The notes under the pieces were generated by a model, which saw only the letters and a program-made list of their open reading frames with translations, was not told the DNA's origin and did not search any database. A DNA stretch of 64,000 bases, from positions 434,001-498,000 of the forward strand of contig JAGYIF010000001.1 in the NCBI GenBank assembly GCA_018402735.1, given 5' to 3'. Shown here piece after piece: positions 1 through 64,000 of this stretch. The position numbers and the translations under genes were made by a program. Each line of letters starts with the position of its first letter. Within the stretch, counting starts at the first letter, position 1. This stretch comes from Pelagibacteraceae bacterium. GTDB taxonomy: Bacteria; Pseudomonadota; Alphaproteobacteria; Pelagibacterales; Pelagibacteraceae.

Positions 1-847
1 CATCATCAAATTCTGGTACTGCATCTCCAAGACCTTTTTTATTAGATGCTGTTAAAAACTTCATTGCTGGGAAAACATTTTTTAAATCTTTTCCTGGTAC
101 ATCTATTTCTCTGGACTTATAAACACCAGTTGCAATCAAAACTGCATCGTGCTTTTCTTTTAGCTCCTCTAATGTGGAGTCTTTTCCTATCTCAAAATTT
201 TGAACAAATGTAATTCCGCTATCTTGATAAAGTTTTGTTCTTCTTTGTACTGAAGATTTTTCTAATTTAAAATTAGGGATTCCATAAATCAATAATCCAC
301 CTGCTCGATCGTAGCGATCATAAATAGTAATTTGATAACCTTTTTGTCTTAATTGTTCAGCAGCAGCTAAACCGGCAGGTCCGGCTCCTATAATTCCTAT
401 GGTCTCTTTTAATTCTTTTGTTGGCTTTATAGTTTCTACCCATCCATTTTCCCAAGCTGTGTTGGTAATATATTTTTCTATGGCACCAATAGTTACTGTT
501 CCATGTCCGGATTGTTCAATAACACAATTGCCTTCGCACAAACGATCTTGTGGGCAAATAGCTCCGCAAACTTCTGGCATGGAATTAGTAGCGGATGATA
601 ACTTGTATGCTTCTTCCAATCTGCCCTCAGCTGTTAATTTAAGCCAGTCTGGAATATTGTTGTGCAGTGGACAATGAACCTGACAAAATGGTGTCCCACA
701 TTGTGAGCATCTGCTTGCTTGCTCTGTAGCCTTAGTTTCTATGAATTCTTTATAAATTTCATGAAAATTGGATGTTCTTTCTGAAGATTCCAATTTCGCA
801 GGAGTTTGCTTTTTAATACCTACAAATTTTAGCATTTTCTCTGTCAT
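1..847 (-). CDS. gltD: glutamate synthase small (beta) subunit, 3' part missing
   Basis: NADPH-dependent glutamate synthase beta subunit, which passes electrons from NADPH through FAD to the large GltB subunit in ammonium assimilation. The visible 282 residues begin MTEKMLKFVG and carry the Cys-rich N-terminal region (C47, C50, C55, C59, then C94, C98, C104, C108) that holds the [4Fe-4S] clusters, followed by the FAD-binding Rossmann motif GIIGAGPAGL at residues 151-160. The ATG at 845-847 fits the family N-terminus. The C-terminal half, with the NADPH-binding fold, lies beyond the left edge. Similar FAD/FeS subunits exist in dihydropyrimidine dehydrogenase and related proteins, but the N-terminus matches GltD best. 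Confidence 0.93.
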   Translation of the reverse strand, partial: MTEKMLKFVGIKKQTPAKLESSERTSNFHEIYKEFIETKATEQASRCSQCGTPFCQVHCPLHNNIPDWLKLTAEGRLEEAYKLSSATNSMPEVCGAICPQDRLCEGNCVIEQSGHGTVTIGAIEKYITNTAWENGWVETIKPTKELKETIGIIGAGPAGLAAAEQLRQKGYQITIYDRYDRAGGLLIYGIPNFKLEKSSVQRRTKLYQDSGITFVQNFEIGKDSTLEELKEKHDAVLIATGVYKSREIDVPGKDLKNVFPAMKFLTASNKKGLGDAVPEFDD

Positions 848-963
848 ATTGTTTTAACTTTAGTTTTTGCTATTTTTATCTCAACTTTTAAAAAAAAATC
901 AATAATAAAATGGTTTTTTAGTTACCATGATCTTACCTATTTTATCTATATTGGGTGAATAGT

Positions 964-993
964 TTGACATTTTCAAATTTTTATCAATAAAAA
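964..993 (+). promoter_or_regulatory. candidate promoter for uppP
   Basis: A perfect -35 hexamer TTGACA sits at 964-969. An AT-only stretch around 987-993 could serve as -10, but no hexamer close to TATAAT is present at the right spacing. It lies about 75 bases before uppP in a 206-base divergent gap. Weak call. Confidence 0.25.
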
Positions 994-1065
994 GTCCCAT
1001 AAATTTACTAGTTTTAAGTATGTTTAAATAGCCAAGATATCATTGTAAAGCATTTGAATAAATTG

Positions 1066-1845
1066 ATGAGTGAACTGTATTTTATCAAAATTTTATTTTT
1101 ATCCATTGTCCAAGGGATATCTGAGTTTATTCCGGTATCGAGCTCTGGTCTTTTAGTTATATTTGAAAATATATTCGAAATACAAAATAACAATCTTCTA
1201 ATTAATGTAACTATGCACGGCGGAAGTTTAGCTGCCGTAGTGTTATTTTTTTACAAAGATTTAATTAACCTTTGGAAAAACCCCAAGCTACTTCTTAACC
1301 TAATTATTGCAACTGTGCCTGTAGTAATTGTTGGAGGATTTTTACAATATTATGGAATTATAGATCAAATAATGAATATAGTCGTCATAGGTTATTCAAC
1401 TATATTTTTTGGAATTTTATTGTTTTTTAGCGACAGAAATAGTGAAGATAAAAAATTTAATCAATCCATTTCTAACAAAGATTCTTTTATTATAGGATTG
1501 TATCAAGTATTGGCATTGATACCAGGAACTTCACGAAGTGGGATTACTTTAACGGGGGCAAGATTTTTAAAATTTAATAGAGTTGACGCTGCAAAATTTT
1601 CTTTTTTACTTTCTATACCAACATTGTCTGCCGCTTTTATTTTAAGTACTTACAAAATATACAAACTTGATGAGACTGAATTTAACACTCTTTCGCTTTT
1701 AGCATTTGTTTTTAGTTTTGTATTTTCTCTACTGACTATTAAATATTTTTTAATTTTTCTAAAAAACTTTAGTCTTAATGTGTTTGTAGTTTTTAGAATC
1801 ATTATGGGATTAGGTTTACTAACTTTTTATTACACTACTCGCTAA
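1066..1845 (+). CDS. uppP: undecaprenyl-diphosphatase (BacA/UppP family)
   Basis: Integral membrane phosphatase that recycles undecaprenyl pyrophosphate, the lipid carrier of peptidoglycan and O-antigen synthesis. 259 residues, strongly hydrophobic, with family motif 1 (QGISEFIPVSSSG, residues 16-28) and motif 2 (PGTSRSG, 153-159, with the catalytic Arg at 157). ATG at 1066 is preferred over the in-frame TTG at 1054 because the family starts a few residues before motif 1. Odd point: the His that normally follows the SSxG of motif 1 (His30 in the E. coli enzyme) is Leu here. The 3' end overlaps the convergent SDR gene by 11 bases. Confidence 0.88.
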   Translation: MSELYFIKILFLSIVQGISEFIPVSSSGLLVIFENIFEIQNNNLLINVTMHGGSLAAVVLFFYKDLINLWKNPKLLLNLIIATVPVVIVGGFLQYYGIIDQIMNIVVIGYSTIFFGILLFFSDRNSEDKKFNQSISNKDSFIIGLYQVLALIPGTSRSGITLTGARFLKFNRVDAAKFSFLLSIPTLSAAFILSTYKIYKLDETEFNTLSLLAFVFSFVFSLLTIKYFLIFLKNFSLNVFVVFRIIMGLGLLTFYYTTR

Positions 1846-2785
1846 ATTGACCTTTAGGTCTGTAGATTTTTAGATAGGATGAAATTACACTTTCTATACT
1901 TTGCGGAAGTATATTCAAATCTTTCAAAGTTTTAAAATTTCCAGAAACAATATTATTTCCCTCTTCTAAAATAGTTACTTGATCAACTGTAAGAATAGGT
2001 TTTGGCATTAATTGTAATATAAATGCCTGTATTTTCCCGACAGAAAACGGAATGGGAATAATTAGTCTTTTCTTTCTTATTTCCTTCAGAAGCAATTCTA
2101 TCAATTCTTTAAATGTAAATATTTTATCTCCTGCGATTTCAAAAGTTTCGTTTTTAATGTTATTTTGAATAATATAATGAACTGCTTCCGCAACATCCAC
2201 AACATATACCGGTTGAAATTTTGTTTCAGCGCCAACTAAGGGAATTACCGGAAGTAAATTAATTAACTTAGCAAACATATTAAAAAAATTATCTTTAGGC
2301 CCAACAATGATGCTTGGCTTCATAATGACACTATTAACAAAATTAGTTTTCACTTCCTGTTCTCCTAAATATTTGCTTACTATGTATTGAGATTGGGAAT
2401 GCTGCTTAACTCCTAGAGCTGAAAAATGAATTAACATTCCGTCTTTTGATATTTTAGAAAATGCAGTTGCTAATTTCTTAGGAAAATCTGTGTGCAAAGC
2501 TTTAAATTTTTGCGTTCTCTTTTCAAAAAGAATTCCGATTAAATTAATGCATATGTCACAGTCTTGTATAAAATTCTCAATAGAAAGAGTTGATGCAATA
2601 TCAATTTTTACAAGCTCTATCTGTCCAATATCTCCATACACTTTAAGATGTTGTGAGAGATAAGGCTTTCTAGTTGCTATTTTTAACTTAAGATTAGTTT
2701 TTGCTAGCCTTTCAATAATAGCTTCTCCAACAAAACCTGATCCGCCAAATATGCCCACAGTTCTGCTATAATTTTTTTGATTCAT
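1835..2785 (-). CDS. atypical NAD(P)-binding SDR, NDUFA9 (complex I 39-kDa)-like
   Basis: 316-residue atypical short-chain dehydrogenase related to the NDUFA9/39-kDa accessory subunit of mitochondrial complex I, which alphaproteobacteria commonly carry. The N-terminus has the dinucleotide-binding motif GGSGFVG (residues 14-20), and YIVSKYLGEQ keeps the Tyr-x3-Lys arrangement. ATG at 2783-2785 is chosen; an upstream in-frame TTG at 2803 would add six residues and has no better ribosome site. It is divergent from the RNase D gene, with 45 bases between the two starts, and convergent with uppP. Function is inferred: a structural or assembly role with respiratory complex I, or an unknown redox/epimerase reaction. 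Confidence 0.75.
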   Translation of the reverse strand: MNQKNYSRTVGIFGGSGFVGEAIIERLAKTNLKLKIATRKPYLSQHLKVYGDIGQIELVKIDIASTLSIENFIQDCDICINLIGILFEKRTQKFKALHTDFPKKLATAFSKISKDGMLIHFSALGVKQHSQSQYIVSKYLGEQEVKTNFVNSVIMKPSIIVGPKDNFFNMFAKLINLLPVIPLVGAETKFQPVYVVDVAEAVHYIIQNNIKNETFEIAGDKIFTFKELIELLLKEIRKKRLIIPIPFSVGKIQAFILQLMPKPILTVDQVTILEEGNNIVSGNFKTLKDLNILPQSIESVISSYLKIYRPKGQFSE

Positions 2786-2830
2786 GCTATATACAATCTG
2801 CAATTGAACATTTAAATTTCATAAAGAATA

Positions 2831-3448
2831 ATGAAAATTACACTATATCAAAACGATTTACCTGAAAATCACAAACTAACCAAAGCACAAAGTGTAGCGA
2901 TTGACGCTGAGTCTTTGGGTTTAAATTACAAAGGTAGAGATAAATTGTGTTTATTACAACTGTGCGGAGGAGACGATGAGGTGTCTATTATTCAGTTTAA
3001 CAGAAGTAATTACCAAAGCCCCAATCTTTGTAACCTACTTGAAAATAAGAATGTTTTAAAAATTGCTCACTACGCAAGATTTGAGATTGGAATTCTTAAA
3101 CACTATTTAAATCTTGAGTTAAAAAATATTTACTGCACAAAAATAGCATCAAAATTGTGCCGAACCTATACAGATAAACATGGTCTCTACGATATAACAA
3201 AAGAACTTCTAAATATTACTCTTAATAAGGTTCAACAATCATCAGACTGGGGATTAAAAGAATTAAGTGAGGAACAAAAACAATATGCAGCGATGGATGT
3301 TTTTTATCTTCACAAACTTAAGGAAAAATTAGACTTAATGCTAAAAAGAGAAAATAGGACTGAACTTGCTAAAAAATGTTTTGATTTTCTAAGTACTAGA
3401 GTTGACCTTGATCTTAATGGTTGGGAAGAAGATATATTTAGTCATTAA
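2831..3448 (+). CDS. rnd: short ribonuclease D-type 3'-5' exonuclease
   Basis: 205-residue DEDDy-type exonuclease domain without a C-terminal HRDC domain, the usual short form in alphaproteobacteria; RNase D trims tRNA 3' ends and other small RNAs. Exo I is AIDAESLGL (D25, E27) and Exo III is QYAAMDVFYL (Y152, D156). In Exo II the motif reads HYARFEIGIL, so the usual metal-binding Asp is Glu at residue 85. The gene ends two bases before kdsD and is probably cotranscribed with kdsD-lptC-lptB, an arrangement seen in other alphaproteobacteria. Substrate is not visible from sequence. Confidence 0.85.
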   Translation: MKITLYQNDLPENHKLTKAQSVAIDAESLGLNYKGRDKLCLLQLCGGDDEVSIIQFNRSNYQSPNLCNLLENKNVLKIAHYARFEIGILKHYLNLELKNIYCTKIASKLCRTYTDKHGLYDITKELLNITLNKVQQSSDWGLKELSEEQKQYAAMDVFYLHKLKEKLDLMLKRENRTELAKKCFDFLSTRVDLDLNGWEEDIFSH

Positions 3449-3450
3449 TT

Positions 3451-4422
3451 ATGAATAATAAAAAAATAATTTATACAGCAAAACAAGTAATTAACTCTGA
3501 AATCACAGCATTGAAAAAATTATCAAGTTCTCTTGATGCATCTTTTTGTCAGGCAATACAATTACTATATAAAATTAAAGGCAGGGTTATTTGTTGTGGG
3601 GTAGGAAAATCAGCAAAAATTTTAGAAAAAATTTCAAGCACACTGTCTTCCATAGGTGTGTCTAGTTTTACCCTAGACCCAACTGATGCTGGTCATGGTT
3701 CGTTAGGGGCAATACAAAAAAATGATGTGCTTGTGATTGCATCATTTAGCGGTAATAGCACTGAGCTGAATAACATCTTAAAATATGCTAAAAAACTATC
3801 TATTAAAATTATTGGTATTAGCTCAAACACACAGTCTCATTTAATCAAGCTATCTAATGTCAAAATTATAATGCCAAAAGTTGCCGAGGCTGGAAATAAA
3901 AATTTAGATATAATTCCAACTAGCAGCTCTACTAACCTACTAGCACTAGGTGATTGTCTAGCAATTAGTTTGGCAACTAAAAATAACTTTAACAAAAAAA
4001 AATTTGGTGCGCTTCATCCAAGCGGCTCCCTCGGGAAGAATTTATCCGAAATATCAGAAGTTATGATTACTGGAAAAAAAATTCCAGTTGTAAAGGATCA
4101 ATCATCTATTCAAACTATTGTTATTAAAATTTCATCCGGCAGACTTGGTTGTGCCGTAGTAGAGGATAAAACAAAGAAAATATGTGGATTTATATCTGAT
4201 GGAGACATGAATAGAGCGATCAATAAATATAAAAATATATTTAGCAAAAAAGCCAAAGATATAATGTCTAGAAAGCCAAAATCTATTCCTAGCGACTATT
4301 TAATCGTGGATGCTTTGAAGTTGATGAATAAAGAAAAAATAACTGCGCTTTTGGTAACAAAAAACAATAAGTTACAAGGACTAGTGCATATGCACAGTAT
4401 TTTATCTTTTCTGAACTCGTAA
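3451..4422 (+). CDS. kdsD: arabinose-5-phosphate isomerase (KpsF/GutQ family)
   Basis: Converts ribulose-5-phosphate to arabinose-5-phosphate, the first step towards Kdo, the inner-core sugar of LPS. 323 residues: an N-terminal SIS sugar-isomerase domain (about 35-185; GVGKSAKI at 50-57, PTDAGHGSLG at 77-86, ASFSGNSTE at 98-106, FGALHPSGSLGK near 185) followed by two CBS domains (about 205-320). Length and domain order match KdsD. It lies between rnd and lptC with gaps of 2 and 4 bases, so a single LPS-assembly operon is likely. kdsB for the same pathway lies at 52384-53109. Confidence 0.93.
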   Translation: MNNKKIIYTAKQVINSEITALKKLSSSLDASFCQAIQLLYKIKGRVICCGVGKSAKILEKISSTLSSIGVSSFTLDPTDAGHGSLGAIQKNDVLVIASFSGNSTELNNILKYAKKLSIKIIGISSNTQSHLIKLSNVKIIMPKVAEAGNKNLDIIPTSSSTNLLALGDCLAISLATKNNFNKKKFGALHPSGSLGKNLSEISEVMITGKKIPVVKDQSSIQTIVIKISSGRLGCAVVEDKTKKICGFISDGDMNRAINKYKNIFSKKAKDIMSRKPKSIPSDYLIVDALKLMNKEKITALLVTKNNKLQGLVHMHSILSFLNS

Positions 4423-4426
4423 ATTC

Positions 4427-5029
4427 ATGTCGCGTAGTAGAAAAATTCAAATAGCGCTCCTTACGCTTAGTGGAGTTATATTATTTTATAGCTACTATTA
4501 TTTACCATCACAAAATAAGGGCTCTATTAAAGTTGAACAAACATCAAGTCCAACAACTACTGTCATACCAGGGGAAGCAAAAAATACTTTTACAAATACT
4601 GAATATAAAAACCAAGATAGCAAAGGCCAGATTTTCACTACAAGGGCAGCAGAGTCTTACATTTATCAAAATAAGCCAGATTTAATTTATTTGATCAGTC
4701 CCTACTCATTTACAAAATTAGAAAAAGATCAGTCTTTAATCGAGATTAGATCTAAAACTGGACTTTTTGATAAGGCTAATAAAGTAACTTCTTATGATGA
4801 CGATGTAAGTATCAAAAATAAAAATTACATTGTCACCGCAAATTCTGCCAAGCATTTTGGGGAAAAAAATTTAATTGTGATAAATGGCGATGTTGTTATG
4901 AAAGATTTAACAATGGGATTATCTCATATTGCTTACTCTGATACTGTGGAAATCAATACAATAACCAATGATGCGGTTGCGTTTATGAACTCGACTAATG
5001 ACAAAGTTAAGGCTAAAAAATTCAAATGA
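4427..5029 (+). CDS. lptC: LPS export system protein LptC
   Basis: 200-residue bitopic inner-membrane protein: one transmembrane helix at about residues 8-25 and a periplasmic beta-rich part. The C-terminal half is rich in alternating hydrophobic/polar strands with the pattern seen in LptC/LptA OstA-type folds (for example TGLFDKANKVTSY and NYIVTANSAKHFG). LptC forms part of the bridge passing LPS from LptBFG to the outer membrane. It is placed by its position after kdsD and directly before lptB, with which it overlaps by ATGA. In most alphaproteobacteria lptA follows lptC; here no lptA gene separates lptC and lptB. Confidence 0.82.
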   Translation: MSRSRKIQIALLTLSGVILFYSYYYLPSQNKGSIKVEQTSSPTTTVIPGEAKNTFTNTEYKNQDSKGQIFTTRAAESYIYQNKPDLIYLISPYSFTKLEKDQSLIEIRSKTGLFDKANKVTSYDDDVSIKNKNYIVTANSAKHFGEKNLIVINGDVVMKDLTMGLSHIAYSDTVEINTITNDAVAFMNSTNDKVKAKKFK

Positions 5030-6036
5030 AAAAGCAAAAAATCACTATTGCAGCAACTATAGTTTCTGAACACGAACAGGTTAAGGCAAAAGAGACAAAT
5101 CAAAATATTTTTATTCTTAAAAAAGAATTTGCTGTGGTTCCTGATACAAAAGAAATACTTAATGATCACGAGAAAGTACCAGTATTAAATACTGAACCAA
5201 AAGTGGATTTAATTCAAGAACAAGATCCTTTTATTTTAAAAAAAGAATTTGAAGTTATCGAAAACAAATTAAGCAAAGAAAGTAATATTTTTAATTTAAA
5301 AAAAGGCATTAGTAAACTACTTGAAGTTAGAAAAGTTTCTAAATCATTAGGAAAAAAACCTATTTTAAAAAATATATCATTAACATTGCAGCCAGGTAAA
5401 ATTGTAGGCTTATTAGGACCAAATGGATCTGGAAAAACAACATTATTTAATCTGATTATTGGAAAAATTTTTCCTGATCAGGGAAGTATTCTCTTTAACA
5501 ATGAACCAATACAGAATTTGCCGATTCATCTTCGAAGTTTAAAAGGAATAAGTCTTCTTGAGCAGCACAAGGGTCTTTTTGGAAACATGACTGCTGAAGA
5601 CAATCTTTACGCTATTCTTGAGCTTCATATTAAAGATAAAGAAAAGATTTATGAAAGAATTGATGCTCTTTTAGCTTATTTTGATTTAGCTTATTTAAAA
5701 AATACAAAAGCAAATCTTTTATCAGGAGGAGAATATAAAAAAATTTCAATTCTGCAGAGGATTTGCAACCCAAATATATCAACCCTACTGTTAGATGAAC
5801 CTTGTGCTGCTCTTGATCCTTTATCCATTAATTCTCTGAAAGAATTCATTCTAGAATTAAAAAAAATTGGTCTCTCCATTTTAATTACGGATCACAATTA
5901 TTGGGCTATTGAGAATATTTTAGATAAAGCCTACTTAATTAAAGACGGACAAATTTTAGTAGAAGGAACAACAGATAAAATTTCAAACGACAAGAATGCT
6001 ATTAAATATTATTTAGGTGGAAACTTCAGGCTTTAG
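5026..6036 (+). CDS. lptB: LPS export ABC ATPase LptB with a repeat-bearing N-terminal extension
   Basis: Cytoplasmic ATPase that drives LPS extraction by LptF/LptG. The ABC domain covers about residues 98-336: Walker A GPNGSGKTT (131-139), Q-loop LLEQHKGLFG, signature LLSGGEYKK, Walker B LLLDEPCAALDP and switch His in LITDHNYW. LptB is normally about 240 residues; this protein has roughly 95 extra at the N-terminus. The extra part is charged and contains three copies of a short motif, IFILKKEF (28-35), PFILKKEF (68-75) and IFNLKKG (88-94). The 4-base overlap with lptC supports this start, although an internal start cannot be excluded. The extension does not look like a fused LptA. Confidence 0.88.
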   Translation: MKKQKITIAATIVSEHEQVKAKETNQNIFILKKEFAVVPDTKEILNDHEKVPVLNTEPKVDLIQEQDPFILKKEFEVIENKLSKESNIFNLKKGISKLLEVRKVSKSLGKKPILKNISLTLQPGKIVGLLGPNGSGKTTLFNLIIGKIFPDQGSILFNNEPIQNLPIHLRSLKGISLLEQHKGLFGNMTAEDNLYAILELHIKDKEKIYERIDALLAYFDLAYLKNTKANLLSGGEYKKISILQRICNPNISTLLLDEPCAALDPLSINSLKEFILELKKIGLSILITDHNYWAIENILDKAYLIKDGQILVEGTTDKISNDKNAIKYYLGGNFRL

Positions 6037-6317
6037 TCTGGCTTAAATTCTTCGCTAGAATCTTCAATCTCTTTTTGATCGTCTAAGCTAATGATATCAT
6101 CTTCAGTGTTATCATCTACAACATCGTCAATATTTTCAATATCATCTTTCTTTTTAGGTTCTGGTTTTGGTGCAACAACTGGGGATGTTCTTAAATTTAA
6201 ATCTTCTGGAATATATTCAGCGGAACATACTGGGCAAGTAATTTTATCTTTTTTCATGGAGTAATATTTTGCTCCACACTCACAATAAATTTTTATTCCC
6301 CAATTTTTATCTGCCAT
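6033..6317 (-). CDS. FYDLN-acid family (TIGR02300-like) protein
   Basis: 94-residue protein of a family found mainly in alphaproteobacteria, with a short zinc-ribbon-like N-terminus (C12, C14, C28, C31) and a highly acidic low-complexity C-terminus. The N-terminal pattern Gx(3)YCECGAKYY...DKITCPVCSAEY follows the family, although the signature FYDL reads YYSM and the first Cys pair is spaced CxC rather than CxxC. Function is unknown. It is divergent from aroA (50-base gap), as in many alphaproteobacteria, and its stop overlaps the lptB stop by 4 bases. Confidence 0.8.
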   Translation of the reverse strand: MADKNWGIKIYCECGAKYYSMKKDKITCPVCSAEYIPEDLNLRTSPVVAPKPEPKKKDDIENIDDVVDDNTEDDIISLDDQKEIEDSSEEFKPD

Positions 6318-6367
6318 ACATTATTAATTTGTAATATCAAAGGTGCGTTTATATAATTCGACCATAA

Positions 6368-8341
6368 ATGGCAAACAAAAAGTGGTTTTTACCCTCAAAT
6401 AATATTTCTATAAACGGAGAAATCAATCTTCCTGGTGATAAATCAATTGGAATTAGATCAATTATTATTCTTTCCCAAAGTTACGGAATTTCAGATGTGC
6501 ACAATGTCTCTGATGGTGAAGATGTGCAAACAGCTATCCAAGCAATTAAAAAATTAAAAGTGCCTATAAAAAAAATAAGTGCAAATAGCTATCGTATTTT
6601 TGGTCTTGGAATAGGTTTCAAAAAATTCAAAGGAACAATTAATTTTAATAATAGTGGCACTACATTAAGATTGTTAACAGGCCTCTTAGCGACGTCACCA
6701 GTGGATGCAAAATTAATTGGTGATCACTCTCTATCAAAAAGACCTATTCGTATTATTTCGTTGATGGAACAATTTTTTGCAAGTTTTTACCCAAAAAATA
6801 AAAATTTCTTGCCCATACGTGTCACTGGTTTTGGAGAGTCGGCACAAACAGAAATTACGATAGACAAACCTTCAGCACAGATAGTATCCGCGTGCATTTT
6901 AGCCGGCATGAATAGTCATGGACTAACAACAATTGAAGCCCCTAACGCACAAAGGGATCACACAGAATTAATGCTAAAGCATTTAAAATACCCCATTACT
7001 GTAAAAAATCTTAAGTCAAAAAAAATAATTAAAATCATGGGAAAACAACTCCTTAATGCAGAAAAAAAATATGTTGTTCCTGGCGATCCTTCTTCAGCCG
7101 CTTTTTTAGTTGTTCTCGCACTACTTGCTAAAAATAGCAACTTAGAACTAAATAATGTTCTGTTAAATCCAAAAAGAATTGGCTTCCTTACTGTTTTAAA
7201 AAAAATGGGAGCAACAATAAATATTAAAAATAAACAAATAAGATATGGAGAGGTTACGGGAACTATTCAAGTTCGATCTTCTACTCTCCAAGGAATTAAA
7301 ATTGATAAATCGATTATCCCAAATATTATAGATGAAGTTCCAATTTTAATGGTGGCTGCGTCTTTTGCTAAGGGAGAAACTTTTTTTCCCAATCTTGATG
7401 AATTACGAATTAAAGAATCGGACAGATTATCTGTGATGGAAAACAACCTTACACAAGTAGGTGTTTTGGTTAAACGAAAAAATAATGATCTGACTGTTCT
7501 GGGACTTGGAGAGCAATTTTACTCTAGCAAATTAATTACGATTGATAGCTTTAAAGATCATCGTATTGCCTTAAGTTTTGCAGTTATGGCAATGGCTTCG
7601 CAAAAGAAAATTTTAATCAAAGATTTTGATTCTGCGAATGTAAGTTACCCCACATTCTTAAGTGACATAAAAAAAATTATAAACAAACAATCTAAACAGG
7701 TTATTATAGGAATGGATGGCCCTGTGGGATCAGGAAAAACTTCTTTAGCCAAATATGCGGTATCTAAAACAAAAAATAGTTTATTTTTAGATTCTGGATT
7801 GCTATATCGATTTCTAGCTAAAAAACATCTTGCAACAAAAAATAAAAAAATAAATGAAAAGTATTTAGTTAGAATTGCTAAAACTATTACTTTAAAAGAT
7901 CTTCAGTCATCTGACTTACATGCTCAAAAAATAAATGCCTTAGTCTCAACCATTGCAAAAATACAAAGCATTAGATCGGCATTGCTACCTGTTCAAAGAA
8001 ACATCATTTTCAATAATCCGTATCAATATGTTTTTGTCAGTGGTAGAGATATTAATTCTAAAGTAGCTCAAAATGCAGACTTAAAAATTTATATTGATGC
8101 ACCTATCAAAGTTAGAGCGCATAGAAGATTTTTGGAACTTAAGAAAAAAAACCCAAATATTTCCTATCAAGAAGTTCTTAAAAGTGTTGTTAATAGAGAT
8201 TATCTGGACAAAACAAGGTCAAATAGCCCTTTAATCAAAACGAAAGACTCTGTCTTGATTAATAATACGGGACGCAATATAAGATCCACCTTTGTAAAAA
8301 TACAAAAGTTAATAAGAAAGGTTCAGAGTAAACAATATTGA
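6368..8341 (+). CDS. aroA-cmk: bifunctional EPSP synthase - cytidylate kinase fusion
   Basis: One continuous 657-codon frame joins two enzymes usually encoded side by side. Residues about 1-440 are 3-phosphoshikimate 1-carboxyvinyltransferase (LPGDKSIGIRS; FNNSGTTLRLLTG; RDHTE; IIDEVPILMVAA; ELRIKESDRL; DHRIALSF), step six of the shikimate pathway. Residues about 445-657 are cytidylate kinase (P-loop DGPVGSGKT, LDSGLLYR, SGRDINSKVAQ), which phosphorylates CMP and dCMP. RDHTE and NPKR resemble the class II EPSP synthases, but glyphosate behaviour cannot be predicted. The GDKSISHR motif reads GDKSIGIR. The stop overlaps the TTG start of rpsA (TTGA), so the usual aroA-cmk-rpsA order is kept. Confidence 0.92.
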   Translation: MANKKWFLPSNNISINGEINLPGDKSIGIRSIIILSQSYGISDVHNVSDGEDVQTAIQAIKKLKVPIKKISANSYRIFGLGIGFKKFKGTINFNNSGTTLRLLTGLLATSPVDAKLIGDHSLSKRPIRIISLMEQFFASFYPKNKNFLPIRVTGFGESAQTEITIDKPSAQIVSACILAGMNSHGLTTIEAPNAQRDHTELMLKHLKYPITVKNLKSKKIIKIMGKQLLNAEKKYVVPGDPSSAAFLVVLALLAKNSNLELNNVLLNPKRIGFLTVLKKMGATINIKNKQIRYGEVTGTIQVRSSTLQGIKIDKSIIPNIIDEVPILMVAASFAKGETFFPNLDELRIKESDRLSVMENNLTQVGVLVKRKNNDLTVLGLGEQFYSSKLITIDSFKDHRIALSFAVMAMASQKKILIKDFDSANVSYPTFLSDIKKIINKQSKQVIIGMDGPVGSGKTSLAKYAVSKTKNSLFLDSGLLYRFLAKKHLATKNKKINEKYLVRIAKTITLKDLQSSDLHAQKINALVSTIAKIQSIRSALLPVQRNIIFNNPYQYVFVSGRDINSKVAQNADLKIYIDAPIKVRAHRRFLELKKKNPNISYQEVLKSVVNRDYLDKTRSNSPLIKTKDSVLINNTGRNIRSTFVKIQKLIRKVQSKQY

Positions 8342-10035
8342 TACAACAACCGTTGAAAGTTTATAACGAAAGCAATGCCGAGTTCGAAGCATTGTTAAAT
8401 GAGGACCTTTCCCAAAGATCAGTTCAAGAAAATACTATCGTTACAGGCAGAGTTGAAAAAATCGAAGAAAAATTTATTACGATTGATGTTAAAGGCAAAT
8501 CATCTGGGATGATTGACAAGACCGAATTGTCTCGTGAAGAATTAGAAAATTTAAAAGTAGGTGGCCAACTAGAGGTATATGTTGAGCGAGTTGAAAATAA
8601 AGTTGGAGATATTGTTTTAAGCGTCGAAAAAGCAAGAAGAGCAAAATCTTGGAAAAAAATTGAAGACGCATTTACTAATAAAGAAAAAGTTTCTGGCCTA
8701 GTTAAGAACTCTGTTAAAGGTGGATTTATAGTAGAAATCTTCGGAATATTTACTTTCTGTCCTTCCTCTCAATTAAGCGACAGACCAATCAAAAGTCCAA
8801 ACGAGTTTTTCAATAAACCATTAGAGTTTTATATTATCAAAATTGATAATGTTCGAATGAACGTGATCAGTTCAAGAAGAGCGATATTAGAAGAGGTTAA
8901 AAATCAAAACAAAGATGAAGTTATTTCTAAATATAAAATTAATGACATCGTCGAAGGCAAAGTAAAAGCAATAACTTCATACGGTCTATTTGTAAGCATA
9001 GAAAATTTAGATTGTTTGCTTCACTCTAGTGAAATCAGTCACCTTAAAATTTCTAATTTAAATGAAATGTTTAGCGTTGGTGATGCCGTAAAAGTTCAAA
9101 TTATTGAAATTGATAATGAAGCCAAAAGAATTAGCTTATCTATCAAAGCGATGTTACCAGATCCATTCAAAACTATCGGGGATAAGTATGTAGTTGGAAA
9201 AGACTATGATGTAAAAATTACTAAGCTTTCTGACTTTGGTGCATTTGCAGAAATAGATGAGGGAGTAATTGGATTAATTCATTCAAGCGAAATGAAGCAT
9301 ATGCAAAAAAATGTGAATCCAAAATCTATATTTAAAATTGGAGACGTAGTTAAAGTTAGATTAAAAGAAGTAGATACAGAGAAAAGAAAAATCAGTTTTA
9401 GTTACAAAGACACTCAACCAAATCCAATGAGTGATTTTCTTGAAAAATATCCAGTCGGAAGTATTGTGGACACAAAAGTTGTCAACAAACAGGACTTTGG
9501 TTTATTCTTAAATACTGGGAAGAGCGATATTGATATTTTTGTTCATTACAAGCAAATTTCGTTTGCTGAAACTTCAAAAGATTTAGATGATTATAAAAAA
9601 GATGATATGGTAAAAGTTAAAATCATCGATATCAAAGATGATAAAGTTAATGGATCTATCAGAGCCTTGAAAAAAGATCCTTTTAATTTCTTTGATGACA
9701 AAAAATTAAAAGATATTCTTTCTGTTCGTGTTGCTGAAGTTTTAGATAATGCAATTAAAGTTAACGTAGGTGAAGACAGATACCAAACTATTATTAAAAA
9801 AGCTGATATTGCATTAGAAAAATCAGATCAAAGACCTAATCGATTTGCACCAGGCGACACTTTGGATGCCATGATCATCGAATTAAATACTACTGAAAGA
9901 AAAGTGAGACTTTCTATTAAAGAACTAGAGAAACAACAGCAAGAAGAAGCAATTGCAAAATACGGAAGTGTATCATCTGGATCAAGCCTGTCAGATATTC
10001 TTGGTACAGCTCTTAAGAAAAAAGAAGATAAGTAA
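8338..10035 (+). CDS. rpsA: 30S ribosomal protein S1
   Basis: 565 residues with six consecutive S1 RNA-binding repeats (recurring pattern G-x-V-x(n)-G-x-[FV]-[AV]-x(n)-G-x-[IL]-H-x-[ST]-E, for example YGLFVSIENLDCLLHSSEIS and FGAFAEIDEGVIGLIHSSEM), the normal length for S1. S1 binds mRNA leaders on the small subunit and aids initiation on weak ribosome sites, which fits the scarcity of strong Shine-Dalgarno sequences in this window. The start is TTG at 8338, overlapping the aroA-cmk stop; no ATG lies near. ihfB follows, as in E. coli. Confidence 0.95.
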   Translation: MIQQPLKVYNESNAEFEALLNEDLSQRSVQENTIVTGRVEKIEEKFITIDVKGKSSGMIDKTELSREELENLKVGGQLEVYVERVENKVGDIVLSVEKARRAKSWKKIEDAFTNKEKVSGLVKNSVKGGFIVEIFGIFTFCPSSQLSDRPIKSPNEFFNKPLEFYIIKIDNVRMNVISSRRAILEEVKNQNKDEVISKYKINDIVEGKVKAITSYGLFVSIENLDCLLHSSEISHLKISNLNEMFSVGDAVKVQIIEIDNEAKRISLSIKAMLPDPFKTIGDKYVVGKDYDVKITKLSDFGAFAEIDEGVIGLIHSSEMKHMQKNVNPKSIFKIGDVVKVRLKEVDTEKRKISFSYKDTQPNPMSDFLEKYPVGSIVDTKVVNKQDFGLFLNTGKSDIDIFVHYKQISFAETSKDLDDYKKDDMVKVKIIDIKDDKVNGSIRALKKDPFNFFDDKKLKDILSVRVAEVLDNAIKVNVGEDRYQTIIKKADIALEKSDQRPNRFAPGDTLDAMIIELNTTERKVRLSIKELEKQQQEEAIAKYGSVSSGSSLSDILGTALKKKEDK

Positions 10036-10100
10036 TTTTACTTACCCAATCCTACTTTTTGTTATTTATTCTTTATAATCAATAAGCTATTCTACGTTGA

Positions 10101-10424
10101 ATGGAAAAAAAGACCTTTGTAAAAAAAGACCTAATTGTAAAATTACAAGCTCAATATCCTAAAGTTTTAAATACAGACATTGAGAAAATGGTCGATATTA
10201 TTTTCAAATATTTATCTAATCAATTAGCTTTAGGTCACAATGTTGAAATCAGAGGATTTGGAATGCTCAAAGTCAAAACTACCAAACCAAGAATTGCCCG
10301 CAACCCAAAAACAGGAGGCAAAGTAGAGGTGCCTTCCAAAAGAAAAATCAGCTGGAAAAGCTCTAAACTTTTAAATATTGCAATTAATCAAGAGGACAAA
10401 AAGATTGAGCAAGAACAAATATAA
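10101..10424 (+). CDS. ihfB: integration host factor beta subunit / HU family
   Basis: 107-residue DNA-bending protein. It shows the HU/IHF fold: helical N-terminus, VEIRGFG at 48-54, then the DNA-inserting beta arm with RNPKTG (67-72). The position directly after rpsA is the conserved locus for ihfB rather than hupB, and the Arg/Pro arm context suits IHF-beta. It would heterodimerise with IhfA to bend promoter and recombination DNA. The C-terminal tail (about 15 residues, Glu/Lys/Gln-rich) is longer than in E. coli. The 3' end overlaps pyrF by 20 bases when pyrF is started at 10405. Confidence 0.92.
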   Translation: MEKKTFVKKDLIVKLQAQYPKVLNTDIEKMVDIIFKYLSNQLALGHNVEIRGFGMLKVKTTKPRIARNPKTGGKVEVPSKRKISWKSSKLLNIAINQEDKKIEQEQI

Positions 10425-11106
10425 TATTTTTATAGCCTGCGATACTACTAGTTTGTCCGAAGCAAAAAAAATAATCAAACAAACGAAGCATAAGCAACTA
10501 AACATTGGTTATAAATTTGGTCTTGAATTTTTTAATTCTAAAAACGGTAGAAATTTTATTTCTAAATTACCTATAGCAAGTACGGTTTGGCTTGATCTAA
10601 AACTAATGGACATACCAAATACAGTTGCTTCTACAATTAAATCATTGCAGGATTTGAAACATGTAAAGTATCTAACTATCCATGCATCGGGTGGCTATGA
10701 AATGATGAAAGCAGCAAAGCAAGCTGCGAGAGAAACAAATAAACGATTAAAAGTATTGGCCGTGACTGTACTAACGTCATTTTCTGAGCAATCTCTTAAG
10801 CTAACTGGTCATACAAAAAAAATAAAACAAATTGTTGTAGAGCAAGCAACTCTTGCAAAACAAGCAGGTATAGATGGAATTGTATGTTCTGGTCATGAAG
10901 CAACTTTGGTAAAAAAGATTTGCAAAAGAATGCAAATTATCACTCCTGGCATAAGATTGCCTAGCGAATCTAAACACGATCAAAAAAGAGTAATGACTCC
11001 AATTCAAGCTTTTAATAATGGAGCAACAGGTATTGTCATCGGCAGAAGCATTACTAAAGGCAATATTAAAAATAATATAAAAAAATTAATTTCAGCGCTG
11101 CAATAG
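10405..11106 (+). CDS. pyrF: orotidine 5'-phosphate decarboxylase
   Basis: Decarboxylates OMP to UMP, the last step of de novo pyrimidine synthesis. 233 residues, a TIM barrel with the catalytic Asp-Lys-Asp signature DLKLMDIPNT and the phosphate-binding TPGIRLP and GIVIGRSIT segments, all intact. I start it at TTG 10405 because AAGAGG (10390-10395) lies 9 bases upstream; the in-frame TTG at 10378 would add nine residues inside ihfB. It ends immediately before the trpF ATG, so it heads the pyrF-trpFBA-accD-folC run. Confidence 0.92.
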   Translation: MSKNKYNIFIACDTTSLSEAKKIIKQTKHKQLNIGYKFGLEFFNSKNGRNFISKLPIASTVWLDLKLMDIPNTVASTIKSLQDLKHVKYLTIHASGGYEMMKAAKQAARETNKRLKVLAVTVLTSFSEQSLKLTGHTKKIKQIVVEQATLAKQAGIDGIVCSGHEATLVKKICKRMQIITPGIRLPSESKHDQKRVMTPIQAFNNGATGIVIGRSITKGNIKNNIKKLISALQ

Positions 11107-11718
11107 ATGTCAGCCACCATTAAAATTTGTGGATTGAGAGATAAAGATGCAATTGACGCAGCTATAAATTTTGGAGCAAAATATTTAGGATTTGTTTGCA
11201 ATTATCCTAAAAGCCCTAGAAATGTATCTCCCTATAAGCTCGTAGAAATAACGAATAATTTGCCTGATAGCATTGCATACAAGGTAGCGGTACTCGTAGA
11301 TCCAGATGATGGGCTTATTGATACTATAAAAAATAGTGTAGATTTTTTACAATTACATGGATCAGAAACTGATGAGCGCATTCTAGATATTAAAAGAAAA
11401 TTTAATCTTAATATTATTAAAGCTATCAAAATTAAAACAGAAGCAGATTTAAAACAAATCGATTCTTATACGAATGCAGACGATCTATTATTAGATACGC
11501 CGGCTATGGAGAAGTCAGAATTATTTAATTTTAATTTATTAGATAATACAAACATATCTTCTTATTTTCTAGCAGGAGGAATAAATATTGATAATGTTGC
11601 TCAAGCTATAAAATTTACTTCTAAATTAGATATTTCAAGTGGATTAGAGTCTGAACCTGGAGTTAAAGATTTAGAAAAAATTAAAAATTTTATGAAAGAA
11701 GTTAAAAGACATGCTTAA
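11107..11718 (+). CDS. trpF: phosphoribosylanthranilate isomerase, shortened active-site loop
   Basis: Amadori rearrangement of PRA to CdRP in tryptophan synthesis. 203 residues, TIM barrel, with KICGLRD at 6-12 (catalytic Cys8), FLQLHGSE at 80-87, the general-acid Asp130 (LLLD) and the phosphate-site DISSGLES-PGVKD near the C-terminus. The stretch after Asp130 reads TPAMEKSELF and lacks the usual glycine loop (GGxGxxFDW) found in most TrpF proteins. It overlaps trpB by 8 bases. trpE, trpG, trpD and trpC are not in the window; in alphaproteobacteria they commonly lie elsewhere. Confidence 0.85.
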   Translation: MSATIKICGLRDKDAIDAAINFGAKYLGFVCNYPKSPRNVSPYKLVEITNNLPDSIAYKVAVLVDPDDGLIDTIKNSVDFLQLHGSETDERILDIKRKFNLNIIKAIKIKTEADLKQIDSYTNADDLLLDTPAMEKSELFNFNLLDNTNISSYFLAGGINIDNVAQAIKFTSKLDISSGLESEPGVKDLEKIKNFMKEVKRHA

Positions 11719-12946
11719 GTTAAAAAAAGGAGTTTTATTAATAGATCAGCATGATAAAAACTATATGTATGGAGGAAAGTTTGGTGGAAACTTCATACCT
11801 GAAACATTAAAAAAACCAATTGAAGATCTAACAAATTTATTCGGCAAACTTCGATATGATAACAATTTCATCAAGGAAAGAGATTATTATTTTAAAAACT
11901 ATGTTGGCGCTCCTACCCCTTTTATAAAATTAGAAAATTTAACAAAATATTTGGGCGGCGCTCAGGTATATGCAAAAGTTGTTTCTAAAGCTAACGGCGG
12001 GGCACATAAAATCTATAATGCCGTAGTACATGCTTTAATCTGCAAACGTGCTGGTAAAAAATATATTGTTGGAGATACTGGAGCTGGGTACGCAGGAAAA
12101 ATGCTTAGTATGGCTGCTAAAAAATTTGGCCTTAAATGCAAAATTTTTATGGGGGCAAAAGATATCAAAAGGCAAAAGCCTAACTGTGAAGCTATGCGAA
12201 AAAATGGTGCAGAAATTGTTCCTGTGTATTCAGGAAGTCAGACCCTGGTTGATGCGGTAAGCGAATGCATGAGATACTGGGTATCTAATTGCGATACTAC
12301 TCATATGGCGGTTGGCAGCACTGTCGGTCCTAATATTTTTATTAAAATTTGTGCTTGGAGCACAGCACAGATTTCCAGGGAACTAATAGTTCAATTTAAA
12401 GAAGAGTTTGGCGGAGTACCAAAAAAATTAAAATTAATTAATTGCGTTGGTGGAGGTAGCTCTGCTGCTGGATTTTGGAATGAGTTTATAGATTATAACA
12501 AATCACAAGTTGAACTGATTGGAGTTGAGGCTGGTGGACCCAAAAATAGCAAACTACATGCTGCACCTCTTACATTTGGATCTAAAATTGGAATCCTACA
12601 TGGTGCGGCTCAATATGTTATTCAAGATAAAGATGGCCAAATAGGGAAAACATCATCTATCAGTGCTGGCTTAGATTACCCTGGCATTTCACCCCTTCAT
12701 TGTTTTTTAAAAGATACAAAACGAGCAAGATATACTTCCGCTTCTGATGAAGAATCGCTTCAAGCATATAAATTAGTTTCTGAATTAGAAGATTTATCTC
12801 CTTCTTTAGAGCCATCACATGCATTTGCAGAAGCAATTAAAATTACTCCCAAACTAAGTAAAGATACAGTTATTTGTGTAAATAGTTGCGGCGATGCCAA
12901 GAAAGATAGAGCTATTATCACAAAAAGACTTGGATTTTTTAGATGA
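11711..12946 (+). CDS. trpB: tryptophan synthase beta chain, divergent active site
   Basis: PLP enzyme that normally condenses indole with serine. 411 residues and the full TrpB architecture: GGKFGGNFIPE (21-31), PLP lysine in GGAHK (Lys100), GSTVGPN (202-208), phosphate loop CVGGGSSAAG (245-254), SISAGLDYPG (316-325), Glu367. Several positions that are nearly invariant in TrpB differ. The catalytic Glu (E109 in Salmonella) is Asp122; the following GQHG is GYAG (126-129); REDLxH before the PLP lysine is VVSKAN; GGGSNA is GGGSSA; and LSGRGDKD is NSCGDAKKD (391-399). It overlaps trpA by 4 bases, so it is a TrpB by synteny. Whether it uses indole and serine normally is open. Confidence 0.85.
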   Translation: MLKLKKGVLLIDQHDKNYMYGGKFGGNFIPETLKKPIEDLTNLFGKLRYDNNFIKERDYYFKNYVGAPTPFIKLENLTKYLGGAQVYAKVVSKANGGAHKIYNAVVHALICKRAGKKYIVGDTGAGYAGKMLSMAAKKFGLKCKIFMGAKDIKRQKPNCEAMRKNGAEIVPVYSGSQTLVDAVSECMRYWVSNCDTTHMAVGSTVGPNIFIKICAWSTAQISRELIVQFKEEFGGVPKKLKLINCVGGGSSAAGFWNEFIDYNKSQVELIGVEAGGPKNSKLHAAPLTFGSKIGILHGAAQYVIQDKDGQIGKTSSISAGLDYPGISPLHCFLKDTKRARYTSASDEESLQAYKLVSELEDLSPSLEPSHAFAEAIKITPKLSKDTVICVNSCGDAKKDRAIITKRLGFFR

Positions 12947-13743
12947 TATCAAAAATTAGTTTAGCTTTTTCCCAGTGCAAAAAAGAAAATAGACCTGCCT
13001 TACTCACCTATACCGTTGCTGGCGATAATACTAAAAAAAAATCACTAGAAATTCTAAATGCAATTGCTCCTCATGTAGATATTCTTGAAATTGGAATTCC
13101 TCACAATACCCCCGTTGCAGATGGGGGGCAAATTCAAACTAGTGCTTATCGGGCCATTAAGAACGGGATCAAAGTAAAAGATATTTTTCAAATCGTACAA
13201 CAATTTAAAAAAAATAGTTTAAATAAACCTGTTATTTTAATGGGTTACTATAATATTATTTTTCAACAAGGAGAAAAATCATTTTTAAAACATTGCAAGC
13301 GATCAGGTGTAGATGGATTAATTGTTGTGGACTTACCGTGGCCAGAAAATAAAAATTTTGCGAGCAAATGTAAAAAACAATCTATCAATTTTATACAGCT
13401 TCTCTCCCCTACTACTTCAGATATACGAATGAAAAAAATTATTAAAGAATCTCATGATATGGTTTATTACATTAGTATGCTATCCACTACTGGTGGTACG
13501 CTCAAAGTTTCTGCAAAAGAGATTTTAAAAAATTATAATAAAATCAAAAAAATTAACCCTAAACAGAATGTAGTAATTGGTTTTGGTATTACTGAAAAAA
13601 CAATTTCTTCCTTAACTGACGCAGATGGCCTGGTTGTGGGATCAGCTCTTTGCAAGGCTATTAGCAACGCTTTAAGCAGAGGTACAAATCCTGTTCGAAT
13701 GGCTGAGAATATGGTAAAAAAGCTAAGATCTAAAATTATATGA
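12943..13743 (+). CDS. trpA: tryptophan synthase alpha chain, divergent loop 2
   Basis: Cleaves indole-3-glycerol phosphate and channels indole to TrpB. 266 residues, TIM barrel. Both catalytic acids are present at standard numbering (Glu49 and Asp60), as are PVILMGYYN, GVDGLIVVDLP and the final GFGI...GLVVGSALC phosphate site. Loop 2, normally PFSDPxADGPxIQ, reads PHNTPVADGGQIQ: the Phe-Ser-Asp triad is His-Asn-Thr, so the Asp (D56) that contacts TrpB in the Salmonella complex is lost. The opening VTAGDP reads TVAGDN. It overlaps trpB by ATGA and accD by 4 bases. The changes on both sides of the alpha-beta interface suggest coevolution with the unusual TrpB. Confidence 0.87.
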   Translation: MISKISLAFSQCKKENRPALLTYTVAGDNTKKKSLEILNAIAPHVDILEIGIPHNTPVADGGQIQTSAYRAIKNGIKVKDIFQIVQQFKKNSLNKPVILMGYYNIIFQQGEKSFLKHCKRSGVDGLIVVDLPWPENKNFASKCKKQSINFIQLLSPTTSDIRMKKIIKESHDMVYYISMLSTTGGTLKVSAKEILKNYNKIKKINPKQNVVIGFGITEKTISSLTDADGLVVGSALCKAISNALSRGTNPVRMAENMVKKLRSKII

Positions 13744-14681
13744 ACTGGATAGAAAAAATTTCTAAAAAATTAAAACCAAAGTTAGATAATTTATTTAGAA
13801 GAAAATCTAATATCCCTGACAATCTTTGGACTAATTGCGCTGCATGTTCCGACATAATTTACAAAGAAGATATTGAAAATAACTTATACTGCTGCACCAA
13901 ATGTCAAGAACCTCAACAAATCTTACCTAGGCAAAGATTCGAAATTCTTTTTGATGAAGGAAAATTTGAAGAATTAGAAACTCCACGTTTAAGCTCTGAT
14001 CCATTACATTGGAAAGATATTACACCCTATAAAGACAAAGTTAAGACAGCCAGAAAAAAATTTAATCAAAGACATGCTGCTTTAGTTGCAACCGGTAATA
14101 TTAAAAACATAAAAACAGTTGTGTATTGCATGAACCAAAAATTTCTTGGCGGCTCTGTAGGGATTGAAGAAGGAGAAGCATTTGTATTTGCTTGTAAATA
14201 CGCAGTTGAACAGAGCATTCCTTTTATTGCTTTTCCACAAACTGGTGGTCAAAAAATGCAACATTCTGCGTATGCTTTAATGCAAATGCCAAAATCAATT
14301 ATTGGTTTACAGATGTTAGAAGAAAAGGGAATTCCTGCAATTATCATGGCAACTAGTCCTGTTGCTGGAGGAGTTACTGCAAGTTGGTTTTATGGTCCAT
14401 CTGTATTTGTGTTTGCAGAATCGGAGCATACAAAAATTATGTTTGCAGGTCCTAACGTTATTAAAAGAACTATTGGTGAAGATTTGCCTGATGGATTCCA
14501 AACGGCTGGATATTTATTAAAAAAAGGTTTTGTAGATAGAATTATTCATAGAAAAAATCATAGAGAAGAGCTTAGTAATTTGTTATCGATACTACTTAAT
14601 TTAAAAAATACACAGGCAACAAGCTCTCTAGATGCAACCGACGAAAATCCAATTTCTTCTCAACAGACTTTATCAGCTTAA
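13740..14681 (+). CDS. accD: acetyl-CoA carboxylase carboxyltransferase beta subunit, divergent
   Basis: Forms malonyl-CoA with AccA in fatty-acid synthesis. 313 residues: zinc finger with C33, C36, C52, C55, then a crotonase-like core with FLGGSVGIEEGEA (135-147), LMQMP (180-184), AGGVTAS (209-215), FAGPNVIKRT (235-244) and LPDGFQTA. The usually invariant acyl-CoA/oxyanion segment SGGARMQEG reads TGGQKMQHS (168-176), and NPTTGGVTASYAMLGD reads SPVAGGVTASWFYGPS. The paired glycines that make the oxyanion hole remain, so the protein is probably active but atypical. trpA-accD-folC order is the conserved alphaproteobacterial arrangement. folC begins inside its last 50 bases. Confidence 0.88.
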   Translation: MNWIEKISKKLKPKLDNLFRRKSNIPDNLWTNCAACSDIIYKEDIENNLYCCTKCQEPQQILPRQRFEILFDEGKFEELETPRLSSDPLHWKDITPYKDKVKTARKKFNQRHAALVATGNIKNIKTVVYCMNQKFLGGSVGIEEGEAFVFACKYAVEQSIPFIAFPQTGGQKMQHSAYALMQMPKSIIGLQMLEEKGIPAIIMATSPVAGGVTASWFYGPSVFVFAESEHTKIMFAGPNVIKRTIGEDLPDGFQTAGYLLKKGFVDRIIHRKNHREELSNLLSILLNLKNTQATSSLDATDENPISSQQTLSA

Positions 14682-15915
14682 TCCTCCAACTAGGATCGAA
14701 CTCACTTTAGACAGAATTAAAAGATTACTCAAAGATCTTAATAATCCAGAACAAAAACTATCAAACGTTATTACTGTTAGCGGAACCAATGGTAAAGGAA
14801 GTACATGTGAATATTTAAAAAATATTTTAAAAGAACATGGCCATTCTGTACATGTCTACACAAGTCCGCATATTGTAAAATTTAATGAAAGAATTTTTCT
14901 TAACGATCATTTCATAACAGATGATGAGTTCGAAACATTGGTTTACGAAGTAGATAATGCAAATAATAATCAAGACATAACTTTTTTTGAATTCATAACT
15001 GCTGTAGCTTTTCTGGCATTTTCAAAACAACAAGCAGATTATCATATTATTGAAACTGGGCTTGGAGGAATTGGTGACAGTACTAATGTATTTAATAAAC
15101 CAGTGGCGCAGATTTTAACATCTATCTCAAATGATCATTTAGAATATTTAGGTCCAACCCTAAAAGATATTGTTCGAAATAAATGCGGAATTATTAAAGA
15201 TAACACTAATATTATTATTTCAAAGCAAACTTTTGAAGTTATGGGCTACATTGATAGTGAATTAAAAAAAAATGCTTCAAAAAAATTAATTCTTTCTGAA
15301 GATTATCAAGTAAGTCAGGAAGGTAATAATATGATCTATCAAGATGACTTTGGCCTGATGGATCTAAAGATGCCAAAAATGAAAGGCAAGTTTCAATTAG
15401 AGAATGCAGCAACAGCTATTCAGGCATTACGAGCGACTGGTCTTGCCCTTGATATTTCAAAAACCTCCGAAGCTTTAAGTAAAACAGAACTTCCCGCAAG
15501 AATTCAGGAAATTACTAAAGGAAATTTAAGAAATCATGTTCATGATGAAAACAGATTAATTATTGATGGGTCTCACAACAAAGATGGTGGTAAAGAATTG
15601 GCCGAATATTTGACAACCATACAAGGAAAGAAAAGAATTTATTTCGTACTTGGTATGCTCACATCTAAAGATTTAAAGGGTTACCTAGAGAACTTCTCAA
15701 GTTTAGTAACTGAAATTAAGGCAGTAAAGTTAAGAGAAAATTTCTATGAAACTGATGAAATAATAAAAGTTGCAAGAGAATTTGGCATTCATACAAATCC
15801 AACTAAAAATGTAGCAAGCGGCCTTGCACAGCTGGCGCTGCAAGATCCAGAAAGTATTATTGTTGTTTGCGGAAGTTTGTATCTATCAGGAGCTGCATTA
15901 GAATTAAATATATGA
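14632..15915 (+). CDS. folC: folylpolyglutamate synthase / dihydrofolate synthase
   Basis: Mur-ligase-type enzyme that adds glutamate to folates (and to dihydropteroate). 427 residues with P-loop GTNGKGST (51-58), TSPHIVKFNERI, NDHLEYLG, PARIQEI and IDGSHNKDGG. Positions normally near-invariant differ: GLGGRLDATN reads GLGGIGDSTN, and EKAGI around the carbamylated lysine reads NKCGI (the Lys is kept). The ATG at 14632 lies 50 bases inside accD but is needed to include the conserved FLLNRLYQL...RIELTLDRI start. Its stop overlaps the next ATG (ATGA). Confidence 0.9.
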   Translation: MQPTKIQFLLNRLYQLNPPTRIELTLDRIKRLLKDLNNPEQKLSNVITVSGTNGKGSTCEYLKNILKEHGHSVHVYTSPHIVKFNERIFLNDHFITDDEFETLVYEVDNANNNQDITFFEFITAVAFLAFSKQQADYHIIETGLGGIGDSTNVFNKPVAQILTSISNDHLEYLGPTLKDIVRNKCGIIKDNTNIIISKQTFEVMGYIDSELKKNASKKLILSEDYQVSQEGNNMIYQDDFGLMDLKMPKMKGKFQLENAATAIQALRATGLALDISKTSEALSKTELPARIQEITKGNLRNHVHDENRLIIDGSHNKDGGKELAEYLTTIQGKKRIYFVLGMLTSKDLKGYLENFSSLVTEIKAVKLRENFYETDEIIKVAREFGIHTNPTKNVASGLAQLALQDPESIIVVCGSLYLSGAALELNI

Positions 15916-16463
15916 AAAAACTATTTACCTTTATTTTTTTATTTCTTATTCCATACATCTCTTATGCAAATGAAGATGGTTGGAAACTGCTACAAGATGG
16001 AGGAAAAATTGTTTGGATTAGACATGCAATCACAACACCCTCTTGTTGTGGAGACCCAGATAATTTAAAAATTGATGATAGATCTACTCAAAGAAATTTA
16101 GGAAAAGAAGGAATAGAACAAAGCAAAAAAATTGGCGAATTTTTCAAAAAAAATAATATTCAAATCGATCAGGTTCTGACTTCACAATTTGAAAGATGCC
16201 GTGATACAGCAAAATATGCATTTGGAGACTATAAAGATTTTTCTGCTCTTAATTCATTCTTTAGAGAAGGAATTGGATCAAATGCCCAAAGACAATTAAA
16301 AGAAATAAAAGAATTTGTGCAAAACTGGAATAGTAAGAAGAACTTAGTTTTTGTTACTCATCAAGTTGTAATTAGTAATTCAGTAAATGAAACCGTCTCT
16401 TCAGGTGAAATGGTGATAACTGATAAAAATATGAAAGTATTGGCAAGAATACCTACGTTGTAA
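15912..16463 (+). CDS. secreted histidine phosphatase family protein
   Basis: 183 residues, starting at the ATG that overlaps the folC stop (ATGA). A signal peptide (MKKLFTFIFLFLIPYISYA) predicts export to the periplasm. The mature part has the branch-2-like catalytic WIRHA (phospho-accepting His), TSQFERCRDT with a conserved Arg, and VTHQVVIS with the second His. It belongs to the phosphoglycerate-mutase-like/histidine phosphatase superfamily; the natural substrate is unknown, plausibly an extracellular phosphoester. It converges on trxA with no spacer. Confidence 0.8.
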   Translation: MKKLFTFIFLFLIPYISYANEDGWKLLQDGGKIVWIRHAITTPSCCGDPDNLKIDDRSTQRNLGKEGIEQSKKIGEFFKKNNIQIDQVLTSQFERCRDTAKYAFGDYKDFSALNSFFREGIGSNAQRQLKEIKEFVQNWNSKKNLVFVTHQVVISNSVNETVSSGEMVITDKNMKVLARIPTL

Positions 16464-16787
16464 TTATCTTACCTTACTATCTAACCACTCTTTAATATTT
16501 GCTTTAGAAGCAGCACCTACTTTAGTATCAATTAATTGACCACCGCTAAAAAGAAGCATAGTTGGTATTCCTCGCACTCCATATTTAGTCGGGGTATTCG
16601 GGGCATCATCAATATTATGTTTAGCAATAACTAGCTTATCCGCCATCTCATCTGACAATTCTTCTAGTACCGGACCAACCATTTTACAAGGACCACACCA
16701 TTCTGCCCAAAAATCTACAAGAACAGGCTTATCAGATTTTAATACTTGATTTTCAAAATTGTCGTCATTTACTTGTTTTGTTGCCAT
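16464..16787 (-). CDS. trxA: thioredoxin
   Basis: 107-residue cytoplasmic thioredoxin with the active site WCGPC in AEWCGPCKMVGP and the cis-proline loop GIPTML. It reduces ribonucleotide reductase and other disulfides. Ribosome site AGGAGA lies 7 bases before the ATG. In alphaproteobacteria trxA commonly lies next to folC, as here, though in convergent orientation. A TTGACA hexamer about 45 bases upstream on the minus strand may be part of its promoter, but no good -10 is visible. Confidence 0.96.
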   Translation of the reverse strand: MATKQVNDDNFENQVLKSDKPVLVDFWAEWCGPCKMVGPVLEELSDEMADKLVIAKHNIDDAPNTPTKYGVRGIPTMLLFSGGQLIDTKVGAASKANIKEWLDSKVR

Positions 16788-16841
16788 AAAGAATCTCCTA
16801 AATTTATATGAGCAAGTTAAGCATCTATCTCAAATTGTCAA

Positions 16842-18263
16842 CTAGGCGTCTTGATATTTGTTTTCAATCTCTTCTAGAAATTTATTAAGATCATTCATCA
16901 TTCCAAGTCTCTCTTGATCATCTGCCTCTTCGTATTTAACTCTTAAGTTATCAAGTTCATTATAAGCTTTTGGAATTGTGTTCCACTTTTCGTCATTGGT
17001 GCTCAAAATTTGCTTGGCTATAGCTCTGTGAATTTCATTATATATATCTTTCGGTAATATAGATGGATTTTCCTCATAAATTAATCGTTTAGCAAAATAA
17101 TTAAAACGAGCATCTTTAAATTTATCTGCAACAAATAACTTATCTTTCCATTCTGACTGATGAAATTCTTTCATGCTTGATTTATCTTGCTCGGATGCAA
17201 AACCACCTGAGTAAATAGACTCTTCAGCTTCTATATCTAGCTGAGAATCTAAATCTTCTTTTTCTTGAGTTTCCTCTTCCAAAACTCTAGAAACTTTCTT
17301 TTTAAATTCTTCATTGCTTTGCAAAATTTCAGCTCTCTCCATCAACTTCTTTATTCCTAACTGTTTGTATCCATCAAAATTTTCTCCAAATTTTGGATTC
17401 ATAATTACGGGATGTTTATTGTTTTTGACAGATCTAATAATTTTTGGACTTTTTTTCATTGCATCTTTTAAATCTTGCATACTCATATTAATATAGGTGT
17501 GGGGATCTTCTTTTAGATCAAAACATTGCGGCCAATTATATTTTGGATGAAAACATAAAAAAGTGACTACATACGGTCTTGCTTTTCCATAAAAATATTC
17601 ATTAAAACAAAATAGCTTTTCATTTTGAACGATAGTATTTACTTCTGATTTGCTAGTTGTCATTAGACTAGATTTCCAAACAGCTGGTGCTTTGTTTGAA
17701 ATAATTTTAGCAATTCCAATTGTTGCAAGAACGTCACCTATTGCATCATGTGCATTTCCATGTTCAATTCCATTTAAGGGCGCAAGTTGGTCTAACTTAA
17801 ATACAGCATTACCTTTGTCACTTGTTGGAGTTTTAATACAGTCTGGATAATAAAGATGAGCAGTTCTAATTAAACCCAAAATATCTCCGCGTTTATTTCC
17901 GTCAAATTGGGTGAGATAAGGGTCGTTCAAAGTTTTAAATAATGTTTTTCTTAGAAATTCTTCATCAAAACCTATTGAATTATATCCAATAAAAATTGAA
18001 GGCGTCCATTTTTTAAAAGTTTGCAACATCTGATTTACCAAACCGAAATGGGATAAATTGGTTTTTCTAAGCATGTCAGGTGTTGTTTTGTTAACCAAAA
18101 GTGCTCCAGGCTCAGGAACCAATCCTGGTCTTAAACTACACTTTGCTTCAAATCTATCTAACTCCTGGAATTCCGCGTTTACTAATACAGCACCAACTTG
18201 TATAATCTGATCCCAAGTTCCCGACCTTCCTGTGGTTTCTAAATCATAAAATACGTAGTTCAT
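16842..18263 (-). CDS. sbcB: exodeoxyribonuclease I
   Basis: 473-residue 3'-5' single-strand DNA exonuclease. The N-terminal DEDDh exonuclease domain shows YDLETTG (Exo I), IGYNSIGFDEEFLR (Exo II) and NAHDAIGD (Exo III, His and Asp). The SH3-like and C-terminal helical extensions follow, giving the full family length. It takes part in mismatch repair and recombination. Its start overlaps the rmuC stop by 4 bases, so the two nucleases or nuclease-related proteins are probably one operon. SbcB is best known from gammaproteobacteria; its presence in an alphaproteobacterium may reflect old transfer, which sequence alone cannot show. Confidence 0.93.
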   Translation of the reverse strand: MNYVFYDLETTGRSGTWDQIIQVGAVLVNAEFQELDRFEAKCSLRPGLVPEPGALLVNKTTPDMLRKTNLSHFGLVNQMLQTFKKWTPSIFIGYNSIGFDEEFLRKTLFKTLNDPYLTQFDGNKRGDILGLIRTAHLYYPDCIKTPTSDKGNAVFKLDQLAPLNGIEHGNAHDAIGDVLATIGIAKIISNKAPAVWKSSLMTTSKSEVNTIVQNEKLFCFNEYFYGKARPYVVTFLCFHPKYNWPQCFDLKEDPHTYINMSMQDLKDAMKKSPKIIRSVKNNKHPVIMNPKFGENFDGYKQLGIKKLMERAEILQSNEEFKKKVSRVLEEETQEKEDLDSQLDIEAEESIYSGGFASEQDKSSMKEFHQSEWKDKLFVADKFKDARFNYFAKRLIYEENPSILPKDIYNEIHRAIAKQILSTNDEKWNTIPKAYNELDNLRVKYEEADDQERLGMMNDLNKFLEEIENKYQDA

Positions 18264-19180
18264 TCTTTATCCTTTTCGATTCTCTCGATATTAATTCCTT
18301 CTATCTCTTCTATTTTTTCAGCTCTACGCTGAATTTTTTCTGCTGAAACTTTTATATTTCTAAATTGATCTGCCACTAAATTAAATTTCTTTTCAACATC
18401 TTCCGTTCTTTCCACTAGTCTTCCAATATCTTTTCCTATTAAGCCTATTTCTTTAATAATTAATTGAGCCTTTTTTGTCATTTCCGAGTCTTTTAAAAAT
18501 ACACGCAAAGTATTTAATAACCCCCAAAGATAAGATGGGGACACAATTAAAACATTTTTTTCTCTAGCTTTTTGCATCAAGTCAATTTCACTATCAATTA
18601 TAGATCGATAAACAGACTCAGATCTTATAAACATAATTGCGTGGGGAGCCGTCTCTCCTGAAATAATATAATCTTCAGATATTTTTTTAACATTCTTCAT
18701 TACATCTTCTTCAAATAATTTTTTAAATCTTTTAATTTCTTCATCATTTTCTGCTACAACGTATTTTTTAAAATTCTCGAGAACAAATTTAGAGTCAATG
18801 CAAATTCTAGAATTTGCATCTCCAAAATCTATTAAGCAATCTACTCTCTTATTATTACTTAGTGTTTCTTGAAACTTTAAGTATTGTTTAGGAAGTCTAT
18901 CTTTAAGTAATTTTTCTAATTCAACTTCCGAAAAAGCTCCACGCTCTTGTCTGTCATTTAACATCCCTTGAAAATTTTTAAATGTACTATCTATGGAAGA
19001 CTGCATTGTATTCATATTTTTTGCCGCCTCTTCTAATTTTACAAAACGCTCCATTAAGTTAGATAGTTGTGTACTCAAAACTTCGTTCCCTGATGAATTG
19101 TTTTTTTTACTAGTAGCTAACAAATAACCGATAAAAGCTATTATAATTACACATGTAGTAATAAGAAGTATTTCATTCAT
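18260..19180 (-). CDS. rmuC: DNA recombination protein RmuC
   Basis: 306 residues: an N-terminal membrane helix (about 3-23), a coiled-coil segment (about 35-75), then the RmuC domain with RVDCLIDFG, ICIDSKFVLENFKKY, TAPHAIMFIRSES and a coiled-coil C-terminus rich in Glu/Lys. RmuC proteins limit inversions and other rearrangements in E. coli and resemble PD-(D/E)XK nucleases; IDSK is consistent with that core. It is shorter than the E. coli protein (475 residues) but typical of compact alphaproteobacterial forms. Coupled to sbcB. Confidence 0.9.
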   Translation of the reverse strand: MNEILLITTCVIIIAFIGYLLATSKKNNSSGNEVLSTQLSNLMERFVKLEEAAKNMNTMQSSIDSTFKNFQGMLNDRQERGAFSEVELEKLLKDRLPKQYLKFQETLSNNKRVDCLIDFGDANSRICIDSKFVLENFKKYVVAENDEEIKRFKKLFEEDVMKNVKKISEDYIISGETAPHAIMFIRSESVYRSIIDSEIDLMQKAREKNVLIVSPSYLWGLLNTLRVFLKDSEMTKKAQLIIKEIGLIGKDIGRLVERTEDVEKKFNLVADQFRNIKVSAEKIQRRAEKIEEIEGINIERIEKDKE

Positions 19181-19233
19181 AGTTTTTTATTTGTACGAGA
19201 AAAATATAAGAGATTAATCAATCACTAACAATT

Positions 19234-19328
19234 AGCTTCCCAATACAATGTTTGCCAATTTAGGTCGTTTTAAACTAACATGATTCTTTTACCTTTGTAA
19301 AACAATGCTAATTTGGGTTCGTTTTTCT
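19234..19328. repeat. two imperfect copies of an ACAATG...AATTTrGGTCGTTTT element
   Basis: Within the rmuC upstream gap, ACAATG-TTTGCC-AATTTAGGTCGTTTT (from about 19245) recurs imperfectly as ACAATG-CT-AATTTGGGTTCGTTTTT (from about 19302). The copies are about 57 bases apart. They may be a duplicated regulatory site or chance in AT-rich DNA. The rest of 19181-19333 shows no gene. Confidence 0.25.
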
Positions 19329-19333
19329 CGGCA

Positions 19334-19468
19334 CTAGAAGTTTCGCTTATTATCTTTAAGAATTTTTTGTAAATTTTTAAGCCTTTTTTTTCCTCTGGCT
19401 TTTCTTTGTTTGTGGATTTTATCTAATTCTTGACGCTTAAAAATTAGTTTTTTCATATCTAATTTCAT
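19334..19468 (-). CDS. 44-residue lysine/arginine-rich small protein
   Basis: Continuous frame ATG to TAG of 44 codons starting on the base next to the stop codon of the cation-efflux gene, so translational coupling is plausible. The peptide (MKLDMKKLIFKRQELDKIH...) is strongly basic, predicted helical and has no Cys or long hydrophobic run. The codon choice (AAA, TTA, CTT) matches its neighbours. No family is recognised; the composition suggests nucleic-acid or ribosome binding, which is inference only. No clear ribosome site precedes it. Confidence 0.45.
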   Translation of the reverse strand: MKLDMKKLIFKRQELDKIHKQRKARGKKRLKNLQKILKDNKRNF

Positions 19469-20335
19469 TTAAACTGGATCTACGTGGGACATAACGTTAA
19501 GTACCGCTGGCATACTAGTCATAACCGCAAGTCTTGCTGCAACAGCTATATCATGACCCTCTTTAACGCTTATGTTGGCCTCTACTTCAATATGTACATC
19601 TACTAAAATCATATCTCCCATTTTCCTTGTTTTAAGATCATGAATACCTTTTACTCCCTTAGTCTCTAAAATAATATTTGTTATTTTTTTATCTTCTTCA
19701 AGTGACACCGAGCGATCCATTAAATCGTGAAGTGCGTCCCAAGAAAAATCCCACCCCATTTTAACGATCATTAATCCTACAACCAAAGCAGCAATGATAT
19801 CAAAAACACCATAGCCGAATAATGCTCCGACAATACCAATGGCTACTACAAAAGATGAGGCGGCATCTGATCTTGCATGCCAAGAGTTTGCAATCAGCAT
19901 CGCTGATTTTACTTGTTCGCCAACATGCAGCATATATCTAAATAACAATTCCTTAATAACCAGGGCACCTAAAGCAACCCACAGTGCCATTATTTTAATT
20001 TCAACAATTTCATTTGAGTATGCAATTTTATAACCCGCATGCCAGATCATTAAGATTCCAACTCCAATTAAGGACAGTCCTATAAAAGCAGTTGCTGCTG
20101 TCTCATATCTATAGTGACCATAGTGATGATCTTCATCTGGATCTTTGCTGCTATGCTTATTTGCAATTAAAACCACAATGTCTGAAACTAAATCGGAAAA
20201 AGAATGTATTCCATCTGCAATTAAACCTTGGGATCCTGAAAAAAAACCAGTTATAATTTGAAAAGTTCCAAGGCACAAATTAACAAATACGCTAACTAAA
20301 GTGCTCTTCTTAGCGGCTACGTGTTTCTCAGTCAT
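19469..20335 (-). CDS. cation diffusion facilitator (CDF) metal efflux transporter
   Basis: 288 residues, six predicted transmembrane helices and a C-terminal cytoplasmic ferredoxin-like domain. Metal-site signatures are visible: ADGIHSFSDLVSD in helix 2 (Asp-x3-Asp type) and HARSDAASS in helix 5 (His-x3-Asp), the pattern of Zn/Fe/Mn exporters such as FieF. An AGGA ribosome site precedes the ATG. Which divalent metal is exported cannot be read from sequence. It is followed directly by the 44-residue basic protein and preceded by the DnaQ-like exonuclease. Confidence 0.92.
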   Translation of the reverse strand: MTEKHVAAKKSTLVSVFVNLCLGTFQIITGFFSGSQGLIADGIHSFSDLVSDIVVLIANKHSSKDPDEDHHYGHYRYETAATAFIGLSLIGVGILMIWHAGYKIAYSNEIVEIKIMALWVALGALVIKELLFRYMLHVGEQVKSAMLIANSWHARSDAASSFVVAIGIVGALFGYGVFDIIAALVVGLMIVKMGWDFSWDALHDLMDRSVSLEEDKKITNIILETKGVKGIHDLKTRKMGDMILVDVHIEVEANISVKEGHDIAVAARLAVMTSMPAVLNVMSHVDPV

Positions 20336-20354
20336 ATGTTCCTATTATGCTAAC

Positions 20355-21044
20355 TTAATGAATATTAATTAAATTTTTCATAAGACGATGCAATTTTTGG
20401 CCTTGTTTACAAACCTTAACTAGATCAGAAAGAGTAGAAATATTTCTTTTCTTCGCCTCCTCCACCAAAAACAAAAATAACCTGCCAGTAATGATACTGT
20501 CTCCTAATGCAGAATGTCTCGCTTGATCGTTACTTTGAATATTAAAACGATTACAAAGAGATGTTAATTCATAACTCTGTAAATCTGGATAAAGTCCCGC
20601 AGATAATAGAATAGTATCAATAGTAACTACATTTTTAATAAAAGTTACAAGATTAGATTTTGGGACATTCGTCCGAATAAAATTAATATCAAAGTCAATA
20701 TTATGTCCTACTAGGACTGTCTCTTGAAGATAAGAAGAAACGACAGGCTCAATCTCTTCCAAGTGTTTTTTTCCCTGCACTTGTTCATTTGTAATGTTGT
20801 GTATTTTAGTTGAAGCAGCAGATATCTCTATTCCAGGATCAACTAATTCATTGAGAAATTCCTGTTCCTGAATTTGTAAATTTTTAATCTTAATTGCTGC
20901 AATAGAAATAATCTTATCTTTCTTAAAATCAAGACCGGTTGTCTCCGTATCTAAGACAGAATAGGTAGCATCGGCTAAATTAATCTTGGCAAAAGCTAAT
21001 CTAGTTTTTAAATATAGTTTTACTCTATTAAAAATACTCTTCAC
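20355..21044 (-). CDS. DnaQ-like DEDDh 3'-5' exonuclease
   Basis: 229 residues. The DEDDh exonuclease core has SVLDTETTG (Exo I), VGHNIDFDINFI (Exo II) and ARHSALGDSIITG (Exo III, His/Asp). GTG at 21044 is chosen as start because GAGGAG lies six bases upstream; in-frame TTG 21047 and GTG 21062 fit less well. It overlaps the end of the CBS-nucleotidyltransferase gene by 17 bases. A DnaQ-like domain next to a DUF294-type nucleotidyltransferase is a recurring pair in proteobacteria. It is not the replicative epsilon subunit by context; substrate is unknown. Confidence 0.85.
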   Translation of the reverse strand: MKSIFNRVKLYLKTRLAFAKINLADATYSVLDTETTGLDFKKDKIISIAAIKIKNLQIQEQEFLNELVDPGIEISAASTKIHNITNEQVQGKKHLEEIEPVVSSYLQETVLVGHNIDFDINFIRTNVPKSNLVTFIKNVVTIDTILLSAGLYPDLQSYELTSLCNRFNIQSNDQARHSALGDSIITGRLFLFLVEEAKKRNISTLSDLVKVCKQGQKLHRLMKNLINIH

Positions 21045-22491
21045 CAAAATCTCCTCTTGCACTTTTTTTTAAATCTTTAATTTTTTTCAAATACATTTTC
21101 AGAACTTGCTTTTCTCTGATCAATAAAGTTTTTGGGTCAATAAAATTGAGAATTTGCTTTCCTTCCCTAGCCCGCTTTACTTGGTTTTTAAGTAGAATAT
21201 TAGACAAAAATTTAAAGGCATTTTTGAAAAAATCAAAATCATGATTATTAAAAACTCCTTTAGCATGTAAACCCTCTAGTCTTTCCATGGTAGAAACTTT
21301 ATCGATTTGATGTTTGATTGAATATAAACGTATTGACTCTACCAGTGGTAAGGATGCTGTATGTTTTAAGTTAAGCATGCCTAAATTGTTTTTATCATCT
21401 TTTTCTAAAATAAAACCACCAAAAAAATTAAGTCCAGAGGTTGCTGCTTCTTCACTTTTATATAAGAATTTAAGTACATTTTTGTTTTGTAACTTTTGTA
21501 AAATATGCTCTCTTAGCTCATCAGCTAATTCTCGCTTACCAAAAATCGATCTAAAATCATACAACATATCGATATATCTAAGATGTTGCTCTGCCATATC
21601 TGTTGTCCAAAAATCAATTTGTTTTTTCCAGTCTGAAATACTTTTTCTCCATAAAATATTGCTTGCCATTAAATCACCTTTGCATAAAGGAATACCCACT
21701 ACATCAAGAGTTTTTGTAAATATATTTGCTAGTTCAAAAAAATATGAATCAACTTTGTTCGGATCTTGATCATTATCTTCATAAATAATTCCATTATCTT
21801 GATCAGGATGTAGGAAGCTCTCCATTCGTCCGCCTGATCCCATGGTAAGCACACAGTATGCCGGAACAGTGGTTAATATATTTTTATCTTTAACTTTTTC
21901 TTCAGCATCTCTAATAGCTCTTCTGTAAATCACATTATTTAAAAAACTTAAAATGTAACTAATATCTTCGCTCGGAACATTTTGCTCTATAAGCATTTCA
22001 GCCAAAAGTACTTGTTGCTGTTTAATTTGTTTTAATCCTTCAAGATCTTTTTCATCGTATGCAAGCCTATCTATTTGATCAATAATAGTGCCAAGCTCTG
22101 CGGTTAAAGCTGTGTGCATATCTATGATACCAACAGGATAAGAATTTATGTTAATGACGGGTAGATGTCTAAATTTATTTTTTCGCATCTTGCCAACTGC
22201 ATGAAAAAGTAAATCTTCTTCGTATACGATTGTCACAGGATTATTCATCAGTTCAGCAACTGTTACTTCTTCTTTTGTGCTAAATGTTATTCTACGAACA
22301 ATATCTTGTTCGGTAAGAATGCCGCAAAGCTTATTATCTTTAATAACAAGAATGCTTGATTTCTTTTTTGATTGAATAGTTCGGATTGCAGCACCTATAG
22401 TTTGAGTATGCTCCACAATGACATAATCATTGTTCATGTAATTTTTTATTTGGTGAGTAAATATATCGACATTATTTGATCGTGGTAACAT
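21028..22491 (-). CDS. CBS-pair + DUF294-type putative nucleotidyltransferase
   Basis: 487 residues. N-terminal CBS pair (about residues 15-135: SSILVIKDNKLCGILTEQDI, MRKNKFRHLPVI), a helical linker, then a nucleotidyltransferase domain of the GlnD/DUF294 class with GSGGRMESFLHPDQDNG near residue 225, matching the Gly-Ser...Asp-x-Asp metal-binding signature. A C-terminal helical DUF294_C-like part follows. CBS domains usually sense adenine nucleotides. The presumed activity is nucleotidyl transfer to a protein or small molecule, regulated by nucleotide binding. Translationally coupled to a DnaQ-like exonuclease. It is not GlnD itself: no HD or ACT domains. Confidence 0.85.
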   Translation of the reverse strand: MLPRSNNVDIFTHQIKNYMNNDYVIVEHTQTIGAAIRTIQSKKKSSILVIKDNKLCGILTEQDIVRRITFSTKEEVTVAELMNNPVTIVYEEDLLFHAVGKMRKNKFRHLPVININSYPVGIIDMHTALTAELGTIIDQIDRLAYDEKDLEGLKQIKQQQVLLAEMLIEQNVPSEDISYILSFLNNVIYRRAIRDAEEKVKDKNILTTVPAYCVLTMGSGGRMESFLHPDQDNGIIYEDNDQDPNKVDSYFFELANIFTKTLDVVGIPLCKGDLMASNILWRKSISDWKKQIDFWTTDMAEQHLRYIDMLYDFRSIFGKRELADELREHILQKLQNKNVLKFLYKSEEAATSGLNFFGGFILEKDDKNNLGMLNLKHTASLPLVESIRLYSIKHQIDKVSTMERLEGLHAKGVFNNHDFDFFKNAFKFLSNILLKNQVKRAREGKQILNFIDPKTLLIREKQVLKMYLKKIKDLKKSARGDFGEEYF

Positions 22492-22520
22492 GATCAGATA
22501 ATAAAGAATAAAGTGGATTT

Positions 22521-22551
22521 AAAAAAGGGGAAGTTTGCTTCCCCTTTTTTT
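22521..22551 (-). terminator. strong intrinsic terminator
   Basis: Perfect 13-bp inverted repeat, AAAAAAGGGGAAG / CTTCCCCTTTTTT, with a TTTG loop. It lies 10 bases beyond the stop of the small minus-strand gene at 22561 and would end its transcript before the CBS-nucleotidyltransferase gene; being symmetrical it could act both ways. Confidence 0.9.
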
Positions 22552-22560
22552 AAAATGCGG

Positions 22561-22833
22561 TTATTGAAATCTATTTGGTGCTAAGTGAGCTTTTACCGAG
22601 CCTTTTCCAGAACCATTTTTAATTACATAACCTGTTGTGCCGTTGGCATAAGTATCAACCGATTTAGTTTTATTTGCTATCATTCGGTTTTTTTCTTCAA
22701 CAGATTTTTGCTTACTGAATTTGATCAAAAGATCGTTTATTCTATGTAGCAACATCATTGTACCTCTTGTTAAAAGTTTACCTACTTTTAACTCATGTAG
22801 ATGAGTCACTTGTAAGCCATGTGAATGGCGCAT
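22561..22833 (-). CDS. unknown small protein behind a strong promoter and hairpin leader
   Basis: Frame of 90 codons from the ATG at 22833, or 65 codons from the ATG at 22758 (Met26). The internal start has the better ribosome site: AAGAGG at 22763-22768, four bases before ATG 22758 and seven before ATG 22755. The region between 22833 and 22758 forms three perfect hairpins, so it may be leader rather than coding. The shorter product is basic with a central KTKSVDTYANGTTGYVIKNG segment and no membrane helix or Cys. No family recognised. It has its own promoter (22860-22887) and terminator (22521-22551), so it is a monocistronic, probably well expressed unit. Confidence 0.6.
   Translation of the reverse strand: MRHSHGLQVTHLHELKVGKLLTRGTMMLLHRINDLLIKFSKQKSVEEKNRMIANKTKSVDTYANGTTGYVIKNGSGKGSVKAHLAPNRFQ
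22759..22832 (-). promoter_or_regulatory. three tandem hairpins (candidate regulatory leader)
   Basis: Three perfect stem-loops in a row: GCCAT/ATGGC (22816-22829, 4-base loop), CTCAT/ATGAG (22792-22805, 4-base loop) and TAAAAGT/ACTTTTA (about 22771-22790, 6-base loop). They lie between the promoter and the AAGAGG ribosome site of the small gene. They could form an attenuator, riboswitch-like or thermosensing leader, or simply be structured coding sequence. Confidence 0.45.
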
Positions 22834-22859
22834 ATTACCTATTCGTAAAATGCATACTT

Positions 22860-22887
22860 AATATAGTTCAAAACCTTAAATTGTCAA
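22860..22887 (-). promoter_or_regulatory. sigma-70 type promoter
   Basis: Minus-strand TTGACA (22887-22882), a 16-base spacer and TATATT (22865-22860): a perfect -35 and a 5-of-6 -10, among the best promoter matches seen in the window. Transcription would begin near 22853, about 20 bases before the ATG at 22833. Confidence 0.75.
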
Positions 22888-22948
22888 TACAGTCTAAAAT
22901 TATTGTGAGAAAATTACCTCATTTTTGAGAGTTAATAACTGAACTATT

Positions 22949-24379
22949 TTAAGTTCCACAAAATGTCTTATATGTTTTGTCTTTTTTAGGATCTGGTTCC
23001 AAATAAGATGCATGCTGTTCATCTTCCTTGTATGGATCTTCCAATACTTTAAGCAAAGTTTGAAGTGGTTCAAGGTTATTCGTATGGGCAGCTTCTAAAG
23101 ACTCCTCTACTTTGTGATTTCTTGGAATAAACACTGGATTAAACTGTCTCATTTTCAAGACATTTGGTTTTCTTGCTTCAAATATTTTGTACCAAACTTC
23201 AAATTCTTTGTTTTGATATTGAGTATTAAATTTTTTATTCATTAATGCTCGAAAGGTATTAGTGTAATCTGCTTGGTTATTGTTCATCCAAAGCAATAAT
23301 TCTTCAATCAGCAAATTATCTTCTTCATTATCACCCTCTATTCCCAGTTTTCCTCTCATCATTGCTAAACTTTTTTGATGGTAGATTTTGCTAAATGTTT
23401 CTATTTCTGTTTCTAAAATCTCAACAGCTTTATCGGTGTTCACATCAATCATTGGAATTAGAGTTTCTGCAAATCTTGCCATATTCCACTTTGCAATATT
23501 TGCTTGGTTTCCATAGGCGTATCTGCCTTGATGATCTATGGAGCTAAATTTAGTTTTAGGATCATAGCTATCCATAAAAGCACATGGACCATAATCAATA
23601 CTTTCACCAGATATCGCAACATTATCAGTATTAAGAACACCGTGAATAAAGCCAATACGCATATAATGTACTATTAAATCTATGTGTCTGTTCATTACTT
23701 TTCGAAACAGTTGAAGAGCTGGAATTTTTTCCCCTTTTAATTCTGGATAATGACGATGGATACAATACATAATCAATTCTTGGAGAAGATTTATATTTTT
23801 TTGAGCAGCAACAAATTCAAAAGTACCAACCCGAATATGACTTGCAGCAACTCTTGTTAAAATAGCTCCTGGTAACAAAGTTTCTCTCATTACATTTTGT
23901 CCTGTTGAAACTACAGCTAAACTTCTTGTGGTTGGAATATGTAAATGATGAATGGCCTCGCTAATAATATACTCACGAAGCATTGGTCCTAACGCTGCTC
24001 TACCATCTCCATTTCTTGAGTAAGGAGTAATTCCAGAGCCTTTAAATTGAATATCAAATCTTTTTTTATCTAAAGTAATGTGCTCGCCCAATACTATGGC
24101 CCTACCATCTCCAAGCATTACAAAATGACCAAATTGGTGACCTGCATATGCTTCTGCCCATGGGGTTGTGGTGGATGGGATCATATTTCCTGAAAACATT
24201 AATGCCAAATTTTCTTTGCTTACAGAACTAACATCCAATCCAAGTTCTCTTGCTAATTGTTGATTATATAAAATAATTTTTGGATCTTTAACCGGAACTG
24301 GTGACAGCTTAGAAGCCATCATCTTAGATAAAGTTAAGTAACTATTATCAAAGTTCCATCCAATATTAGAGCTACTCAT
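22949..24379 (-). CDS. selO: SelO/YdiU family protein AMPylase
   Basis: 476-residue pseudokinase-fold enzyme that transfers AMP from ATP to proteins and is linked to redox homeostasis. Conserved segments: MLGDGRAIVLGE, IQFKGSGITPYSRNGDGRAALGPMLREYI split over residues about 105-140, PTTRSLAVV, GFIHGVLNTDN and DYGPCAFMD (catalytic Asp). The C-terminus ends FCGT, keeping the penultimate-region Cys seen in many bacterial SelO proteins. ATG at 24379 is preferred over TTG 24385. The gene begins 9 bases after a small secreted Cys-containing protein and probably shares its transcript. Confidence 0.93.
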   Translation of the reverse strand: MSSSNIGWNFDNSYLTLSKMMASKLSPVPVKDPKIILYNQQLARELGLDVSSVSKENLALMFSGNMIPSTTTPWAEAYAGHQFGHFVMLGDGRAIVLGEHITLDKKRFDIQFKGSGITPYSRNGDGRAALGPMLREYIISEAIHHLHIPTTRSLAVVSTGQNVMRETLLPGAILTRVAASHIRVGTFEFVAAQKNINLLQELIMYCIHRHYPELKGEKIPALQLFRKVMNRHIDLIVHYMRIGFIHGVLNTDNVAISGESIDYGPCAFMDSYDPKTKFSSIDHQGRYAYGNQANIAKWNMARFAETLIPMIDVNTDKAVEILETEIETFSKIYHQKSLAMMRGKLGIEGDNEEDNLLIEELLLWMNNNQADYTNTFRALMNKKFNTQYQNKEFEVWYKIFEARKPNVLKMRQFNPVFIPRNHKVEESLEAAHTNNLEPLQTLLKVLEDPYKEDEQHASYLEPDPKKDKTYKTFCGT

Positions 24380-24388
24380 GAACAATAA

Positions 24389-24628
24389 TTATCCCAATAA
24401 ATCTAAAGCTTCGCTAATTAATTTTTGGCAATCTTCCTTGTTTCCTTCTTTGTGGGCTTGTTGAGCCTGTTCTTTTAAGTCTTTTATTTCTTTAGCTTCT
24501 TCTCGGGTAAGTTGTTTGGTTTCAGCAATTACTTCATCAAGCTGTTTCATTAGATCTAAACAAGAATCTGCCATTCCATAAGAAGAACTTAACAAATATA
24601 AAACTATTACTAAAAATAATTTTTTCAT
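24389..24628 (-). CDS. small secreted helical protein upstream of selO
   Basis: 79 residues with a clear signal peptide (MKKLFLVIVLYLLSSSYGMA) and a mature part of about 58 residues that is charged, Lys/Glu-rich and predicted to be a helical hairpin or coiled coil, with two Cys (SCLDLM near the new N-terminus and EDCQKL near the C-terminus) that could form a disulfide. Periplasmic. No family recognised. Nine bases separate it from selO, so it is probably in the same operon. Confidence 0.7.
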   Translation of the reverse strand: MKKLFLVIVLYLLSSSYGMADSCLDLMKQLDEVIAETKQLTREEAKEIKDLKEQAQQAHKEGNKEDCQKLISEALDLLG

Positions 24629-24699
24629 TTTTTAATTACAATCAAATATTTATTAGCTAATTATTCTAAATAATAATTTTAATTATATTTAACAACCAT

Positions 24700-24822
24700 T
24701 TAATCAAAAAGATTGTAAGCCCACCAAATAACCAGTCCGACAGACAAACTCCATAAAAAAATATCTTTTACTTTGTGAATTTTTTTTTGAGAAATAAATG
24801 TACGAAAATAGTTAAGCATCAT
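24700..24822 (-). CDS. 40-residue single-helix membrane protein
   Basis: Frame ATGATG...TAA of 40 codons. The peptide starts MMLNYFRTFISQKK, continues with a basic segment and ends with a hydrophobic helix (IFLWSLSVGLVIWWAYNLF), a positive-inside single-pass layout. Its start overlaps the end of the 60-residue frame at 24812-24994 by 11 bases, which suggests coupled translation. No family recognised. It is the last member of a minus-strand row of micro-genes reaching back to 25437. Confidence 0.5.
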   Translation of the reverse strand: MMLNYFRTFISQKKIHKVKDIFLWSLSVGLVIWWAYNLFD

Positions 24823-24994
24823 GTTGGTAACTAAAAATATACATTACTGAGCTTGTTTTGGAAATGGCTACGCTATGAATATATTTATCTTTTAGCATTT
24901 GCATAAGTTTTGGGCTTATGAATTTTTTAACCTGATCTTCGCTAATATTTTGAATTCGTGAATTTTTAGAGGTTTCTACTTCAATTCGGAACAT
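24812..24994 (-). CDS. 60-residue unknown protein in the micro-gene row
   Basis: Starts at an ATG three bases after the stop of a 34-residue membrane peptide and overlaps the next 40-residue peptide by 11 bases. The product (MFRIEVETSKNSRIQ...) is soluble and mixed-charge, with a predicted strand-helix start (FRIEVET, SEDQVKKFISPKLMQML) and no Cys or membrane helix. No family recognised. The tight spacing on both sides is the main support that it is translated. Confidence 0.5.
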   Translation of the reverse strand: MFRIEVETSKNSRIQNISEDQVKKFISPKLMQMLKDKYIHSVAISKTSSVMYIFSYQHDA

Positions 24995-24997
24995 AAT

Positions 24998-25102
24998 TTA
25001 TTGTTCTTCACTTGGACTCAGACACCAAATCAAAAAAACCATGAATAAAAAAGTTGCAGGCATGCCAAGGCAAAACAGCCATACTCCCGTTTGTGTATCC
25101 AC
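24998..25102 (-). CDS. 34-residue membrane peptide, GTG start
   Basis: GTG start with AAGGA seven bases upstream, then 34 codons to TAA. The peptide is MDTQTGVWLFCLGMP followed by ATFLFMVFLIWCLSPSEEQ: a single hydrophobic helix with two Cys and a short acidic tail. The layout resembles very small accessory subunits of transporters or respiratory enzymes, but I do not recognise a family. It lies three bases before the 60-residue frame. Confidence 0.5.
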   Translation of the reverse strand: MDTQTGVWLFCLGMPATFLFMVFLIWCLSPSEEQ

Positions 25103-25136
25103 TGCTTTTCCTTGGTTAAAATAGTTTTTTGAAAAT

Positions 25137-25229
25137 TTAAGCTTTATTTAGAAAGTCTAACTCTTCTTGGTTATAGGGTATCATATTTGTACTCCAATTA
25201 TACATTTCAATAGTTTTTATTTTATTCAT
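25137..25229 (-). CDS. possible 30-residue peptide
   Basis: ATG (25227-25229) to TAA, 30 codons: MNKIKTIEMYNWSTNM then IPYNQEELDFLNKA. An internal ATG preceded by GGAG at 7 bases would give only the last 15 residues. No hydrophobic helix. It is supported only by its position between two better micro-genes and by the internal ribosome site; it may be a chance frame. Confidence 0.3.
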   Translation of the reverse strand: MNKIKTIEMYNWSTNMIPYNQEELDFLNKA

Positions 25230-25263
25230 TTCACTTTCACACCAAAATTAGGTGATTAAGTGA

Positions 25264-25437
25264 TTAAATTCCTGTTCTTGTTACTAAGTACACAATTAAT
25301 GGCAGACATAAAAATGTAGCCAAAACCATCATCGTCACTAAAACGGACGCTGTCGTTTTAAGAACATTTGTCAGTTTGTATAAAATAAAACTTAGTCGTA
25401 CTGTTTCTGTTCGTGCAATTGTATTCATGCGGTTCAT
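25264..25437 (-). CDS. 57-residue single-helix membrane protein
   Basis: ATG (25437) to TAA, 57 codons. A basic N-terminus (MNRMNTIARTETVRL) leads into one long hydrophobic region (ASVLVTMMVLATFLCLPLIV) and a short polar tail, so a bitopic inner-membrane protein is predicted. No family recognised. It is the first member of the micro-gene row and directly follows, on the minus strand, the structured non-coding stretch 25438-25840, which may be its leader. Confidence 0.5.
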   Translation of the reverse strand: MNRMNTIARTETVRLSFILYKLTNVLKTTASVLVTMMVLATFLCLPLIVYLVTRTGI

Positions 25438-25480
25438 ATAGGGATCAAGTGTGTTTTAATTGTGAATATGAAGTTAATTG

Positions 25481-25520
25481 TTTGTGACACCTAGAATGTC
25501 GTACAACACTCTGTCACAAA
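25481..25520. repeat. inverted repeat TTTGTGACA / TGTCACAAA
   Basis: Perfect 9-bp arms (25481-25489 and 25512-25520) around a 22-base loop. The half-sites resemble CRP/FNR half-sites (TGTGA/TCACA) but are far too widely spaced for that, so an RNA hairpin 45 bases upstream of the 57-residue gene is the better reading. Confidence 0.5.
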
Positions 25521-25573
25521 AGTTTAACACAAATCAAATTGAAAAAAATTAAGTTATGTTTAAATAAAGCGCA

Positions 25574-25633
25574 TCGCTCTATTCAGATATTATTTAGCTC
25601 CCCTGTTAGATTGGTTCTAATAGAGCGAACCAA
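25574..25633. repeat. two mutually exclusive hairpins
   Basis: TCGCTCTATT (25574-25583) pairs perfectly with AATAGAGCGA (25619-25628). Alternatively TTGGTTC (25611-25617) pairs with GAACCAA (25627-25633). The two pairings share bases, so only one can form at a time, as in switching RNAs. Chance is possible in AT-rich DNA but unlikely for both. Confidence 0.45.
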
Positions 25634-25718
25634 ATCTCTTCATGCACCATCATCACTACTGGGATGCGACAATAACAATACTAACCCAAAATAATTAACC
25701 TATGTAGAAGACGGTCAT

Positions 25719-25795
25719 TAACTTATTTAGTTTTACCAGTTAACTTCATTTTCTCCCCCGAAAGTTATAATTAGCTGGTAAAATCAAATAAGTTA
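25719..25795. repeat. 21-bp near-perfect inverted repeat
   Basis: The arms 25719-25739 and 25775-25795 (AACTTATTTAGTTTTACCAG against its complement) pair over 21 positions with two mismatches; the 35-base loop contains a smaller TAACTT/AAGTTA hairpin. It lies 46 bases beyond the stop of the zinc-ribbon gene. It lacks a T-run next to the stem on either strand, so it is not a plain intrinsic terminator. Confidence 0.55.
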
Positions 25796-25840
25796 GAAAT
25801 TTTCTCCACTTATCTTACACCTTGATATTTTATTCTGTAA

Positions 25841-26035
25841 TTAGATAGAACTACTCATATCTTGACCGCAGCACATAGGAGATTTAATTTTTCCCTCGCA
25901 CTTTGGACATCTTGATATTTGTACTTGCTTTCCGCCTACATCTAAATTGTCATTAATTAGCGGCTCATCATTACAATTGGCGCAAGTAGCGTTAACAGCC
26001 ATATTGCATTTTGGGCATCGGTAAGTTGCTGTCAT
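25841..26035 (-). CDS. small zinc-ribbon protein
   Basis: 64 residues with four metal-binding Cys pairs: CPKC (8-11), CANC (18-21), CPKC in the second half, and a C-terminal MCCGQDM like the end of desulfoferrodoxin/rubredoxin-type ribbons. Two zinc ribbons in tandem are predicted. AGGAG lies five bases before the ATG. Function unknown; such proteins bind nucleic acid or act as metal-handling adaptors. It diverges from a plus-strand membrane protein gene. Confidence 0.75.
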   Translation of the reverse strand: MTATYRCPKCNMAVNATCANCNDEPLINDNLDVGGKQVQISRCPKCEGKIKSPMCCGQDMSSSI

Positions 26036-26132
26036 AATTTCTCCTATTGATTTGCCACTACTTTAACATTTCTAAAAATTATTGGCAAAATTTCATTTGA
26101 GTAATAAATGAATATAGCTACTGTATTGTCAT

Positions 26133-26459
26133 ATGAAAAAAGAAGCGCTAAAAAAAGAATGTCCCTACTCTAGCGCAATTCCTCAAATATTTAAGTGCAT
26201 GGGTTATGTACTGAAATCTTATGCAGGAGTTGGTATTGCGCTCGCTTTATTTATGTTGGTGGGTTTACAAATTGAACAACAATATCGTGGACAACGATAT
26301 ATGGGAAAATGTATTAATCACTTAAGCAACCCAGATCTAAAGATAAGCGAACAAGAGAGAAATTTTGCTTGTGCAAACATTTACAGAGAAAGTCCTTCTT
26401 TATTTGAGTATTACAAAGGCAATATCTTGAAGTTTATGCCTGAAAATTCTTTTAGATAA
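26133..26459 (+). CDS. unknown 108-residue bitopic membrane protein
   Basis: One predicted transmembrane helix (about 30-48, GVGIALALFMLVGL) between a basic N-terminus and a polar C-terminal domain with a possible disulfide pair (GKCINHL and NFACANIY). N-in/C-out orientation is suggested by charge. No family recognised. It is divergent from the zinc-ribbon gene with a 97-base gap and is followed by an unrelated small gene after 83 bases. Confidence 0.65.
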   Translation: MKKEALKKECPYSSAIPQIFKCMGYVLKSYAGVGIALALFMLVGLQIEQQYRGQRYMGKCINHLSNPDLKISEQERNFACANIYRESPSLFEYYKGNILKFMPENSFR

Positions 26460-26542
26460 TTTTTGTTACTATTGTTATTATGTCTTTAATTTTAGACATT
26501 AGATCTATAGTTTGGTAATTTATTACAAATTAAGAGGTTATC

Positions 26543-26848
26543 TTGTTCAATTTTATTTCAAATATATTTAAGTCCAGAAGCAAGCAAATAGAAGAAAAAG
26601 CTTTTAAATACCTTAAAGAAGTTAGTTCTATTTCAAGACAAATTGCTGGAGAAAAAAATGAGATTAAGCTTAGAGGTTTGGCTTTTTCTTTAAAGAAAAA
26701 TTACGATCTTGCAATGAATCTCTTAAAAGAAATTGATTATGATATGAGCAAAATTGAAAAAGCTTACTTTGATCCTAAAAAAACTTTATCTTCAAATAAT
26801 TACAAAAAAGTAGAGGAAATTCTTAAAAGCTTAGAAAAATCTGAATGA
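26543..26848 (+). CDS. unknown 101-residue helical protein
   Basis: TTG start at 26543 with AAGAGG five bases upstream. The product is Lys/Glu-rich and predicted all-helical, with an amphipathic start (MFNFISNIFKSRSKQIEEKAF) that could associate with membrane, and no Cys. No family recognised. Its stop overlaps the start of a 28-residue membrane peptide (ATGA), so the two are probably made together. Confidence 0.6.
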   Translation: MFNFISNIFKSRSKQIEEKAFKYLKEVSSISRQIAGEKNEIKLRGLAFSLKKNYDLAMNLLKEIDYDMSKIEKAYFDPKKTLSSNNYKKVEEILKSLEKSE

Positions 26849-26931
26849 ATTGGTTTTTGATCTCTGTTATAATGGTGGCCACTATAATTGTTCTCATAAC
26901 CTTACCTCTGATTTTTTCTAAAAAAGCTTAA
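26845..26931 (+). CDS. 28-residue membrane peptide coupled to the preceding gene
   Basis: ATGA overlap with the 101-residue gene, then 28 codons to TAA: MNWFLISVIMVATIIVLIT followed by LPLIFSKKA. This is a single hydrophobic helix with a basic end, N-out/C-in by the positive-inside rule. The overlap is the main evidence that it is translated. No family recognised. Confidence 0.5.
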   Translation: MNWFLISVIMVATIIVLITLPLIFSKKA

Positions 26932-26959
26932 AAGAACAAAAAACGCTGATTTTGATACA

Positions 26960-27058
26960 ATGCCTAAAAAGAAGAAAACCTATCAACAAAAAATAAAAAA
27001 ATCGAGACAGCGCAAAAACACCAAAGGTTTATTAAAAATCTTACGGCAATCTAATTAA
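26960..27058 (+). CDS. 32-residue lysine/arginine-rich peptide
   Basis: ATG to TAA, 32 codons, MPKKKKTYQQKIKKSRQRKN then TKGLLKILRQSN. More than a third of the residues are Lys or Arg; no hydrophobic helix. The last 8 bases overlap the convergent AEC permease. It resembles in character the 44-residue (19334-19468) and 34-residue (62517-62621) basic proteins. Possibly nucleic-acid or ribosome binding; no family recognised. Confidence 0.4.
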   Translation: MPKKKKTYQQKIKKSRQRKNTKGLLKILRQSN

Positions 27059-27956
27059 AATACGTAAGCGCAAATAAAACTGTAAAAGGAATAGTGAAAA
27101 TTGAAATGGTAGTTGAAACTGCAATTACGCTTGCGATATTGTCTGTTTGCTCATCAGCTGAATACATTTTTGCCAATAAATAAGTAAGCACTGCAGCAGG
27201 CATTGAGCATTGTATAAATAACACCCCAGCTTGATAACCTGTAAGACCAAAAAATTTAATCACTGCAAAAGCTATCAGTGGCCCTCCTAATAATCTTGCA
27301 AAGGAAATAATGAGCGTTTTTTTTATATCTATTGTTTTTAACGAACTTAAAGCAATGCCAAGTGAAGTTAATACAAGAACGAGTCCCGTATAACCAACTA
27401 ACATGGTAGTATTAACAATAAATTTGGGAACAGGAGTTTTAAAATATAAAAACATAGCTGCAACCAGCATTGCATATAATGGTACTGATTTGATAACTGG
27501 TTCAATTGTAAATTTTCCTTTTGCTAAGAAAATGTTCAGCGTAAAATGCAAAATCATAACCATAGAGGCAATAGCACTTGCAATTGAAAATCCTTCTGGT
27601 CCATAAGCAAATAAGCAAAAGGCTAAACCCATATTTCCCATATTGGGTAAAATAATAGGAGAAAGTTCTGTTAACACATTTCTTTTTAGAAGAAGCAAAA
27701 TTACAACACCTATGATAGCAAAAAGAGCAATACACAACAGAGTAATTCCAGCAAATTTTATAAAAAGATAAAAATCTAAATTAGTTAAAGTTAAAGAATA
27801 AAAAAGAAGACTGGGAACACCAACACTTCCGGCAAAACCTGTAATGATATTAGTATCAAAATTTGGATTTTTTTTTCCAAACATATAACCTATGCCGATA
27901 ATGAAAAAAACAGGGAATATAACTTCAAGCAGCTTTGTAAAAATTTCTAGCTGCAT
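27051..27956 (-). CDS. AEC family permease (auxin efflux carrier-like)
   Basis: 301 residues with about ten predicted transmembrane helices in two halves, typical of the AEC/bile-acid-arginine-cation superfamily. Recognisable segments are FFIIGIGYMFGKK near the N-terminus, PNMGNMGLAFCLFAYG in the middle and QCSMPAAVLTYLLAKMY in the C-terminal half. Bacterial members carry malate, malonate or other anions; the substrate here cannot be read. A 27-codon membrane peptide frame ends six bases upstream of its start. Confidence 0.85.
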   Translation of the reverse strand: MQLEIFTKLLEVIFPVFFIIGIGYMFGKKNPNFDTNIITGFAGSVGVPSLLFYSLTLTNLDFYLFIKFAGITLLCIALFAIIGVVILLLLKRNVLTELSPIILPNMGNMGLAFCLFAYGPEGFSIASAIASMVMILHFTLNIFLAKGKFTIEPVIKSVPLYAMLVAAMFLYFKTPVPKFIVNTTMLVGYTGLVLVLTSLGIALSSLKTIDIKKTLIISFARLLGGPLIAFAVIKFFGLTGYQAGVLFIQCSMPAAVLTYLLAKMYSADEQTDNIASVIAVSTTISIFTIPFTVLFALTYFN

Positions 27957-27961
27957 AAAAT

Positions 27962-28045
27962 TTAAAAAATATATTTATCTACTAAATAAAAAGCAAAACC
28001 AATAGCAAGACCAAGCAGGATCCAGTGAAAATTATCTTTAAGCAT
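27962..28045 (-). CDS. 27-residue membrane peptide upstream of the AEC permease
   Basis: ATG to TAA, 27 codons: MLKDNFHWILLGLAIGFAFY then LVDKYIF, a single hydrophobic helix. It stops six bases before the permease start, so a shared transcript is likely. It might be a small transporter accessory subunit, or an accidental frame. No ribosome site is evident. Confidence 0.4.
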   Translation of the reverse strand: MLKDNFHWILLGLAIGFAFYLVDKYIF

Positions 28046-28079
28046 AATTGGTTTGTATAGATTATTTTATATTTTTAAA

Positions 28080-28122
28080 GAAAAAGGACGCCAACTTATA
28101 ACGGCTGACGTCCTTTCTTTTA
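28080..28122 (-). terminator. imperfect-stem intrinsic terminator
   Basis: GGACGCCAAC and GCTGACGTCC pair with two mismatches around a TTATAACG loop, flanked by AAAAA on one side and TTTCTTTT on the other. It lies 8 bases beyond the stop of the 28-residue Lys-rich gene and would terminate its minus-strand transcript. Confidence 0.65.
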
Positions 28123-28129
28123 TGAACAA

Positions 28130-28216
28130 TTAATACTGCTTCTTAGATTTGCTTACTTTTGGAGCTGTACTTTTTGGTTTTTTAGTTTCTTTTTTTACGT
28201 CTTTGCTTTTTCCCAT
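28130..28216 (-). CDS. 28-residue lysine-rich peptide with its own terminator
   Basis: ATG to TAA, 28 codons, MGKSKDVKKETKKPKSTAP then KVSKSKKQY. Ribosome site TAGGA five bases upstream; followed by an intrinsic terminator at 28080-28122, so it looks like a genuine single-gene unit. It is Lys-rich, disordered in prediction and has no hydrophobic segment. I have an impression of similar short peptides in marine alphaproteobacteria but cannot name a family. Confidence 0.55.
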   Translation of the reverse strand: MGKSKDVKKETKKPKSTAPKVSKSKKQY

Positions 28217-28355
28217 AATATCCTACCGGTTAAAGTTAATTCCTTTATTACTCTTTTTTTTGACATAGTAAATATCATAGATGCTTTGAAACAGTAGTCT
28301 TGTAAAATGTGAATTAATAATTAACTAGCAAACTCTAACCAGTAAGAAATAAATC

Positions 28356-29456
28356 ATGAAACTTTTATCAGAATTAAAATTAGGCCCTATCACTTTAAAA
28401 AACAGAGTCATTATGGCTCCTTTAACGAGAATGCGTTCAGCTCAGCCTGGCAATATACCTCAAGAATTAAATGGAACTTACTATGCGCAAAGAGCAAGCG
28501 CTGGTTTAATTATTACAGAAGCAACTCAAGTTTCTCAGCAGGGACAAGGTTATCCTGGAACACCAGGTATTCATAATAAAGAACAAGCCGCTGGTTGGAA
28601 AAAAGTGACCAAAGCCGTTCACGATAAGGGTGGAAAAATTTTTTTACAATTATGGCATGTTGGACGAATTTCACACAGCTCACATCAACCTGATGGCAAA
28701 TTACCTGTAGCACCTTCTGCGATTGCCGCTAAAAATAGCGGAACCTATACTGCAGAATGGAAACCTACAGAAATTCTTACACCACATGCTCTAGAAGTTT
28801 CTGAAATTAAAGAAATAGTTAAAGATTTTAAACAAGCATCTATTTATGCGAAAGAAGCTGACTTTGATGGTGTGGAAGTGCATATGGCGAATGGTTATTT
28901 ATTAGATCAGTTTTTACAAAATGGAAGTAATCAAAGAACAGATGCATATGGTGGATCTATAGCGGACCGAGTTAAATTTCCTTTAGAAGTTTTAGATGCT
29001 GTACTATCGGTTTGGGGTAAAGATAAAGTTGGTGTTCGACTATCTCCTTACGGAACATTTAACGATATGAGTGATTCAGATCCTGTAGCTTTATTTGGGC
29101 ACCTAATCGAGGAATTAAATAAAAGAGAAATTGTGTTCCTAGATATGATTGAACCAAGGGCAACTACTGCCGGCGGAGATGATAAACTTAATGATAAAGC
29201 CCCTAGTGCTTCTGATTTATTTAAAAACAAATTCAAAGGAATATTTATTTCAGCAGGTGGTTATGATCCCGACATGGCTGAAGAAGCATTAAAAAACAAT
29301 AAGGCAGACGCGATTATGTTTGGCCGATGGTTTATTTCTAATCCAGATTTGCCGGAACGTATTGCTAAAAAAGCAGAGCTAACTAAATACGACAGAGCTA
29401 CTTTTTATGGCGGACAAGAAAAGGGTTACATAGATTACCCCTTTCTGGCTTACTAG
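28356..29456 (+). CDS. Old Yellow Enzyme family FMN oxidoreductase
   Basis: 366 residues, a TIM-barrel flavin-dependent alkene/nitro reductase using NAD(P)H (NemA/OYE class). Typical segments: LGPITLKNRVIMAPLTRMR (12-30), FLQLWHVGRISH, GVEVHMANGYLLDQFLQ with the His/Asn pair that binds the substrate oxygen, RTDAYGGSI and FGRWFISNPDLP. Length matches the family. It reduces electrophilic alkenes or nitro compounds, a detoxification role being usual. It stands alone, without an adjacent TetR regulator. Confidence 0.94.
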   Translation: MKLLSELKLGPITLKNRVIMAPLTRMRSAQPGNIPQELNGTYYAQRASAGLIITEATQVSQQGQGYPGTPGIHNKEQAAGWKKVTKAVHDKGGKIFLQLWHVGRISHSSHQPDGKLPVAPSAIAAKNSGTYTAEWKPTEILTPHALEVSEIKEIVKDFKQASIYAKEADFDGVEVHMANGYLLDQFLQNGSNQRTDAYGGSIADRVKFPLEVLDAVLSVWGKDKVGVRLSPYGTFNDMSDSDPVALFGHLIEELNKREIVFLDMIEPRATTAGGDDKLNDKAPSASDLFKNKFKGIFISAGGYDPDMAEEALKNNKADAIMFGRWFISNPDLPERIAKKAELTKYDRATFYGGQEKGYIDYPFLAY

Positions 29457-29467
29457 TAATTTTATTA

Positions 29468-29548
29468 TTACGCGAAGTAATGAATAGCTAAAGATAATGT
29501 AGCTATAAATGCTAGGCTAAATAAATTTATTTTAATTGTTTTTGTCAT
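29468..29548 (-). CDS. possible 26-residue membrane peptide
   Basis: ATG to TAA, 26 codons: MTKTIKINLFSLAFIATLSL then AIHYFA. Basic N-terminus and one hydrophobic helix; it could also be a signal-peptide-like fragment. Convergent with the Old Yellow Enzyme gene, 11 bases apart. Only the composition supports it. Confidence 0.3.
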   Translation of the reverse strand: MTKTIKINLFSLAFIATLSLAIHYFA

Positions 29549-29654
29549 AATAATACCACTACCTGATTAGGAGAATTTTGAGCAATGCTATTTGGTGATA
29601 GCTAGTATCTAAAAAACGAATGACGCAAAGCTATAATTGATCTACTATTTACAT

Positions 29655-29852
29655 ATGAAAGAAGAAACTCCAAAAAAAATTGATTGGAAAGAAATAATTC
29701 AAACTAGCAAGATTAGTATTATTTGGTACATAGTAATTTCTTTCAGTTGGTGGATTTTAGGAATCTATCCTAACATTTTATTTTCATTAGGTGGCCAGCT
29801 TGTAATTGCTGGACTCGCCAGTCTCATGGCTTTTCTTCACACTAAAAAATAA
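29655..29852 (+). CDS. unknown 65-residue protein with two membrane helices
   Basis: ATG at 29655 (an in-frame TTG at 29637 would add six residues). A charged start, MKEETPKKIDWKEIIQTSK, leads into two hydrophobic segments (IIWYIVISFSWWILGI and LVIAGLASLMAFL) joined by a short turn: a helical-hairpin inner-membrane protein. It is followed by a small AT-rich hairpin at 29860-29878. No family recognised. Confidence 0.6.
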   Translation: MKEETPKKIDWKEIIQTSKISIIWYIVISFSWWILGIYPNILFSLGGQLVIAGLASLMAFLHTKK

Positions 29853-29859
29853 TGCAATC

Positions 29860-29878
29860 AAAAATTGTTTCAATTTTT
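29860..29878 (+). terminator. weak hairpin after the 65-residue gene
   Basis: AAAAATTG-TTT-CAATTTTT, an 8-bp perfect stem with terminal Ts but no G+C core. It lies 8 bases beyond the stop codon, so it is a possible but weak terminator. The rest of 29879-30021 shows nothing I can identify. Confidence 0.35.
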
Positions 29879-30021
29879 AATACCCTAGAAGACGCGACAA
29901 TTGATCTTAATGCTTGTCATATTTTGTTCATAATATTTTGATAGTCTATACAAGGTCTTAGTACTCGTCCTTATTTAGCCATCTTAATCTTTGTTCGGAG
30001 TTGTGCTGAGACCACTCAACG

Positions 30022-30195
30022 TCATTGTTTATTCAATAAGCTAATTACTAGTTTTGACTTGTAAATAATCTTGATTAATTCCAAATCAATTTGAAAGCTT
30101 TCCGATTGAGGACTCTTTAATTTTTTTCTGATTCTCTCTAGCCCGGTAGAAATACTGTTAAGATCTCTAATAGAAAATTTTGTTTTACAAATCAT
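30022..30195 (-). CDS. possible 57-residue unknown protein
   Basis: ATG (30195) to TGA, 57 codons, in the 398-base gap between two small membrane-protein genes. The peptide (MICKTKFSIRDLNSISTG...) is basic, with an amphipathic helix pattern (LERIRKKLKSPQ, IDLELIKIIYKS) and no membrane helix. No ribosome site. Codon choice resembles that of neighbouring genes. If it is not a gene, this gap holds nothing else recognisable. Confidence 0.35.
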   Translation of the reverse strand: MICKTKFSIRDLNSISTGLERIRKKLKSPQSESFQIDLELIKIIYKSKLVISLLNKQ

Positions 30196-30250
30196 AATAA
30201 ATTAATATCTTTGGTCTTACCTTTTAAATAAGGTATTTATAAAATAAATT

Positions 30251-30493
30251 ATGTTAAATAAAATTATAATTTTAATAGCCATTCTTGCGCCATTTGCTAT
30301 TTTTTATGTGTCAAAAAAATTAGTAAAAAAAAGTGAGGGCAAATGGCCTATCATTAAACTTTCGCTAATAAGTTTGTTTTTTTTGATTTGTGTACTCCTT
30401 TATTTTAGGTTCACAAATGACGCACCAGCTGGAAAACAATATATTCCACCTAAATTAGAAAATGGAAAAGTAATAAGTCCAAAAGTTCAATAG
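30251..30493 (+). CDS. small two-helix membrane protein, DUF6111-like
   Basis: 80 residues: two transmembrane helices (about 4-22 and 35-54) and a polar tail with DAPAGKQYIPPKLENGKVISP. The tail pattern (APxGxxYxPPxLExGKxxP) resembles that of the alphaproteobacterial DUF6111 proteins, which is my tentative assignment. Function unknown. It lies 39 bases before hemA on the same strand. Confidence 0.6.
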   Translation: MLNKIIILIAILAPFAIFYVSKKLVKKSEGKWPIIKLSLISLFFLICVLLYFRFTNDAPAGKQYIPPKLENGKVISPKVQ

Positions 30494-30532
30494 ATTATCT
30501 CCATAAGTATTAGTATAAATTGAAAAAAAATT

Positions 30533-31753
30533 ATGAAATTTAATTATAATTCTATTTTTGAAAACGCTCTTAATCAGCTTCGAAGTGAAGGCAGGTATAG
30601 AGTCTTTAATAATATAACTCGTAAAAGTGGTGAGTTTCCTAAAGCAGTATTTAATAATGAATTAGGAATAAAATCAGATGTAACTATTTGGTGCAGCAAT
30701 GATTATCTTGGAATGGGTCAACATCCAGAAGTAATTGATGCATTTGTTAATGCAGCAAAAGCTGTGGGTGCAGGTGCGGGTGGTACCAGAAATATTTCAG
30801 GAACTTCCAGTTATCATGTTGAGTTAGAACGAGAACTTTGCAAATTTCATCACAAAGAATCTGCTTTAATTTTTACTTCAGGATATATTGCAAACGAATG
30901 TGCGCTAAGTACTCTTTCTAGATTTTTACCAAATTGCATTGTTTATTCTGATGCAAATAATCATGCTTCCATGATCGAGGGTATTAAAAATGGCAAATCA
31001 GATAAACATATTTGGAAACATAATGATGTAGAGCATTTAGAATATTTATTAAAACAGTCTCCAGCAGATGCTCCTAAAATTGTAGCGTTTGAATCGGTAT
31101 ATTCGATGGATGGAGATTTGTGTCCTATTAAAGATATTATTCGAGTATCAAAAAAATATAATGCTCTCACCTACTTAGACGAAGTTCATGGTGTTGGACT
31201 ATATGGCGATCATGGCGGTGGCCTATCAGAATTAATGGGAGTTGCGGACGAACTTGATATTATTGAAGGAACTCTTGCTAAAGGTTTTGGAATTATGGGT
31301 GGCTACATTGCTGCCAATAAAAATATTGCAGATGTAATTAGATCATTTGCGCCAGGATTTATTTTTACAACATCTATGCCTCCAAGCATCGCAGCGGCAG
31401 CTATTGCTAGTATACGTGTGGTTAAAAATAACAACTCTTTACGATTAGAGCTACACGAGAGAGCAAGTAAACTAAAAAAATTAATGTTAGACAGAAATTT
31501 ACCTATTATAAAAAATGACAGTCATATTGTACCTTTATTGGTGAAAGACTCTGCAAGATGTAAGAAAATTTCAGATATTTTATTAAATGAGTTTTCTATT
31601 TATGTTCAGCCCATTAATTACCCTACAGTCCCTAGAGGAACGGAACGTTTACGCTTTACTCCTACACCATACCATGATGATAAAAAAATGGAGTACTTAG
31701 TTGATTGCCTTGATCACATTTGGAGTGAATTAAAATTGTCTAGAGCTGCATAA
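30533..31753 (+). CDS. hemA: 5-aminolevulinate synthase (C4/Shemin pathway)
   Basis: PLP enzyme condensing glycine and succinyl-CoA to ALA, the first step of haem synthesis in alphaproteobacteria and mitochondria. 406 residues with NDYLGMGQHPEV (57-68), GAGAGGTRNISG, YLDEVHGVGLYG (PLP-binding Asp) and the PLP lysine in GTLAKGFGIMGGY. Length and motifs are those of ALAS rather than of KBL/BioF relatives. Its presence supports the alphaproteobacterial assignment. Confidence 0.95.
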   Translation: MKFNYNSIFENALNQLRSEGRYRVFNNITRKSGEFPKAVFNNELGIKSDVTIWCSNDYLGMGQHPEVIDAFVNAAKAVGAGAGGTRNISGTSSYHVELERELCKFHHKESALIFTSGYIANECALSTLSRFLPNCIVYSDANNHASMIEGIKNGKSDKHIWKHNDVEHLEYLLKQSPADAPKIVAFESVYSMDGDLCPIKDIIRVSKKYNALTYLDEVHGVGLYGDHGGGLSELMGVADELDIIEGTLAKGFGIMGGYIAANKNIADVIRSFAPGFIFTTSMPPSIAAAAIASIRVVKNNNSLRLELHERASKLKKLMLDRNLPIIKNDSHIVPLLVKDSARCKKISDILLNEFSIYVQPINYPTVPRGTERLRFTPTPYHDDKKMEYLVDCLDHIWSELKLSRAA

Positions 31754-31888
31754 ACTGCTCACATAGTGGATAACTAAAACACTCTGTGGTTTCAATTTGA
31801 GTCTTAAAAAGAATCAAAACAAGAACATCGTTCTTAAAATGGGTGAATTATCAACAGTGGTTGTGTAAAACTTTATAAAAGCAAAAGC

Positions 31889-33700
31889 TTAACTTTTAGA
31901 AGCACGTTTTCGTTCGTGTTCTAATAAAAATTTCTTTCTTAGTCTTAAGTGGCGAGGAGTAACTTCTAATAATTCGTCTTCATTAATATAAGACATTAAT
32001 TCCTCTAAATTCATTACAACTGGAGGAACTAAAGCGACAGCTTCATCACTTCCTGAAGCTCGCATGTTGGTTAATTGCTTTCCCTTCATAACGTTAATAA
32101 CTAGATCGTTTTCTCTGGAGTGTTCTCCAACGATCATGCCCTGATATACATCTGTATTATGCGAAACAAACATTCGGCCTCGATCTTGCAGTTTCCAAAT
32201 TGCAAAGGCTACTGCTTGGCCTGTATCAATTGAAATTAAAGCTCCATTTCTTCTTCCGACAATCTCACCTTTAAATGGACCGTAAGAATGAAAAATTCTA
32301 TTTAATACTCCAGTACCTTTTGTGTCAGTTAAAAATCTGCTTTGATATCCAATCAAACCTCGAGATGGTGCTTTAAAAATAATACGTTTTTTACCAGCCC
32401 CTGTATCTTTCATATCTGTCATTTCAGCTTTTCGCTGATTCATATTGTCGATAACACTGCTTGAATATTCTTCATCTACATCGATCGTGACTTCTTCCAT
32501 TGGTTCTAATTTTTGACCATTTTCAGTTTTATATAAAACTCTTGGTCTAGATACGGTTAATTCAAAACCTTCTCGTCTCATAGTTTCAATTAATACTCCT
32601 ATTTGCAATTCACCACGTCCTCCGATTTCAAAAGAATCTTTGCCTTCATTTTCTTTAAAAGTAATGGCTACGTTACTCTCTGCTTCTTTCATTAATCGTT
32701 CACGAATAACTGTTGATGTAACTTTTTTTCCATCTTTTCCCGCAAATGGAGAATCGTTAACTGTAATAGTAACCGACATTGTCGGTGGATCTATAGGTGT
32801 AGATTTTAAGGGTTCATTAACCGACATGTCGCAAATGGTATCTGCAACAGAAGCATCTGATAAACCAGCAATACAAACAATATCTCCTGCGGTAACTTTG
32901 TCTGCAATAATTCTTTCTGTTCCAGCAAAAGTAAAAAGTTTTGTTAATCTTCCCATATCTACTTGCTCTCCTTTTAAATTAATTGCTTTTACTGTGTCAT
33001 TTATTTTTGCAGATCCATGAATAACTCTTCCAACTAAACATCTTCCTAAATAAGAATCTGAACTTAATAACGTAACTAACATCGCAAAAGGCCTATTTTG
33101 GTCTACCTTTGGTTCTGATACATAACTTAAAATTAAATTTAATAAAGGATGTAAATTTTCTCTTGGCTCTTCTAATTCTTTAACACACCATCCCGCTCTT
33201 CCTGATGCATACAAAATAGGAAAATCTAACTGAGCATCGCTTGCATCAAGTGAAACAAATAAATCAAATACTTCGTCAATAACTTCTTTAGGTCTTGCAT
33301 CTGAACGATCAATTTTATTAATAATAACAATTGGGCGTAAACCTTGCTTTAGTGCTTTTCCTAAAACAAATTTTGTCTGAGGCATAGGACCTTCTGCTGC
33401 ATCCACGAGCAAAATAACTCCATCAGTCATTCCAAGTACACGCTCAACTTCTCCGCCAAAATCAGCGTGGCCTGGTGTATCTATGATATTCATTCGAACA
33501 TCTTTCCATTTCACCGAAGTTGGTTTTGCAAGAATAGTAATTCCTCTTTCTTTTTCTAAATCTCCAGAATCCATTAATCGCTCTGCTACCAATTCATTTT
33601 CTCTAAACATTCCACTTTGCTTCATGATATTATCTAGCAAAGTTGTTTTTCCATGGTCGACATGGGCAATGATTGCGATGTTTCTTAACTTTAATTCCAT
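31889..33700 (-). CDS. typA: ribosome-associated GTPase TypA/BipA
   Basis: 603-residue translational GTPase: G domain with AHVDHGKTTLLD (G1), GITI (G2), DTPGHADF (G3), NKIDRSDA (G4), then EF-G-like domains and the TypA-specific C-terminus (SHNTDVYQGMIVGEHSRENDL, split by function). It binds ribosomes under stress or low temperature and assists 50S assembly. It is transcribed alone; the cold-shock gene lies about 500 bases upstream on the same strand. Confidence 0.96.
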   Translation of the reverse strand: MELKLRNIAIIAHVDHGKTTLLDNIMKQSGMFRENELVAERLMDSGDLEKERGITILAKPTSVKWKDVRMNIIDTPGHADFGGEVERVLGMTDGVILLVDAAEGPMPQTKFVLGKALKQGLRPIVIINKIDRSDARPKEVIDEVFDLFVSLDASDAQLDFPILYASGRAGWCVKELEEPRENLHPLLNLILSYVSEPKVDQNRPFAMLVTLLSSDSYLGRCLVGRVIHGSAKINDTVKAINLKGEQVDMGRLTKLFTFAGTERIIADKVTAGDIVCIAGLSDASVADTICDMSVNEPLKSTPIDPPTMSVTITVNDSPFAGKDGKKVTSTVIRERLMKEAESNVAITFKENEGKDSFEIGGRGELQIGVLIETMRREGFELTVSRPRVLYKTENGQKLEPMEEVTIDVDEEYSSSVIDNMNQRKAEMTDMKDTGAGKKRIIFKAPSRGLIGYQSRFLTDTKGTGVLNRIFHSYGPFKGEIVGRRNGALISIDTGQAVAFAIWKLQDRGRMFVSHNTDVYQGMIVGEHSRENDLVINVMKGKQLTNMRASGSDEAVALVPPVVMNLEELMSYINEDELLEVTPRHLRLRKKFLLEHERKRASKS

Positions 33701-33804
33701 AATGCGCCACTTAATACATGCTGTATTTTTAAAAGCTAGTGAATTTTATGTGGTTTTTTTCAGCAGTGCAGAGCACTACTAAAATAAACAATGACTTACT
33801 TGTA

Positions 33805-33909
33805 TTACTTAGCGGCTGGAGCTTTTTTAGCTTCTTAAGCAGCTTTCATTTTTGCGTAATATTCTTTTTTTTCTTCAGCAGTTAATATTCCTGCAAAAAT
33901 AAGATTGGT
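33805..33909 (-). pseudogene. remnant of a small Ala/Lys-rich protein with an in-frame stop
   Basis: One minus-strand frame reads IFAGILTAEEKKEYYAKMKAA, a TAA stop (33835-33837), then EAKKAPAAK and a final TAA. The sequence on both sides has the same Lys/Ala/Glu character, so a single nonsense change in a short gene is the simplest reading. No start codon with a ribosome site is seen. The rest of 33701-33982 contains the typA upstream region and nothing else identified. Confidence 0.45.
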
Positions 33910-33982
33910 CTATTTCCAATTACAATTTTGCACATAGAAAATTTTAAATGAAATTTAATATTTGATAAGCAGTGAAAAAAGA

Positions 33983-34192
33983 CTAATTATCTGGATTTGT
34001 TAGGTCGTCTAGAGTGATGGTTTTTTTTATATCATGCATCTCGACGCGCTTTTCTATCGATACGCTCGAGATTGCGGTGGTAGTTAAGGGGGCCCGTTTC
34101 AATTTTTTTGAAGCTAAACGATCTTTCCGCTTTTGCTCCTTTTGCATCGCACGTTCTCCGCGCTTTGCCTTGTAATTGTAGTGTATGCCCAA
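33983..34192 (-). CDS. 69-residue basic protein downstream of cspA
   Basis: TTG start six bases after a full AGGAGG ribosome site, the strongest in this part of the window. The first half (MGIHYNYKAKRGERAMQKEQ and onward) is rich in Lys/Arg and predicted helical; the second half is acidic and mixed. The S21 protein of ribosomes has similar basic helices but its signature is absent, so I do not call it rpsU. It lies 31 bases after cspA on the same strand. The DNA here is clearly more G+C-rich than the surroundings (for example GGGGGCCC near 34090). Confidence 0.6.
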   Translation of the reverse strand: MGIHYNYKAKRGERAMQKEQKRKDRLASKKLKRAPLTTTAISSVSIEKRVEMHDIKKTITLDDLTNPDN

Positions 34193-34223
34193 AACGGGCC
34201 TCCTAACTAATTAACGATTGGGA

Positions 34224-34430
34224 TTATTCTTGCTTTAGATTTACTGCAGATGGTCCCTTAGGTCCGTCTTCAACATCAAAATTAATAGTAGATCCTTCAT
34301 CTAAGTAATCTAAGCCAGCCGCTTGGACTGCTGAGATATGTACGAAAACGTCTTTTTTTCCGTCTTCGCGTTCAATGAAACCAAAACCTTTTTTTTCATT
34401 AAACCATTTTACTTTTCCTTTTAGACTCAT
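34224..34430 (-). CDS. cspA: cold-shock family RNA-binding protein
   Basis: 68-residue cold-shock domain with RNP1 KGFGFIE and RNP2 VFVHIS, the RNA-chaperone fold that melts mRNA structure. Complete and typical ([18 protein letters not shown]...). The leader contains a perfect 9-bp hairpin about 30 bases before the start. The TTGACT...TATCTA pair upstream may be its promoter. The AGGAGG-led basic protein gene follows directly and is probably cotranscribed. Confidence 0.95.
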
Positions 34431-34460
34431 TTGTTACTTTCTTGTTATTATTAGTAATTA

Positions 34461-34483
34461 TGTATTTGCCAAAAGCAAATACA
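34461..34483 (-). promoter_or_regulatory. hairpin in the cspA leader
   Basis: TGTATTTGC-CAAAA-GCAAATACA, a perfect 9-bp stem with a 5-base loop, 31-53 bases before the cspA ATG. It could stabilise the leader, act as a temperature-responsive element or be an operator. Confidence 0.45.
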
Positions 34484-34575
34484 CTCCGTCTTAGATAGAA
34501 AAAAAACTCCAAAGTCAAACATTGTTAGAATAGGCTAAATAATCGTTGGTATGCTTAGATAGTATTTAGATATAA

Positions 34576-34935
34576 TTATTTAAGATTAGTTAGCTGACCT
34601 TTATTTTTCAAAAACAAAAAGTATGCAACAACTTCATACGTATAATGAAATACCAAGAAAATAATTGGGAGTCCAAATAATTTAGATAGAATTCTGTATC
34701 TTGGTATCTTAGACCAAACAATTAAAAATGCTCTTGCTCCAGAAAATAGTTGTCCATTTTCTATTACGTGCATTCTTCGTAATAATTGTCTATCATTGGA
34801 TTTTGTTTGAATTTTTGCCATTTCATTATCTGTAATATCAATAAAATCAAATTGATCTTTGGCAATTTTTTTATAGTGATCAATTTCAGCTCTACAAATA
34901 TTGCATGAATGATTGTAAAAAATTTTTGTAATCAT
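34576..34935 (-). CDS. DCC family (DUF393) thiol oxidoreductase-like protein
   Basis: 119 residues. The N-terminus ITKIFYNHSCNICRAEIDHY carries a CxxC (C12, C15) in the DUF393/DCC position, with a thioredoxin-like start; here the family Asp-x-Cys-x-x-Cys begins with Ser-Cys. GARAFLIVWSKIPRYR matches the family's conserved middle, and the C-terminus ends in a hydrophobic segment (LFGLPIIFLVFHYTYEVVAYF). Predicted thiol-disulfide activity at the membrane; substrate unknown. Confidence 0.78.
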   Translation of the reverse strand: MITKIFYNHSCNICRAEIDHYKKIAKDQFDFIDITDNEMAKIQTKSNDRQLLRRMHVIENGQLFSGARAFLIVWSKIPRYRILSKLFGLPIIFLVFHYTYEVVAYFLFLKNKGQLTNLK

Positions 34936-34967
34936 AGTATGAGATTATTATAATATTTTGTAAACAA

Positions 34968-35234
34968 ATGAACGAAGAAAATGCAAACAAACTTTGGAAA
35001 ATGGTGCAGGATTCTGTTGATTATTTGCAAGGTCAATTACCTAATCATCGCAATCATCCTAAAAGCAGAAAACTATGCGCTTATGTTGCTCTTTGTGTAA
35101 AATATAAATTAAATAATTATTACAAAGATATTAAAGACGAAAAATTTATTGAAGTGTTGGACTATATTAAGTTCTTCAAAAAAATCCTAGTTAAGCTCCT
35201 CAATTGTATAAAGCCAAACTCCCTTTGTATTTAA
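34968..35234 (+). CDS. unknown 88-residue protein
   Basis: Soluble, basic product with a His/Asn-rich LPNHRNHPKSRKLCAYVALC segment and a C-terminus rich in Lys and Cys. The start ATG lies 32 bases from the divergent DCC protein start. Its last 48 bases overlap the 3' end of the convergent DUF6134-like gene. No family recognised. Sequence-like periodicity and Lys/Ile-rich helices argue for real coding, but a conserved homologue would be needed to be sure. Confidence 0.55.
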   Translation: MNEENANKLWKMVQDSVDYLQGQLPNHRNHPKSRKLCAYVALCVKYKLNNYYKDIKDEKFIEVLDYIKFFKKILVKLLNCIKPNSLCI

Positions 35235-35846
35235 AACTTGCTGGACAATTGCCCAATCTTTTTTTCGGTACCAAACTTGCGTATCTAGATCTTCTCCTTT
35301 GATGTCAAATACTGCAGTCTCGGTATCAACTCCCAGGACTTTGATTGTTTCATTTTTTATAAAGTTCACTTTTTGCTCTCTGACCGCACATGTAATACCT
35401 GCAATTTGCGTGGTTTGTTTTAAAAGTTCATGATTCCAATAAGAGGAAAGTAAAAAATCTTTTTTTACTTCTCCCTTAAATTTTTCTCCATCAACTACAT
35501 AATAATCTCCCTGCTTCTTAATACTGCAGTATTTTACATCGCCGTCTTCAGACGTTTTAGATTCGAAACTAAGCAGGTTCCCTTCTTCTGTATAAATTTC
35601 TGTGCCTTCAGACTCGTATTTGTAAAATGAAATACCTAATTTTTTAATTTCAAAATTAATTAAATTGCGAACAATTAATTTTCCCTTATCTCTTTCAAAT
35701 GAAATAGAGTGAAACCCAACTTTTGAATCGTTTCTAAAAATATCAAATTTAATAAGGTTAAGTTGATTATAGTGCCCGATATGGGCGTGGCTTTGTTTAG
35801 TTACAAAAAAAGCAACAAATAGGCAGCAGAAAATAATTTTTATCAT
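35187..35846 (-). CDS. periplasmic DUF6134-like protein
   Basis: 219 residues with a signal peptide ending at SHA (residues about 1-21). The mature part starts with a strand pattern (LIKFDIFRNDSKVGFHSISF) and contains KLGISFYKYESEGTEIY, the arrangement I associate with DUF6134 (lipoprotein-like beta-barrel fold related to DUF3108). Function unknown; cell-envelope location inferred. Divergent from the CoA-binding protein with a 113-base gap. Confidence 0.65.
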   Translation of the reverse strand: MIKIIFCCLFVAFFVTKQSHAHIGHYNQLNLIKFDIFRNDSKVGFHSISFERDKGKLIVRNLINFEIKKLGISFYKYESEGTEIYTEEGNLLSFESKTSEDGDVKYCSIKKQGDYYVVDGEKFKGEVKKDFLLSSYWNHELLKQTTQIAGITCAVREQKVNFIKNETIKVLGVDTETAVFDIKGEDLDTQVWYRKKDWAIVQQVLNTKGVWLYTIEELN

Positions 35847-35959
35847 TTTTACAGTTTTATTTGCATAGATGTGTTGTGAAAAAAAATCAATAATAAATCA
35901 AAGAGAAATTTGTATACAACATTAAGCGTACCTATTCTATATTCTATCTATATTTTAAT

Positions 35960-36379
35960 ATGAACAAAATAACATCAGAAGATAAATTAATTAAAGAGTG
36001 CTTGCTTAAGTCTCATCACATTGCACTTATTGGCGCAAGTATCAGACAAGAGTTGGCAGCTTATGAAGTAATGAAATATCTTTTAGAAAAAGGTTATAAA
36101 GTTTTTCCAGTAAATCCCAAATACAAGGACGACAGCATTCTAGGTCAAAAAGTGTACGCTGATTTATTAGATATCCCTACAAACATAGATTTAGTTAATG
36201 TATTTCGTCCGGCAGCAGAAGCTGTCGCAATTACTCAAAAAGCTATCCAAGCAAAAACAGCTTACATATGGCTGCAACTAGCTATTGAAAATCAAGACGC
36301 AAAAAAAATTGCAGAAGAAAATGGAATTGTTATGATTATGAATCGATGCACATTAATCGAACATAAAAAAATGTTTTAA
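35960..36379 (+). CDS. CoA-binding domain protein (YccU type)
   Basis: 139-residue Rossmann-fold protein of the CoA-binding (succinyl-CoA-synthetase-alpha N-terminal-like) family: IALIGASIRQELAAYEV near the start, GYKVFPVNPKY, VNVFRPAAEA and NRCTLIEH at the end. Members bind CoA; a physiological role is not settled. It ends 5 bases before tRNA-Arg, on the same strand. Confidence 0.85.
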   Translation: MNKITSEDKLIKECLLKSHHIALIGASIRQELAAYEVMKYLLEKGYKVFPVNPKYKDDSILGQKVYADLLDIPTNIDLVNVFRPAAEAVAITQKAIQAKTAYIWLQLAIENQDAKKIAEENGIVMIMNRCTLIEHKKMF

Positions 36380-36384
36380 CGATT

Positions 36385-36461
36385 GATCCCGTAGTTCAAC
36401 TGGATAGAATATCGGTTTCCTAAACTGAGGGTTGGGGGTTCGATTCCCTCCGGGATCGCCA
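36385..36461 (+). tRNA. tRNA-Arg (anticodon CCU)
   Basis: Complete cloverleaf: acceptor GATCCCG/CGGGATC, D-arm GTTC...GAAT, anticodon stem TCGGT/ACTGA with one G-U pair, loop TTCCTAA giving anticodon CCT, T-arm GGGGG-TTCGATT-CCCTC, discriminator G and encoded CCA (36459-36461). It decodes AGG. The uracil-DNA glycosylase start codon follows five bases later, so the tRNA must be cut out of a joint transcript. Confidence 0.95.
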
Positions 36462-36466
36462 AAATT

Positions 36467-37153
36467 ATGAAAACAAACTTAGACATGCTAAATAAAAAAA
36501 TTATTGCTTGCAAGAAATGTCCAAGACTAGTTGCGTTTAAAAAAAAAATTTCTACAGAAAAAAGAAGGCAATACATAAACGAAACATATTGGGGAAAACC
36601 AATTACAGGATACGGTGATCCTAAAGCAAAAATATTAATAGTTGGTTTGGCTCCTGCCGCACATGGTGGAACTCGCACGGGAAGGGTCTTTACCGGTGAT
36701 GCATCTTCTACTTTTTTATTTCAGTGTTTATATAAAGCAAAATTATGCAATCAACCCACCTCGGTTAATAAAAATGATGGTTTAAAACTATATCATTCGT
36801 ACATCACAACAGTCCTTAAATGCGTCCCTCCTCTGGATAAGCCGCTACCTGAAGAGCTTCAAAACTGTTCTGCTTTTTTTAAAAATGAGATTATTTTATT
36901 AAAGCAATTAACAATGATTGTTGCTTTGGGCAAAATTGCGTTTGATGCTTGTATTAAATTTTATAAACAAAATTATAAATTAAATAACAAAGATTTTATT
37001 TTTTCTCACGGAAAATATTATCCTTTACCAGATGGTAAGACGTTGGTTGGTTGTTATCACCCTAGTCCAAGAAATGTAAATACGGGGAGAATAAATATAA
37101 ATAAAATGACAAATATTTTTATAAAAGTAAAAAGGAAACTAAAAATTAATTAA
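36467..37153 (+). CDS. uracil-DNA glycosylase, family 5 (UDGb) type
   Basis: 228 residues. Cys15 and Cys18 (CKKCP) with two later Cys (KCVPP, NCSAFF) match the [4Fe-4S]-binding UDG families; GLAPAAHGGTRTGRVFTGD and HPSPRNVNTGR are the family-5 (UDGb) signatures, the first lacking the catalytic Asp/Asn as usual for UDGb. It removes uracil and some deaminated purines. It directly follows the tRNA-Arg gene and converges on the lrgB gene with 15 bases of overlap. Confidence 0.9.
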   Translation: MKTNLDMLNKKIIACKKCPRLVAFKKKISTEKRRQYINETYWGKPITGYGDPKAKILIVGLAPAAHGGTRTGRVFTGDASSTFLFQCLYKAKLCNQPTSVNKNDGLKLYHSYITTVLKCVPPLDKPLPEELQNCSAFFKNEIILLKQLTMIVALGKIAFDACIKFYKQNYKLNNKDFIFSHGKYYPLPDGKTLVGCYHPSPRNVNTGRININKMTNIFIKVKRKLKIN

Positions 37154-37867
37154 CTTAAATAATAATGGAATTATTATTGAAGTTGCAACCCCACTTAAAC
37201 CAAGAGCTAAGGCCGCAAATATGCCGGCTGTCTCATTTCTGCTCATAGCACGTGCTGTACCAATACCATGACTTGCAAGGCCAAAAGCAAATCCTCTTGC
37301 TGTCATATCTTTAACTCTCAAAATATCTAAGGCAAAAGTTCCAAATGAGGCTCCTACTATTCCAGTTATAATTGTAATAATTGCCGTTAAAGAAGGAACA
37401 CCTCCAATTAATTCTGAAATACCCATGGCAATGGGAGCCGTAACCGAACGTGGCATCATACTGTAAATAATTTCAATATCTAGTTTCATTAATTTTGCGA
37501 AAGAATAAGTACTAAAAATTGCAAACAACGAACCAGCAATCAATGAGATGAAAATACTAGTAGTTTCTTTTTTAATTAAATGAATTTGCTTATAAATAGG
37601 GATTGCTAAGGCTACTGTTGCCGGGCCCAACATAAAATGAATAAATTTTGCACCATTAAAATATCGCTCGTACGAGATTCCTGTAGCAATTAAAATGCTA
37701 GCAACAAGCAAAATAGAAATAGCAACTGGATTAACTAAGGGATTCAGTTTTGATTTTTTATATAAATAATCACCAACTAAGAAAGCGCCTATCGTTAAGG
37801 TAAGCCAAAATAAAGGTTCAGCCTGCAAATATACCCAAATGGTATATAATTTATTTTTTTCTAACAT
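37139..37867 (-). CDS. lrgB: LrgB family membrane protein
   Basis: 242 residues, about seven membrane helices, with the LrgB signatures PRSVTAPIAMGISE, GASFGTFALDILR and the ATHGIGTARA-like ASHGIGTARAM. With LrgA it forms a holin-like pair; in plants and bacteria homologues export glycolate or pyruvate. It overlaps lrgA by 17 bases, so both are made together. An operon with lrgA is the normal arrangement. Confidence 0.92.
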   Translation of the reverse strand: MLEKNKLYTIWVYLQAEPLFWLTLTIGAFLVGDYLYKKSKLNPLVNPVAISILLVASILIATGISYERYFNGAKFIHFMLGPATVALAIPIYKQIHLIKKETTSIFISLIAGSLFAIFSTYSFAKLMKLDIEIIYSMMPRSVTAPIAMGISELIGGVPSLTAIITIITGIVGASFGTFALDILRVKDMTARGFAFGLASHGIGTARAMSRNETAGIFAALALGLSGVATSIIIPLLFKLINF

Positions 37868-38240
37868 GTTTCTTAAACTGGTTATTAATAGCTTCCATTA
37901 ATAGTGCCGTAAAACCTATAGTTAGGATGGTGCTAAAAAAAATAACTCCAAGCACTTCAATGTAATTATTTTCTAAATAAGAAAGATGCATCACCACTCC
38001 AACTCCTATGGGAACAAATAATAACGATAGATAGCTAATAATAAAATTGGAAGTGGTAGTAATCTCTTCTTTTGTTTTTCTTATAAAAATATTCTTAGTG
38101 CTTTTGGTAAGTATAAGAGAAATCAATAAAAGAATTAATCCAATTACAGGTCCTGGTATTGTTAACTCAAAGTATTTTTGAATAGATTCCCCAATAAGCT
38201 GGAATAAGAAAATAATAAAAACACTCTTAAGCATAGACAA
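37851..38240 (-). CDS. lrgA: LrgA/CidA family holin-like protein
   Basis: 129 residues, four membrane helices, with the family pattern FQLIGESIQKYFELTIPGPVIG near the N-terminus (the conserved PGPVIGL at about residues 28-34) and PIGVGVVMH in the middle. It partners LrgB. The role is debated between murein hydrolase control and pyruvate or glycolate transport. It lies 50 bases downstream of sodB. Confidence 0.9.
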   Translation of the reverse strand: MSMLKSVFIIFLFQLIGESIQKYFELTIPGPVIGLILLLISLILTKSTKNIFIRKTKEEITTTSNFIISYLSLLFVPIGVGVVMHLSYLENNYIEVLGVIFFSTILTIGFTALLMEAINNQFKKHVRKK

Positions 38241-38289
38241 TATTTACTAGCTATTGCTAATTAAAAACAGACTTAAAAAAATAGATAAA

Positions 38290-38883
38290 TTAATCTAATT
38301 GAGAAGCAACAAATTCCCAATTTGCTAACTCATTAACAAATGCTTTCAAATAGTCAGGTCTGCGATTTCTATAATCCACATAGTAAGAATGCTCCCAAAC
38401 ATCACATCCAAAAATAGGTTTCATATTATCTACTAAAGGATTAGAAGCGTTAGCAGTTTTAGTAACTACTAATTTTCCATTTTGAATAGCAAGCCATGCC
38501 CAGCCCGATCCAAATTGTGTTGTTCCAGCTTGAATAAAATCTTCTTTAAATTTATCAGTACTGCCAAAATCTGAAATAATTCTTTTTTCCAACTGAGCTG
38601 GCATTAACCCTCCACCTTTGGGTTTCATGCAGTTCCAAAACAAAATATGATTCCAGTGCTGACCCGCATTATTAAAAATTCCGGCTTTTGACGAGTCTTT
38701 TGCGGTTTTTGTTACAATTTCTTCTAGTGAGGCCTGAGCAAGATCCGTGTCTTTAATTAAATTATTAAGGTTAGTGATGTACGTTTGATGATGCTTACCG
38801 TGATGAAGATCCAGTGTTTCTTCCGACATTGCAGGGGAAAGTGCATTTTTCGAATAATTTAATTTAGGCAATTCAAATGTCAT
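38290..38883 (-). CDS. sodB: superoxide dismutase, Fe type
   Basis: 197 residues; dismutes superoxide. Metal ligands are in LDLHHGKHH, GQHWNHILFW, CDVWEHSYYVDYRN (Asp and His). A Gln in NNAGQHWNH is at the position typical of Fe-SOD, favouring iron over manganese. No signal peptide, so cytoplasmic. The 5' end overlaps the upstream VTT-domain gene by 11 bases, suggesting one transcript. Confidence 0.94.
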   Translation of the reverse strand: MTFELPKLNYSKNALSPAMSEETLDLHHGKHHQTYITNLNNLIKDTDLAQASLEEIVTKTAKDSSKAGIFNNAGQHWNHILFWNCMKPKGGGLMPAQLEKRIISDFGSTDKFKEDFIQAGTTQFGSGWAWLAIQNGKLVVTKTANASNPLVDNMKPIFGCDVWEHSYYVDYRNRRPDYLKAFVNELANWEFVASQLD

Positions 38884-39607
38884 AAGGATCTTTCTTTTCT
38901 TTCTTTACGAATTTTTTTTTTATATAATTGGTCAACAGTACCATAACGCCCAAGCCTAATAAAGGAAAAAATATTTTTGGGGAGTATAATAAACTAAAAT
39001 TTAAATTTGCATTATTTTCAATTGCTCCTGCAAATCCACTAACTATGCTAACAGAAATTATAATGGGTACTGCCTCTCCTAATAAAGTTGCAAAAAAATA
39101 ATTTTTTAGCTTTATATTAAACAAAACTGGCATAACATTTTTAATAGGAAATGGAATTCCTGGTATCACTCTAATAAAAAAGAAATAACTAAATTCATTT
39201 TCATTAAAATGATTTTTTAATGATAAAAATCTAACTGCTAAATACTTAAAGACCAAGTCTTTAAAATAATGATTAGCAAATAAATAAAGTAATGACGCAC
39301 CAATTGAAAAACCAAGAATGGATAAAAAAGATCCCCAAAAAATGCCGAAAGCAAAACCGGCTGCAATCACTAGCGGCGTTCCAAATCCTAATAAAAAAAC
39401 CCACACAATAGAAAGAAAAAAATAAGAAGTTGCCAATAAAACAAAATTGGCATCTCGAAAAGCAAAAATTTTATCTTTATTATTTTTTAAAAAATTAAGG
39501 TCCAAAAAAGAATTGGCTCCATAGTAAAAAAACAAAATAACCACCAAAGTTACAATGGCTAAATAGATAAGGCCAATTCCTATTTTTAGCTTAGAAAAAT
39601 TTTGCAT
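38873..39607 (-). CDS. TVP38/TMEM64 (VTT domain) membrane protein
   Basis: 244 residues, about five to six membrane helices. The VTT domain shows LGFGTPLVIAAGFAFG, GFSIGASLLYLFANHY and FFIRVIPGIPFPIKN, the family's re-entrant signature with Arg and Pro residues. DedA/VTT relatives act as lipid scramblases or undecaprenyl-phosphate carriers. It overlaps sodB by 11 bases. Divergent from rpmH. Confidence 0.88.
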   Translation of the reverse strand: MQNFSKLKIGIGLIYLAIVTLVVILFFYYGANSFLDLNFLKNNKDKIFAFRDANFVLLATSYFFLSIVWVFLLGFGTPLVIAAGFAFGIFWGSFLSILGFSIGASLLYLFANHYFKDLVFKYLAVRFLSLKNHFNENEFSYFFFIRVIPGIPFPIKNVMPVLFNIKLKNYFFATLLGEAVPIIISVSIVSGFAGAIENNANLNFSLLYSPKIFFPLLGLGVMVLLTNYIKKKFVKKEKKDPYDI

Positions 39608-39695
39608 ATGTTGATATTTAGCACTTAATTTATACTGTACATCCTAAATTGAATTACCTATAAATAGCCCAAATTTAATTTAAGCAAATATCGCA

Positions 39696-39830
39696 ATGAA
39701 ACGTACATTTCAACCAAGTGTTAAAGTTAGAGCTAGAAGACACGGATTTCGTTCACGAATGGCGAAAAAAGGTGGGAGAAGAGTAATAGCAAGAAGAAGA
39801 GCAAAGGGTAGAAAAAGAATATCTGCTTAA
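39696..39830 (+). CDS. rpmH: 50S ribosomal protein L34
   Basis: 44 residues, [20 protein letters not shown] and onward, the near-invariant L34 sequence ending KGRKRISA. It heads the rpmH-rnpA-yidD-yidC gene order common to most bacteria. Its ATG is preceded by GCA AAT ATC GCA without a clear ribosome site. Confidence 0.97.
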
Positions 39831-39834
39831 TTCA

Positions 39835-40200
39835 ATGGCAGCTTCCATTAAATTTGAAAGTCTTTCGGGAAATATTGAGTTCAAACAAATTCTTAAGAGC
39901 AAAAAAGTGATATCTAATTTATTTACTATTTATTACAGAAAAATAGAAAAGGAACTAAATAATAATAAAAAAGTAATTCTTAGCTGTGTCTCTGCAAAAA
40001 AACTTGGTAATGCAGTCAAAAGAAATAAAATTAGAAGAAGATTAAAGATGGCAGCAAGGAAAGCAATTATAGAATTAAATTCATCATTTAATAATAAATA
40101 TAAATATGCAATTTTTGCCAAAGCCAAAGTGTATGACGAAAATTTTCAGACATTAGTGGAAGAGTTAAAAAATAAATTTAAAGAGGGAAGATATAGCTAA
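39835..40200 (+). CDS. rnpA: ribonuclease P protein component
   Basis: 121-residue basic protein that assists RNase P RNA in maturing tRNA 5' ends. The RNR signature appears as AVKRNKIRRRLKMAAR (59-74). It starts 4 bases after rpmH and ends 3 bases before yidD. The RNA component rnpB is not in the window. Confidence 0.95.
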   Translation: MAASIKFESLSGNIEFKQILKSKKVISNLFTIYYRKIEKELNNNKKVILSCVSAKKLGNAVKRNKIRRRLKMAARKAIIELNSSFNNKYKYAIFAKAKVYDENFQTLVEELKNKFKEGRYS

Positions 40201-40203
40201 GTT

Positions 40204-40452
40204 ATGAACCAATTAATAAGCAAGTTCATTATTTTTATAATTAAAAGTTATCAGTATTTGATATCTCCTCTTTTGCAACATGCTTGCAGATTTGAACCTA
40301 CGTGCTCTCACTATTTTATCGATTCAGTAAAAACACATGGCTGGTTAAGAGGATGCATAAAAGGAAGTCTCAGAATTTTAAAATGTCACCCATTTACCTG
40401 GTTTGGTGGTAGCGCAGGATACGATCCTGTAGAAAAAGAGAAAAAAATATAA
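40204..40452 (+). CDS. yidD: membrane protein insertion efficiency factor YidD
   Basis: 82 residues with the YidD signature: YQYLISPLL, CRFEPTCSHYFIDSVKTHG (three conserved Cys in the family pattern) and LKCHPFTWFGGSAGYDPV. An amphipathic N-terminal helix binds the membrane. It assists YidC in inserting inner-membrane proteins and overlaps yidC by one base (TAATG). Confidence 0.95.
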   Translation: MNQLISKFIIFIIKSYQYLISPLLQHACRFEPTCSHYFIDSVKTHGWLRGCIKGSLRILKCHPFTWFGGSAGYDPVEKEKKI

Positions 40453-42155
40453 TGGATACTAGAAATGTGTTAATGGCAGTAATTTTGTCGACAATTATTA
40501 TTGTTGGTTGGCAAGTGCTAGTAGTAGATCCTGAATTTAAGAAAAGCCAATTAGAATTAAGTAAAGTAGAAAAAAATCCTTCTGCTAATTCTGTAGCTGG
40601 AACTCCTGCGGCTCCAACTTTAAATAACAAATTACCCGTACCTGAAAAATCTATTAGCAGAACAGAAGCAATTTCTGCAGAACAAAGAGTCAAACTTGAA
40701 AATGCAAAATTAATGGGCTCTATTTCCCTCACAGGTGCATTAATAGACGATGTTACTTTAAAAACTTACAAAGAAACTATTGATGAAAATAGTAAACAAG
40801 TCATTATTCTAAATCCAAAAAAAATTAATACTGGCTATTATTTAGAAAGCGGATGGGCTAGTGCAGATAATATAAAAATTCCTGACAACAATAGTGTCTG
40901 GACACTAATCAGAAATAAAACACTTACACCCAATACTCCTATTGAATTAGAATGGGACAACAAACAAGGTCTCATTTTTAACAAAAAAATTGAAATAGAC
41001 GACCAATATTTGTTTAAAGTAACAGAAAGTATAAAAAATAATTCAGATACTAAAGTAGACCTTTTTCATTACTCGCAAATTACCCGAAAAGAAAAACCGC
41101 TAATTCAAAATTTTTATATTTTACACGAGGGATTGGTGGGTGTGATAGATGAAAGTCTGAAAGAAGAAAGTTATGATGACATTCAAGAAAAAAAACAATC
41201 CTATCAAGGTACGACCGGCTGGGTTGGTATTACAGATAAATATTGGCTTACTGCTATTGTTCCACAAAAACAAGAACCATTTAATGCAGAATTTACTTTT
41301 AACGATTCTTATAAAGCAAATTATATCTTAACTAAACCAACAACCGTTGAAATAGGAAAAGTGGCAACTAGTTCTGCTCAGCTTTTTATTGGAGCTAAAG
41401 AAGTAAATGTCATTGATGGTTATGCCAAGAGTGCCGGGATTAACAAATTTGATTTAGCAATTGATTGGGGTTGGTTTTATTTTTTCACCAAACCATTATT
41501 TTTTATTATTGATTACTTGTTTAGATTATGTGGAAACTTTGGTTGGGCTATTGTTTTACTGACTGCAGGAATAAGAATTTTATTTTATCCTCTTGCAAAT
41601 TATTCTTTTGCTTCCATGGCTAAAATGAAAGCTCTTCAGCCAGAAATGATAAGATTAAAAGATCTCTACAAAGACGACAAACAAAAAATTCAACTCGAAA
41701 TGATGGCTTTATACAGAAAAGAAAAAATCAACCCTGTATCTGGTTGTTTGCCAATGTTAATTCAAATTCCTTTTTTCTTTGCAATTTATAAAATGTTATT
41801 TGTTACACTGGAGATGAGACATGCTCCTTTTTTTGGTTGGATTCATGATTTATCAGCTCCAGATCCTACATCCTTATTTAATTTATTCGGTCTCATTCCT
41901 TGGAGTCTACCATCTTTTTTAATAATTGGGGTATGGCCAATTCTTATGGGAATAAGTATGTGGGTACAACAAAAACTAAATCCTGCTCCTACCGATCCTA
42001 TTCAGGCAAAAATATTTGCTTTTTTTCCATTATTTCTTACTGTCATGTTAGCGTCGTTCCCGTCTGGTCTAGTAGTGTATTGGACCGCAAACAATGTGCT
42101 GACAATTGCTCAGCAGTATATCATCATAAAAAAAACAACAATAAAAACAGTTTAG
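40452..42155 (+). CDS. yidC: membrane protein insertase YidC
   Basis: 567 residues: N-terminal helix (about 5-22), large periplasmic P1 domain (about 60-330), then the conserved core of five helices with FGWAIVLLTAGIRILFYPLA (including the catalytic-groove Arg), MALYRKEKINPVSGCLPML and FAIYKMLF. It inserts and folds inner-membrane proteins with or without SecYEG. In many alphaproteobacteria yihA/engB lies between yidC and argB; here argB begins one base after the yidC stop. Confidence 0.96.
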   Translation: MDTRNVLMAVILSTIIIVGWQVLVVDPEFKKSQLELSKVEKNPSANSVAGTPAAPTLNNKLPVPEKSISRTEAISAEQRVKLENAKLMGSISLTGALIDDVTLKTYKETIDENSKQVIILNPKKINTGYYLESGWASADNIKIPDNNSVWTLIRNKTLTPNTPIELEWDNKQGLIFNKKIEIDDQYLFKVTESIKNNSDTKVDLFHYSQITRKEKPLIQNFYILHEGLVGVIDESLKEESYDDIQEKKQSYQGTTGWVGITDKYWLTAIVPQKQEPFNAEFTFNDSYKANYILTKPTTVEIGKVATSSAQLFIGAKEVNVIDGYAKSAGINKFDLAIDWGWFYFFTKPLFFIIDYLFRLCGNFGWAIVLLTAGIRILFYPLANYSFASMAKMKALQPEMIRLKDLYKDDKQKIQLEMMALYRKEKINPVSGCLPMLIQIPFFFAIYKMLFVTLEMRHAPFFGWIHDLSAPDPTSLFNLFGLIPWSLPSFLIIGVWPILMGISMWVQQKLNPAPTDPIQAKIFAFFPLFLTVMLASFPSGLVVYWTANNVLTIAQQYIIIKKTTIKTV

Positions 42156-43010
42156 ATGAATATTGTAGAGTTCTGGCCAAAAGACGCGCCTCCTTTAGAA
42201 GAAGCAAAAAATTATATTGAAAATTACCAGGGGAAAAAAATAATATTAAAATACGGAGGGCAAGTGATGGCAAATGACCAGCTATCTAAAGCTTTTGCTC
42301 AGGATGCGGCTGTATGTAAAAAGCTAGGTGTTAAACCATTAGTGATTCATGGAGGTGGCCCGCAAATTCAGCAAAAATTAAAATTTTTAAATATTCAAAG
42401 CAAATTTATTCTAGGTCTAAGAGTAACAGATGAAAATGTAATTAAAATTGTAGAAGAAGTTTTGTTAAATGAAATCAATCCTGACCTTGTACATTCTATT
42501 CAACAGTATGGAGCAAATGCCGAATCTGTTACAGTCAAAAACAACAATATTTTCAATGTAACCAGGGCCATAAACCCTGAATTGGGGTTTGTTGCTGATC
42601 CAGAGGAACTAAATATAGATATTTTGAATTCAATAATAGACAGAGATATTATTCCGGTAATAGCTCCCATGGGCAGGGATGCTAAAGGTCAGTTTTACAA
42701 CATTAATGCTGATACCGCGGCTGGTACAGTTGCTAACAAAATTCAAGCCGAACGTTTACTGTTAATGACTGATGTACCTGGGGTAAATGATAAGAATGGT
42801 AATTTAATCTCTAAACTAACTATTGGCGAAGCTGAAGGGTTAATACAAAATGAAACTATCACAGGTGGGATGATCCCAAAAATAAAAACTTGCATATCAG
42901 CCATTAAAAGTGGGGTTAAAGGAGTTGTAATTATTGATGGTAGAAAAGCGCATGCAGTTCTGTTTGAACTTTTTTCTAGTGCGGGAGCTGGGACTCTAAT
43001 CGTTCAATGA
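42156..43010 (+). CDS. argB: acetylglutamate kinase
   Basis: 284-residue amino-acid kinase, second step of arginine synthesis. KYGGQVM (P-loop Lys), HGGGPQI, and the C-terminal NINADTAAGTVA, MTDVPGV and GGMIPKIKT segments are all present. The N-terminal helix that allows hexamer formation and arginine inhibition in other bacteria is present as a short stretch (residues about 10-25). Overlaps the HAD gene by ATGA. Confidence 0.95.
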   Translation: MNIVEFWPKDAPPLEEAKNYIENYQGKKIILKYGGQVMANDQLSKAFAQDAAVCKKLGVKPLVIHGGGPQIQQKLKFLNIQSKFILGLRVTDENVIKIVEEVLLNEINPDLVHSIQQYGANAESVTVKNNNIFNVTRAINPELGFVADPEELNIDILNSIIDRDIIPVIAPMGRDAKGQFYNINADTAAGTVANKIQAERLLLMTDVPGVNDKNGNLISKLTIGEAEGLIQNETITGGMIPKIKTCISAIKSGVKGVVIIDGRKAHAVLFELFSSAGAGTLIVQ

Positions 43011-43675
43011 TTGAATTAAAAAATATTAGGCATTGGATTTTTGATCTTGATAATACACTCTATCCTAGCACTACTAATTTATTTGATAAAATTGACACTC
43101 TCATGTGTAAATTTATTGAGGATAATCTAAATGTTAGCAGACAAGAAGCTTTAAAAATTAAAAATAATTACTTTCACGAACACGGGACAACTTTAAATGG
43201 ATTAATGCAAAATCATAAAATAAACGCTGAGAAATTTTTAGATTTTGTTCATGATATTGATTACAGTCTCCTTGTGGAAGATTCGGCTCTAGGAGAGCAA
43301 ATTAAAAAATTGCCTGGAGAAAAAATAATATTTACCAATGGAACGCGCAAACATGCCCAACAAGTTACGAAGCGTCTTGGTATAGAGAATAATTTTAATA
43401 AAATATTTGATATTGTAGATGCAAATTTTATTCCAAAACCACAAATTGAACCCTATCATGCATTAATTGCAACTCATAGTATCAACGCTCAAAATAGTAT
43501 TTTTATCGAGGATATTGCTAAAAATTTATTGCCGGCTCACGAACTAGGAATGAAAACTGCCTGGGTTGAGAGTGACGATTCTTATTGCAAACAAGGATAT
43601 GATGGAAAACACGTTCATTATACGATAAAAAACTTAACTGATTTCTTGAAGAAAATAAACGAAAGTATAAATTAA
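43007..43675 (+). CDS. HAD pyrimidine 5'-nucleotidase (SDT1/PPM1-like)
   Basis: 222-residue HAD-superfamily phosphatase: motif I DLDNTLYP (14-21), motif II TNGT, motif III Lys in IPKPQIEPY and motif [10 protein letters not shown]. The DLDNTLYP with a helical cap fits the pyrimidine 5'-nucleotidase group, which is usually found between argB and dapD in alphaproteobacteria. Natural substrate probably a nucleoside monophosphate; not certain. Confidence 0.88.
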
Positions 43676-43679
43676 TATT

Positions 43680-44498
43680 ATGAAGTACGAAAAAATTATA
43701 AATCAAGCTTGGGATAATATAGAAAAAATATCCAAAGATTCTAACCAAAAAATTATTGACGCTATAAGAGAAACTATTGATTTAGTTGATAAGGGGACAA
43801 TTAGAGTTGCTGAAAAAAAAGGAAAAAAATGGATTGTTAATCAATGGATTAAAAAAGCAATTCTTTTAAGCTTTAGAACAAACGAAATGCAAACGACTGC
43901 TGGTCCTTACGCAACATGGTGGGACAAAGTAAAAGGTAAAACAGCTGGGTGGGGAAGAGAAGAGCATAAAAAAGCTGGTTTTAGAATGGTACCAAATGGT
44001 GTTGTAAGGCACGGTGCCTTTATTGGAAAAAATGTTGTGTTGATGCCATCCTTTGTAAATTTAGGTGCTTACGTTGATGAAGGAACAATGATTGATACTT
44101 GGTCTACCGTTGGATCCTGTGCACAAATTGGAAAAAATTGTCATATCAGTGGAGGTGTGGGCATTGGCGGAGTTCTTGAACCTTTGCAAGCTAATCCGGT
44201 AATCATCGAAGATAATTGCTTTATTGGAGCAAGATCAGAAGTAGCTGAAGGAGTTATTGTTGGAACTGGCTCTGTAATTTCTATGGGTGTTTACCTTGGA
44301 TCTTCTACTAAGATATATGATAGAAAAAATAAAACTATTACCTATGGAACCATACCGCCCTACTCAGTTGTAGTTGCAGGAAGCATACCTAGCAAAACTG
44401 ATAAAAATGGACCTTATTTATACTGTGCAGTAATTGTAAAAACAGTTGATGAAAAAACACGAAGCAAAACTTCTGTAAACGATTTATTGAGAGAATAA
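43680..44498 (+). CDS. dapD: tetrahydrodipicolinate N-succinyltransferase
   Basis: 272-residue left-handed beta-helix enzyme that succinylates tetrahydrodipicolinate in lysine and diaminopimelate synthesis. The hexapeptide repeats cover about residues 105-220 (for example [33 protein letters not shown]). Complete and typical. It is followed with no gap by dapE, the next-but-one step of the same pathway. Confidence 0.96.
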
Positions 44499-45659
44499 AT
44501 GGCAAAAGTTATTAACGAACTTTCGCTTACAAAAGAATTAATCAAAATACCCAGCATAACTCCACTAGATGGTGGCGCCATTGCACTTGTGGCTAAACAT
44601 TTGCGATTCCTTGGCTTTCGCTGCACTATCTTGAATTTTAAAGATAAAAATACAGCTTCTATAAAAAACCTTTACGCAAGGTTAGGTACCTCTTCTCCTA
44701 ACTTTTGTTTTGCAGGACATACAGATGTTGTGCCAACTGGAAATGTAAAATCTTGGAATGTCGGACCGTTTTCTGGAATCGTTAAAGCTGGAAAAATTTA
44801 CGGTCGTGGAACAAGCGATATGAAAGGTGCTATAGCTTGCTTTATTGCTGCTGTAAGTGAATTCTTAAAAAATAATAAAAAATTTGCTGGATCTATTAGT
44901 TTTATTATTACCGGTGATGAAGAAGGAGTTGCCATTAATGGAACAAAAAAAGTAGTAGATTATTTAAAAAAGAAAAAAGAAAAAATTAATTTTTGTCTAG
45001 TCGGAGAACCTTCTAACCGAAAAAAAATTGGACAGATGATGAAAATAGGAAGAAGAGGGAGCTTAACCACTTATGTTACTCTGACTGGGATTCAAGGTCA
45101 TGTTGCATATCCTCATGAAGCATGTAACCCCTCAACTCCACTCATAAAAATTCTAGACAAATTAAAATCATGGAAACTGGATAATGGAACAAATAACTTT
45201 CAACCCTCTAACCTAGAAATTACTAAAGTAAGTACCGACAGTAATGCCGATAATGTCATTCCTGCAACAGCAAGCGCAACTTTTAATATTAGATTTAATA
45301 ATAAACACACTTATACGACGCTAAAAAAAAGAATTTTTTCTATTACCCAGCAAATAAGTAAAAAATATAAATGCAAAGTCAAAATTAAATATTCTGAAAC
45401 TGGAACTGCTTTTATCACCAAGCCTGGAAAAACTGTTCAAATGATGAGTAAAGTAATCAACGATATAACTAACACTAAGCCAGTACTATCTACTAGTGGA
45501 GGGACATCTGATGCAAGGTTTATTAAAGATATTGCACCTTGTGTAGAATTTGGTTTGGTTGGAAATACAATGCATAAAGTCAACGAATGCGTCTCTATAA
45601 ATGACCTTAAAAAATTGAAAAGAATTTATTACAAAGTATTAGAATTATATTTCCATTGA
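44499..45659 (+). CDS. dapE: succinyl-diaminopimelate desuccinylase
   Basis: 386-residue di-zinc amidase of the M20 family. Metal and catalytic residues are in AGHTDVVPTG, GRGTSDMKGA, ITGDEEG and GNTMHKVNE. It makes LL-diaminopimelate for lysine and peptidoglycan. The dimerisation lid domain (about 180-290) contains GIQGHVAYPHEACNPS. Its stop overlaps the TTG start of the next gene (TTGA). Confidence 0.95.
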   Translation: MAKVINELSLTKELIKIPSITPLDGGAIALVAKHLRFLGFRCTILNFKDKNTASIKNLYARLGTSSPNFCFAGHTDVVPTGNVKSWNVGPFSGIVKAGKIYGRGTSDMKGAIACFIAAVSEFLKNNKKFAGSISFIITGDEEGVAINGTKKVVDYLKKKKEKINFCLVGEPSNRKKIGQMMKIGRRGSLTTYVTLTGIQGHVAYPHEACNPSTPLIKILDKLKSWKLDNGTNNFQPSNLEITKVSTDSNADNVIPATASATFNIRFNNKHTYTTLKKRIFSITQQISKKYKCKVKIKYSETGTAFITKPGKTVQMMSKVINDITNTKPVLSTSGGTSDARFIKDIAPCVEFGLVGNTMHKVNECVSINDLKKLKRIYYKVLELYFH

Positions 45660-46582
45660 AAACTTGTATCATTACAACAGATACTTATCAAAATCATGAC
45701 ACTGGAATTGGCCACCCTGAAAGAATAGACCGAGTTACAGTAGTTAATGAAGGTTTAAAAAAAATACAATCAAAAGATATAATTTGGTTAAAGCCAAAAG
45801 TATTTGATGCTAAATATTTATCATTAGCTCATAGTGAAGAATACCTACGCAAACTTGAGAAAAGCTTTCCTAGCGAGGGAAATTTTTTTTTAGATGGTGA
45901 TACTTTAGTTGGGCCTGGATCTAAACAAGCTGCTTTAGACGCTGTAGCCTCAGTAATTACTGCTATTGATGGAGTAATCAATAAAGATTTTATTAATGCA
46001 TTTTGCTCTATTCGCCCACCCGGACACCATGCTGAAAGTAGAAAAGCAATGGGGTTTTGTATTTACAATAATGTAGCAATTGGAGCGCACTATTTGTTGG
46101 ATAAATACAAGTTAAAGAAAGTGGCAATTATTGATTTTGATGTTCATCATGGCAATGGAACTCAAGAAATATTTTATGACAATAAACAAGTTTTATATAT
46201 TTCATCCCACCAATATCCTTTTTATCCAGGTACAGGCTCAGAAAAAGAAACTGGTAATTATAATAATATACTCAATGTACCTTTGGATGCTGGGACTTCA
46301 GGAAATATATTTTTAAATGCTTACGAACCTATTTTTAAAAAAATAATGGAATTCAGACCTGAATTTATTTTACTGTCATCTGGGTTTGATGCTCACATTA
46401 ACGACCCTTTAGCCCAAATTAATTTACAGTCTAAAGATTTTGCAGAATTAACAAATAGAATTCTTAAAATAGCTAAAAAAGTTTGTAATAATAATGTAGT
46501 TTCAGTATTAGAAGGTGGTTATGATCTTGAGGCTTTGCAGGAAAGTAGTTCCTTTCACGTACAGTCATTATTAAAAGTTTAA
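45656..46582 (+). CDS. histone deacetylase family amidohydrolase
   Basis: 308 residues of the class II HDAC/acetylpolyamine amidohydrolase family. Zinc and catalytic residues: IRPPGHHAE (double His), IDFDVHHGNGTQ (Asp, His), SGFDAHINDP (Asp) and GGYDLEAL. TTG start overlapping the dapE stop. In bacteria these enzymes deacetylate polyamines, acetoin-pathway or other small molecules; the substrate is not predictable. It is convergent with truA. Confidence 0.9.
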   Translation: MKTCIITTDTYQNHDTGIGHPERIDRVTVVNEGLKKIQSKDIIWLKPKVFDAKYLSLAHSEEYLRKLEKSFPSEGNFFLDGDTLVGPGSKQAALDAVASVITAIDGVINKDFINAFCSIRPPGHHAESRKAMGFCIYNNVAIGAHYLLDKYKLKKVAIIDFDVHHGNGTQEIFYDNKQVLYISSHQYPFYPGTGSEKETGNYNNILNVPLDAGTSGNIFLNAYEPIFKKIMEFRPEFILLSSGFDAHINDPLAQINLQSKDFAELTNRILKIAKKVCNNNVVSVLEGGYDLEALQESSSFHVQSLLKV

Positions 46583-46585
46583 ATA

Positions 46586-47323
46586 CTAATATTCTACTTG
46601 TGCCAGATATAATCCTGATGCAGGTGCCAGAGCCGCACACTTCGTTCTGTCTTTTGCATCAAGAGCCAATTGTAAATCATATTTGCTCCACTTACCCTCA
46701 CCTACTAACTTTAAGGCACCAACCATAGATCTAACTTGATGCTGCAAAAAAGATCTAGATTCAAAAGTAATGATGATTTCATCATGGTGTTTTACAATAT
46801 TTGTTTTACTAATTGTTCTTACGGGAGAGGCCGCCTCACAAGAAGCTGCTCGAAATGTTGTAAAATCATGTTCACCTTCAAACACTTTTATGGCACTTTG
46901 CATTGCTTCAACATTCAAAGGTGCAGAAATATGCCATGCTTTATTTTTAGAAATAGCAAGTGGAGAAACCCTATTTATAATAATATATTCATACTTTCTT
47001 AAAATAGCGTTTCTTCGACTATCAAAATTATTATCAACTATTTCTACACTCAAAATACTAATTAATTCCTTTTTTAAAAAATGGTTTAGAGCACTTGTAA
47101 TTTTGAGGCCATCCAACTCAGTATCTAAATCAAAGTGAATGACTTGTTTTTTGGCATGAACACCTGCATCTGTTCTGCCGGAACCATGAATTCTAATCTG
47201 TTGATGAAAAATATGTTCTAAACTATTTTCTATGGCCTCTTGAACAGAGTAGCCATTTATTTGTCTTTGCCAGCCCACAAATGCCGTACCATCGTATTCA
47301 ACGATGCATTTATATCTTTTCAT
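46586..47323 (-). CDS. truA: tRNA pseudouridine(38-40) synthase
   Basis: 245 residues; modifies the anticodon stem-loop. GRTDAGVHAKKQ holds the catalytic Asp, and QHQVRSMVG-like LQHQVRSMVGAL and AASCEAASPVRTI match the family. It ends the def-fmt-truA operon, starting on the last base of fmt. Length is normal. Confidence 0.95.
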   Translation of the reverse strand: MKRYKCIVEYDGTAFVGWQRQINGYSVQEAIENSLEHIFHQQIRIHGSGRTDAGVHAKKQVIHFDLDTELDGLKITSALNHFLKKELISILSVEIVDNNFDSRRNAILRKYEYIIINRVSPLAISKNKAWHISAPLNVEAMQSAIKVFEGEHDFTTFRAASCEAASPVRTISKTNIVKHHDEIIITFESRSFLQHQVRSMVGALKLVGEGKWSKYDLQLALDAKDRTKCAALAPASGLYLAQVEY

Positions 47324-48237
47324 TAATTAAGCTGTGTTTCTTTAGGAATAGAAAAGCCATGTAAAAATTCTTTTGATTTCTGAATTTTCTTACCTGGTCT
47401 TTGAATTTCCTTTATAATCAAAGAGGATGTTCCGCAAGCAACTTGCAACGAATTATTTATAACCTTTCCTGCATTTCCACTCTCTTCTGAATACGAAGCT
47501 TTCCATATTTTTATTTTTTCTCCTTTGTACTTAAAATAAGCACCTGGTCTTGGATTTAGTCCATGAATTTGGGCTATAATTTTTTTTGCATCATGATTCC
47601 AGTTAATTTTTTCATCTTCTTTAGTAATTTTTTTTGCGTAAGTTGCCTTTTCATTATTTTGCTCGACAAAATTTGCTTTATTGTTTTTTATTAAATCAAT
47701 TGCTTCTGTAATTTTATTTGCTCCAAGTATAGCTAGTTGACTTTCTACTTCTCCTGCTGTGCTATTTAAATTTAAATTAATTTTCTCTGTTAGTAATACT
47801 GGACCAGAATCTAATTTTTCTACAATTTTCATTATTGAAATTCCTGTAAAAAGATCTTGTGACATAATTGATCTTTGAATGGGTGCTGCACCTCTCCAGT
47901 TTGGCAGGATTGATGCATGAATATTTAAAAATCCATGTTTAGATAATTGTAAAAATTCTTTTGATATAATTTGTCCGTATGCAACCACAATCGCCAGATC
48001 AATATTTAATGATTTAAAAAAATCATAATCATCCTGAAGTCTATTGGGCGTTCGTACTGGTAAGTTATTATTTTCTGCAAACATATGAATGGGACTTTTT
48101 TCTAATTTCATTCCTCTATTTGATTTTTTTGGAGGTTGAGAATACACTTGCTTAATTGTTAACAAACTCTGACTTATTTTTGCCAAAGTGGGTAAAGCAA
48201 AATCAGGTGTTCCCATAAAAACAACATTAAATTTCAT
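47323..48237 (-). CDS. fmt: methionyl-tRNA formyltransferase
   Basis: 304 residues. Formyl-transfer signature HASILPNWRGAAPIQRSI with the catalytic Asn/His/Asp set (NIHAS, SGPVLL), and the C-terminal tRNA-binding domain with NPRPGAYFKYKGEKIKIW. It formylates initiator tRNA; def removes the formyl group. It lies 4 bases after def. Confidence 0.95.
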   Translation of the reverse strand: MKFNVVFMGTPDFALPTLAKISQSLLTIKQVYSQPPKKSNRGMKLEKSPIHMFAENNNLPVRTPNRLQDDYDFFKSLNIDLAIVVAYGQIISKEFLQLSKHGFLNIHASILPNWRGAAPIQRSIMSQDLFTGISIMKIVEKLDSGPVLLTEKINLNLNSTAGEVESQLAILGANKITEAIDLIKNNKANFVEQNNEKATYAKKITKEDEKINWNHDAKKIIAQIHGLNPRPGAYFKYKGEKIKIWKASYSEESGNAGKVINNSLQVACGTSSLIIKEIQRPGKKIQKSKEFLHGFSIPKETQLN

Positions 48238-48241
48238 TTTT

Positions 48242-48754
48242 TTATTTTTGATTTTTTTTAGCTTTTACTAATTTTTTAAGAATAAAAGATTTTTTTAACT
48301 TGGACAAATAATCAATAAACAAAATTCCGTTACAATGATCTATTTCATGTTGTATGCATGTAGCGAGTAATCCTTCAGCTTTTAGCAATTTCTCTTTTCC
48401 ATGCTCATCAATGTATTGGACGTGACAAGCATTGGATCTTTTAATATCGGCAAAATAATCTGGAATTGATAAACAACCTTCTTGTTTTTTTTCAAGAATG
48501 TCGGATTTCCAAATAATTTCTGGATTTACAAGACAGATTGGTTCATTTTTGTTGGCTTCTTTAGATATATCGATCACAACCACTCTTTTTAAAATTCCAA
48601 CTTGGACTGCTGCCAAACCAATTCCTGGAGCTGCATACATTGTATCTAACATATTGTTCATTAATTTTTTAATTTCTCTATCTACCTGTTTTACAGGTGC
48701 AGATTTTTTCCTGAGTATAGGATCTGGTTCTTTTAAAATTTCAAGAATGTTCAT
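48242..48754 (-). CDS. def: peptide deformylase
   Basis: 170-residue metallohydrolase. The three signatures are GIGLAAVQVG (44-53), EGCLSIP and QHEIDHCNGILFID with the metal-binding Cys, His, His. It cleaves formyl from nascent N-termini. It is first in def-fmt-truA, 27 bases after recR on the same strand. Confidence 0.96.
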   Translation of the reverse strand: MNILEILKEPDPILRKKSAPVKQVDREIKKLMNNMLDTMYAAPGIGLAAVQVGILKRVVVIDISKEANKNEPICLVNPEIIWKSDILEKKQEGCLSIPDYFADIKRSNACHVQYIDEHGKEKLLKAEGLLATCIQHEIDHCNGILFIDYLSKLKKSFILKKLVKAKKNQK

Positions 48755-48780
48755 AACGCTAAACTGAAATTGATATACAT

Positions 48781-49401
48781 TTAATCAGTAGTTAAAGAAT
48801 TCCTGAATTTAAAAGCAGAAAACAAAGTTCCATCATCAAGATATTCTATTTCCCCTCCGACTGGTAAACCGTGAGCTAATTTCGTAACTTTTATACCTAA
48901 ATCTTTAATGCTATCGTTGATGTAATGAGCGGTTGTTTGACCTTCTATTGTAGCCGAAGTTGCTAATATAACTTCTTTCACATTATTTTTTTTAATACGA
49001 TTGATTAAAGAGTTAATCAAAAGGTCCTCTGGATTTGATCCATTTAGTGCTGACAGAGTACCTCCCAAAACATGATAGTGACCCTGAAATACATTCATAC
49101 TTTCCATTGCCCACATGTCAGCAATATTTTCAACTACACATATTTGCTCGTAACTTTTATTTGTATAGAAACATTTTTCTAAATTACATACAGATTCATT
49201 AGACTTAATATTTCCACATAAATTACAGCGAATAACCTTGGAATGAACTTTTGCTAACGAGTGAGATAGAGGCTTCATAACATTGTCTCTGTTTTTCAGA
49301 AGATACAAAGCAATTCTTCTTGCAGATTTTGGTCCTAATCCTGGCAATTTAGCAATCAGTGTTATTAACTCATCCAAATCTGGTTCTGTAGTAAATTTCA
49401 T
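48781..49401 (-). CDS. recR: recombination protein RecR
   Basis: 206 residues: helix-hairpin-helix LPGLGPKSARRIALYLL, zinc finger CNLCGN...CNLEKC, Toprim domain with ICVVENIADMWAMES and YHVLGGTLSALNG. It loads RecA with RecO/RecF at gaps. It is the usual third gene of dnaX-ybaB-recR and starts 5 bases after ybaB. Confidence 0.96.
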   Translation of the reverse strand: MKFTTEPDLDELITLIAKLPGLGPKSARRIALYLLKNRDNVMKPLSHSLAKVHSKVIRCNLCGNIKSNESVCNLEKCFYTNKSYEQICVVENIADMWAMESMNVFQGHYHVLGGTLSALNGSNPEDLLINSLINRIKKNNVKEVILATSATIEGQTTAHYINDSIKDLGIKVTKLAHGLPVGGEIEYLDDGTLFSAFKFRNSLTTD

Positions 49402-49405
49402 TTAT

Positions 49406-49723
49406 TTAAAAAGGAAACTTAAAACCTTCTGGTAATTTCATTCCACCGGTTAGTTTAGACATTTCTTCTTGAGCTTTCGCCTCAGCATTTTTTTTTGCGT
49501 TGTTAGTTGCTGCAACAATTAGATCTTCAATAATACTTTTATCCTCTTTTAAAGTTTGCTGGTCTATGTGCAAAGATATCATGTCACAATTTCCATTCAT
49601 AACTACTTTAACTGAACCTCCGCCAGCTTGCCCTTCTGCAGAAATATTTTTTAAAGAATCTTTTGCTTGTGTCATTTTTTTTTGCATTTCTTGGGCTTGT
49701 TGTAACATTTTGCTAAAATCCAT
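49406..49723 (-). CDS. ybaB: nucleoid-associated protein YbaB/EbfC
   Basis: 105 residues from the ATG at 49723 (MDFSKMLQQAQEMQKKM...), one base after the dnaX stop. An upstream in-frame start inside dnaX (49741) would add six residues and is not needed. Helical N-terminus and KLTGGMKLPEGFKFPF-like C-terminus are typical. It binds DNA as a dimer; with recR it participates in repair. Confidence 0.93.
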   Translation of the reverse strand: MDFSKMLQQAQEMQKKMTQAKDSLKNISAEGQAGGGSVKVVMNGNCDMISLHIDQQTLKEDKSIIEDLIVAATNNAKKNAEAKAQEEMSKLTGGMKLPEGFKFPF

Positions 49724-49724
49724 A

Positions 49725-51395
49725 TTATTCTTGTCCTTCATCTTTAACGTCTACTAACTCAATGTCTGGAAACGTTGCCATAATTTTTTTATAAATTTCT
49801 GATTGTTTCATTTGTTCTATTAATTCAGCTTTTCTCTCGTTGTTTTTCTCATAAACAGTGGTTTCTCCCTCGTCTTTGGATAGAGAAATGATCCATCGCT
49901 TACCCGTCCATTCATTCAATTTGTTTGATATATTTTTTATAAAATCTTTAGATAAGTTTTCATTAAAAGAAATATCAATTTTTCCTTGTTCAAATTTTAC
50001 TAATCGCACATTTCTTTCAAGATCAAATTTTAACTCAATCTCTTTGTGCTTATTAGTTAAATCTAAAAGATCTTGAAATGACTGAATTAAATTATTTGTA
50101 TTTATCTCATTTAAAATTTCAGGCTTAATTTTAGGAAGTTCTTTTTTTTCTTGAATTGTATTTTTAATTTGAGTTTTAGAAATTAGCCCTTCTGGTTTTA
50201 TTCCTGAAGTATTTTCTATTTTTTCTTTATCTTCTTCATCATCATCAAAATCTGAGTTCTGCATAATAGATTGTGGATCTGGCATGTTTTTTAAATGTGC
50301 CAATCTAATAAGAAGCATTTGGAAAGATAAAAAAGGATTTGGCATAAAATTTAATTCCTCAATTCCTTTTAGGGTAAAATGCCAAAGCATCGATACGTAG
50401 GTTAAATCAACTTCATCTGCGATTTTTTTAATCTGCGCAGACTCTACTTCGGACACACTAAGGTCATTTTCAATGGTTCCTAGAGTTTTTGTTCGAGAAA
50501 TTAAATAAATAATTTCCAACATACTTTGTACAATTAATTTTGGGTCCGCTCCTATATTAAAAATATCTTCTGCCTCCTTAAGAGCTTCATGCTGGGAGCC
50601 TTTAACAATATGAGATAATAGCTCTATCACTCTTGTTTGATCTGCTAGACCTAACATATCTCTTACTTTTTCTTCAGTTATTTCTTGGCTCTGCAAATTA
50701 AAGGTAATAATTGCCTGATCTAAAATAGACAGTGCATCACGCACCGATCCTTCAGATGCTTTAGCAATAATGGCTAGGGCTTTATCATCAATTTTTGCAT
50801 TTTCTTTTTCCGCAATCCCTCTTAGGAATGTTTGCATTTCGTCCATTTTGATTCTTCTCAAATCAAATCTCTGGCATCTTGATAAAATAGTTACTGGTAT
50901 TTTTTTAACTTCTGTGGTTGCTAAAATAAATTTAAGGTGAGAAGGCGGTTCTTCTAAAGTTTTTAATAAAGCATTAAAAGCTTGCTTCGATAGCATATGT
51001 ACTTCGTCGATAATGAATACTTTATATTTTGCGCTAGAAGGCAAATACTGAGAAGAGTCTAAAATTTCTCTTATGTCATCAATTCCTGTTTTGGAAGCAG
51101 CGTCCATCTCCAAAATATCCATATGACTGGAATCAATGATGGCCTGACAATGACAGTATTCATCTTTGGAACATTTTTCATCTGTTCCAAATTTCTTGTT
51201 GCAGTTAATAGCTTTTGCAATAATCCTGGCTGTTGTAGTTTTTCCAACACCTCTAATTCCAGTTAATAAATATGCGTTAGGAATTCTATCCATCTTAATG
51301 GCGTTTTGTATCGCAATAGCCATGGACTCCTGACCAATTAGCTGGTCAAAATTTTGTGGTCTATATTTAAGTGACAAAACTTTTCGATTATTCAT
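49725..51395 (-). CDS. dnaX: DNA polymerase III gamma/tau subunit
   Basis: 556 residues; clamp-loader ATPase. Walker A GIRGVGKTTT, zinc-binding Cys cluster (CNKKFGTDEKCSKDEYCHC), Walker B IIDEVHML and sensor-1/SRC motif SRCQRFDLR are clear in the first 220 residues. Domain III ends near 370, followed by a linker and a short tau-like C-terminus. Starts nine bases after the SRP RNA on the same strand. Confidence 0.96.
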   Translation of the reverse strand: MNNRKVLSLKYRPQNFDQLIGQESMAIAIQNAIKMDRIPNAYLLTGIRGVGKTTTARIIAKAINCNKKFGTDEKCSKDEYCHCQAIIDSSHMDILEMDAASKTGIDDIREILDSSQYLPSSAKYKVFIIDEVHMLSKQAFNALLKTLEEPPSHLKFILATTEVKKIPVTILSRCQRFDLRRIKMDEMQTFLRGIAEKENAKIDDKALAIIAKASEGSVRDALSILDQAIITFNLQSQEITEEKVRDMLGLADQTRVIELLSHIVKGSQHEALKEAEDIFNIGADPKLIVQSMLEIIYLISRTKTLGTIENDLSVSEVESAQIKKIADEVDLTYVSMLWHFTLKGIEELNFMPNPFLSFQMLLIRLAHLKNMPDPQSIMQNSDFDDDEEDKEKIENTSGIKPEGLISKTQIKNTIQEKKELPKIKPEILNEINTNNLIQSFQDLLDLTNKHKEIELKFDLERNVRLVKFEQGKIDISFNENLSKDFIKNISNKLNEWTGKRWIISLSKDEGETTVYEKNNERKAELIEQMKQSEIYKKIMATFPDIELVDVKDEGQE

Positions 51396-51404
51396 AACAT
51401 TTAC

Positions 51405-51499
51405 GGGGAACTGAATAACAACCTGAAAAATTTACGGTACGGCTGCTTTCTTTCGAATCTGACCGGATTAGCGCAACATCCACCTGCTACCAATTCCCC
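51405..51499 (-). ncRNA. ffs: signal recognition particle RNA (4.5S type)
   Basis: Minus-strand RNA whose ends pair (GGGGAATTGG with the complementary ...TTCCCC end) and which contains the conserved domain-IV loop: GGTCAG, ATTCGAAAG (tetraloop region) and AAAGCAGCC, the Ffh-binding core. About 95 bases, a minimal bacterial form. It lies directly upstream of dnaX, a common alphaproteobacterial position. Confidence 0.9.
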
Positions 51500-51551
51500 A
51501 AGGCAATAGTATAACAAGATAGAAAAAAAACGATAGGAAAGATTCTGTGTA

Positions 51552-52394
51552 TTATTTTTTGTAGCGGAATTTATCTGCTACATAAATCCCTAAAATATCT
51601 AATTTTTTAGTGTATTTTTTTAATTCGTAAATAGATTGTTTTACAAATTTATTTTCTGCATGACCTTCGATATCTAAATAAAAGATTGTTTGCAAAAACG
51701 TATTATTAACCGAAAAACTCTCTAGCTTTGTTAAATTAACATTATTTTTTGCAAATCCACCCAGTGCCTTAAAAAGGGCTCCTGGGGTACTTTTGATCAT
51801 AAATATGCAGCTGGTGATAAATTTTTTTCCTTTAATAAATTTAGGAAATTTATGATTTTTTTTCATTATTAAAAATCTAGTAGTATTTCCTTTCCTATCT
51901 TCAAAATATTTCTTCAAAATATTTAAATTATAAATTTTTGCTGCTAACGATGATGCTATTGCTGCTTCAGAGGTACTGTAATTTTCCGAAATATATTTTG
52001 CTGATCCAGCTGTATCTGCTGCAACGATTGAAATTAATTTATATTTATTTAAATTTTTTTGACATTGTCCAATTGCTTGAGCATGACTTCTAACAAACTT
52101 AATATCCTTTAATTTAACTCCTTTATTAGCAAGTAAGCAATGCTCAACTTTATGAAAATATTCTCCAATTATTTTTAATTTATACTTTGGAAGTAAATAA
52201 TGGATATCTGCAACTCGTCCTGCTAAAGAATTTTCTATTGGTATAACTGAAATAATATTATTATTTTTTTTGCATATTTGAAAAACATCTTCAAAAGTTT
52301 TGCATGGAACAACTTCTAAACTTCCAAACATTTTGGTTGAAGCCAAATGAGAGTAAGCTCCCAATTCTCCTTGAAATGCTATTTTATTTTTCAT
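51552..52394 (-). CDS. pheA: prephenate dehydratase
   Basis: 280 residues; prephenate to phenylpyruvate for phenylalanine. N-terminal catalytic domain with IAFQGELGAYSH (4-15), IPIENSLAGRV and RKGNTTRFLIM (ESRP/GNTTRF-type motif), then an ACT regulatory domain (about 190-275; STPGALFKALGGFAKNNVNLTKLES) that binds phenylalanine. No chorismate-mutase domain, as is normal in alphaproteobacteria. It overlaps kdsB by 11 bases. Confidence 0.94.
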   Translation of the reverse strand: MKNKIAFQGELGAYSHLASTKMFGSLEVVPCKTFEDVFQICKKNNNIISVIPIENSLAGRVADIHYLLPKYKLKIIGEYFHKVEHCLLANKGVKLKDIKFVRSHAQAIGQCQKNLNKYKLISIVAADTAGSAKYISENYSTSEAAIASSLAAKIYNLNILKKYFEDRKGNTTRFLIMKKNHKFPKFIKGKKFITSCIFMIKSTPGALFKALGGFAKNNVNLTKLESFSVNNTFLQTIFYLDIEGHAENKFVKQSIYELKKYTKKLDILGIYVADKFRYKK

Positions 52395-53109
52395 TATACA
52401 ATAATCGAATTTTATCTAAATCTTCCTGTGTATCAACACCTAGTGGATGGTCTTTTATAAAACCTACATGAATTTTAATATTGTTATCCAGAGCTCTCAT
52501 TTGCTCTAAACTTCTTTCTAGCTCATTTTTTGTTTTGTGCAAACCAACATATTTTTTCAAGACGGGGTATTGGTACGCATAAATACCAACATGATGATAA
52601 ATATAATTGGTTTTTTCATCTTTTTTTCTAAAAAAATCTTTTGCTAAAGAAAAATAATCTGTGCTTATTTCACTTTTAGTCTCAACTTTAACTACATTAG
52701 GATTAGCTATATCTTGTTTTTCAAGATTGCTCGCAAGTGTCGCCATGGCTGCCGATTCTGCTTTCATAAAATTTAGCAAATAATTAATAGCATCGGGATT
52801 TATCAACGGCATATCGCCCTGCACATTTATAATTACATCTGGTTTTAAATTTAAATTTTCGGCAGCCTCAAAAATTCTGTCGGATCCATTTGTATGATTA
52901 TTGCTAGTAATGATACTTCTTCCTCCTTGTTTGGTAATAACGTCTGCTATTTCCTTATCAGATGTTGCAACAATAACTTCTTCTATATTGCTTTTTTTTG
53001 CCTGCTTCCAAACATGAACAATCATGGGTTCTTTTTTTATTAATAATAAAGGTTTATTTGGCAATCTTTTTGCATTTAAATGACTGGGGATAATAATTAT
53101 TGTTTTCAT
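52384..53109 (-). CDS. kdsB: 3-deoxy-manno-octulosonate cytidylyltransferase
   Basis: 241-residue CMP-Kdo synthetase activating Kdo for lipid A decoration. IPSHLNAKRLPNKPL (7-21), INVQGDMPLI and GIYAYQYPVLKKY fit the family. It complements KdsD at 3451-4422. The cytochrome c (divergent)-kdsB-pheA order is conserved in alphaproteobacteria. Confidence 0.95.
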   Translation of the reverse strand: MKTIIIIPSHLNAKRLPNKPLLLIKKEPMIVHVWKQAKKSNIEEVIVATSDKEIADVITKQGGRSIITSNNHTNGSDRIFEAAENLNLKPDVIINVQGDMPLINPDAINYLLNFMKAESAAMATLASNLEKQDIANPNVVKVETKSEISTDYFSLAKDFFRKKDEKTNYIYHHVGIYAYQYPVLKKYVGLHKTKNELERSLEQMRALDNNIKIHVGFIKDHPLGVDTQEDLDKIRLLYNEK

Positions 53110-53199
53110 ATAATTAAAAACTTAAATACTGCGACATCTATAACTTTATTTTATACTCTAAAACTTACTCAAAATACTATATGATTTAATTTAACAATT

Positions 53200-53745
53200 A
53201 TGGATAGTTTTGAATTTAATAAAATTGCAGCGGCAGTTCTAGTTACTATTTTATTAATAATCGGGATTAAAGAAATTTCAGATATTATTTTTCATGTAGA
53301 AAAACCACAACAGTCCGCATACAAAATTGCAGGTGTGGATTTAAAAACAGAGACAAATTCAGAAACTACAAAAAAAGACGAGCTGCAACTTAATCTCATT
53401 ACTCCATTGCTAGCATCTGCAAGTATTGACGAGGGTGCAAATCTTTTTAAAAGATGTGCAGCTTGTCATGTTGTAGAAAAAGGTGGGGCCAATAAAGTTG
53501 GTCCTGGCCTGTGGAATATTGTTAATAACAAATCTGCTGCCAGCGAGGGTTATAAATACTCAGCAGCTCTTCAGGCTTATGGTAAAAACTGGACATTTGA
53601 AGCGCTTAATAAATTTTTATACAAACCCACACAATACATCAAGGGAAACAAAATGGGTTTTGCTGGATTAAACAAAGAAAGTGATAGAGCAAACATTATC
53701 GCTTTTTTAAATAGCAAAAGTGATTCTCCAGCTCCCTTAAAATAA
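53200..53745 (+). CDS. membrane-anchored cytochrome c (CycM type)
   Basis: 181 residues: an N-terminal helix (about 12-28) anchors it in the inner membrane, a Lys/Thr-rich linker follows and a class I cytochrome c domain starts near residue 75. Haem motif CAACH in FKRCAACH; the distal Met ligand is in GNKMGFAGL. It likely carries electrons from the bc1 complex to terminal oxidase. Divergent from kdsB with a 90-base gap. Confidence 0.9.
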   Translation: MDSFEFNKIAAAVLVTILLIIGIKEISDIIFHVEKPQQSAYKIAGVDLKTETNSETTKKDELQLNLITPLLASASIDEGANLFKRCAACHVVEKGGANKVGPGLWNIVNNKSAASEGYKYSAALQAYGKNWTFEALNKFLYKPTQYIKGNKMGFAGLNKESDRANIIAFLNSKSDSPAPLK

Positions 53746-53785
53746 TATCTAAATAATTAATTTATTATATAGTTTAGATTTACTA

Positions 53786-55255
53786 ATGAACTTTTCTGAT
53801 ACACGCTTACTTGTAAGTAAAAAGTCTTTAGGTATGGCTTTATTCGGTTTTTCAGCTGGTTTGCCTTTGCTTCTAATTTTTTCCACTCTATCTGTCTGGT
53901 TAGTAAAAGCAGGCGTAGAAAGAAGTACTATTACTTTATTTAGCTGGGCTGGTTTTGCTTATTCATTTAAATTTTTATGGTCTCCCATAGTTGACCATTG
54001 TAAATTGCCTTTTCTTTCTAAAATTGGTCATCGAAAAAGTTGGCTTTTATTATCTCAAATTCTCATCATTATATCTATTTTTATGACCTCCTTCACGGAT
54101 CCAAGTAAAAATTTATTTTATACAGCAATAGGAATAGTTTTAATTGCGTTTGCTAGTGCAACTCAGGACATTGTTATTGATGCGTTTAGAATAGAATCTG
54201 AAACAATCAAAAAACAAGGTGCGTTATCATCGATGTACCTTGCTGGGTACAGAATAGCGATGATTGTCTCTGGTGCTGGAAGTTTGTGGTTAGCTGCGTA
54301 TTTTGGTGTTGAGAGCTACAATGTCGAAACTTGGAAAAATGTATACCAAATTATGGGCTGTCTCATGCTAGTTGGTGTATTTGCAACTCTAACATCTAAA
54401 GAACCAATTATTATAAAGAAAAAGATAACTCATTCTCAAATTAATTTTGTGCTTGTTTTGGTATTGTCTATTATTACTTTTTTTCTTTCTTATAGTTATT
54501 TACCAAAAATAATCACTGAGAATTCTGTATTATTGGGTGCATTAGAAAATGTTTTAAAAGTATTTATTTCTTTAGCAGCTGCAATATTTGTTCTAATTTT
54601 TTTTAGCAAAATTAATTTTATTTCTATAGATAAAGCTAGGTTAGCCTACATTGAACCTATTAGTGAGTTTTGCCATAGATACAAAAAAGTCGCTTTATTT
54701 ATTTTGATTCTAATTGGCTTGTATAGAATTGCCGACATTGTAATGGGCGTCATGGCGAATGTATTTTATTTAGAAAAAGGTTACCAAATCACAGAGATTG
54801 CAACCTATTCAAAATTTTTTGGACTGTTTGCGACCATACTGGGTGGCTTTCTCGGCGGACTCTATTCCATGCGCAAAGGTGTTATTCAAAGTTTGCTAGT
54901 TGGCGCCATTATCGCAGCCTTGAGTAATGTTTTGTTTGCTTGGTTAGCAGTTACGGATATTAATATTATATTTTTAATAGCCGTAATTATTGCAGACAAT
55001 ATTGCTAGCGGATTTGCTGGTGCATCTTTTGTAGTTTATCTTTCTTCGTTAACATCTGTAAAATTTACAGCAACCCAATATGCCCTGTTTAGTTCTATAA
55101 TGCTATTTATTCCAAAATTAATTGCGGGATATGCTGGATCGATGGTTGATTCAATCGGATATCCATTCTTTTTCATATTTACGGCTATTTTGGGAGTTCC
55201 AGTTTTATTTTTAATTTATTTAATTAAAGACATGCCCTCGAAAAAAAGAAGTTAG
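53786..55255 (+). CDS. ampG: AmpG-like major facilitator (muropeptide) permease
   Basis: 489 residues with 12-14 membrane helices. The first helices carry FGFSAGLPLLLIFSTLSVWL and FSWAGFAYSFKFLWSPIVD, the AmpG signature (LPY..KF.W.P..D); MKK-type loop GHRKSWLLL follows. AmpG imports anhydro-muropeptides for cell-wall recycling; related MFS proteins carry acetyl-CoA, so the function is likely but not certain. It lies 41 bases after the cytochrome gene. Confidence 0.85.
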   Translation: MNFSDTRLLVSKKSLGMALFGFSAGLPLLLIFSTLSVWLVKAGVERSTITLFSWAGFAYSFKFLWSPIVDHCKLPFLSKIGHRKSWLLLSQILIIISIFMTSFTDPSKNLFYTAIGIVLIAFASATQDIVIDAFRIESETIKKQGALSSMYLAGYRIAMIVSGAGSLWLAAYFGVESYNVETWKNVYQIMGCLMLVGVFATLTSKEPIIIKKKITHSQINFVLVLVLSIITFFLSYSYLPKIITENSVLLGALENVLKVFISLAAAIFVLIFFSKINFISIDKARLAYIEPISEFCHRYKKVALFILILIGLYRIADIVMGVMANVFYLEKGYQITEIATYSKFFGLFATILGGFLGGLYSMRKGVIQSLLVGAIIAALSNVLFAWLAVTDINIIFLIAVIIADNIASGFAGASFVVYLSSLTSVKFTATQYALFSSIMLFIPKLIAGYAGSMVDSIGYPFFFIFTAILGVPVLFLIYLIKDMPSKKRS

Positions 55256-55292
55256 TTTTACAAATTATAACTTAAGTGCTACACAATTTTTC

Positions 55293-55670
55293 ATGAAAAA
55301 AATAATTCTTATTCTAATAAGTATGCTGGTAATGTCTGTTAGCAGTTTTGGAGCAGAGTTAAAAACAATAACCAAAAAAGAATATCTGGATAATAATATA
55401 AAAAGATTAGAGCAAGAATTTGATGCTGTTGATACAAATAAAGATGGCAAAGTTACTCCTGAAGAACAAAAGGCTCATAAAGCAAGAATTGATGAAGCTA
55501 GAAAAATAGATCAAGAGTTAGGAAAATTAGCCGATACTAATAAAGATGGTAAAATTTCTGATGAAGAAAGAGAGATATTGTTAATTTCTATGGATACAAA
55601 TAAAGATGGGGTTGTAACACTTCAAGAACAAAAAGATTATTTGAAAAAAATTAATTCAAAAAATAACTAA
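55293..55670 (+). CDS. secreted EF-hand calcium-binding protein
   Basis: 125 residues with a signal peptide (MKKIILILISMLVMSVSSFGA). Three EF-hand loops, each DTNKDGxVT/IS type: DTNKDGKVTPEE, DTNKDGKISDEE and DTNKDGVVTLQE. Periplasmic calcium binding is expected; a fourth hand is absent. Role unknown. It converges on a TauE/SafE permease with a 4-base overlap of ends. Confidence 0.85.
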   Translation: MKKIILILISMLVMSVSSFGAELKTITKKEYLDNNIKRLEQEFDAVDTNKDGKVTPEEQKAHKARIDEARKIDQELGKLADTNKDGKISDEEREILLISMDTNKDGVVTLQEQKDYLKKINSKNN

Positions 55671-56419
55671 AATATATTTTTAATAATAATTATTGATCCG
55701 CTAATTAAGAGCATGTAATTAAAAAGGTTTTTAAAAGTATTTTCACTCAAAATTTTTCTTAAATACTTTCCTGTCTGTACACCTAAAAAAATTGGCATAC
55801 ATGCTATTATTGAAAATAACAAACCCTGATTATCAATCATTGAATAGCTATAAAAAAGAATAAAAAGACAAAAAGAATAAAAAAAAAAGGTTAAACCCAT
55901 AAATTGAATTAGTTTTTCTTTTTTAAATTGTAAGGACTGAATCAAAAATATAAATGGCATAACATAAATACTAGTCATACCAGCTATAGTCCCATTAATC
56001 ACTCCAATTGCAGATTGTACTGTGAATGAATTATAATTTTTAAATGTTATTATTTTTTTTAATAAAACTAAAGATGAATTTGTAATAAGCAACCCGGCTA
56101 TTATTAATAAAATTATTTTTGAACTAGCTGCCCTTAAAATAAAAAATCCAGGTACAACAAATATAATAGAGGAAATTAAAAAAAATTTAGTTTGATTATA
56201 AATAGACTGTAAATGTTTACCATCCAATAACTGGTATAAATTAGTTAAAATCATCGGAATTAAAATAAAAGAAATTGAATCTTTAATATCATAAAAAAAA
56301 GATAACAATGTCAGTATGACCGCTGGCAACCCTACACCTATAATTCCTTTGACCAGACCACCTATAAAAAAAATAAATAAGGTAATAAAAAAAAGATGAT
56401 TTAACTCTGCAAATTCCAT
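55667..56419 (-). CDS. TauE/SafE family membrane permease
   Basis: 250 residues, about eight membrane helices. Starts with FFIGGLVKGIIGVGLP, the typical TauE/SafE GGxxGGxxGxG-type start, and has a second-half repeat GVINGTIAGMTSIYVMPFIF. Members export sulfite or organosulfonates or take up related anions; the substrate cannot be read. The pseudogene of a small membrane protein lies just upstream on the same strand. Confidence 0.85.
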   Translation of the reverse strand: MEFAELNHLFFITLFIFFIGGLVKGIIGVGLPAVILTLLSFFYDIKDSISFILIPMILTNLYQLLDGKHLQSIYNQTKFFLISSIIFVVPGFFILRAASSKIILLIIAGLLITNSSLVLLKKIITFKNYNSFTVQSAIGVINGTIAGMTSIYVMPFIFLIQSLQFKKEKLIQFMGLTFFFYSFCLFILFYSYSMIDNQGLLFSIIACMPIFLGVQTGKYLRKILSENTFKNLFNYMLLISGSIIIIKNIF

Positions 56420-56439
56420 AATATCAGGTTAGAAACATT

Positions 56440-56805
56440 CTACTCTATTTCATTAATTAATAATTTGATTTTTCTAAAATCAAATTTGTCGTTACTATTT
56501 TTTCTAAATACAATGACGAATAGTGGGGCTAAAGTCACGAAAGTAAAAGACCAAAATAATAGTACGTTAAAAATCCAAGCTGGAAATAGATGAGTATCAA
56601 ATAACAGACCAATTAAAATATTTTGTTAAAACTCAAATCTAGAAAGAGCATTAATAGGTAAGCAAACCACGACCATAACTAATATAGAAACCTGTTCATT
56701 TGCATCTTCACTATACATACCATAAAAAAAACCGAAAATACTGCAGGCCAAAATTAAAATTGATTTTTTTTTTTTTAAATTTAGTTTGTCTGTAATGATT
56801 ATCAA
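56440..56805 (-). pseudogene. membrane protein gene interrupted by one stop codon
   Basis: The minus-strand frame from TTG 56805 encodes a basic start, a helix (SILILACSIFGFFYGM), then VSILVMVVVCLPINALSRFEF, an in-frame TAA at 56626-56628, and continues in the same frame QNILIGLLFDTH..., a second helix (NVLLFWSFTFVTLAPLFVIVF) and a natural end at 56440. Both halves have a membrane-protein composition, so a nonsense mutation (or a sequencing error) in a gene of about 121 codons is likely. The start is uncertain and overlaps the zinc-ribbon gene; a run of 13 A lies near it. This accounts for most of the 56420-56794 gap. Confidence 0.6.
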
Positions 56806-57211
56806 TTGTAAATGTAAAAAATATGCATTTAATATTCCTGACGATGTGATTTCAAAAGAAGGTCGGGTCGTTCAGTGTGGATTTTGTGATGAACAATGGC
56901 TTCAAAAAAGTATTGAAAAAGAAGACGTTTCAGACATGGTACTAAATTCTGAAATCCCAATACCAATTAAAAATACAAATCAAATAAAAAAAAATATAAC
57001 AAGCAAGAGGGGTGATAATTTTTATTCTACTATCTTTACTCTACTATTGTTTATCTTGGCTTTAGTAGCTGGAGTTTTTTTTAACAGGAATTTAATATTA
57101 TTGAACTTCCCATTTCTTTCTGGATTCTTTGAAGCATCTGATATTGTTAAAGAAATAATTATGCAAATTATAAATTGGGCTACAGAATTTGCTCAAAACT
57201 TATTTAAATAA
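56795..57211 (+). CDS. MJ0042-type zinc-ribbon membrane protein
   Basis: 138 residues from ATG 56795 (an in-frame TTG at 56786 would add three). The N-terminal ribbon MIINCKCKKYAFNIPDD...VVQCGFCDEQW follows the MJ0042 family found in alphaproteobacteria, with Cys pairs CKC and CGFC; a charged middle and one C-terminal membrane helix (about 77-95). Possible regulatory or redox-sensing role. It overlaps antisense to the start of the upstream pseudogene. Confidence 0.85.
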   Translation: MIINCKCKKYAFNIPDDVISKEGRVVQCGFCDEQWLQKSIEKEDVSDMVLNSEIPIPIKNTNQIKKNITSKRGDNFYSTIFTLLLFILALVAGVFFNRNLILLNFPFLSGFFEASDIVKEIIMQIINWATEFAQNLFK

Positions 57212-57212
57212 A

Positions 57213-57962
57213 ATGTCTAAAATCTTAACTTGTGTCAATCAGGTTGGTAATATTTTTAAAGAGGCGACTACGAGATCAGAAATGATTTCTCAAATTTTAT
57301 ATGGTGAAAAGTTTTGTGTAAGAAAATCAATAGGTAGGTTCTATAAGGGTTATTGTATTTTTGATAATTATCCTGGATTTGTTTTAAAAAAAAATTTTAA
57401 AAAAATAACTACTAAAAATAATTATAGAATAAAAGCAAAAGAGACTTCTCTTTATCAAGGTAACATAAGTTTTAAAAAAACAAATAAAAAACTTTTATTT
57501 AACTCAAAAGTTTCTATTTTGAAAAAAGATAATAATTTTATAAAAATAAATAAATTTTGGATTAAAAATAATTCTATAAATAAAATAGAATATAAAACTA
57601 ATAATTTTTTAGACAAGATTTCTTACTTCCTAAAAACAAAATATTTGTGGGGTGGAAATACAGTTAAAGGCATTGATTGTTCTGGACTAGTTCAAGAATT
57701 GTTTAAAAGTATAAATAAAAGATGTCCTAGGGATAGTAAAGATCAAATGGTTTTTTTTAAAAAAAATGTATCTTTACTTAATATTCGTAAAGGAGATTTG
57801 TTATTTTGGAAAGGCCATGTTGCAATAGCTATTAATCAAAAAAATTTAGTTCATGCTTATGGTCCTAAGAAAAGAGTTGTTATCATGCCTATTAAGAAAA
57901 CTATTAAAATTCTATTGATAAAAAATAATCTCAAAGTTTTAGCTATCAAAAGACCCTTGTGA
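57213..57962 (+). CDS. NlpC/P60 family cell-wall endopeptidase-like protein
   Basis: 249 residues. The N-terminal half contains bacterial SH3-like segments; the C-terminal NlpC/P60 domain (about 143-235) has the catalytic Cys in GIDCSGLVQ, His in KGHVAIAI and the third polar residue in NLVHAYGP. It hydrolyses gamma-D-Glu-diaminopimelate links in peptidoglycan fragments. No signal peptide is seen, so it may act on recycled muropeptides in the cytoplasm. Unusually Lys-rich. It overlaps the next start by GTGA. Confidence 0.85.
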   Translation: MSKILTCVNQVGNIFKEATTRSEMISQILYGEKFCVRKSIGRFYKGYCIFDNYPGFVLKKNFKKITTKNNYRIKAKETSLYQGNISFKKTNKKLLFNSKVSILKKDNNFIKINKFWIKNNSINKIEYKTNNFLDKISYFLKTKYLWGGNTVKGIDCSGLVQELFKSINKRCPRDSKDQMVFFKKNVSLLNIRKGDLLFWKGHVAIAINQKNLVHAYGPKKRVVIMPIKKTIKILLIKNNLKVLAIKRPL

Positions 57963-58243
57963 CCAATCTCATTTCTAAAAAAATAATAATTACTGGTACC
58001 GTCCAGGGTGTTGGTTATAGGCGTTGGTTGCAAAAAATATGTAATGATAATGGTGTTATTGGATGGGTTGCTAATAAAAAAGATGGTGATGTAGAAGCGT
58101 TTTTTTTTAAAGTGGGTGGCGAAATATTTAAAAATATTTTATCAGAGTGTTTTTTGGGACCAAAAAATTCTTGTGTCACTAATATCCTTGTTGACGATTT
58201 TGAAGAGGAAATAACATCTAATAATTTTGAAATTAGATCATAG
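57959..58243 (+). CDS. acylphosphatase
   Basis: 94 residues with GTG start overlapping the NlpC stop. The signature GTVQGVGYRRWL contains the catalytic Arg and GWVANKKDGDVEA the catalytic Asn. Hydrolyses acyl-phosphate bonds. Length and motifs are standard. Followed by a 116-base gap before the helicase. Confidence 0.9.
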   Translation: MTNLISKKIIITGTVQGVGYRRWLQKICNDNGVIGWVANKKDGDVEAFFFKVGGEIFKNILSECFLGPKNSCVTNILVDDFEEEITSNNFEIRS

Positions 58244-58307
58244 TTTTCAAAATTCACTCAAAACGAGAACATTTTTTTAATTGATTCGGTCACCCTTTAT
58301 GCCTACT

Positions 58308-58335
58308 TTGTTCTTCGACCAAATCTAAATATAGT
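58308..58335 (+). promoter_or_regulatory. candidate helicase promoter
   Basis: TTGTTC (58308-58313), 16 bases, TATAGT (58330-58335): a good -10 and a poor -35, ending 24 bases before the ATG at 58360. The inverted GACC motifs nearby may be coincidental. Confidence 0.35.
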
Positions 58336-58359
58336 GGGTCAAAAAATTTTAGACCATAA

Positions 58360-60834
58360 ATGATGAATCCACAAATAATCTCTGTTCTAGGTCCAACCAA
58401 TACTGGCAAGACTCATTTTGCTGTAGAGAGAATGTTGCAATTTGAGACTGGCGTGATTGGTTTTCCTCTTCGTCTTCTCGCAAGAGAAGTTTATGACAAT
58501 TGTGTTAAAAAATTAGGGTCAAATCGAGTAGCATTAATAACTGGTGAGGAAAAAATAATTCCACCAACTGCAAATTATTATTTATGCACTGTGGAATCAA
58601 TGCCTCTTGATTTAAATTTCGAATTTGTAGCAGTTGATGAAATTCAAATGTGTGCGGATCCAGAACGCGGACATATTTTTACGGATCGATTATTAAATTA
58701 CCGCGGAGATAAATTAACAATGTTTTTAGGTGCCGATACAATGAAAAATATTATCTCGAATTTGGTTCCATCTAGTGAGTTTGTATATAGAGATAGATTG
58801 TCTAAATTAATTTATACTGGTTACAAGAAAATATCCAGAATACAGCCACGTAGTGCAATTGTTGCTTTTTCAGTGGACGAGGTTTATGCATTGGCAGAAT
58901 TTATTAGAAGACAAAGAGGTGGCGCAGCCATTGTGATGGGATCTTTGAGTCCTAAAACGCGCAATGCACAAGTTGATTTGTATCAATCAGGTGATGTCGA
59001 TTTTTTAGTAGCAACGGACGCTATTGGTATGGGTATTAACATGAATATAGACCATCTTAGTTTTAGCAATTTAAGAAAATATGACGGAAAAAAAATTAGA
59101 GGATTAAGAAATACAGAAATTGGTCAGATTAGTGGACGCGCTGGTAGATATAAAAATGATGGAAGCTTTGGAATCACTGGAGATTGTGAAGCGCTAACGA
59201 GCGAACAAATAGAAAAATTAGAAAATCACAAATTTGACAGTGTTGTTAATATTTACTGGAGAAATTCTAGTTTAGATTTTTCGAGTATAAAAAAATTTAT
59301 AGAAAGCTTAAATAAACTTCCTTCTATCCAAAATCTATTAAGAAACAGAGAATTGATCGATGAAAATATGTTTAAATTCTTAACAACAGAAAAATCCCAA
59401 TTGAAAATAAACAATGAAATAAATCATATCTCAAAACTTTGGGAATGTTGCCAGATACCTGATTTTACTAAAAGCTCTTATAATGAGCATATGGAAATAG
59501 TTACTAGCGTTTTTAATTTTTTAACTTCTGATAAAGAAAAAATAACTAACGACTGGATGAAAAAACAGGTATCAAACCTAGATAATATGATTGGGAATAT
59601 AGATGCTATTGCAAATAGAATATCTCACGTACGAACATGGTCTTATGTGGCAAACAAAAAAAATTGGGTTGAAAATAATGATTACTGGATTGCCAAAACT
59701 AAAGATATAGAAGACAAATTATCTGATCGTCTTCATGAAGAATTATCAAAAAGTTTTGTAGATAAAAGAATTAGTATTCTGTCGAGAGGTCTAAAACAAG
59801 AAATTCAACATGAGGCTAAAATTTCAGCAAATAATGAAATTATTGTGGATGGGCAGCTTGTTGGGAAGATCAATGGGTTAAAAATAGTTCTTGATTATAC
59901 ATCCAACGCTCTGCAAACTGACATACGGTCTATTAAGAAAGCAGCAAGAAATGGAACAGCTTTGGAATTAAAGAAAAGAATTGAAGAAATAATAGCATCA
60001 CCTCAGCATTTCAGTCTAAAAAAAGATAAAAATATTTACTGGAAAGAAAAAATTATAGGTAAAATTTATCCAGGAAAGAATTATCTAAATCCTGATGTTA
60101 AAATTTTAGTAGATGAAAGCATAGAACTGCAAGATCAACAAAGAATATCTTCAAGTTTATCAAATTGGCTAAAATTGGAAAAACAAAACTTGTTACAAGA
60201 TTTGATAAAAATTGAAAATTCTCAGTACGAAAATAGATTTATTCGTGGGTTATGTTATCAACTATTTGAGAACAATGGCGTTCTCAAAAGAGAAAATGTT
60301 GATGAAATTGTTAAACAAATAAATAAAGAAGATAGATCTATTTTAAGAAAGTTAGGAATAAAAATTGGAAGATACCATATTTATCAACCAAGAATGGTAA
60401 AGCCGGCCGCCGTCACTTTTAAAACAATTCTTTGGAATTGTTTTCACAATTTATTTGACAATAAATCTCCAGCATTTGGATTAAATTTTGTAAAGAATTT
60501 TAATAACCACGATAAAGAATATCTTTTGATTTGTGGTTTCGAAACTTTTGATAATTACATAATAAGAATTGATATATTGGAGCGATTATTCTTAAAAATT
60601 ATTTCGTTAAGTAAAAATGGGTTATTTGAACTAACGAGTGATATATTGAATTTACTAGGTTCGACAAAAGAAGATTTCAAAGAATTAATGAAAAAAATGA
60701 ATTATAGTTATATAGAAAAAGAAGATAAAATTTTTTTTAAGTATACTCCTAAAAAATTTAATTCAAAAAATAGTAAAAAGAAAATATCCAACAACCCATT
60801 TAGTGAACTTAAAAAGATTAAAATACTTTCTTAA
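58360..60834 (+). CDS. SUV3-like DEAD/DEAH-box helicase
   Basis: 824 residues. Motif I GPTNTGKTHFA (11-21), motif II VDEIQM, and motif VI QISGRAGRYKND, with the order of mitochondrial SUPV3L1/SUV3. C-terminal Suv3-type domain follows (about residues 430-820). In mitochondria this enzyme unwinds RNA with PNPase; the alphaproteobacterial version is likely an RNA helicase of RNA decay. Start 58360 or the adjacent ATG 58363. It is followed 2 bases later by TerB. Confidence 0.9.
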   Translation: MMNPQIISVLGPTNTGKTHFAVERMLQFETGVIGFPLRLLAREVYDNCVKKLGSNRVALITGEEKIIPPTANYYLCTVESMPLDLNFEFVAVDEIQMCADPERGHIFTDRLLNYRGDKLTMFLGADTMKNIISNLVPSSEFVYRDRLSKLIYTGYKKISRIQPRSAIVAFSVDEVYALAEFIRRQRGGAAIVMGSLSPKTRNAQVDLYQSGDVDFLVATDAIGMGINMNIDHLSFSNLRKYDGKKIRGLRNTEIGQISGRAGRYKNDGSFGITGDCEALTSEQIEKLENHKFDSVVNIYWRNSSLDFSSIKKFIESLNKLPSIQNLLRNRELIDENMFKFLTTEKSQLKINNEINHISKLWECCQIPDFTKSSYNEHMEIVTSVFNFLTSDKEKITNDWMKKQVSNLDNMIGNIDAIANRISHVRTWSYVANKKNWVENNDYWIAKTKDIEDKLSDRLHEELSKSFVDKRISILSRGLKQEIQHEAKISANNEIIVDGQLVGKINGLKIVLDYTSNALQTDIRSIKKAARNGTALELKKRIEEIIASPQHFSLKKDKNIYWKEKIIGKIYPGKNYLNPDVKILVDESIELQDQQRISSSLSNWLKLEKQNLLQDLIKIENSQYENRFIRGLCYQLFENNGVLKRENVDEIVKQINKEDRSILRKLGIKIGRYHIYQPRMVKPAAVTFKTILWNCFHNLFDNKSPAFGLNFVKNFNNHDKEYLLICGFETFDNYIIRIDILERLFLKIISLSKNGLFELTSDILNLLGSTKEDFKELMKKMNYSYIEKEDKIFFKYTPKKFNSKNSKKKISNNPFSELKKIKILS

Positions 60835-60836
60835 TA

Positions 60837-61256
60837 ATGAGCTGGTTTTTTAAAGAAAAGCGTAAATTCAAAGCTTTGGAATTATCTATTACTACTTTGT
60901 TTATACACGCTGCAAAACTTGATGGAATCTATAGCGAAATAGAAAAAGAAACTATTATTAAGTGCGTAAAGAAATTTTTTGTTGCAGATAATGAATATAT
61001 TAAAGAATTGATTAGTGAATGTGAAACACTAGAAGAAAATAAAAATCAAATACTCCACCTCACACAGGAAGTTAAAAAACTTGATTATAAAGAAAGACTT
61101 AAAATAATTGAAATGTTGATTGAAATTATATATTCAGACAGGACTATTGATGAATTCGAAGACAATTTAATACGAAGGGTTGCTGGCCTTACTTACATAG
61201 AAAGTGCGGATTTAGGTGCAATTAAAATTAAAATTAAAAAAAAATTAAGCATATGA
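60837..61256 (+). CDS. TerB family (tellurite resistance-like) protein
   Basis: 139 residues, all-helical, with the TerB pattern [20 protein letters not shown] and the mirrored [17 protein letters not shown] (acidic metal-binding residues). The family binds metal and shows no proven role in tellurite resistance in this context. It overlaps fdxA by ATGA and follows the helicase closely, so it probably shares its transcript. Confidence 0.85.
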
Positions 61257-61597
61257 CCTACGTTGTAAACGACAAATGTATCAAATGTAAATTAACAGAC
61301 TGTGTTGAAGTATGTCCAGTTGATTGTTTTTATGAGGGTGAGAACATGTTGGTCATTAATCCAGACGAGTGTATTGATTGCGGCGTATGCGAACCGGAAT
61401 GTCCTATCAATGCAATTGAACCTGATACAAACAATGGTGCAGAAAAACATGTTTTGCTAAATAAAAAATTATCTGAGATTTGGCCAGTTATCACTAAAAA
61501 GAAAGACCCATTACCTGATTGGGAAAAATTCAAAGACATGGAAAACAAATTAGATAAATTTTATAATGAAAATCCAGGTTCTGGGGACAAAAGATAA
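61253..61597 (+). CDS. fdxA: 7Fe ferredoxin
   Basis: 114 residues with two cluster motifs: [17 protein letters not shown] (irregular [3Fe-4S] site) and [12 protein letters not shown] ([4Fe-4S] site), the pattern of alphaproteobacterial FdxA. Acts as an electron donor. The C-terminus is Lys/Asp-rich. In alphaproteobacteria the fdxA-carD pair after a helicase is recurrent. Confidence 0.94.
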
Positions 61598-61655
61598 TTA
61601 TATTTGTTGAAAAGGTTCTTAATATAAGCTATTTCCATCGCCTTACAAAAAATCA

Positions 61656-62465
61656 ATGCTAAAAAAAATTAAACAATCTCTTTTAAAAGTTGTGGCACCA
61701 AAAGAAAAAAAATCTGAAAAACCTATTAAAAAAAAAAAAACTAAAGTCGTTAAACCTATTAAAGAAAAAAAAATTAAAGTAGCTAAACCTATTAAAGAAA
61801 AAAAAGTTAAAGCAATTAAAGAAGTAAAAGAAGCTATTGAGGAAAAAGATGCTCCTATAGTTCAAAAACCGATTATTAAAAGTGGAAGAGTTTATACTTC
61901 GCACTCTTCTCAAGACCCTCTTGTTGAAATCGTAAAAATTAAAAAACAAGATAATGAAAAACGAATTTATAAGATTAAAGATTACGTAATATATCCAAAA
62001 CACGGGATTGGCCAAATTGTTGCTGTGGAAAAAGATGTAATAGCTGGAATAGACATAAATTTTTACAAAATTGAAATTACAAAAGATAAATTAGTTTTGA
62101 CTATTCCTACTAATCAGCAATCTCATCTAAGGCCACTATCGAGCATTAATCAAATTAATAAAGCTATTTCTATTTTAAAAGGAAAAGCAAAAGTAAAAAG
62201 AACAATGTGGAGTAGAAGAGCCCAGGAATATGAACAAAAAATTAATTCTGGAGAAATTTACCAAATTGCTGAGGTAGTAAGAGATTTAAATAAAAATACA
62301 GATATGCCGGTTGATCAGTCTTATAGTGAAAGACAATTATTTGAAAAGGCATTTGAAAGACTTCTAGGGGAAGTTACTGTTGTTCTAGAATCAGCTGAAG
62401 AAGAAGCTAAGGAAAAATTAAATAAGGCTCTTGGTAAAACTCCGGAAAAAAATTTAGTAGAATAA
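61656..62465 (+). CDS. carD: CarD-like transcription regulator with Lys-rich N-terminus
   Basis: 269 residues. The C-terminal part (about 105-260) is the CarD/CdnL domain: YKIKDYVIYPKHGIGQIVAVE (Tudor-like, RNA polymerase beta-binding) and a helical DNA-binding region with MWSRRAQEYEQKINSG. It stabilises RNA polymerase at rRNA and other promoters. The first 65 residues are a Lys-rich repetitive tail with KPIKEKK in two copies. Ends in a strong terminator at 62464-62499. Confidence 0.92.
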   Translation: MLKKIKQSLLKVVAPKEKKSEKPIKKKKTKVVKPIKEKKIKVAKPIKEKKVKAIKEVKEAIEEKDAPIVQKPIIKSGRVYTSHSSQDPLVEIVKIKKQDNEKRIYKIKDYVIYPKHGIGQIVAVEKDVIAGIDINFYKIEITKDKLVLTIPTNQQSHLRPLSSINQINKAISILKGKAKVKRTMWSRRAQEYEQKINSGEIYQIAEVVRDLNKNTDMPVDQSYSERQLFEKAFERLLGEVTVVLESAEEEAKEKLNKALGKTPEKNLVE

Positions 62466-62499
62466 AAAAAACGCCCTCTAATTAGAGAGCGTTTTTTTT
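62464..62499 (+). terminator. bidirectional intrinsic terminator after carD
   Basis: AACGC-C-CTCT-AATT-AGAG-A-GCGTT stem (one C.A mismatch) flanked by A8 and T8, directly after the carD stop. It can end carD and, on the minus strand, the small Lys/Ala-rich gene. Confidence 0.9.
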
Positions 62500-62516
62500 G
62501 AAAACTAGATCTTAAA

Positions 62517-62621
62517 CTATCTTTTTCTTTTCTTAGCTTTTTTCTTAGTAGTTTTCTTAGCAGCTTTTCTTCTTTTAGCTGGAGCTTTTTTCTTTGCTGC
62601 TTTTTTTCTTTTTTTAGCCAT
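62517..62621 (-). CDS. 34-residue Lys/Ala-rich histone-like protein
   Basis: ATG to TAG, 34 codons, with AAGGAG seven bases upstream. The peptide is MAKKRKKAAKKKAPAKRRKA then AKKTTKKKAKKRKR: nearly all Lys, Arg, Ala, the composition of histone-H1-like tails. Terminator 62464-62499 is on its 3' side. A promoter candidate lies at 62689-62718. Probably DNA- or RNA-binding. Confidence 0.7.
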   Translation of the reverse strand: MAKKRKKAAKKKAPAKRRKAAKKTTKKKAKKRKR

Positions 62622-62688
62622 CTTTGCTCTCCTTTTTTGTTTTTTGGAGTTTCACTTAGAATATTTTCTAAATGATTCGTTATTAATT

Positions 62689-62718
62689 CATATAAAAAGA
62701 AATACGCATTAAAGTCAA
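62689..62718 (-). promoter_or_regulatory. promoter candidate for the Lys/Ala-rich gene
   Basis: Minus-strand TTGACT (62718-62713), 18-base spacer, TATATG (62694-62689). It places transcription start about 60 bases before the ATG at 62621. The rest of 62622-62844 shows no gene. Confidence 0.5.
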
Positions 62719-62844
62719 ACTTTAAATAGTTGAAAAATTTTTTAAAAAAAAATTAAAATTAATTCTATTTTGAAATTAACAATCAAATAATTAAATGATT
62801 AATATTAATGTTGGTTTTAAACGATTTAATGAATGTTTTTTACT

Positions 62845-64000
62845 TTATGATGAATGATAAAAACTATTTAGAATTTTAGAAAAGTTTTTTCTAATTACGT
62901 AACGTTTCGTCTTCATAGTTGGCGTGAGCATATTATTTTCCAAAGTGAAACCTTCGTCTAGAAGTTGAAAATTTTTAATTTTTTCGATTGCTGTAAGATT
63001 GTTGTTAACTTTATCTATAATTGTCTGTACCTCTTGCTTTGATAGTTTAAATTCTTTGTTAACAAAAATTAATGCCACTAAATAATTTTTGTTGTCACCA
63101 TATACAAAAGCTTGGTCAATCTCGGGATTGGCACAAATTAAATTTTCAATTTTAGCTGGAGAAATATTATCACCCCCGGAAGTGACAATAATATCTTTTT
63201 TTCTATCTGTAATTTTTAAATAACCATCAGAATCTATTTCTCCTATATCTCCTGTATATAACCAGTTATTAATTAGTACTTTTTTTGTTGCTTGCTCATT
63301 GTTCCAATAACCGAGCATTATATTTTCACCACTCACCAGTATCTCACCATCTTCAGCTATTTTCACTTTTGTATTTTTTAGTATTTTTCCAACAGTATCT
63401 ACTTTTATAAAATTTGCTGGATTGCAGCTGACTATCGGGGATGCTTCCGTAAGGCCATAACCTTGCATCGTTTTTAAACCTAATGAATTTAAATAAAGAC
63501 CAACTTTTGGATCCAATGGCCCACCACCAGATATAAAGGCTTTTATATTTCCACCTAAATTTTGGTTTATTTTTCTTCGCACTAAAATATCTAAAAAAAA
63601 ATTTAATATTTTTTCAAAAAAAGATATTTTTTTTTGTAGAATTAATTTTTCTCCTATCTCAATTGTTTTATCAAATAAAATTTTTTTTACTCCCTGTGTT
63701 TTGGAAATATTTATTTTTATTTTATTATAAAAATTATTATAAAATCTTGGAACTGCTGTCATAATAGTTGGGCTTGCTGTTTTTAAATTAGACAATAATT
63801 TTTCTAAACTTTCTGCGTAAAATACTTTTGCTTGAATAGCTATTTGAACAAACTGAGCGGTATGTTCGTAAGAATGAGATAACGGTAGCCATGTCAGAAA
63901 AGTGTGATTTTTTATTTTTATATCTTTCAATAAATCTAAAGCACTATCACAATTGCTCAAAATTCCTCCGTGGCTTAGAATAACTCCTTTTGGATTTCCT
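62845..64000 (-). CDS. long-chain acyl-CoA ligase, 5' part missing
   Basis: AMP-forming acyl-CoA synthetase (FadD/FACL type) running past the right edge. The visible frame starts within the P-loop (GNPKGVILSHGG), then LTWLPLSHSYEHT, the A5 motif YGLTEASPIV, and the A7/A8 motifs YTGDIGEIDSDGYLKITDRKKDIIVTSGGDNISP. Activates fatty acids to CoA thioesters. The DRKKDIIV segment and a LPLSHSYEH motif fit the long-chain subgroup; the adenylating C-terminal Lys region is in KTKRYVIRK. The full gene would extend a few hundred bases beyond 64000. Confidence 0.93.
   Translation of the reverse strand, partial: GNPKGVILSHGGILSNCDSALDLLKDIKIKNHTFLTWLPLSHSYEHTAQFVQIAIQAKVFYAESLEKLLSNLKTASPTIMTAVPRFYNNFYNKIKINISKTQGVKKILFDKTIEIGEKLILQKKISFFEKILNFFLDILVRRKINQNLGGNIKAFISGGGPLDPKVGLYLNSLGLKTMQGYGLTEASPIVSCNPANFIKVDTVGKILKNTKVKIAEDGEILVSGENIMLGYWNNEQATKKVLINNWLYTGDIGEIDSDGYLKITDRKKDIIVTSGGDNISPAKIENLICANPEIDQAFVYGDNKNYLVALIFVNKEFKLSKQEVQTIIDKVNNNLTAIEKIKNFQLLDEGFTLENNMLTPTMKTKRYVIRKNFSKILNSFYHSS

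Follow-up and report, generated by a model that had tools for sequence, protein, structure and literature searches.

Gene content of the lpt locus

The window, by which we mean the whole 64-kb stretch of DNA that was analysed (G000:C1:434001-498000), belongs to a draft genome, G000, of 1.32 Mb in 27 contigs and carries a gene called lptC with lptB immediately behind it (Table 1). The nearest named relatives of the source are the 'Pelagibacteraceae bacterium' isolates CP.31 (94 % identity), CP.55, CP.15 and CP.1. Excerpts of one study place CP31, CP15 and CP55 in SAR11 subclade IIIa.3 (PMC10030771), and for this reason the family of the source, f1, should be the Pelagibacteraceae (the aquatic SAR11 bacteria) and its genus, g1, one of those in subclade IIIa. 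The genera of f1 are numbered g1 to g14, of which g6 is probably LD12. Another family of the same order, f2, was used for comparison, and G and L numbers denote genomes and loci.

Table 1. Features of the lpt locus, with coordinates in the window
Feature	Position	Strand	Remarks
kdsD/kpsF-type sugar-phosphate isomerase	3451..4422	+	Upstream neighbour as in f2; TIGR00393 215.8 bits, cut-off 203.7
Gene called lptC, proposed LptC/LptA chimera	4427..5029	+	200 aa; single membrane helix, single taco domain
LptC-like half, residues 1-116	4427..4774	+	LptC model scores above LptA model
LptA-like half, residues 117-200	4775..5026	+	LptA 6.6 against LptC 2.7 bits, a weak case
lptB (ATPase of LPS export), N-terminally extended	5026..6036	+	336 aa; TIGR04406 231.1 bits; solved LptB structures are the top PDB matches
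N-terminal extension of LptB, residues 1-96	5026..5313	+	Present in 27/27 loci read from g1, g8, g10 and g6
Motif copy 1, IFILKKEFAVV, residues 28-38 (IFILKKEF 28-35)	5107..5139	+	Read from the translation
Motif copy 2, PFILKKEFEVI, residues 68-78 (PFILKKEF 68-75)	5227..5259	+	Read from the translation
Weak copy 3, NIFNLKK, residues 87-93 (IFNLKKG 88-94)	5284..5304	+	At the place of the family's short LptB tail
ABC ATPase domain	5314..6033	+	Walker A GPNGSGKT, LSGGE, Walker B LLLDEP, TDH; PF00005 102.2 bits, residues 114-261

Among 192 NCBIfam matches of the lptB product, TIGR04406 (residues 99-336) came first and PRK10895 second, with the next family at 119.1 bits, and a PDB search with its profile put LptB or LptB-type chains in all of the first 15 places. 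The TIGR04406 score of the LptB of G000 (231.1 bits for the window protein, 231.9 in the survey of class genomes) lies under the curated cut-off of 240, which is a naming threshold and not a biological feature; the cut-off was passed by 133 of 144 class genomes and missed by G000 and by G014 (219.6 bits). These scores mark LptB as diverged.

As the preliminary description proposed, a genuine extension of about 96 residues precedes a complete ABC domain with intact ATPase motifs (Walker A, LSGGE, Walker B and H-loop), and lptB follows lptC directly with an overlap of 4 bases. The same overlap of the lptB ATG with the lptC stop is present in all five intact g1 loci; in g6, g8 and g10 the two genes share 1-26 bases at this junction. 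An internal start, which that description had named as evidence to the contrary, is not indicated: downstream of the ATG, start-type codons in frame occur only at positions 37 and 60 (GTG), 121 and 165 (TTG) and 188 (ATG), so that an internal start would need a GTG within the extension or would lie within the ABC domain, and we rejected it. Further along the window (6368-8341, + strand), a 657-residue gene is a fusion of EPSP synthase (258.8 bits, residues 14-432) with cytidylate kinase (135.7 bits, residues 447-649).

Gene order and the search for LptA

The gene order in f2 is kdsD-lptC-lptA-lptB, with a short lptC of 164-173 residues (loci L028-L029, L033-L036, L038-L044) and an lptA of about 150 aa. 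Every f1 genus read has the order kdsD-lptC-lptB, with an lptC of 188-251 aa; the absence of lptA from its usual place, first proposed for the window, holds throughout these genera.

The preliminary description suggested looking for lptA elsewhere in the genome, and no separate gene came to light in the f1 genomes searched. Using PF03968, a separate LptA was found in 14/14 f2 genomes and in 0/23 f1 genomes. Nineteen of the latter gave some match at E<=1, and each f1 match could be assigned to one of three places: the gene preceding lptB, a frame of LptD size, or a short frame next to lptG. Pfam alone is no proof of absence, because PF03968 misses genomes that have LptB: of the 125 class genomes surveyed, 12 gave no match at E<=0.001 (two f1 genomes and 10 of 123 others), and four of these ten carry an LptB over the cut-off. 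Three of the four were read: G329 and G349 have a short frame ahead of lptB that is LptA-like as judged by eye rather than by score, and in G264 (L135) a gene of 349 residues matches LptC and LptA, each weakly. A profile of f2 LptA recovered 3/3 f2 genomes outside its training set and found no separate LptA in 18/18 f1 genomes, many of them closed, in which its matches were confined to the gene called lptC, to frames of LptD size (one, of 1017 residues, unread) and to two weak stray hits. Nor did a profile of the f1 lptC gene detect, at E<=0.001, another separate gene of this kind in the same 18 genomes, its further matches being LptD-sized frames or frames beside lptG. These searches make it highly probable that f1 has no free LptA.

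Two PF03968 matches within a single frame of about 250-410 residues were also seen in several alphaproteobacteria, some of the frames adjoining lptB (e.g. G334, G336, G307, G265). These frames may be double LptA proteins or further fusions.

Two halves of the lptC gene

Models of LptC and LptA were each built from 14 proteins of other alphaproteobacteria, taken from 14 of 20 loci. Six loci with no clean pair or with a fused gene were left out (L124, L132, L133, L135, L136 and L137), and the LptA start in L127 was set by guess. The lptC gene was taken from 51 of 53 loci, giving 38 f1 and 13 f2 rows, while L012 and L052 gave none; L029 and L040, both rows of A3, are one genome, so that the f2 rows represent 12 genomes. 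Loci L146-L148 were unused and L145 was scanned only.

The two halves of the gene scored differently against these models. Among the first 38 f1 genes, the N half favoured LptC over LptA in all 38 (medians 33.0 vs -1.7 bits) and the C half favoured LptA over LptC in 34 (medians 19.9 vs 7.1 bits). Addition of 11 f1 genes, eight of them from g4, brought the counts to 49/49 for an LptC-like N half, the window gene included, and 44/49 for an LptA-like C half; the five exceptions were three of four g2 genes and two of seven g5 genes. The window gene's own C half is low on both models (Table 1). Controls behaved as their names predict: the C halves of canonical LptC proteins, left out of their own model, favoured LptC (14/14), as did those of f2 LptC in 13/13 rows, so that 0/27 non-f1 LptC rows favoured LptA, and the C-termini of canonical LptA favoured LptA (14/14).

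Comparison of profiles gave the same division. Residues 117-197 of the f1 gene align with residues 71-150 of f2 LptA, reaching the C-terminus, with a probability of 95.5. In profile-profile searches the f1 N half scored 98.2 with LptC and 1.6 with LptA, and the C half 96.4 with LptA and 75.0 with LptC; the C half is colinear with the LptA model towards the C-terminus, covering in one case positions 88-168 of its 172. For the whole window protein, the only Pfam match is PF06835 (LptC; 25.2 bits, cut-off 21), and TIGR04409 reaches 22.9 bits, under its cut-off of 38. An AlphaFold2 model (pLDDT 74.4) has a helix at residues 3-25 and strands at 54-186, and Foldseek placed two solved LptC chains nearest to it, followed by LptA. 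In this model the window protein has, as an LptC should, a taco domain behind one N-terminal membrane helix. LptC sequence in both halves is not the rule in f1, where the C half is LptA-like in 44/49 genes. On these scores and alignments, the f1 lptC gene is probably a chimera that joins the first half of LptC to the C-terminal half of LptA. The preliminary description called lptA missing; as regards the family, the half-model scores and profile comparison make 'merged with lptC' the better term.

LptD, LptF and LptG

A search for lptF and lptG elsewhere in the genome had also been suggested, and both are present in G000, as is lptD, so that these partner genes of the putative LPS exporter lie outside the lptC-lptB locus. 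The LptD frame of G000 gave only a weak LptC-type Pfam match (17.7 bits) and was therefore identified from its position behind lptFG and its PxFYxP/HPDP motifs. A third LptF/LptG match of G000 (C12:152680-153750) lies in a G+C-rich part of contig C12. Within this one contig of 385,571 bases, G+C is 0.617 and 0.626 at L004 (99319-102966) and L074 but 0.298 at L007 (268580-272281), and because of this difference C12 looks either wrongly joined or host to foreign DNA.

PF19838 was unsuited to LptD, as it gave a match in 1/14 controls. The taco was measured from its first rung, picked by eye in all 27 proteins, to the HPDP[TS]V anchor; a usable frame was obtained from 7 of 18 canonical LptD loci, the other 11 being dropped, and L158 and L161 were anchored on a neighbouring motif. 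The rung-to-anchor distance is 145-148 residues in canonical LptD (n=7) and 147-148 in f2 (n=6). Within f1 it is 180 in g10, 189-192 in g1 and g6, 214-215 in g2, 240-246 in g3, g5, g9, g11 and one g4 protein, and 276 in another g4 protein. The taco is therefore longer in 14/14 f1 proteins, by 32-128 residues, in a sample drawn from g1-g6 and g9-g11. The longer f1 proteins show more readable units when set out in 31-residue lines, and the gains of 32, 41-44, 66-67, 92-98 and 128 residues suggest the addition of whole rungs. That this lengthening would compensate for lost reach is a reading to which we incline slightly. The smallest gains (32-44) fall in genera with the LptB extension, so compensation would there be partial at best.

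The N-terminal extension of LptB

Three LKKEF repeats had been proposed for the extension of the window LptB. Two near-identical copies are present, and the best 9-residue pair within the extension (FILKKEFAV/FILKKEFEV) has a BLOSUM62 score of 38, which was reached by 0/300 shuffles (maximum 30). The third copy is weaker and occupies the position of the tail, of type FRIIKFKKNKP or FRIKSFK, with which short f1 LptBs start. The extension had been called a domain, but Pfam found no match that would mark it as a folded one, and AlphaFold2 modelled the whole LptB poorly, ABC domain included, from only five sequences (pLDDT 40.7). The proposal that the extension does not resemble LptA stands, since no LptA match was found in the Pfam search, and a remnant of LptA was rejected on the same ground.

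Between G000 and G001, dN/dS is 0.31 for the extension and 0.017 for the ABC part, from which the extension appears to be coding and translated with LptB but weakly constrained and fast-evolving. Among five g1 species, 7/29 motif positions are invariant against 5/67 others (p 0.04), and 2/29 motif positions against 15/67 others changed between G000 and G001 (p 0.084), suggesting that conservation of the motif in g1 is only modest. A matrix made from the g1 copies found a best window at p<=0.05 in 18/20 extensions of g6, g8 and g10, and a second window in 9/20; these p values come from 500 shuffles and are uncorrected, and the 20 sequences are related. The motif can be written loosely as roughly [FL][IL]L-x-x-x-[FY]-x-[VI], in one to three copies. 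In the source genome the only exact matches to its pattern were the two in lptB; three one-mismatch matches lay elsewhere against four for the reversed pattern, and we rejected a motif common to other proteins of the genome on this count. When seven genomes were searched with the extension, lptB alone was matched, in four of the seven. The suggestion of short docking motifs keeps some plausibility from the recurrence of a loose version in the other three genera, but these searches brought to light neither a partner nor another protein that carries the motif.

A search for LptB in 197 f1 genomes gave a match at E<=1e-42 in 149; g6 and g10 include at least three genomes without a match at that limit. 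The extension was found in 27/27 loci read from g1 (6), g8 (3), g10 (7) and g6 (11). Twenty-five of these are intact, with extensions of 51-138 residues; L052 is cut by the locus end and the frame is broken in G005. In the latter (L012, G005:C1 ~525940-526140), extension and ABC part lie in different frames, with the break in the A-run of motif copy 2, and this may be a sequencing error, a slippage site or a real loss. One g8 species has an additional tandem copy of the motif (L014). The extension was absent from the LptBs read in g2, g3, g4, g5, g7, g9, g11 and f2, with g12-g14 outside the sample, and 32 of these proteins were included in an LptB tree of 57 rows. On this tree the extension needs at least two changes, 0/200 bootstrap trees had a single change and f2 joins g6 (95/78); a single origin is therefore not supported.

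This distribution bears on the preliminary description in two ways. Absence of the extension from relatives, which was to count against it, is half the picture, as seven f1 genera lack the extension and four have it. A link between the two features of its heading, the extension and the absence of lptA, is not supported: lptA is absent from its usual place in every f1 genus read, including those without the extension.

Discussion

The f1 exporter has in common with the canonical LptA-G system of Proteobacteria LptB, LptF, LptG, an LptC-type anchor and LptD, and its gene neighbours are those of f2 minus lptA. It differs in that no separate LptA was found, the C half of lptC is LptA-like, the LptD taco is longer and, in four genera, LptB is extended. 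In the canonical bridge the two edges of LptC contact LptF and LptA respectively, and the C-terminal edge of LptA meets LptD. Excerpts of a study of the Escherichia coli system describe the contact with LptF (PMC9972910). Because the f1 chimera would keep both outer edges, the first half of LptC and the second half of LptA, we infer a hand-off of LPS from LptB2FG through the LptC/A chimera to LptD without free LptA. The merger would date from the base of f1 or close to it: lptC and lptA, adjacent genes for related beta-taco proteins, would have become one gene that keeps the membrane anchor and first half of LptC and the C-terminal half of LptA, and the periplasmic taco of LptD would have gained about one to four rungs of roughly 31 residues, regaining part of the lost reach. 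Taken jointly, the merger and an LptD lengthening with this hand-off seem to us a little better than an even proposition. Separately, LptB of four genera would have acquired a motif tail ahead of the family's short tail, and this tail might dock, most simply, where the short tail itself would sit on LptB2 or its membrane partners.

The LptA-like character of the C half could also have arisen if lptA was simply deleted and the C half of a complete LptC then drifted towards LptA from a need to meet LptD. PF06835 as sole Pfam match, the first place of LptC in Foldseek, the five of 49 C halves that do not favour LptA and the LptC alignment of the C half, which still scores 75.0, are what deletion and drift would leave. 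It is nevertheless unlikely, as the C half runs colinear with the LptA model and scores higher with LptA in profile comparison, and 0/27 other LptC rows behave in this way. We think it somewhat less likely still that a strongly diverged separate lptA was overlooked elsewhere in f1 genomes: PF03968 is known to miss genomes having LptB, and G329 and G349 each have a short frame ahead of lptB that is LptA-like by eye, but the f2 profile was negative in all 18 f1 genomes while recovering every f2 genome tried, and the f1 lptC-gene profile revealed no second separate gene. That the system moves a lipid other than LPS, and hence has a different bridge, is improbable, lptC adjoining a kdsD/kpsF-type isomerase whose role is presumably in Kdo supply. 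An Lpt-type system that works without LPS is described for Borrelia in excerpts of PMC10353723, which speaks for such a possibility.

A different set of alternatives concerns the tail of LptB. It may well be tolerated and mostly neutral, its repeats arising from slippage in A-rich DNA and binding nothing, as would fit its dN/dS relative to the ABC part, its variation in length and copy number, the modest conservation of the motif and the A-runs, in one of which the G005 frame is broken. Against neutrality, the frame is open in 25/27 loci of four genera and the motif stands above shuffles in 18/20 extensions (uncorrected). A docking role for this tail is possible but doubtful, and a neutral tail is somewhat likelier. 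The tail might instead make up for the absent LptA, given that both features occur in one gene pair. This is very improbable: LptB is cytoplasmic and LptA periplasmic, so the one could not replace the other, and the differing spread of the two features, together with the lack of LptA similarity in the extension, largely refutes it. Returning to the chimeric exporter, its fullest form, in which the chimera docks LptF and LptD, the LptD rungs roughly keep the reach and the subclade III LptB tail tethers or clusters transporters, would be a natural six-component bridge; this form is tentative, and we give it rather less credence than the merger and lengthening themselves.

Related arrangements exist elsewhere. 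Excerpts on the E. coli LptF R212G suppressor describe a six-protein bridge without LptC (PMC9972910), which is like the f1 proposal in having one component fewer and a single taco protein from LptF to LptD; as far as those excerpts go, it is a laboratory mutant in which LptA is kept, whereas SAR11 would have a natural merged protein and no separate LptA. Another alphaproteobacterium, G295 (L132, 1239-2282), carries ahead of lptB a 347 aa LptC-LptA fusion gene that matches the LptC model at residues 10-200 (117.8 bits) and the LptA model at 203-340 (106.0 bits). Merging of lptC and lptA has thus occurred elsewhere too, again in one gene before lptB, although G295 has both domains whole and the SAR11 protein would be a single taco of two halves. 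The Borrelia system, with six Lpt orthologues, differs from f1 in that LptA and LptC are separate genes in the order lptC-lptA-lptB, according to the same excerpts (PMC10353723). In the open-access literature, outside which most subscription papers lie, we recognised no report of these features among the titles and abstracts listed on loss or fusion of LptA, on extended LptB, on lpt genes in SAR11 or Pelagibacter and on Lpt phylogenomics.

LptA is regarded as essential to the LPS bridge, and abstracts of work on thanatin present it as a target for antibiotics. If the proposal is true, a natural lineage without free LptA would be a test of how short the bridge can get and of which edges are indispensable, and would show whether LptD can take over reach. 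The annotation of lptC in SAR11 genomes would also change.

Follow-up and report, generated by a model that had tools for sequence, protein, structure and literature searches.

Four unclassified small genes, and probably a fifth, upstream of selO in a brackish-water SAR11 relative

Do five very short open reading frames in a row upstream of selO encode proteins, and do their products act together? The frames lie within a 64,000-nucleotide stretch of DNA (the window) from a 1.32 Mb genome, G000, that is placed in SAR11 subclade IIIa.3, its closest named relatives being the Pelagibacteraceae MAGs CP.31, CP.55 and CP.15. This subgroup includes IMCC9063, CP31 and CP15, with HIMB114 in IIIa.1 (PMC10030771). 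Few free-living cells have genomes as compact as those of SAR11, so a small gene retained across species is probably useful to the cell.

We compared G000 with five congeners, G001 to G005 (n = 6 for the IIIa.3 set), searching the regions upstream of selO with the peptides by tblastn, and traced the peptides more widely through about 118 family genomes. Genera g6 and g10 we infer to be of LD12 type and of HIMB114 (IIIa.1) type, respectively; the latter includes genome G065. LD12 is Fonsibacter, with a genome of 1.16 Mbp (PMC6018831).

Small genes upstream of selO

The locus contains four real, previously unclassified tiny genes upstream of selO, and probably a fifth that encodes 15 residues. 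The original prediction described five minus-strand frames of 57, 30, 34, 60 and 40 codons, and all five are found where it placed them (Table 1; as drawn there, the 30-codon frame spans 25137–25229 and the 40-codon frame 24700–24822). The 3-base gap between the 34- and 60-codon frames and, for the frames as drawn, the 11-base overlap of the 60- and 40-codon frames are also correct. The AAGGA site is present as well; six bases separate it from the GTG of the 34-codon frame.

Table 1. Features of the selO-upstream region, in window coordinates
Feature	Position	Strand	Conservation or support
Hairpin, apical TTTTCTCCCC[CA]GAAAGTT invariant	25719–25795	+	a single strong copy at the same site in five of the six IIIa.3 genomes
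Second hairpin, similar build, C-rich apical loop AGCUCCCCUGUU	25575–25627	+	same in G001; z = -4.3
p57, 57 residues, polar N terminus, one predicted C-terminal membrane helix	25264–25437	-	open in G001 and G004
p15, 15-codon frame MIPYNQEELDFLNKA	25137–25184	-	sole conserved part of the 30-codon frame
AAGGA ribosome-binding site of p34	25109–25113	-	AACCAAGGA conserved in G000, G001 and G004
p34, predicted 34-residue single-helix membrane peptide, GTG start	24998–25102	-	all six IIIa.3 genomes and G065
p60, 60-residue soluble protein, predicted beta-beta-alpha-alpha-beta-beta	24812–24994	-	all six IIIa.3 genomes and G065
p40, 38–39-residue peptide, one predicted C-terminal membrane helix	24700–24819	-	p60/p40 overlap in five of six IIIa.3 genomes
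p79, small protein between the row and selO, predicted signal peptide, two cysteines	24389–24628	-	G000, G001 and G004 only
selO, protein adenylyltransferase (anchor gene)	22949–24385	-	PF02696, E = 5.8e-108

Chance alone produces many frames this short in such AT-rich sequence (8 kb contains 77 with 25 codons or more), and conservation is thus the real test. The original prediction named missing conservation or internal stop codons in close relatives as grounds for refutation. The 57-, 34-, 60- and 40-codon frames withstand this check, being open in relatives; the 30-codon frame as drawn does not, since TAG interrupts its first half in G001 and G004. Substitutions were counted in all three frames, and the pN/pS ranges set aside pairs without replacement changes. 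True-frame values are 0.25–0.47 for p34, 0.21–0.46 for p60 and 0.12–0.37 for p79, a sixth small gene of the row that was absent from the first description. For p40 they run from 0.11 to 0.47 in closer pairs and reach 0.78 for G000–G003, while p57 gives 0.41–0.66, with the weakest codon signal of the set against G004 (0.66). Both wrong frames of the better-sampled p34 and p60 pairs yield values near 1 or above. Pooled changes at codon positions 1, 2 and 3 number 61, 43 and 95 for G000–G004 (p = 3e-5) and 11, 9 and 24 for G000–G001 (p = 0.011); for p34, p60 and p40 together, the G000–G003 counts are 60, 32 and 75 (p = 2e-4). Judged by open frames in relatives and this third-position excess, the four frames are real genes.

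Some members of the row are more narrowly distributed. p57 aligns in G001 (89%) and G004 (42%), was not found upstream of selO in G003 and G005, and is probably absent from G002. p15 is kept in G000, G001, G004 and G002 and in no other genome of a 147-genome pattern scan. Third positions account for six of its seven counted changes, too few for a test of its own, and we infer that it is translated. Both p57 and p15 appear to be lineage-specific additions. In G002, p15 (the MIPY frame; L043, about 3516–3560, plus strand; G002:C46:59015 onwards) follows the larger hairpin of Table 1 by about 20 bases and, relative to selO, is on the other strand: although its peptide is conserved, this tiny gene has changed place. 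p79 is 94% identical in G001 and 52% in G004 and has no family at cut-off in Pfam or NCBIfam. Its resemblance to the SoxAX-binding protein family NF052674 is weak (16.3 bits against a 95-bit cut-off), and this assignment was rejected.

Between p40 and p79, contig C17 of G001 (L032, about 6870–7150) carries an inserted gene for a DUF2798 membrane protein (PF11391, E = 8e-11) that is absent from G000. The stretch upstream of selO, a region of gene turnover, also holds a gene for an FAD-dependent oxidoreductase in G002; a zinc-ribbon gene there is missing from G003 and G005.

The p34, p60 and p40 genes

The firm core of the row is the p34/p60 pair, usually joined by p40 overlapping p60. p34 and p60 are present in all five congeners, in G002 on another contig, and p60 begins 2–5 bases after p34 in every genome with both (the six IIIa.3 genomes and G065). 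The GTG start of p34 is kept in G001 and G004. p40 directly follows p60 in four of the five congeners, hence in five of the six IIIa.3 genomes counting G000; G002 has a 30-residue p40 relative upstream of selO, apart from p34/p60. Because the p40 start common to the five overlap-keeping genomes is the second ATG (24819), the overlap with p60 that is conserved there measures 8 bases rather than 11. In G065, a MAG of IIIa.1 type, the p34/p60 pair lies elsewhere in the genome, beside different genes. The operon-like spacing first remarked on is conserved, overlap included, but a five-member operon is not supported, as its members are not kept as one set. Nor is a complex of five members supported, given the absence of p57 from G003, G005 and probably G002, the other-strand position of p15 in G002, and the separation of p34/p60 from p40 in G002 and G065.

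The expectation of three single-helix membrane peptides agrees with prediction, which gives one strongly hydrophobic stretch each to p57, p34 and p40. For p60, an AlphaFold2 model built from three input sequences confidently predicts a beta2-alpha2-beta2 arrangement (pLDDT 90.5). A Foldseek search with this model returned nothing at E ≤ 0.001, and a second look gave a best Z of 4.0, which is uninformative. In a profile comparison, p60 aligns over 44 columns with a 68-residue SAR11 protein, MFKVRVVGKN... (HIMB114; G000:C1:218368–218571), at 79% probability and E = 1.6e-5 from shallow alignments. The two probably belong to the same small fold family, although the 68-residue protein is at a different locus, shares 20% identity and itself lacks a Pfam family.

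Searches of Pfam, NCBIfam, PHROGs and PDB sequences returned no family for p34, p60, p40 or p57. OadG, the gamma subunit of sodium-pump decarboxylases, was considered for p34 and rejected: the helix aligns weakly (PF04277, 12.7 bits against 27; TIGR01195, 15.3 against 36.05), and no decarboxylase gene adjoins p34.

Among the roughly 118 family genomes, the p34–p60 pair is confined to the six IIIa.3 genomes and G065. Peptides of 32 residues resembling p34 occur in nine g6 genomes and, at the loci checked, lie 6–10 bases after a gene for a 152-residue zinc-ribbon protein; as the comparison with p34 spans 32 hydrophobic-peptide residues, part of the similarity could be due to convergence. p40-like peptides of 26–38 residues (W..F..L..W..YHL) end other small-gene rows in g10 genomes. 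Two HIMB114-type loci (L142 and L141) carry a conserved row of 28, 68, 65, 137 and 26 codons that includes relatives of p60 and p40, and those of its members that were scanned have no Pfam family. No relatives of p34 or p40 were found outside the Pelagibacteraceae in 337 Alphaproteobacteria genomes, and IMG/VR scans gave none of p60, p34 or p40 in viral contigs.

Hairpins beside the row

On the plus strand, a hairpin of about 77 bases with a CUCCCC-type apical loop lies between the small genes and the upstream zinc-ribbon and p108 genes. Its stem shows compensatory changes, with six double-sided pairs even though the alignment misplaces G002 by a base. A covariance model recovers a single strong copy per genome in five IIIa.3 genomes, with a second, weak match in G005, and nothing convincing in the rest of the family; in G004 the region is lost at a contig end. 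Folding is better on the plus strand (z = -8.1 versus -5.2), and in G003 and G005 the hairpin sits between divergent genes. No counterpart of the second hairpin was recovered from G003, G005 or G002; in G000 and G001 the two together could form a two-hairpin small RNA.

Against Rfam, the larger hairpin has no match at gathering score and otherwise only chance-level ones. An intrinsic terminator was rejected, as on neither strand of the inspected sequences is the stem directly followed by more than four T in a row. Three viral contigs containing the 18-base hairpin core are judged to be chance matches: such numbers are expected for the size of the collection, and those folds that were inspected lack the long outer stem. 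The element is a candidate new, genus-specific structured RNA, which could be a small RNA or a leader element.

Possible roles and known counterparts

These observations are compatible with a model, to which we assign a probability of roughly 0.5, in which p34, p60 and p40 are small accessory membrane peptides with a soluble partner that act on a larger protein encoded elsewhere. The spacing suggests coupled translation of p34 and p60, and in most genomes p40, so that the three would be made together. p34 and p40 are predicted to sit in the inner membrane, and p60 might dock on the cytoplasmic side onto them or their partner. The set would then be an accessory or regulatory module of a larger membrane protein. 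In favor of such a module, the short p34/p60 spacing is retained in the six IIIa.3 genomes and the IIIa.1-type MAG despite differing flanks; against it, profile searches matched none of the row peptides to known accessory-subunit families, and the three genes are not together in G002 and G065. That same separation lends weight to a close rival, which we consider somewhat less likely: the genes may be independent, with unrelated roles, gathered in a permissive stretch upstream of selO and sharing a transcript without forming a complex. Content does vary among the six genomes in the way this predicts (p57, p15 and p79 in some, the DUF2798 gene in G001, the oxidoreductase in G002, no zinc-ribbon gene in G003 and G005), but unrelated genes would not readily account for p34 and p60 staying together in different surroundings, or for a p60/p40 overlap in five of six genomes.

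It is quite improbable that p34, p60 and p40 make up an undescribed micro-complex peculiar to the brackish and freshwater SAR11 of subclade III, tied to life at low salinity and tuned by the adjacent lineage-specific small RNA with its C-rich loop. The lie of the region, a conserved structured element with small hydrophobic peptides encoded downstream of it on the other strand, also recalls TimP/TimR, where p57 or p34 would be a toxic membrane peptide repressed by a divergent small RNA from the plus-strand hairpins. We regard this as very unlikely, since G002, G003 and G005 retain the hairpin although p57 was not found in them, and p34 occurs in all six IIIa.3 genomes searched, whereas toxins would be expected to show a patchy spread. 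The least likely reading is that the row consists of chance open frames in AT-rich intergenic DNA, without protein function. Frames this short readily arise at random and the 30-codon frame is indeed broken in relatives, yet p34, p60, p40 and p79 show frame-specific constraint, sequences are conserved over 40–70% identity and p60 has a confidently predicted fold; for p34, p60 and p40 the idea is already largely refuted.

The p34 family is common to brackish IIIa.3 and freshwater LD12 genomes, and the other SAR11 genera searched gave no convincing detection save in one IIIa.1 genome, so that the family offers a specific candidate for a trait of subclade III. In other respects the row is a further set of orphan small-protein families, such as are already well known.

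Single-helix accessory subunits such as CydX, CcoQ, KdpF and AcrZ are often overlooked by annotation, and p34 and p40 are like them in size and in having one membrane helix. By this analogy, the accessory role for an unlinked transporter or oxidase put forward in the original prediction is plausible, but it has no sequence match to any such subunit: p34, p40, p57 and their relatives gave no Pfam or NCBIfam match to the small oxidase subunits CydX, CcoQ and aa3 subunit IV, in searches whose sensitivity is limited by such short peptides. The row also differs from those systems in that no oxidase, pump or transporter gene lies directly beside it at the IIIa.3 loci examined. The hairpin has its nearest counterparts in the structured RNA motifs of Ca. 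Pelagibacter (PMC2704228). Whereas that survey used HTCC1062 and the present hairpin is found only in IIIa.3 genomes, the motifs are likewise single bulged hairpins that show covariation and lie in SAR11 intergenic DNA.
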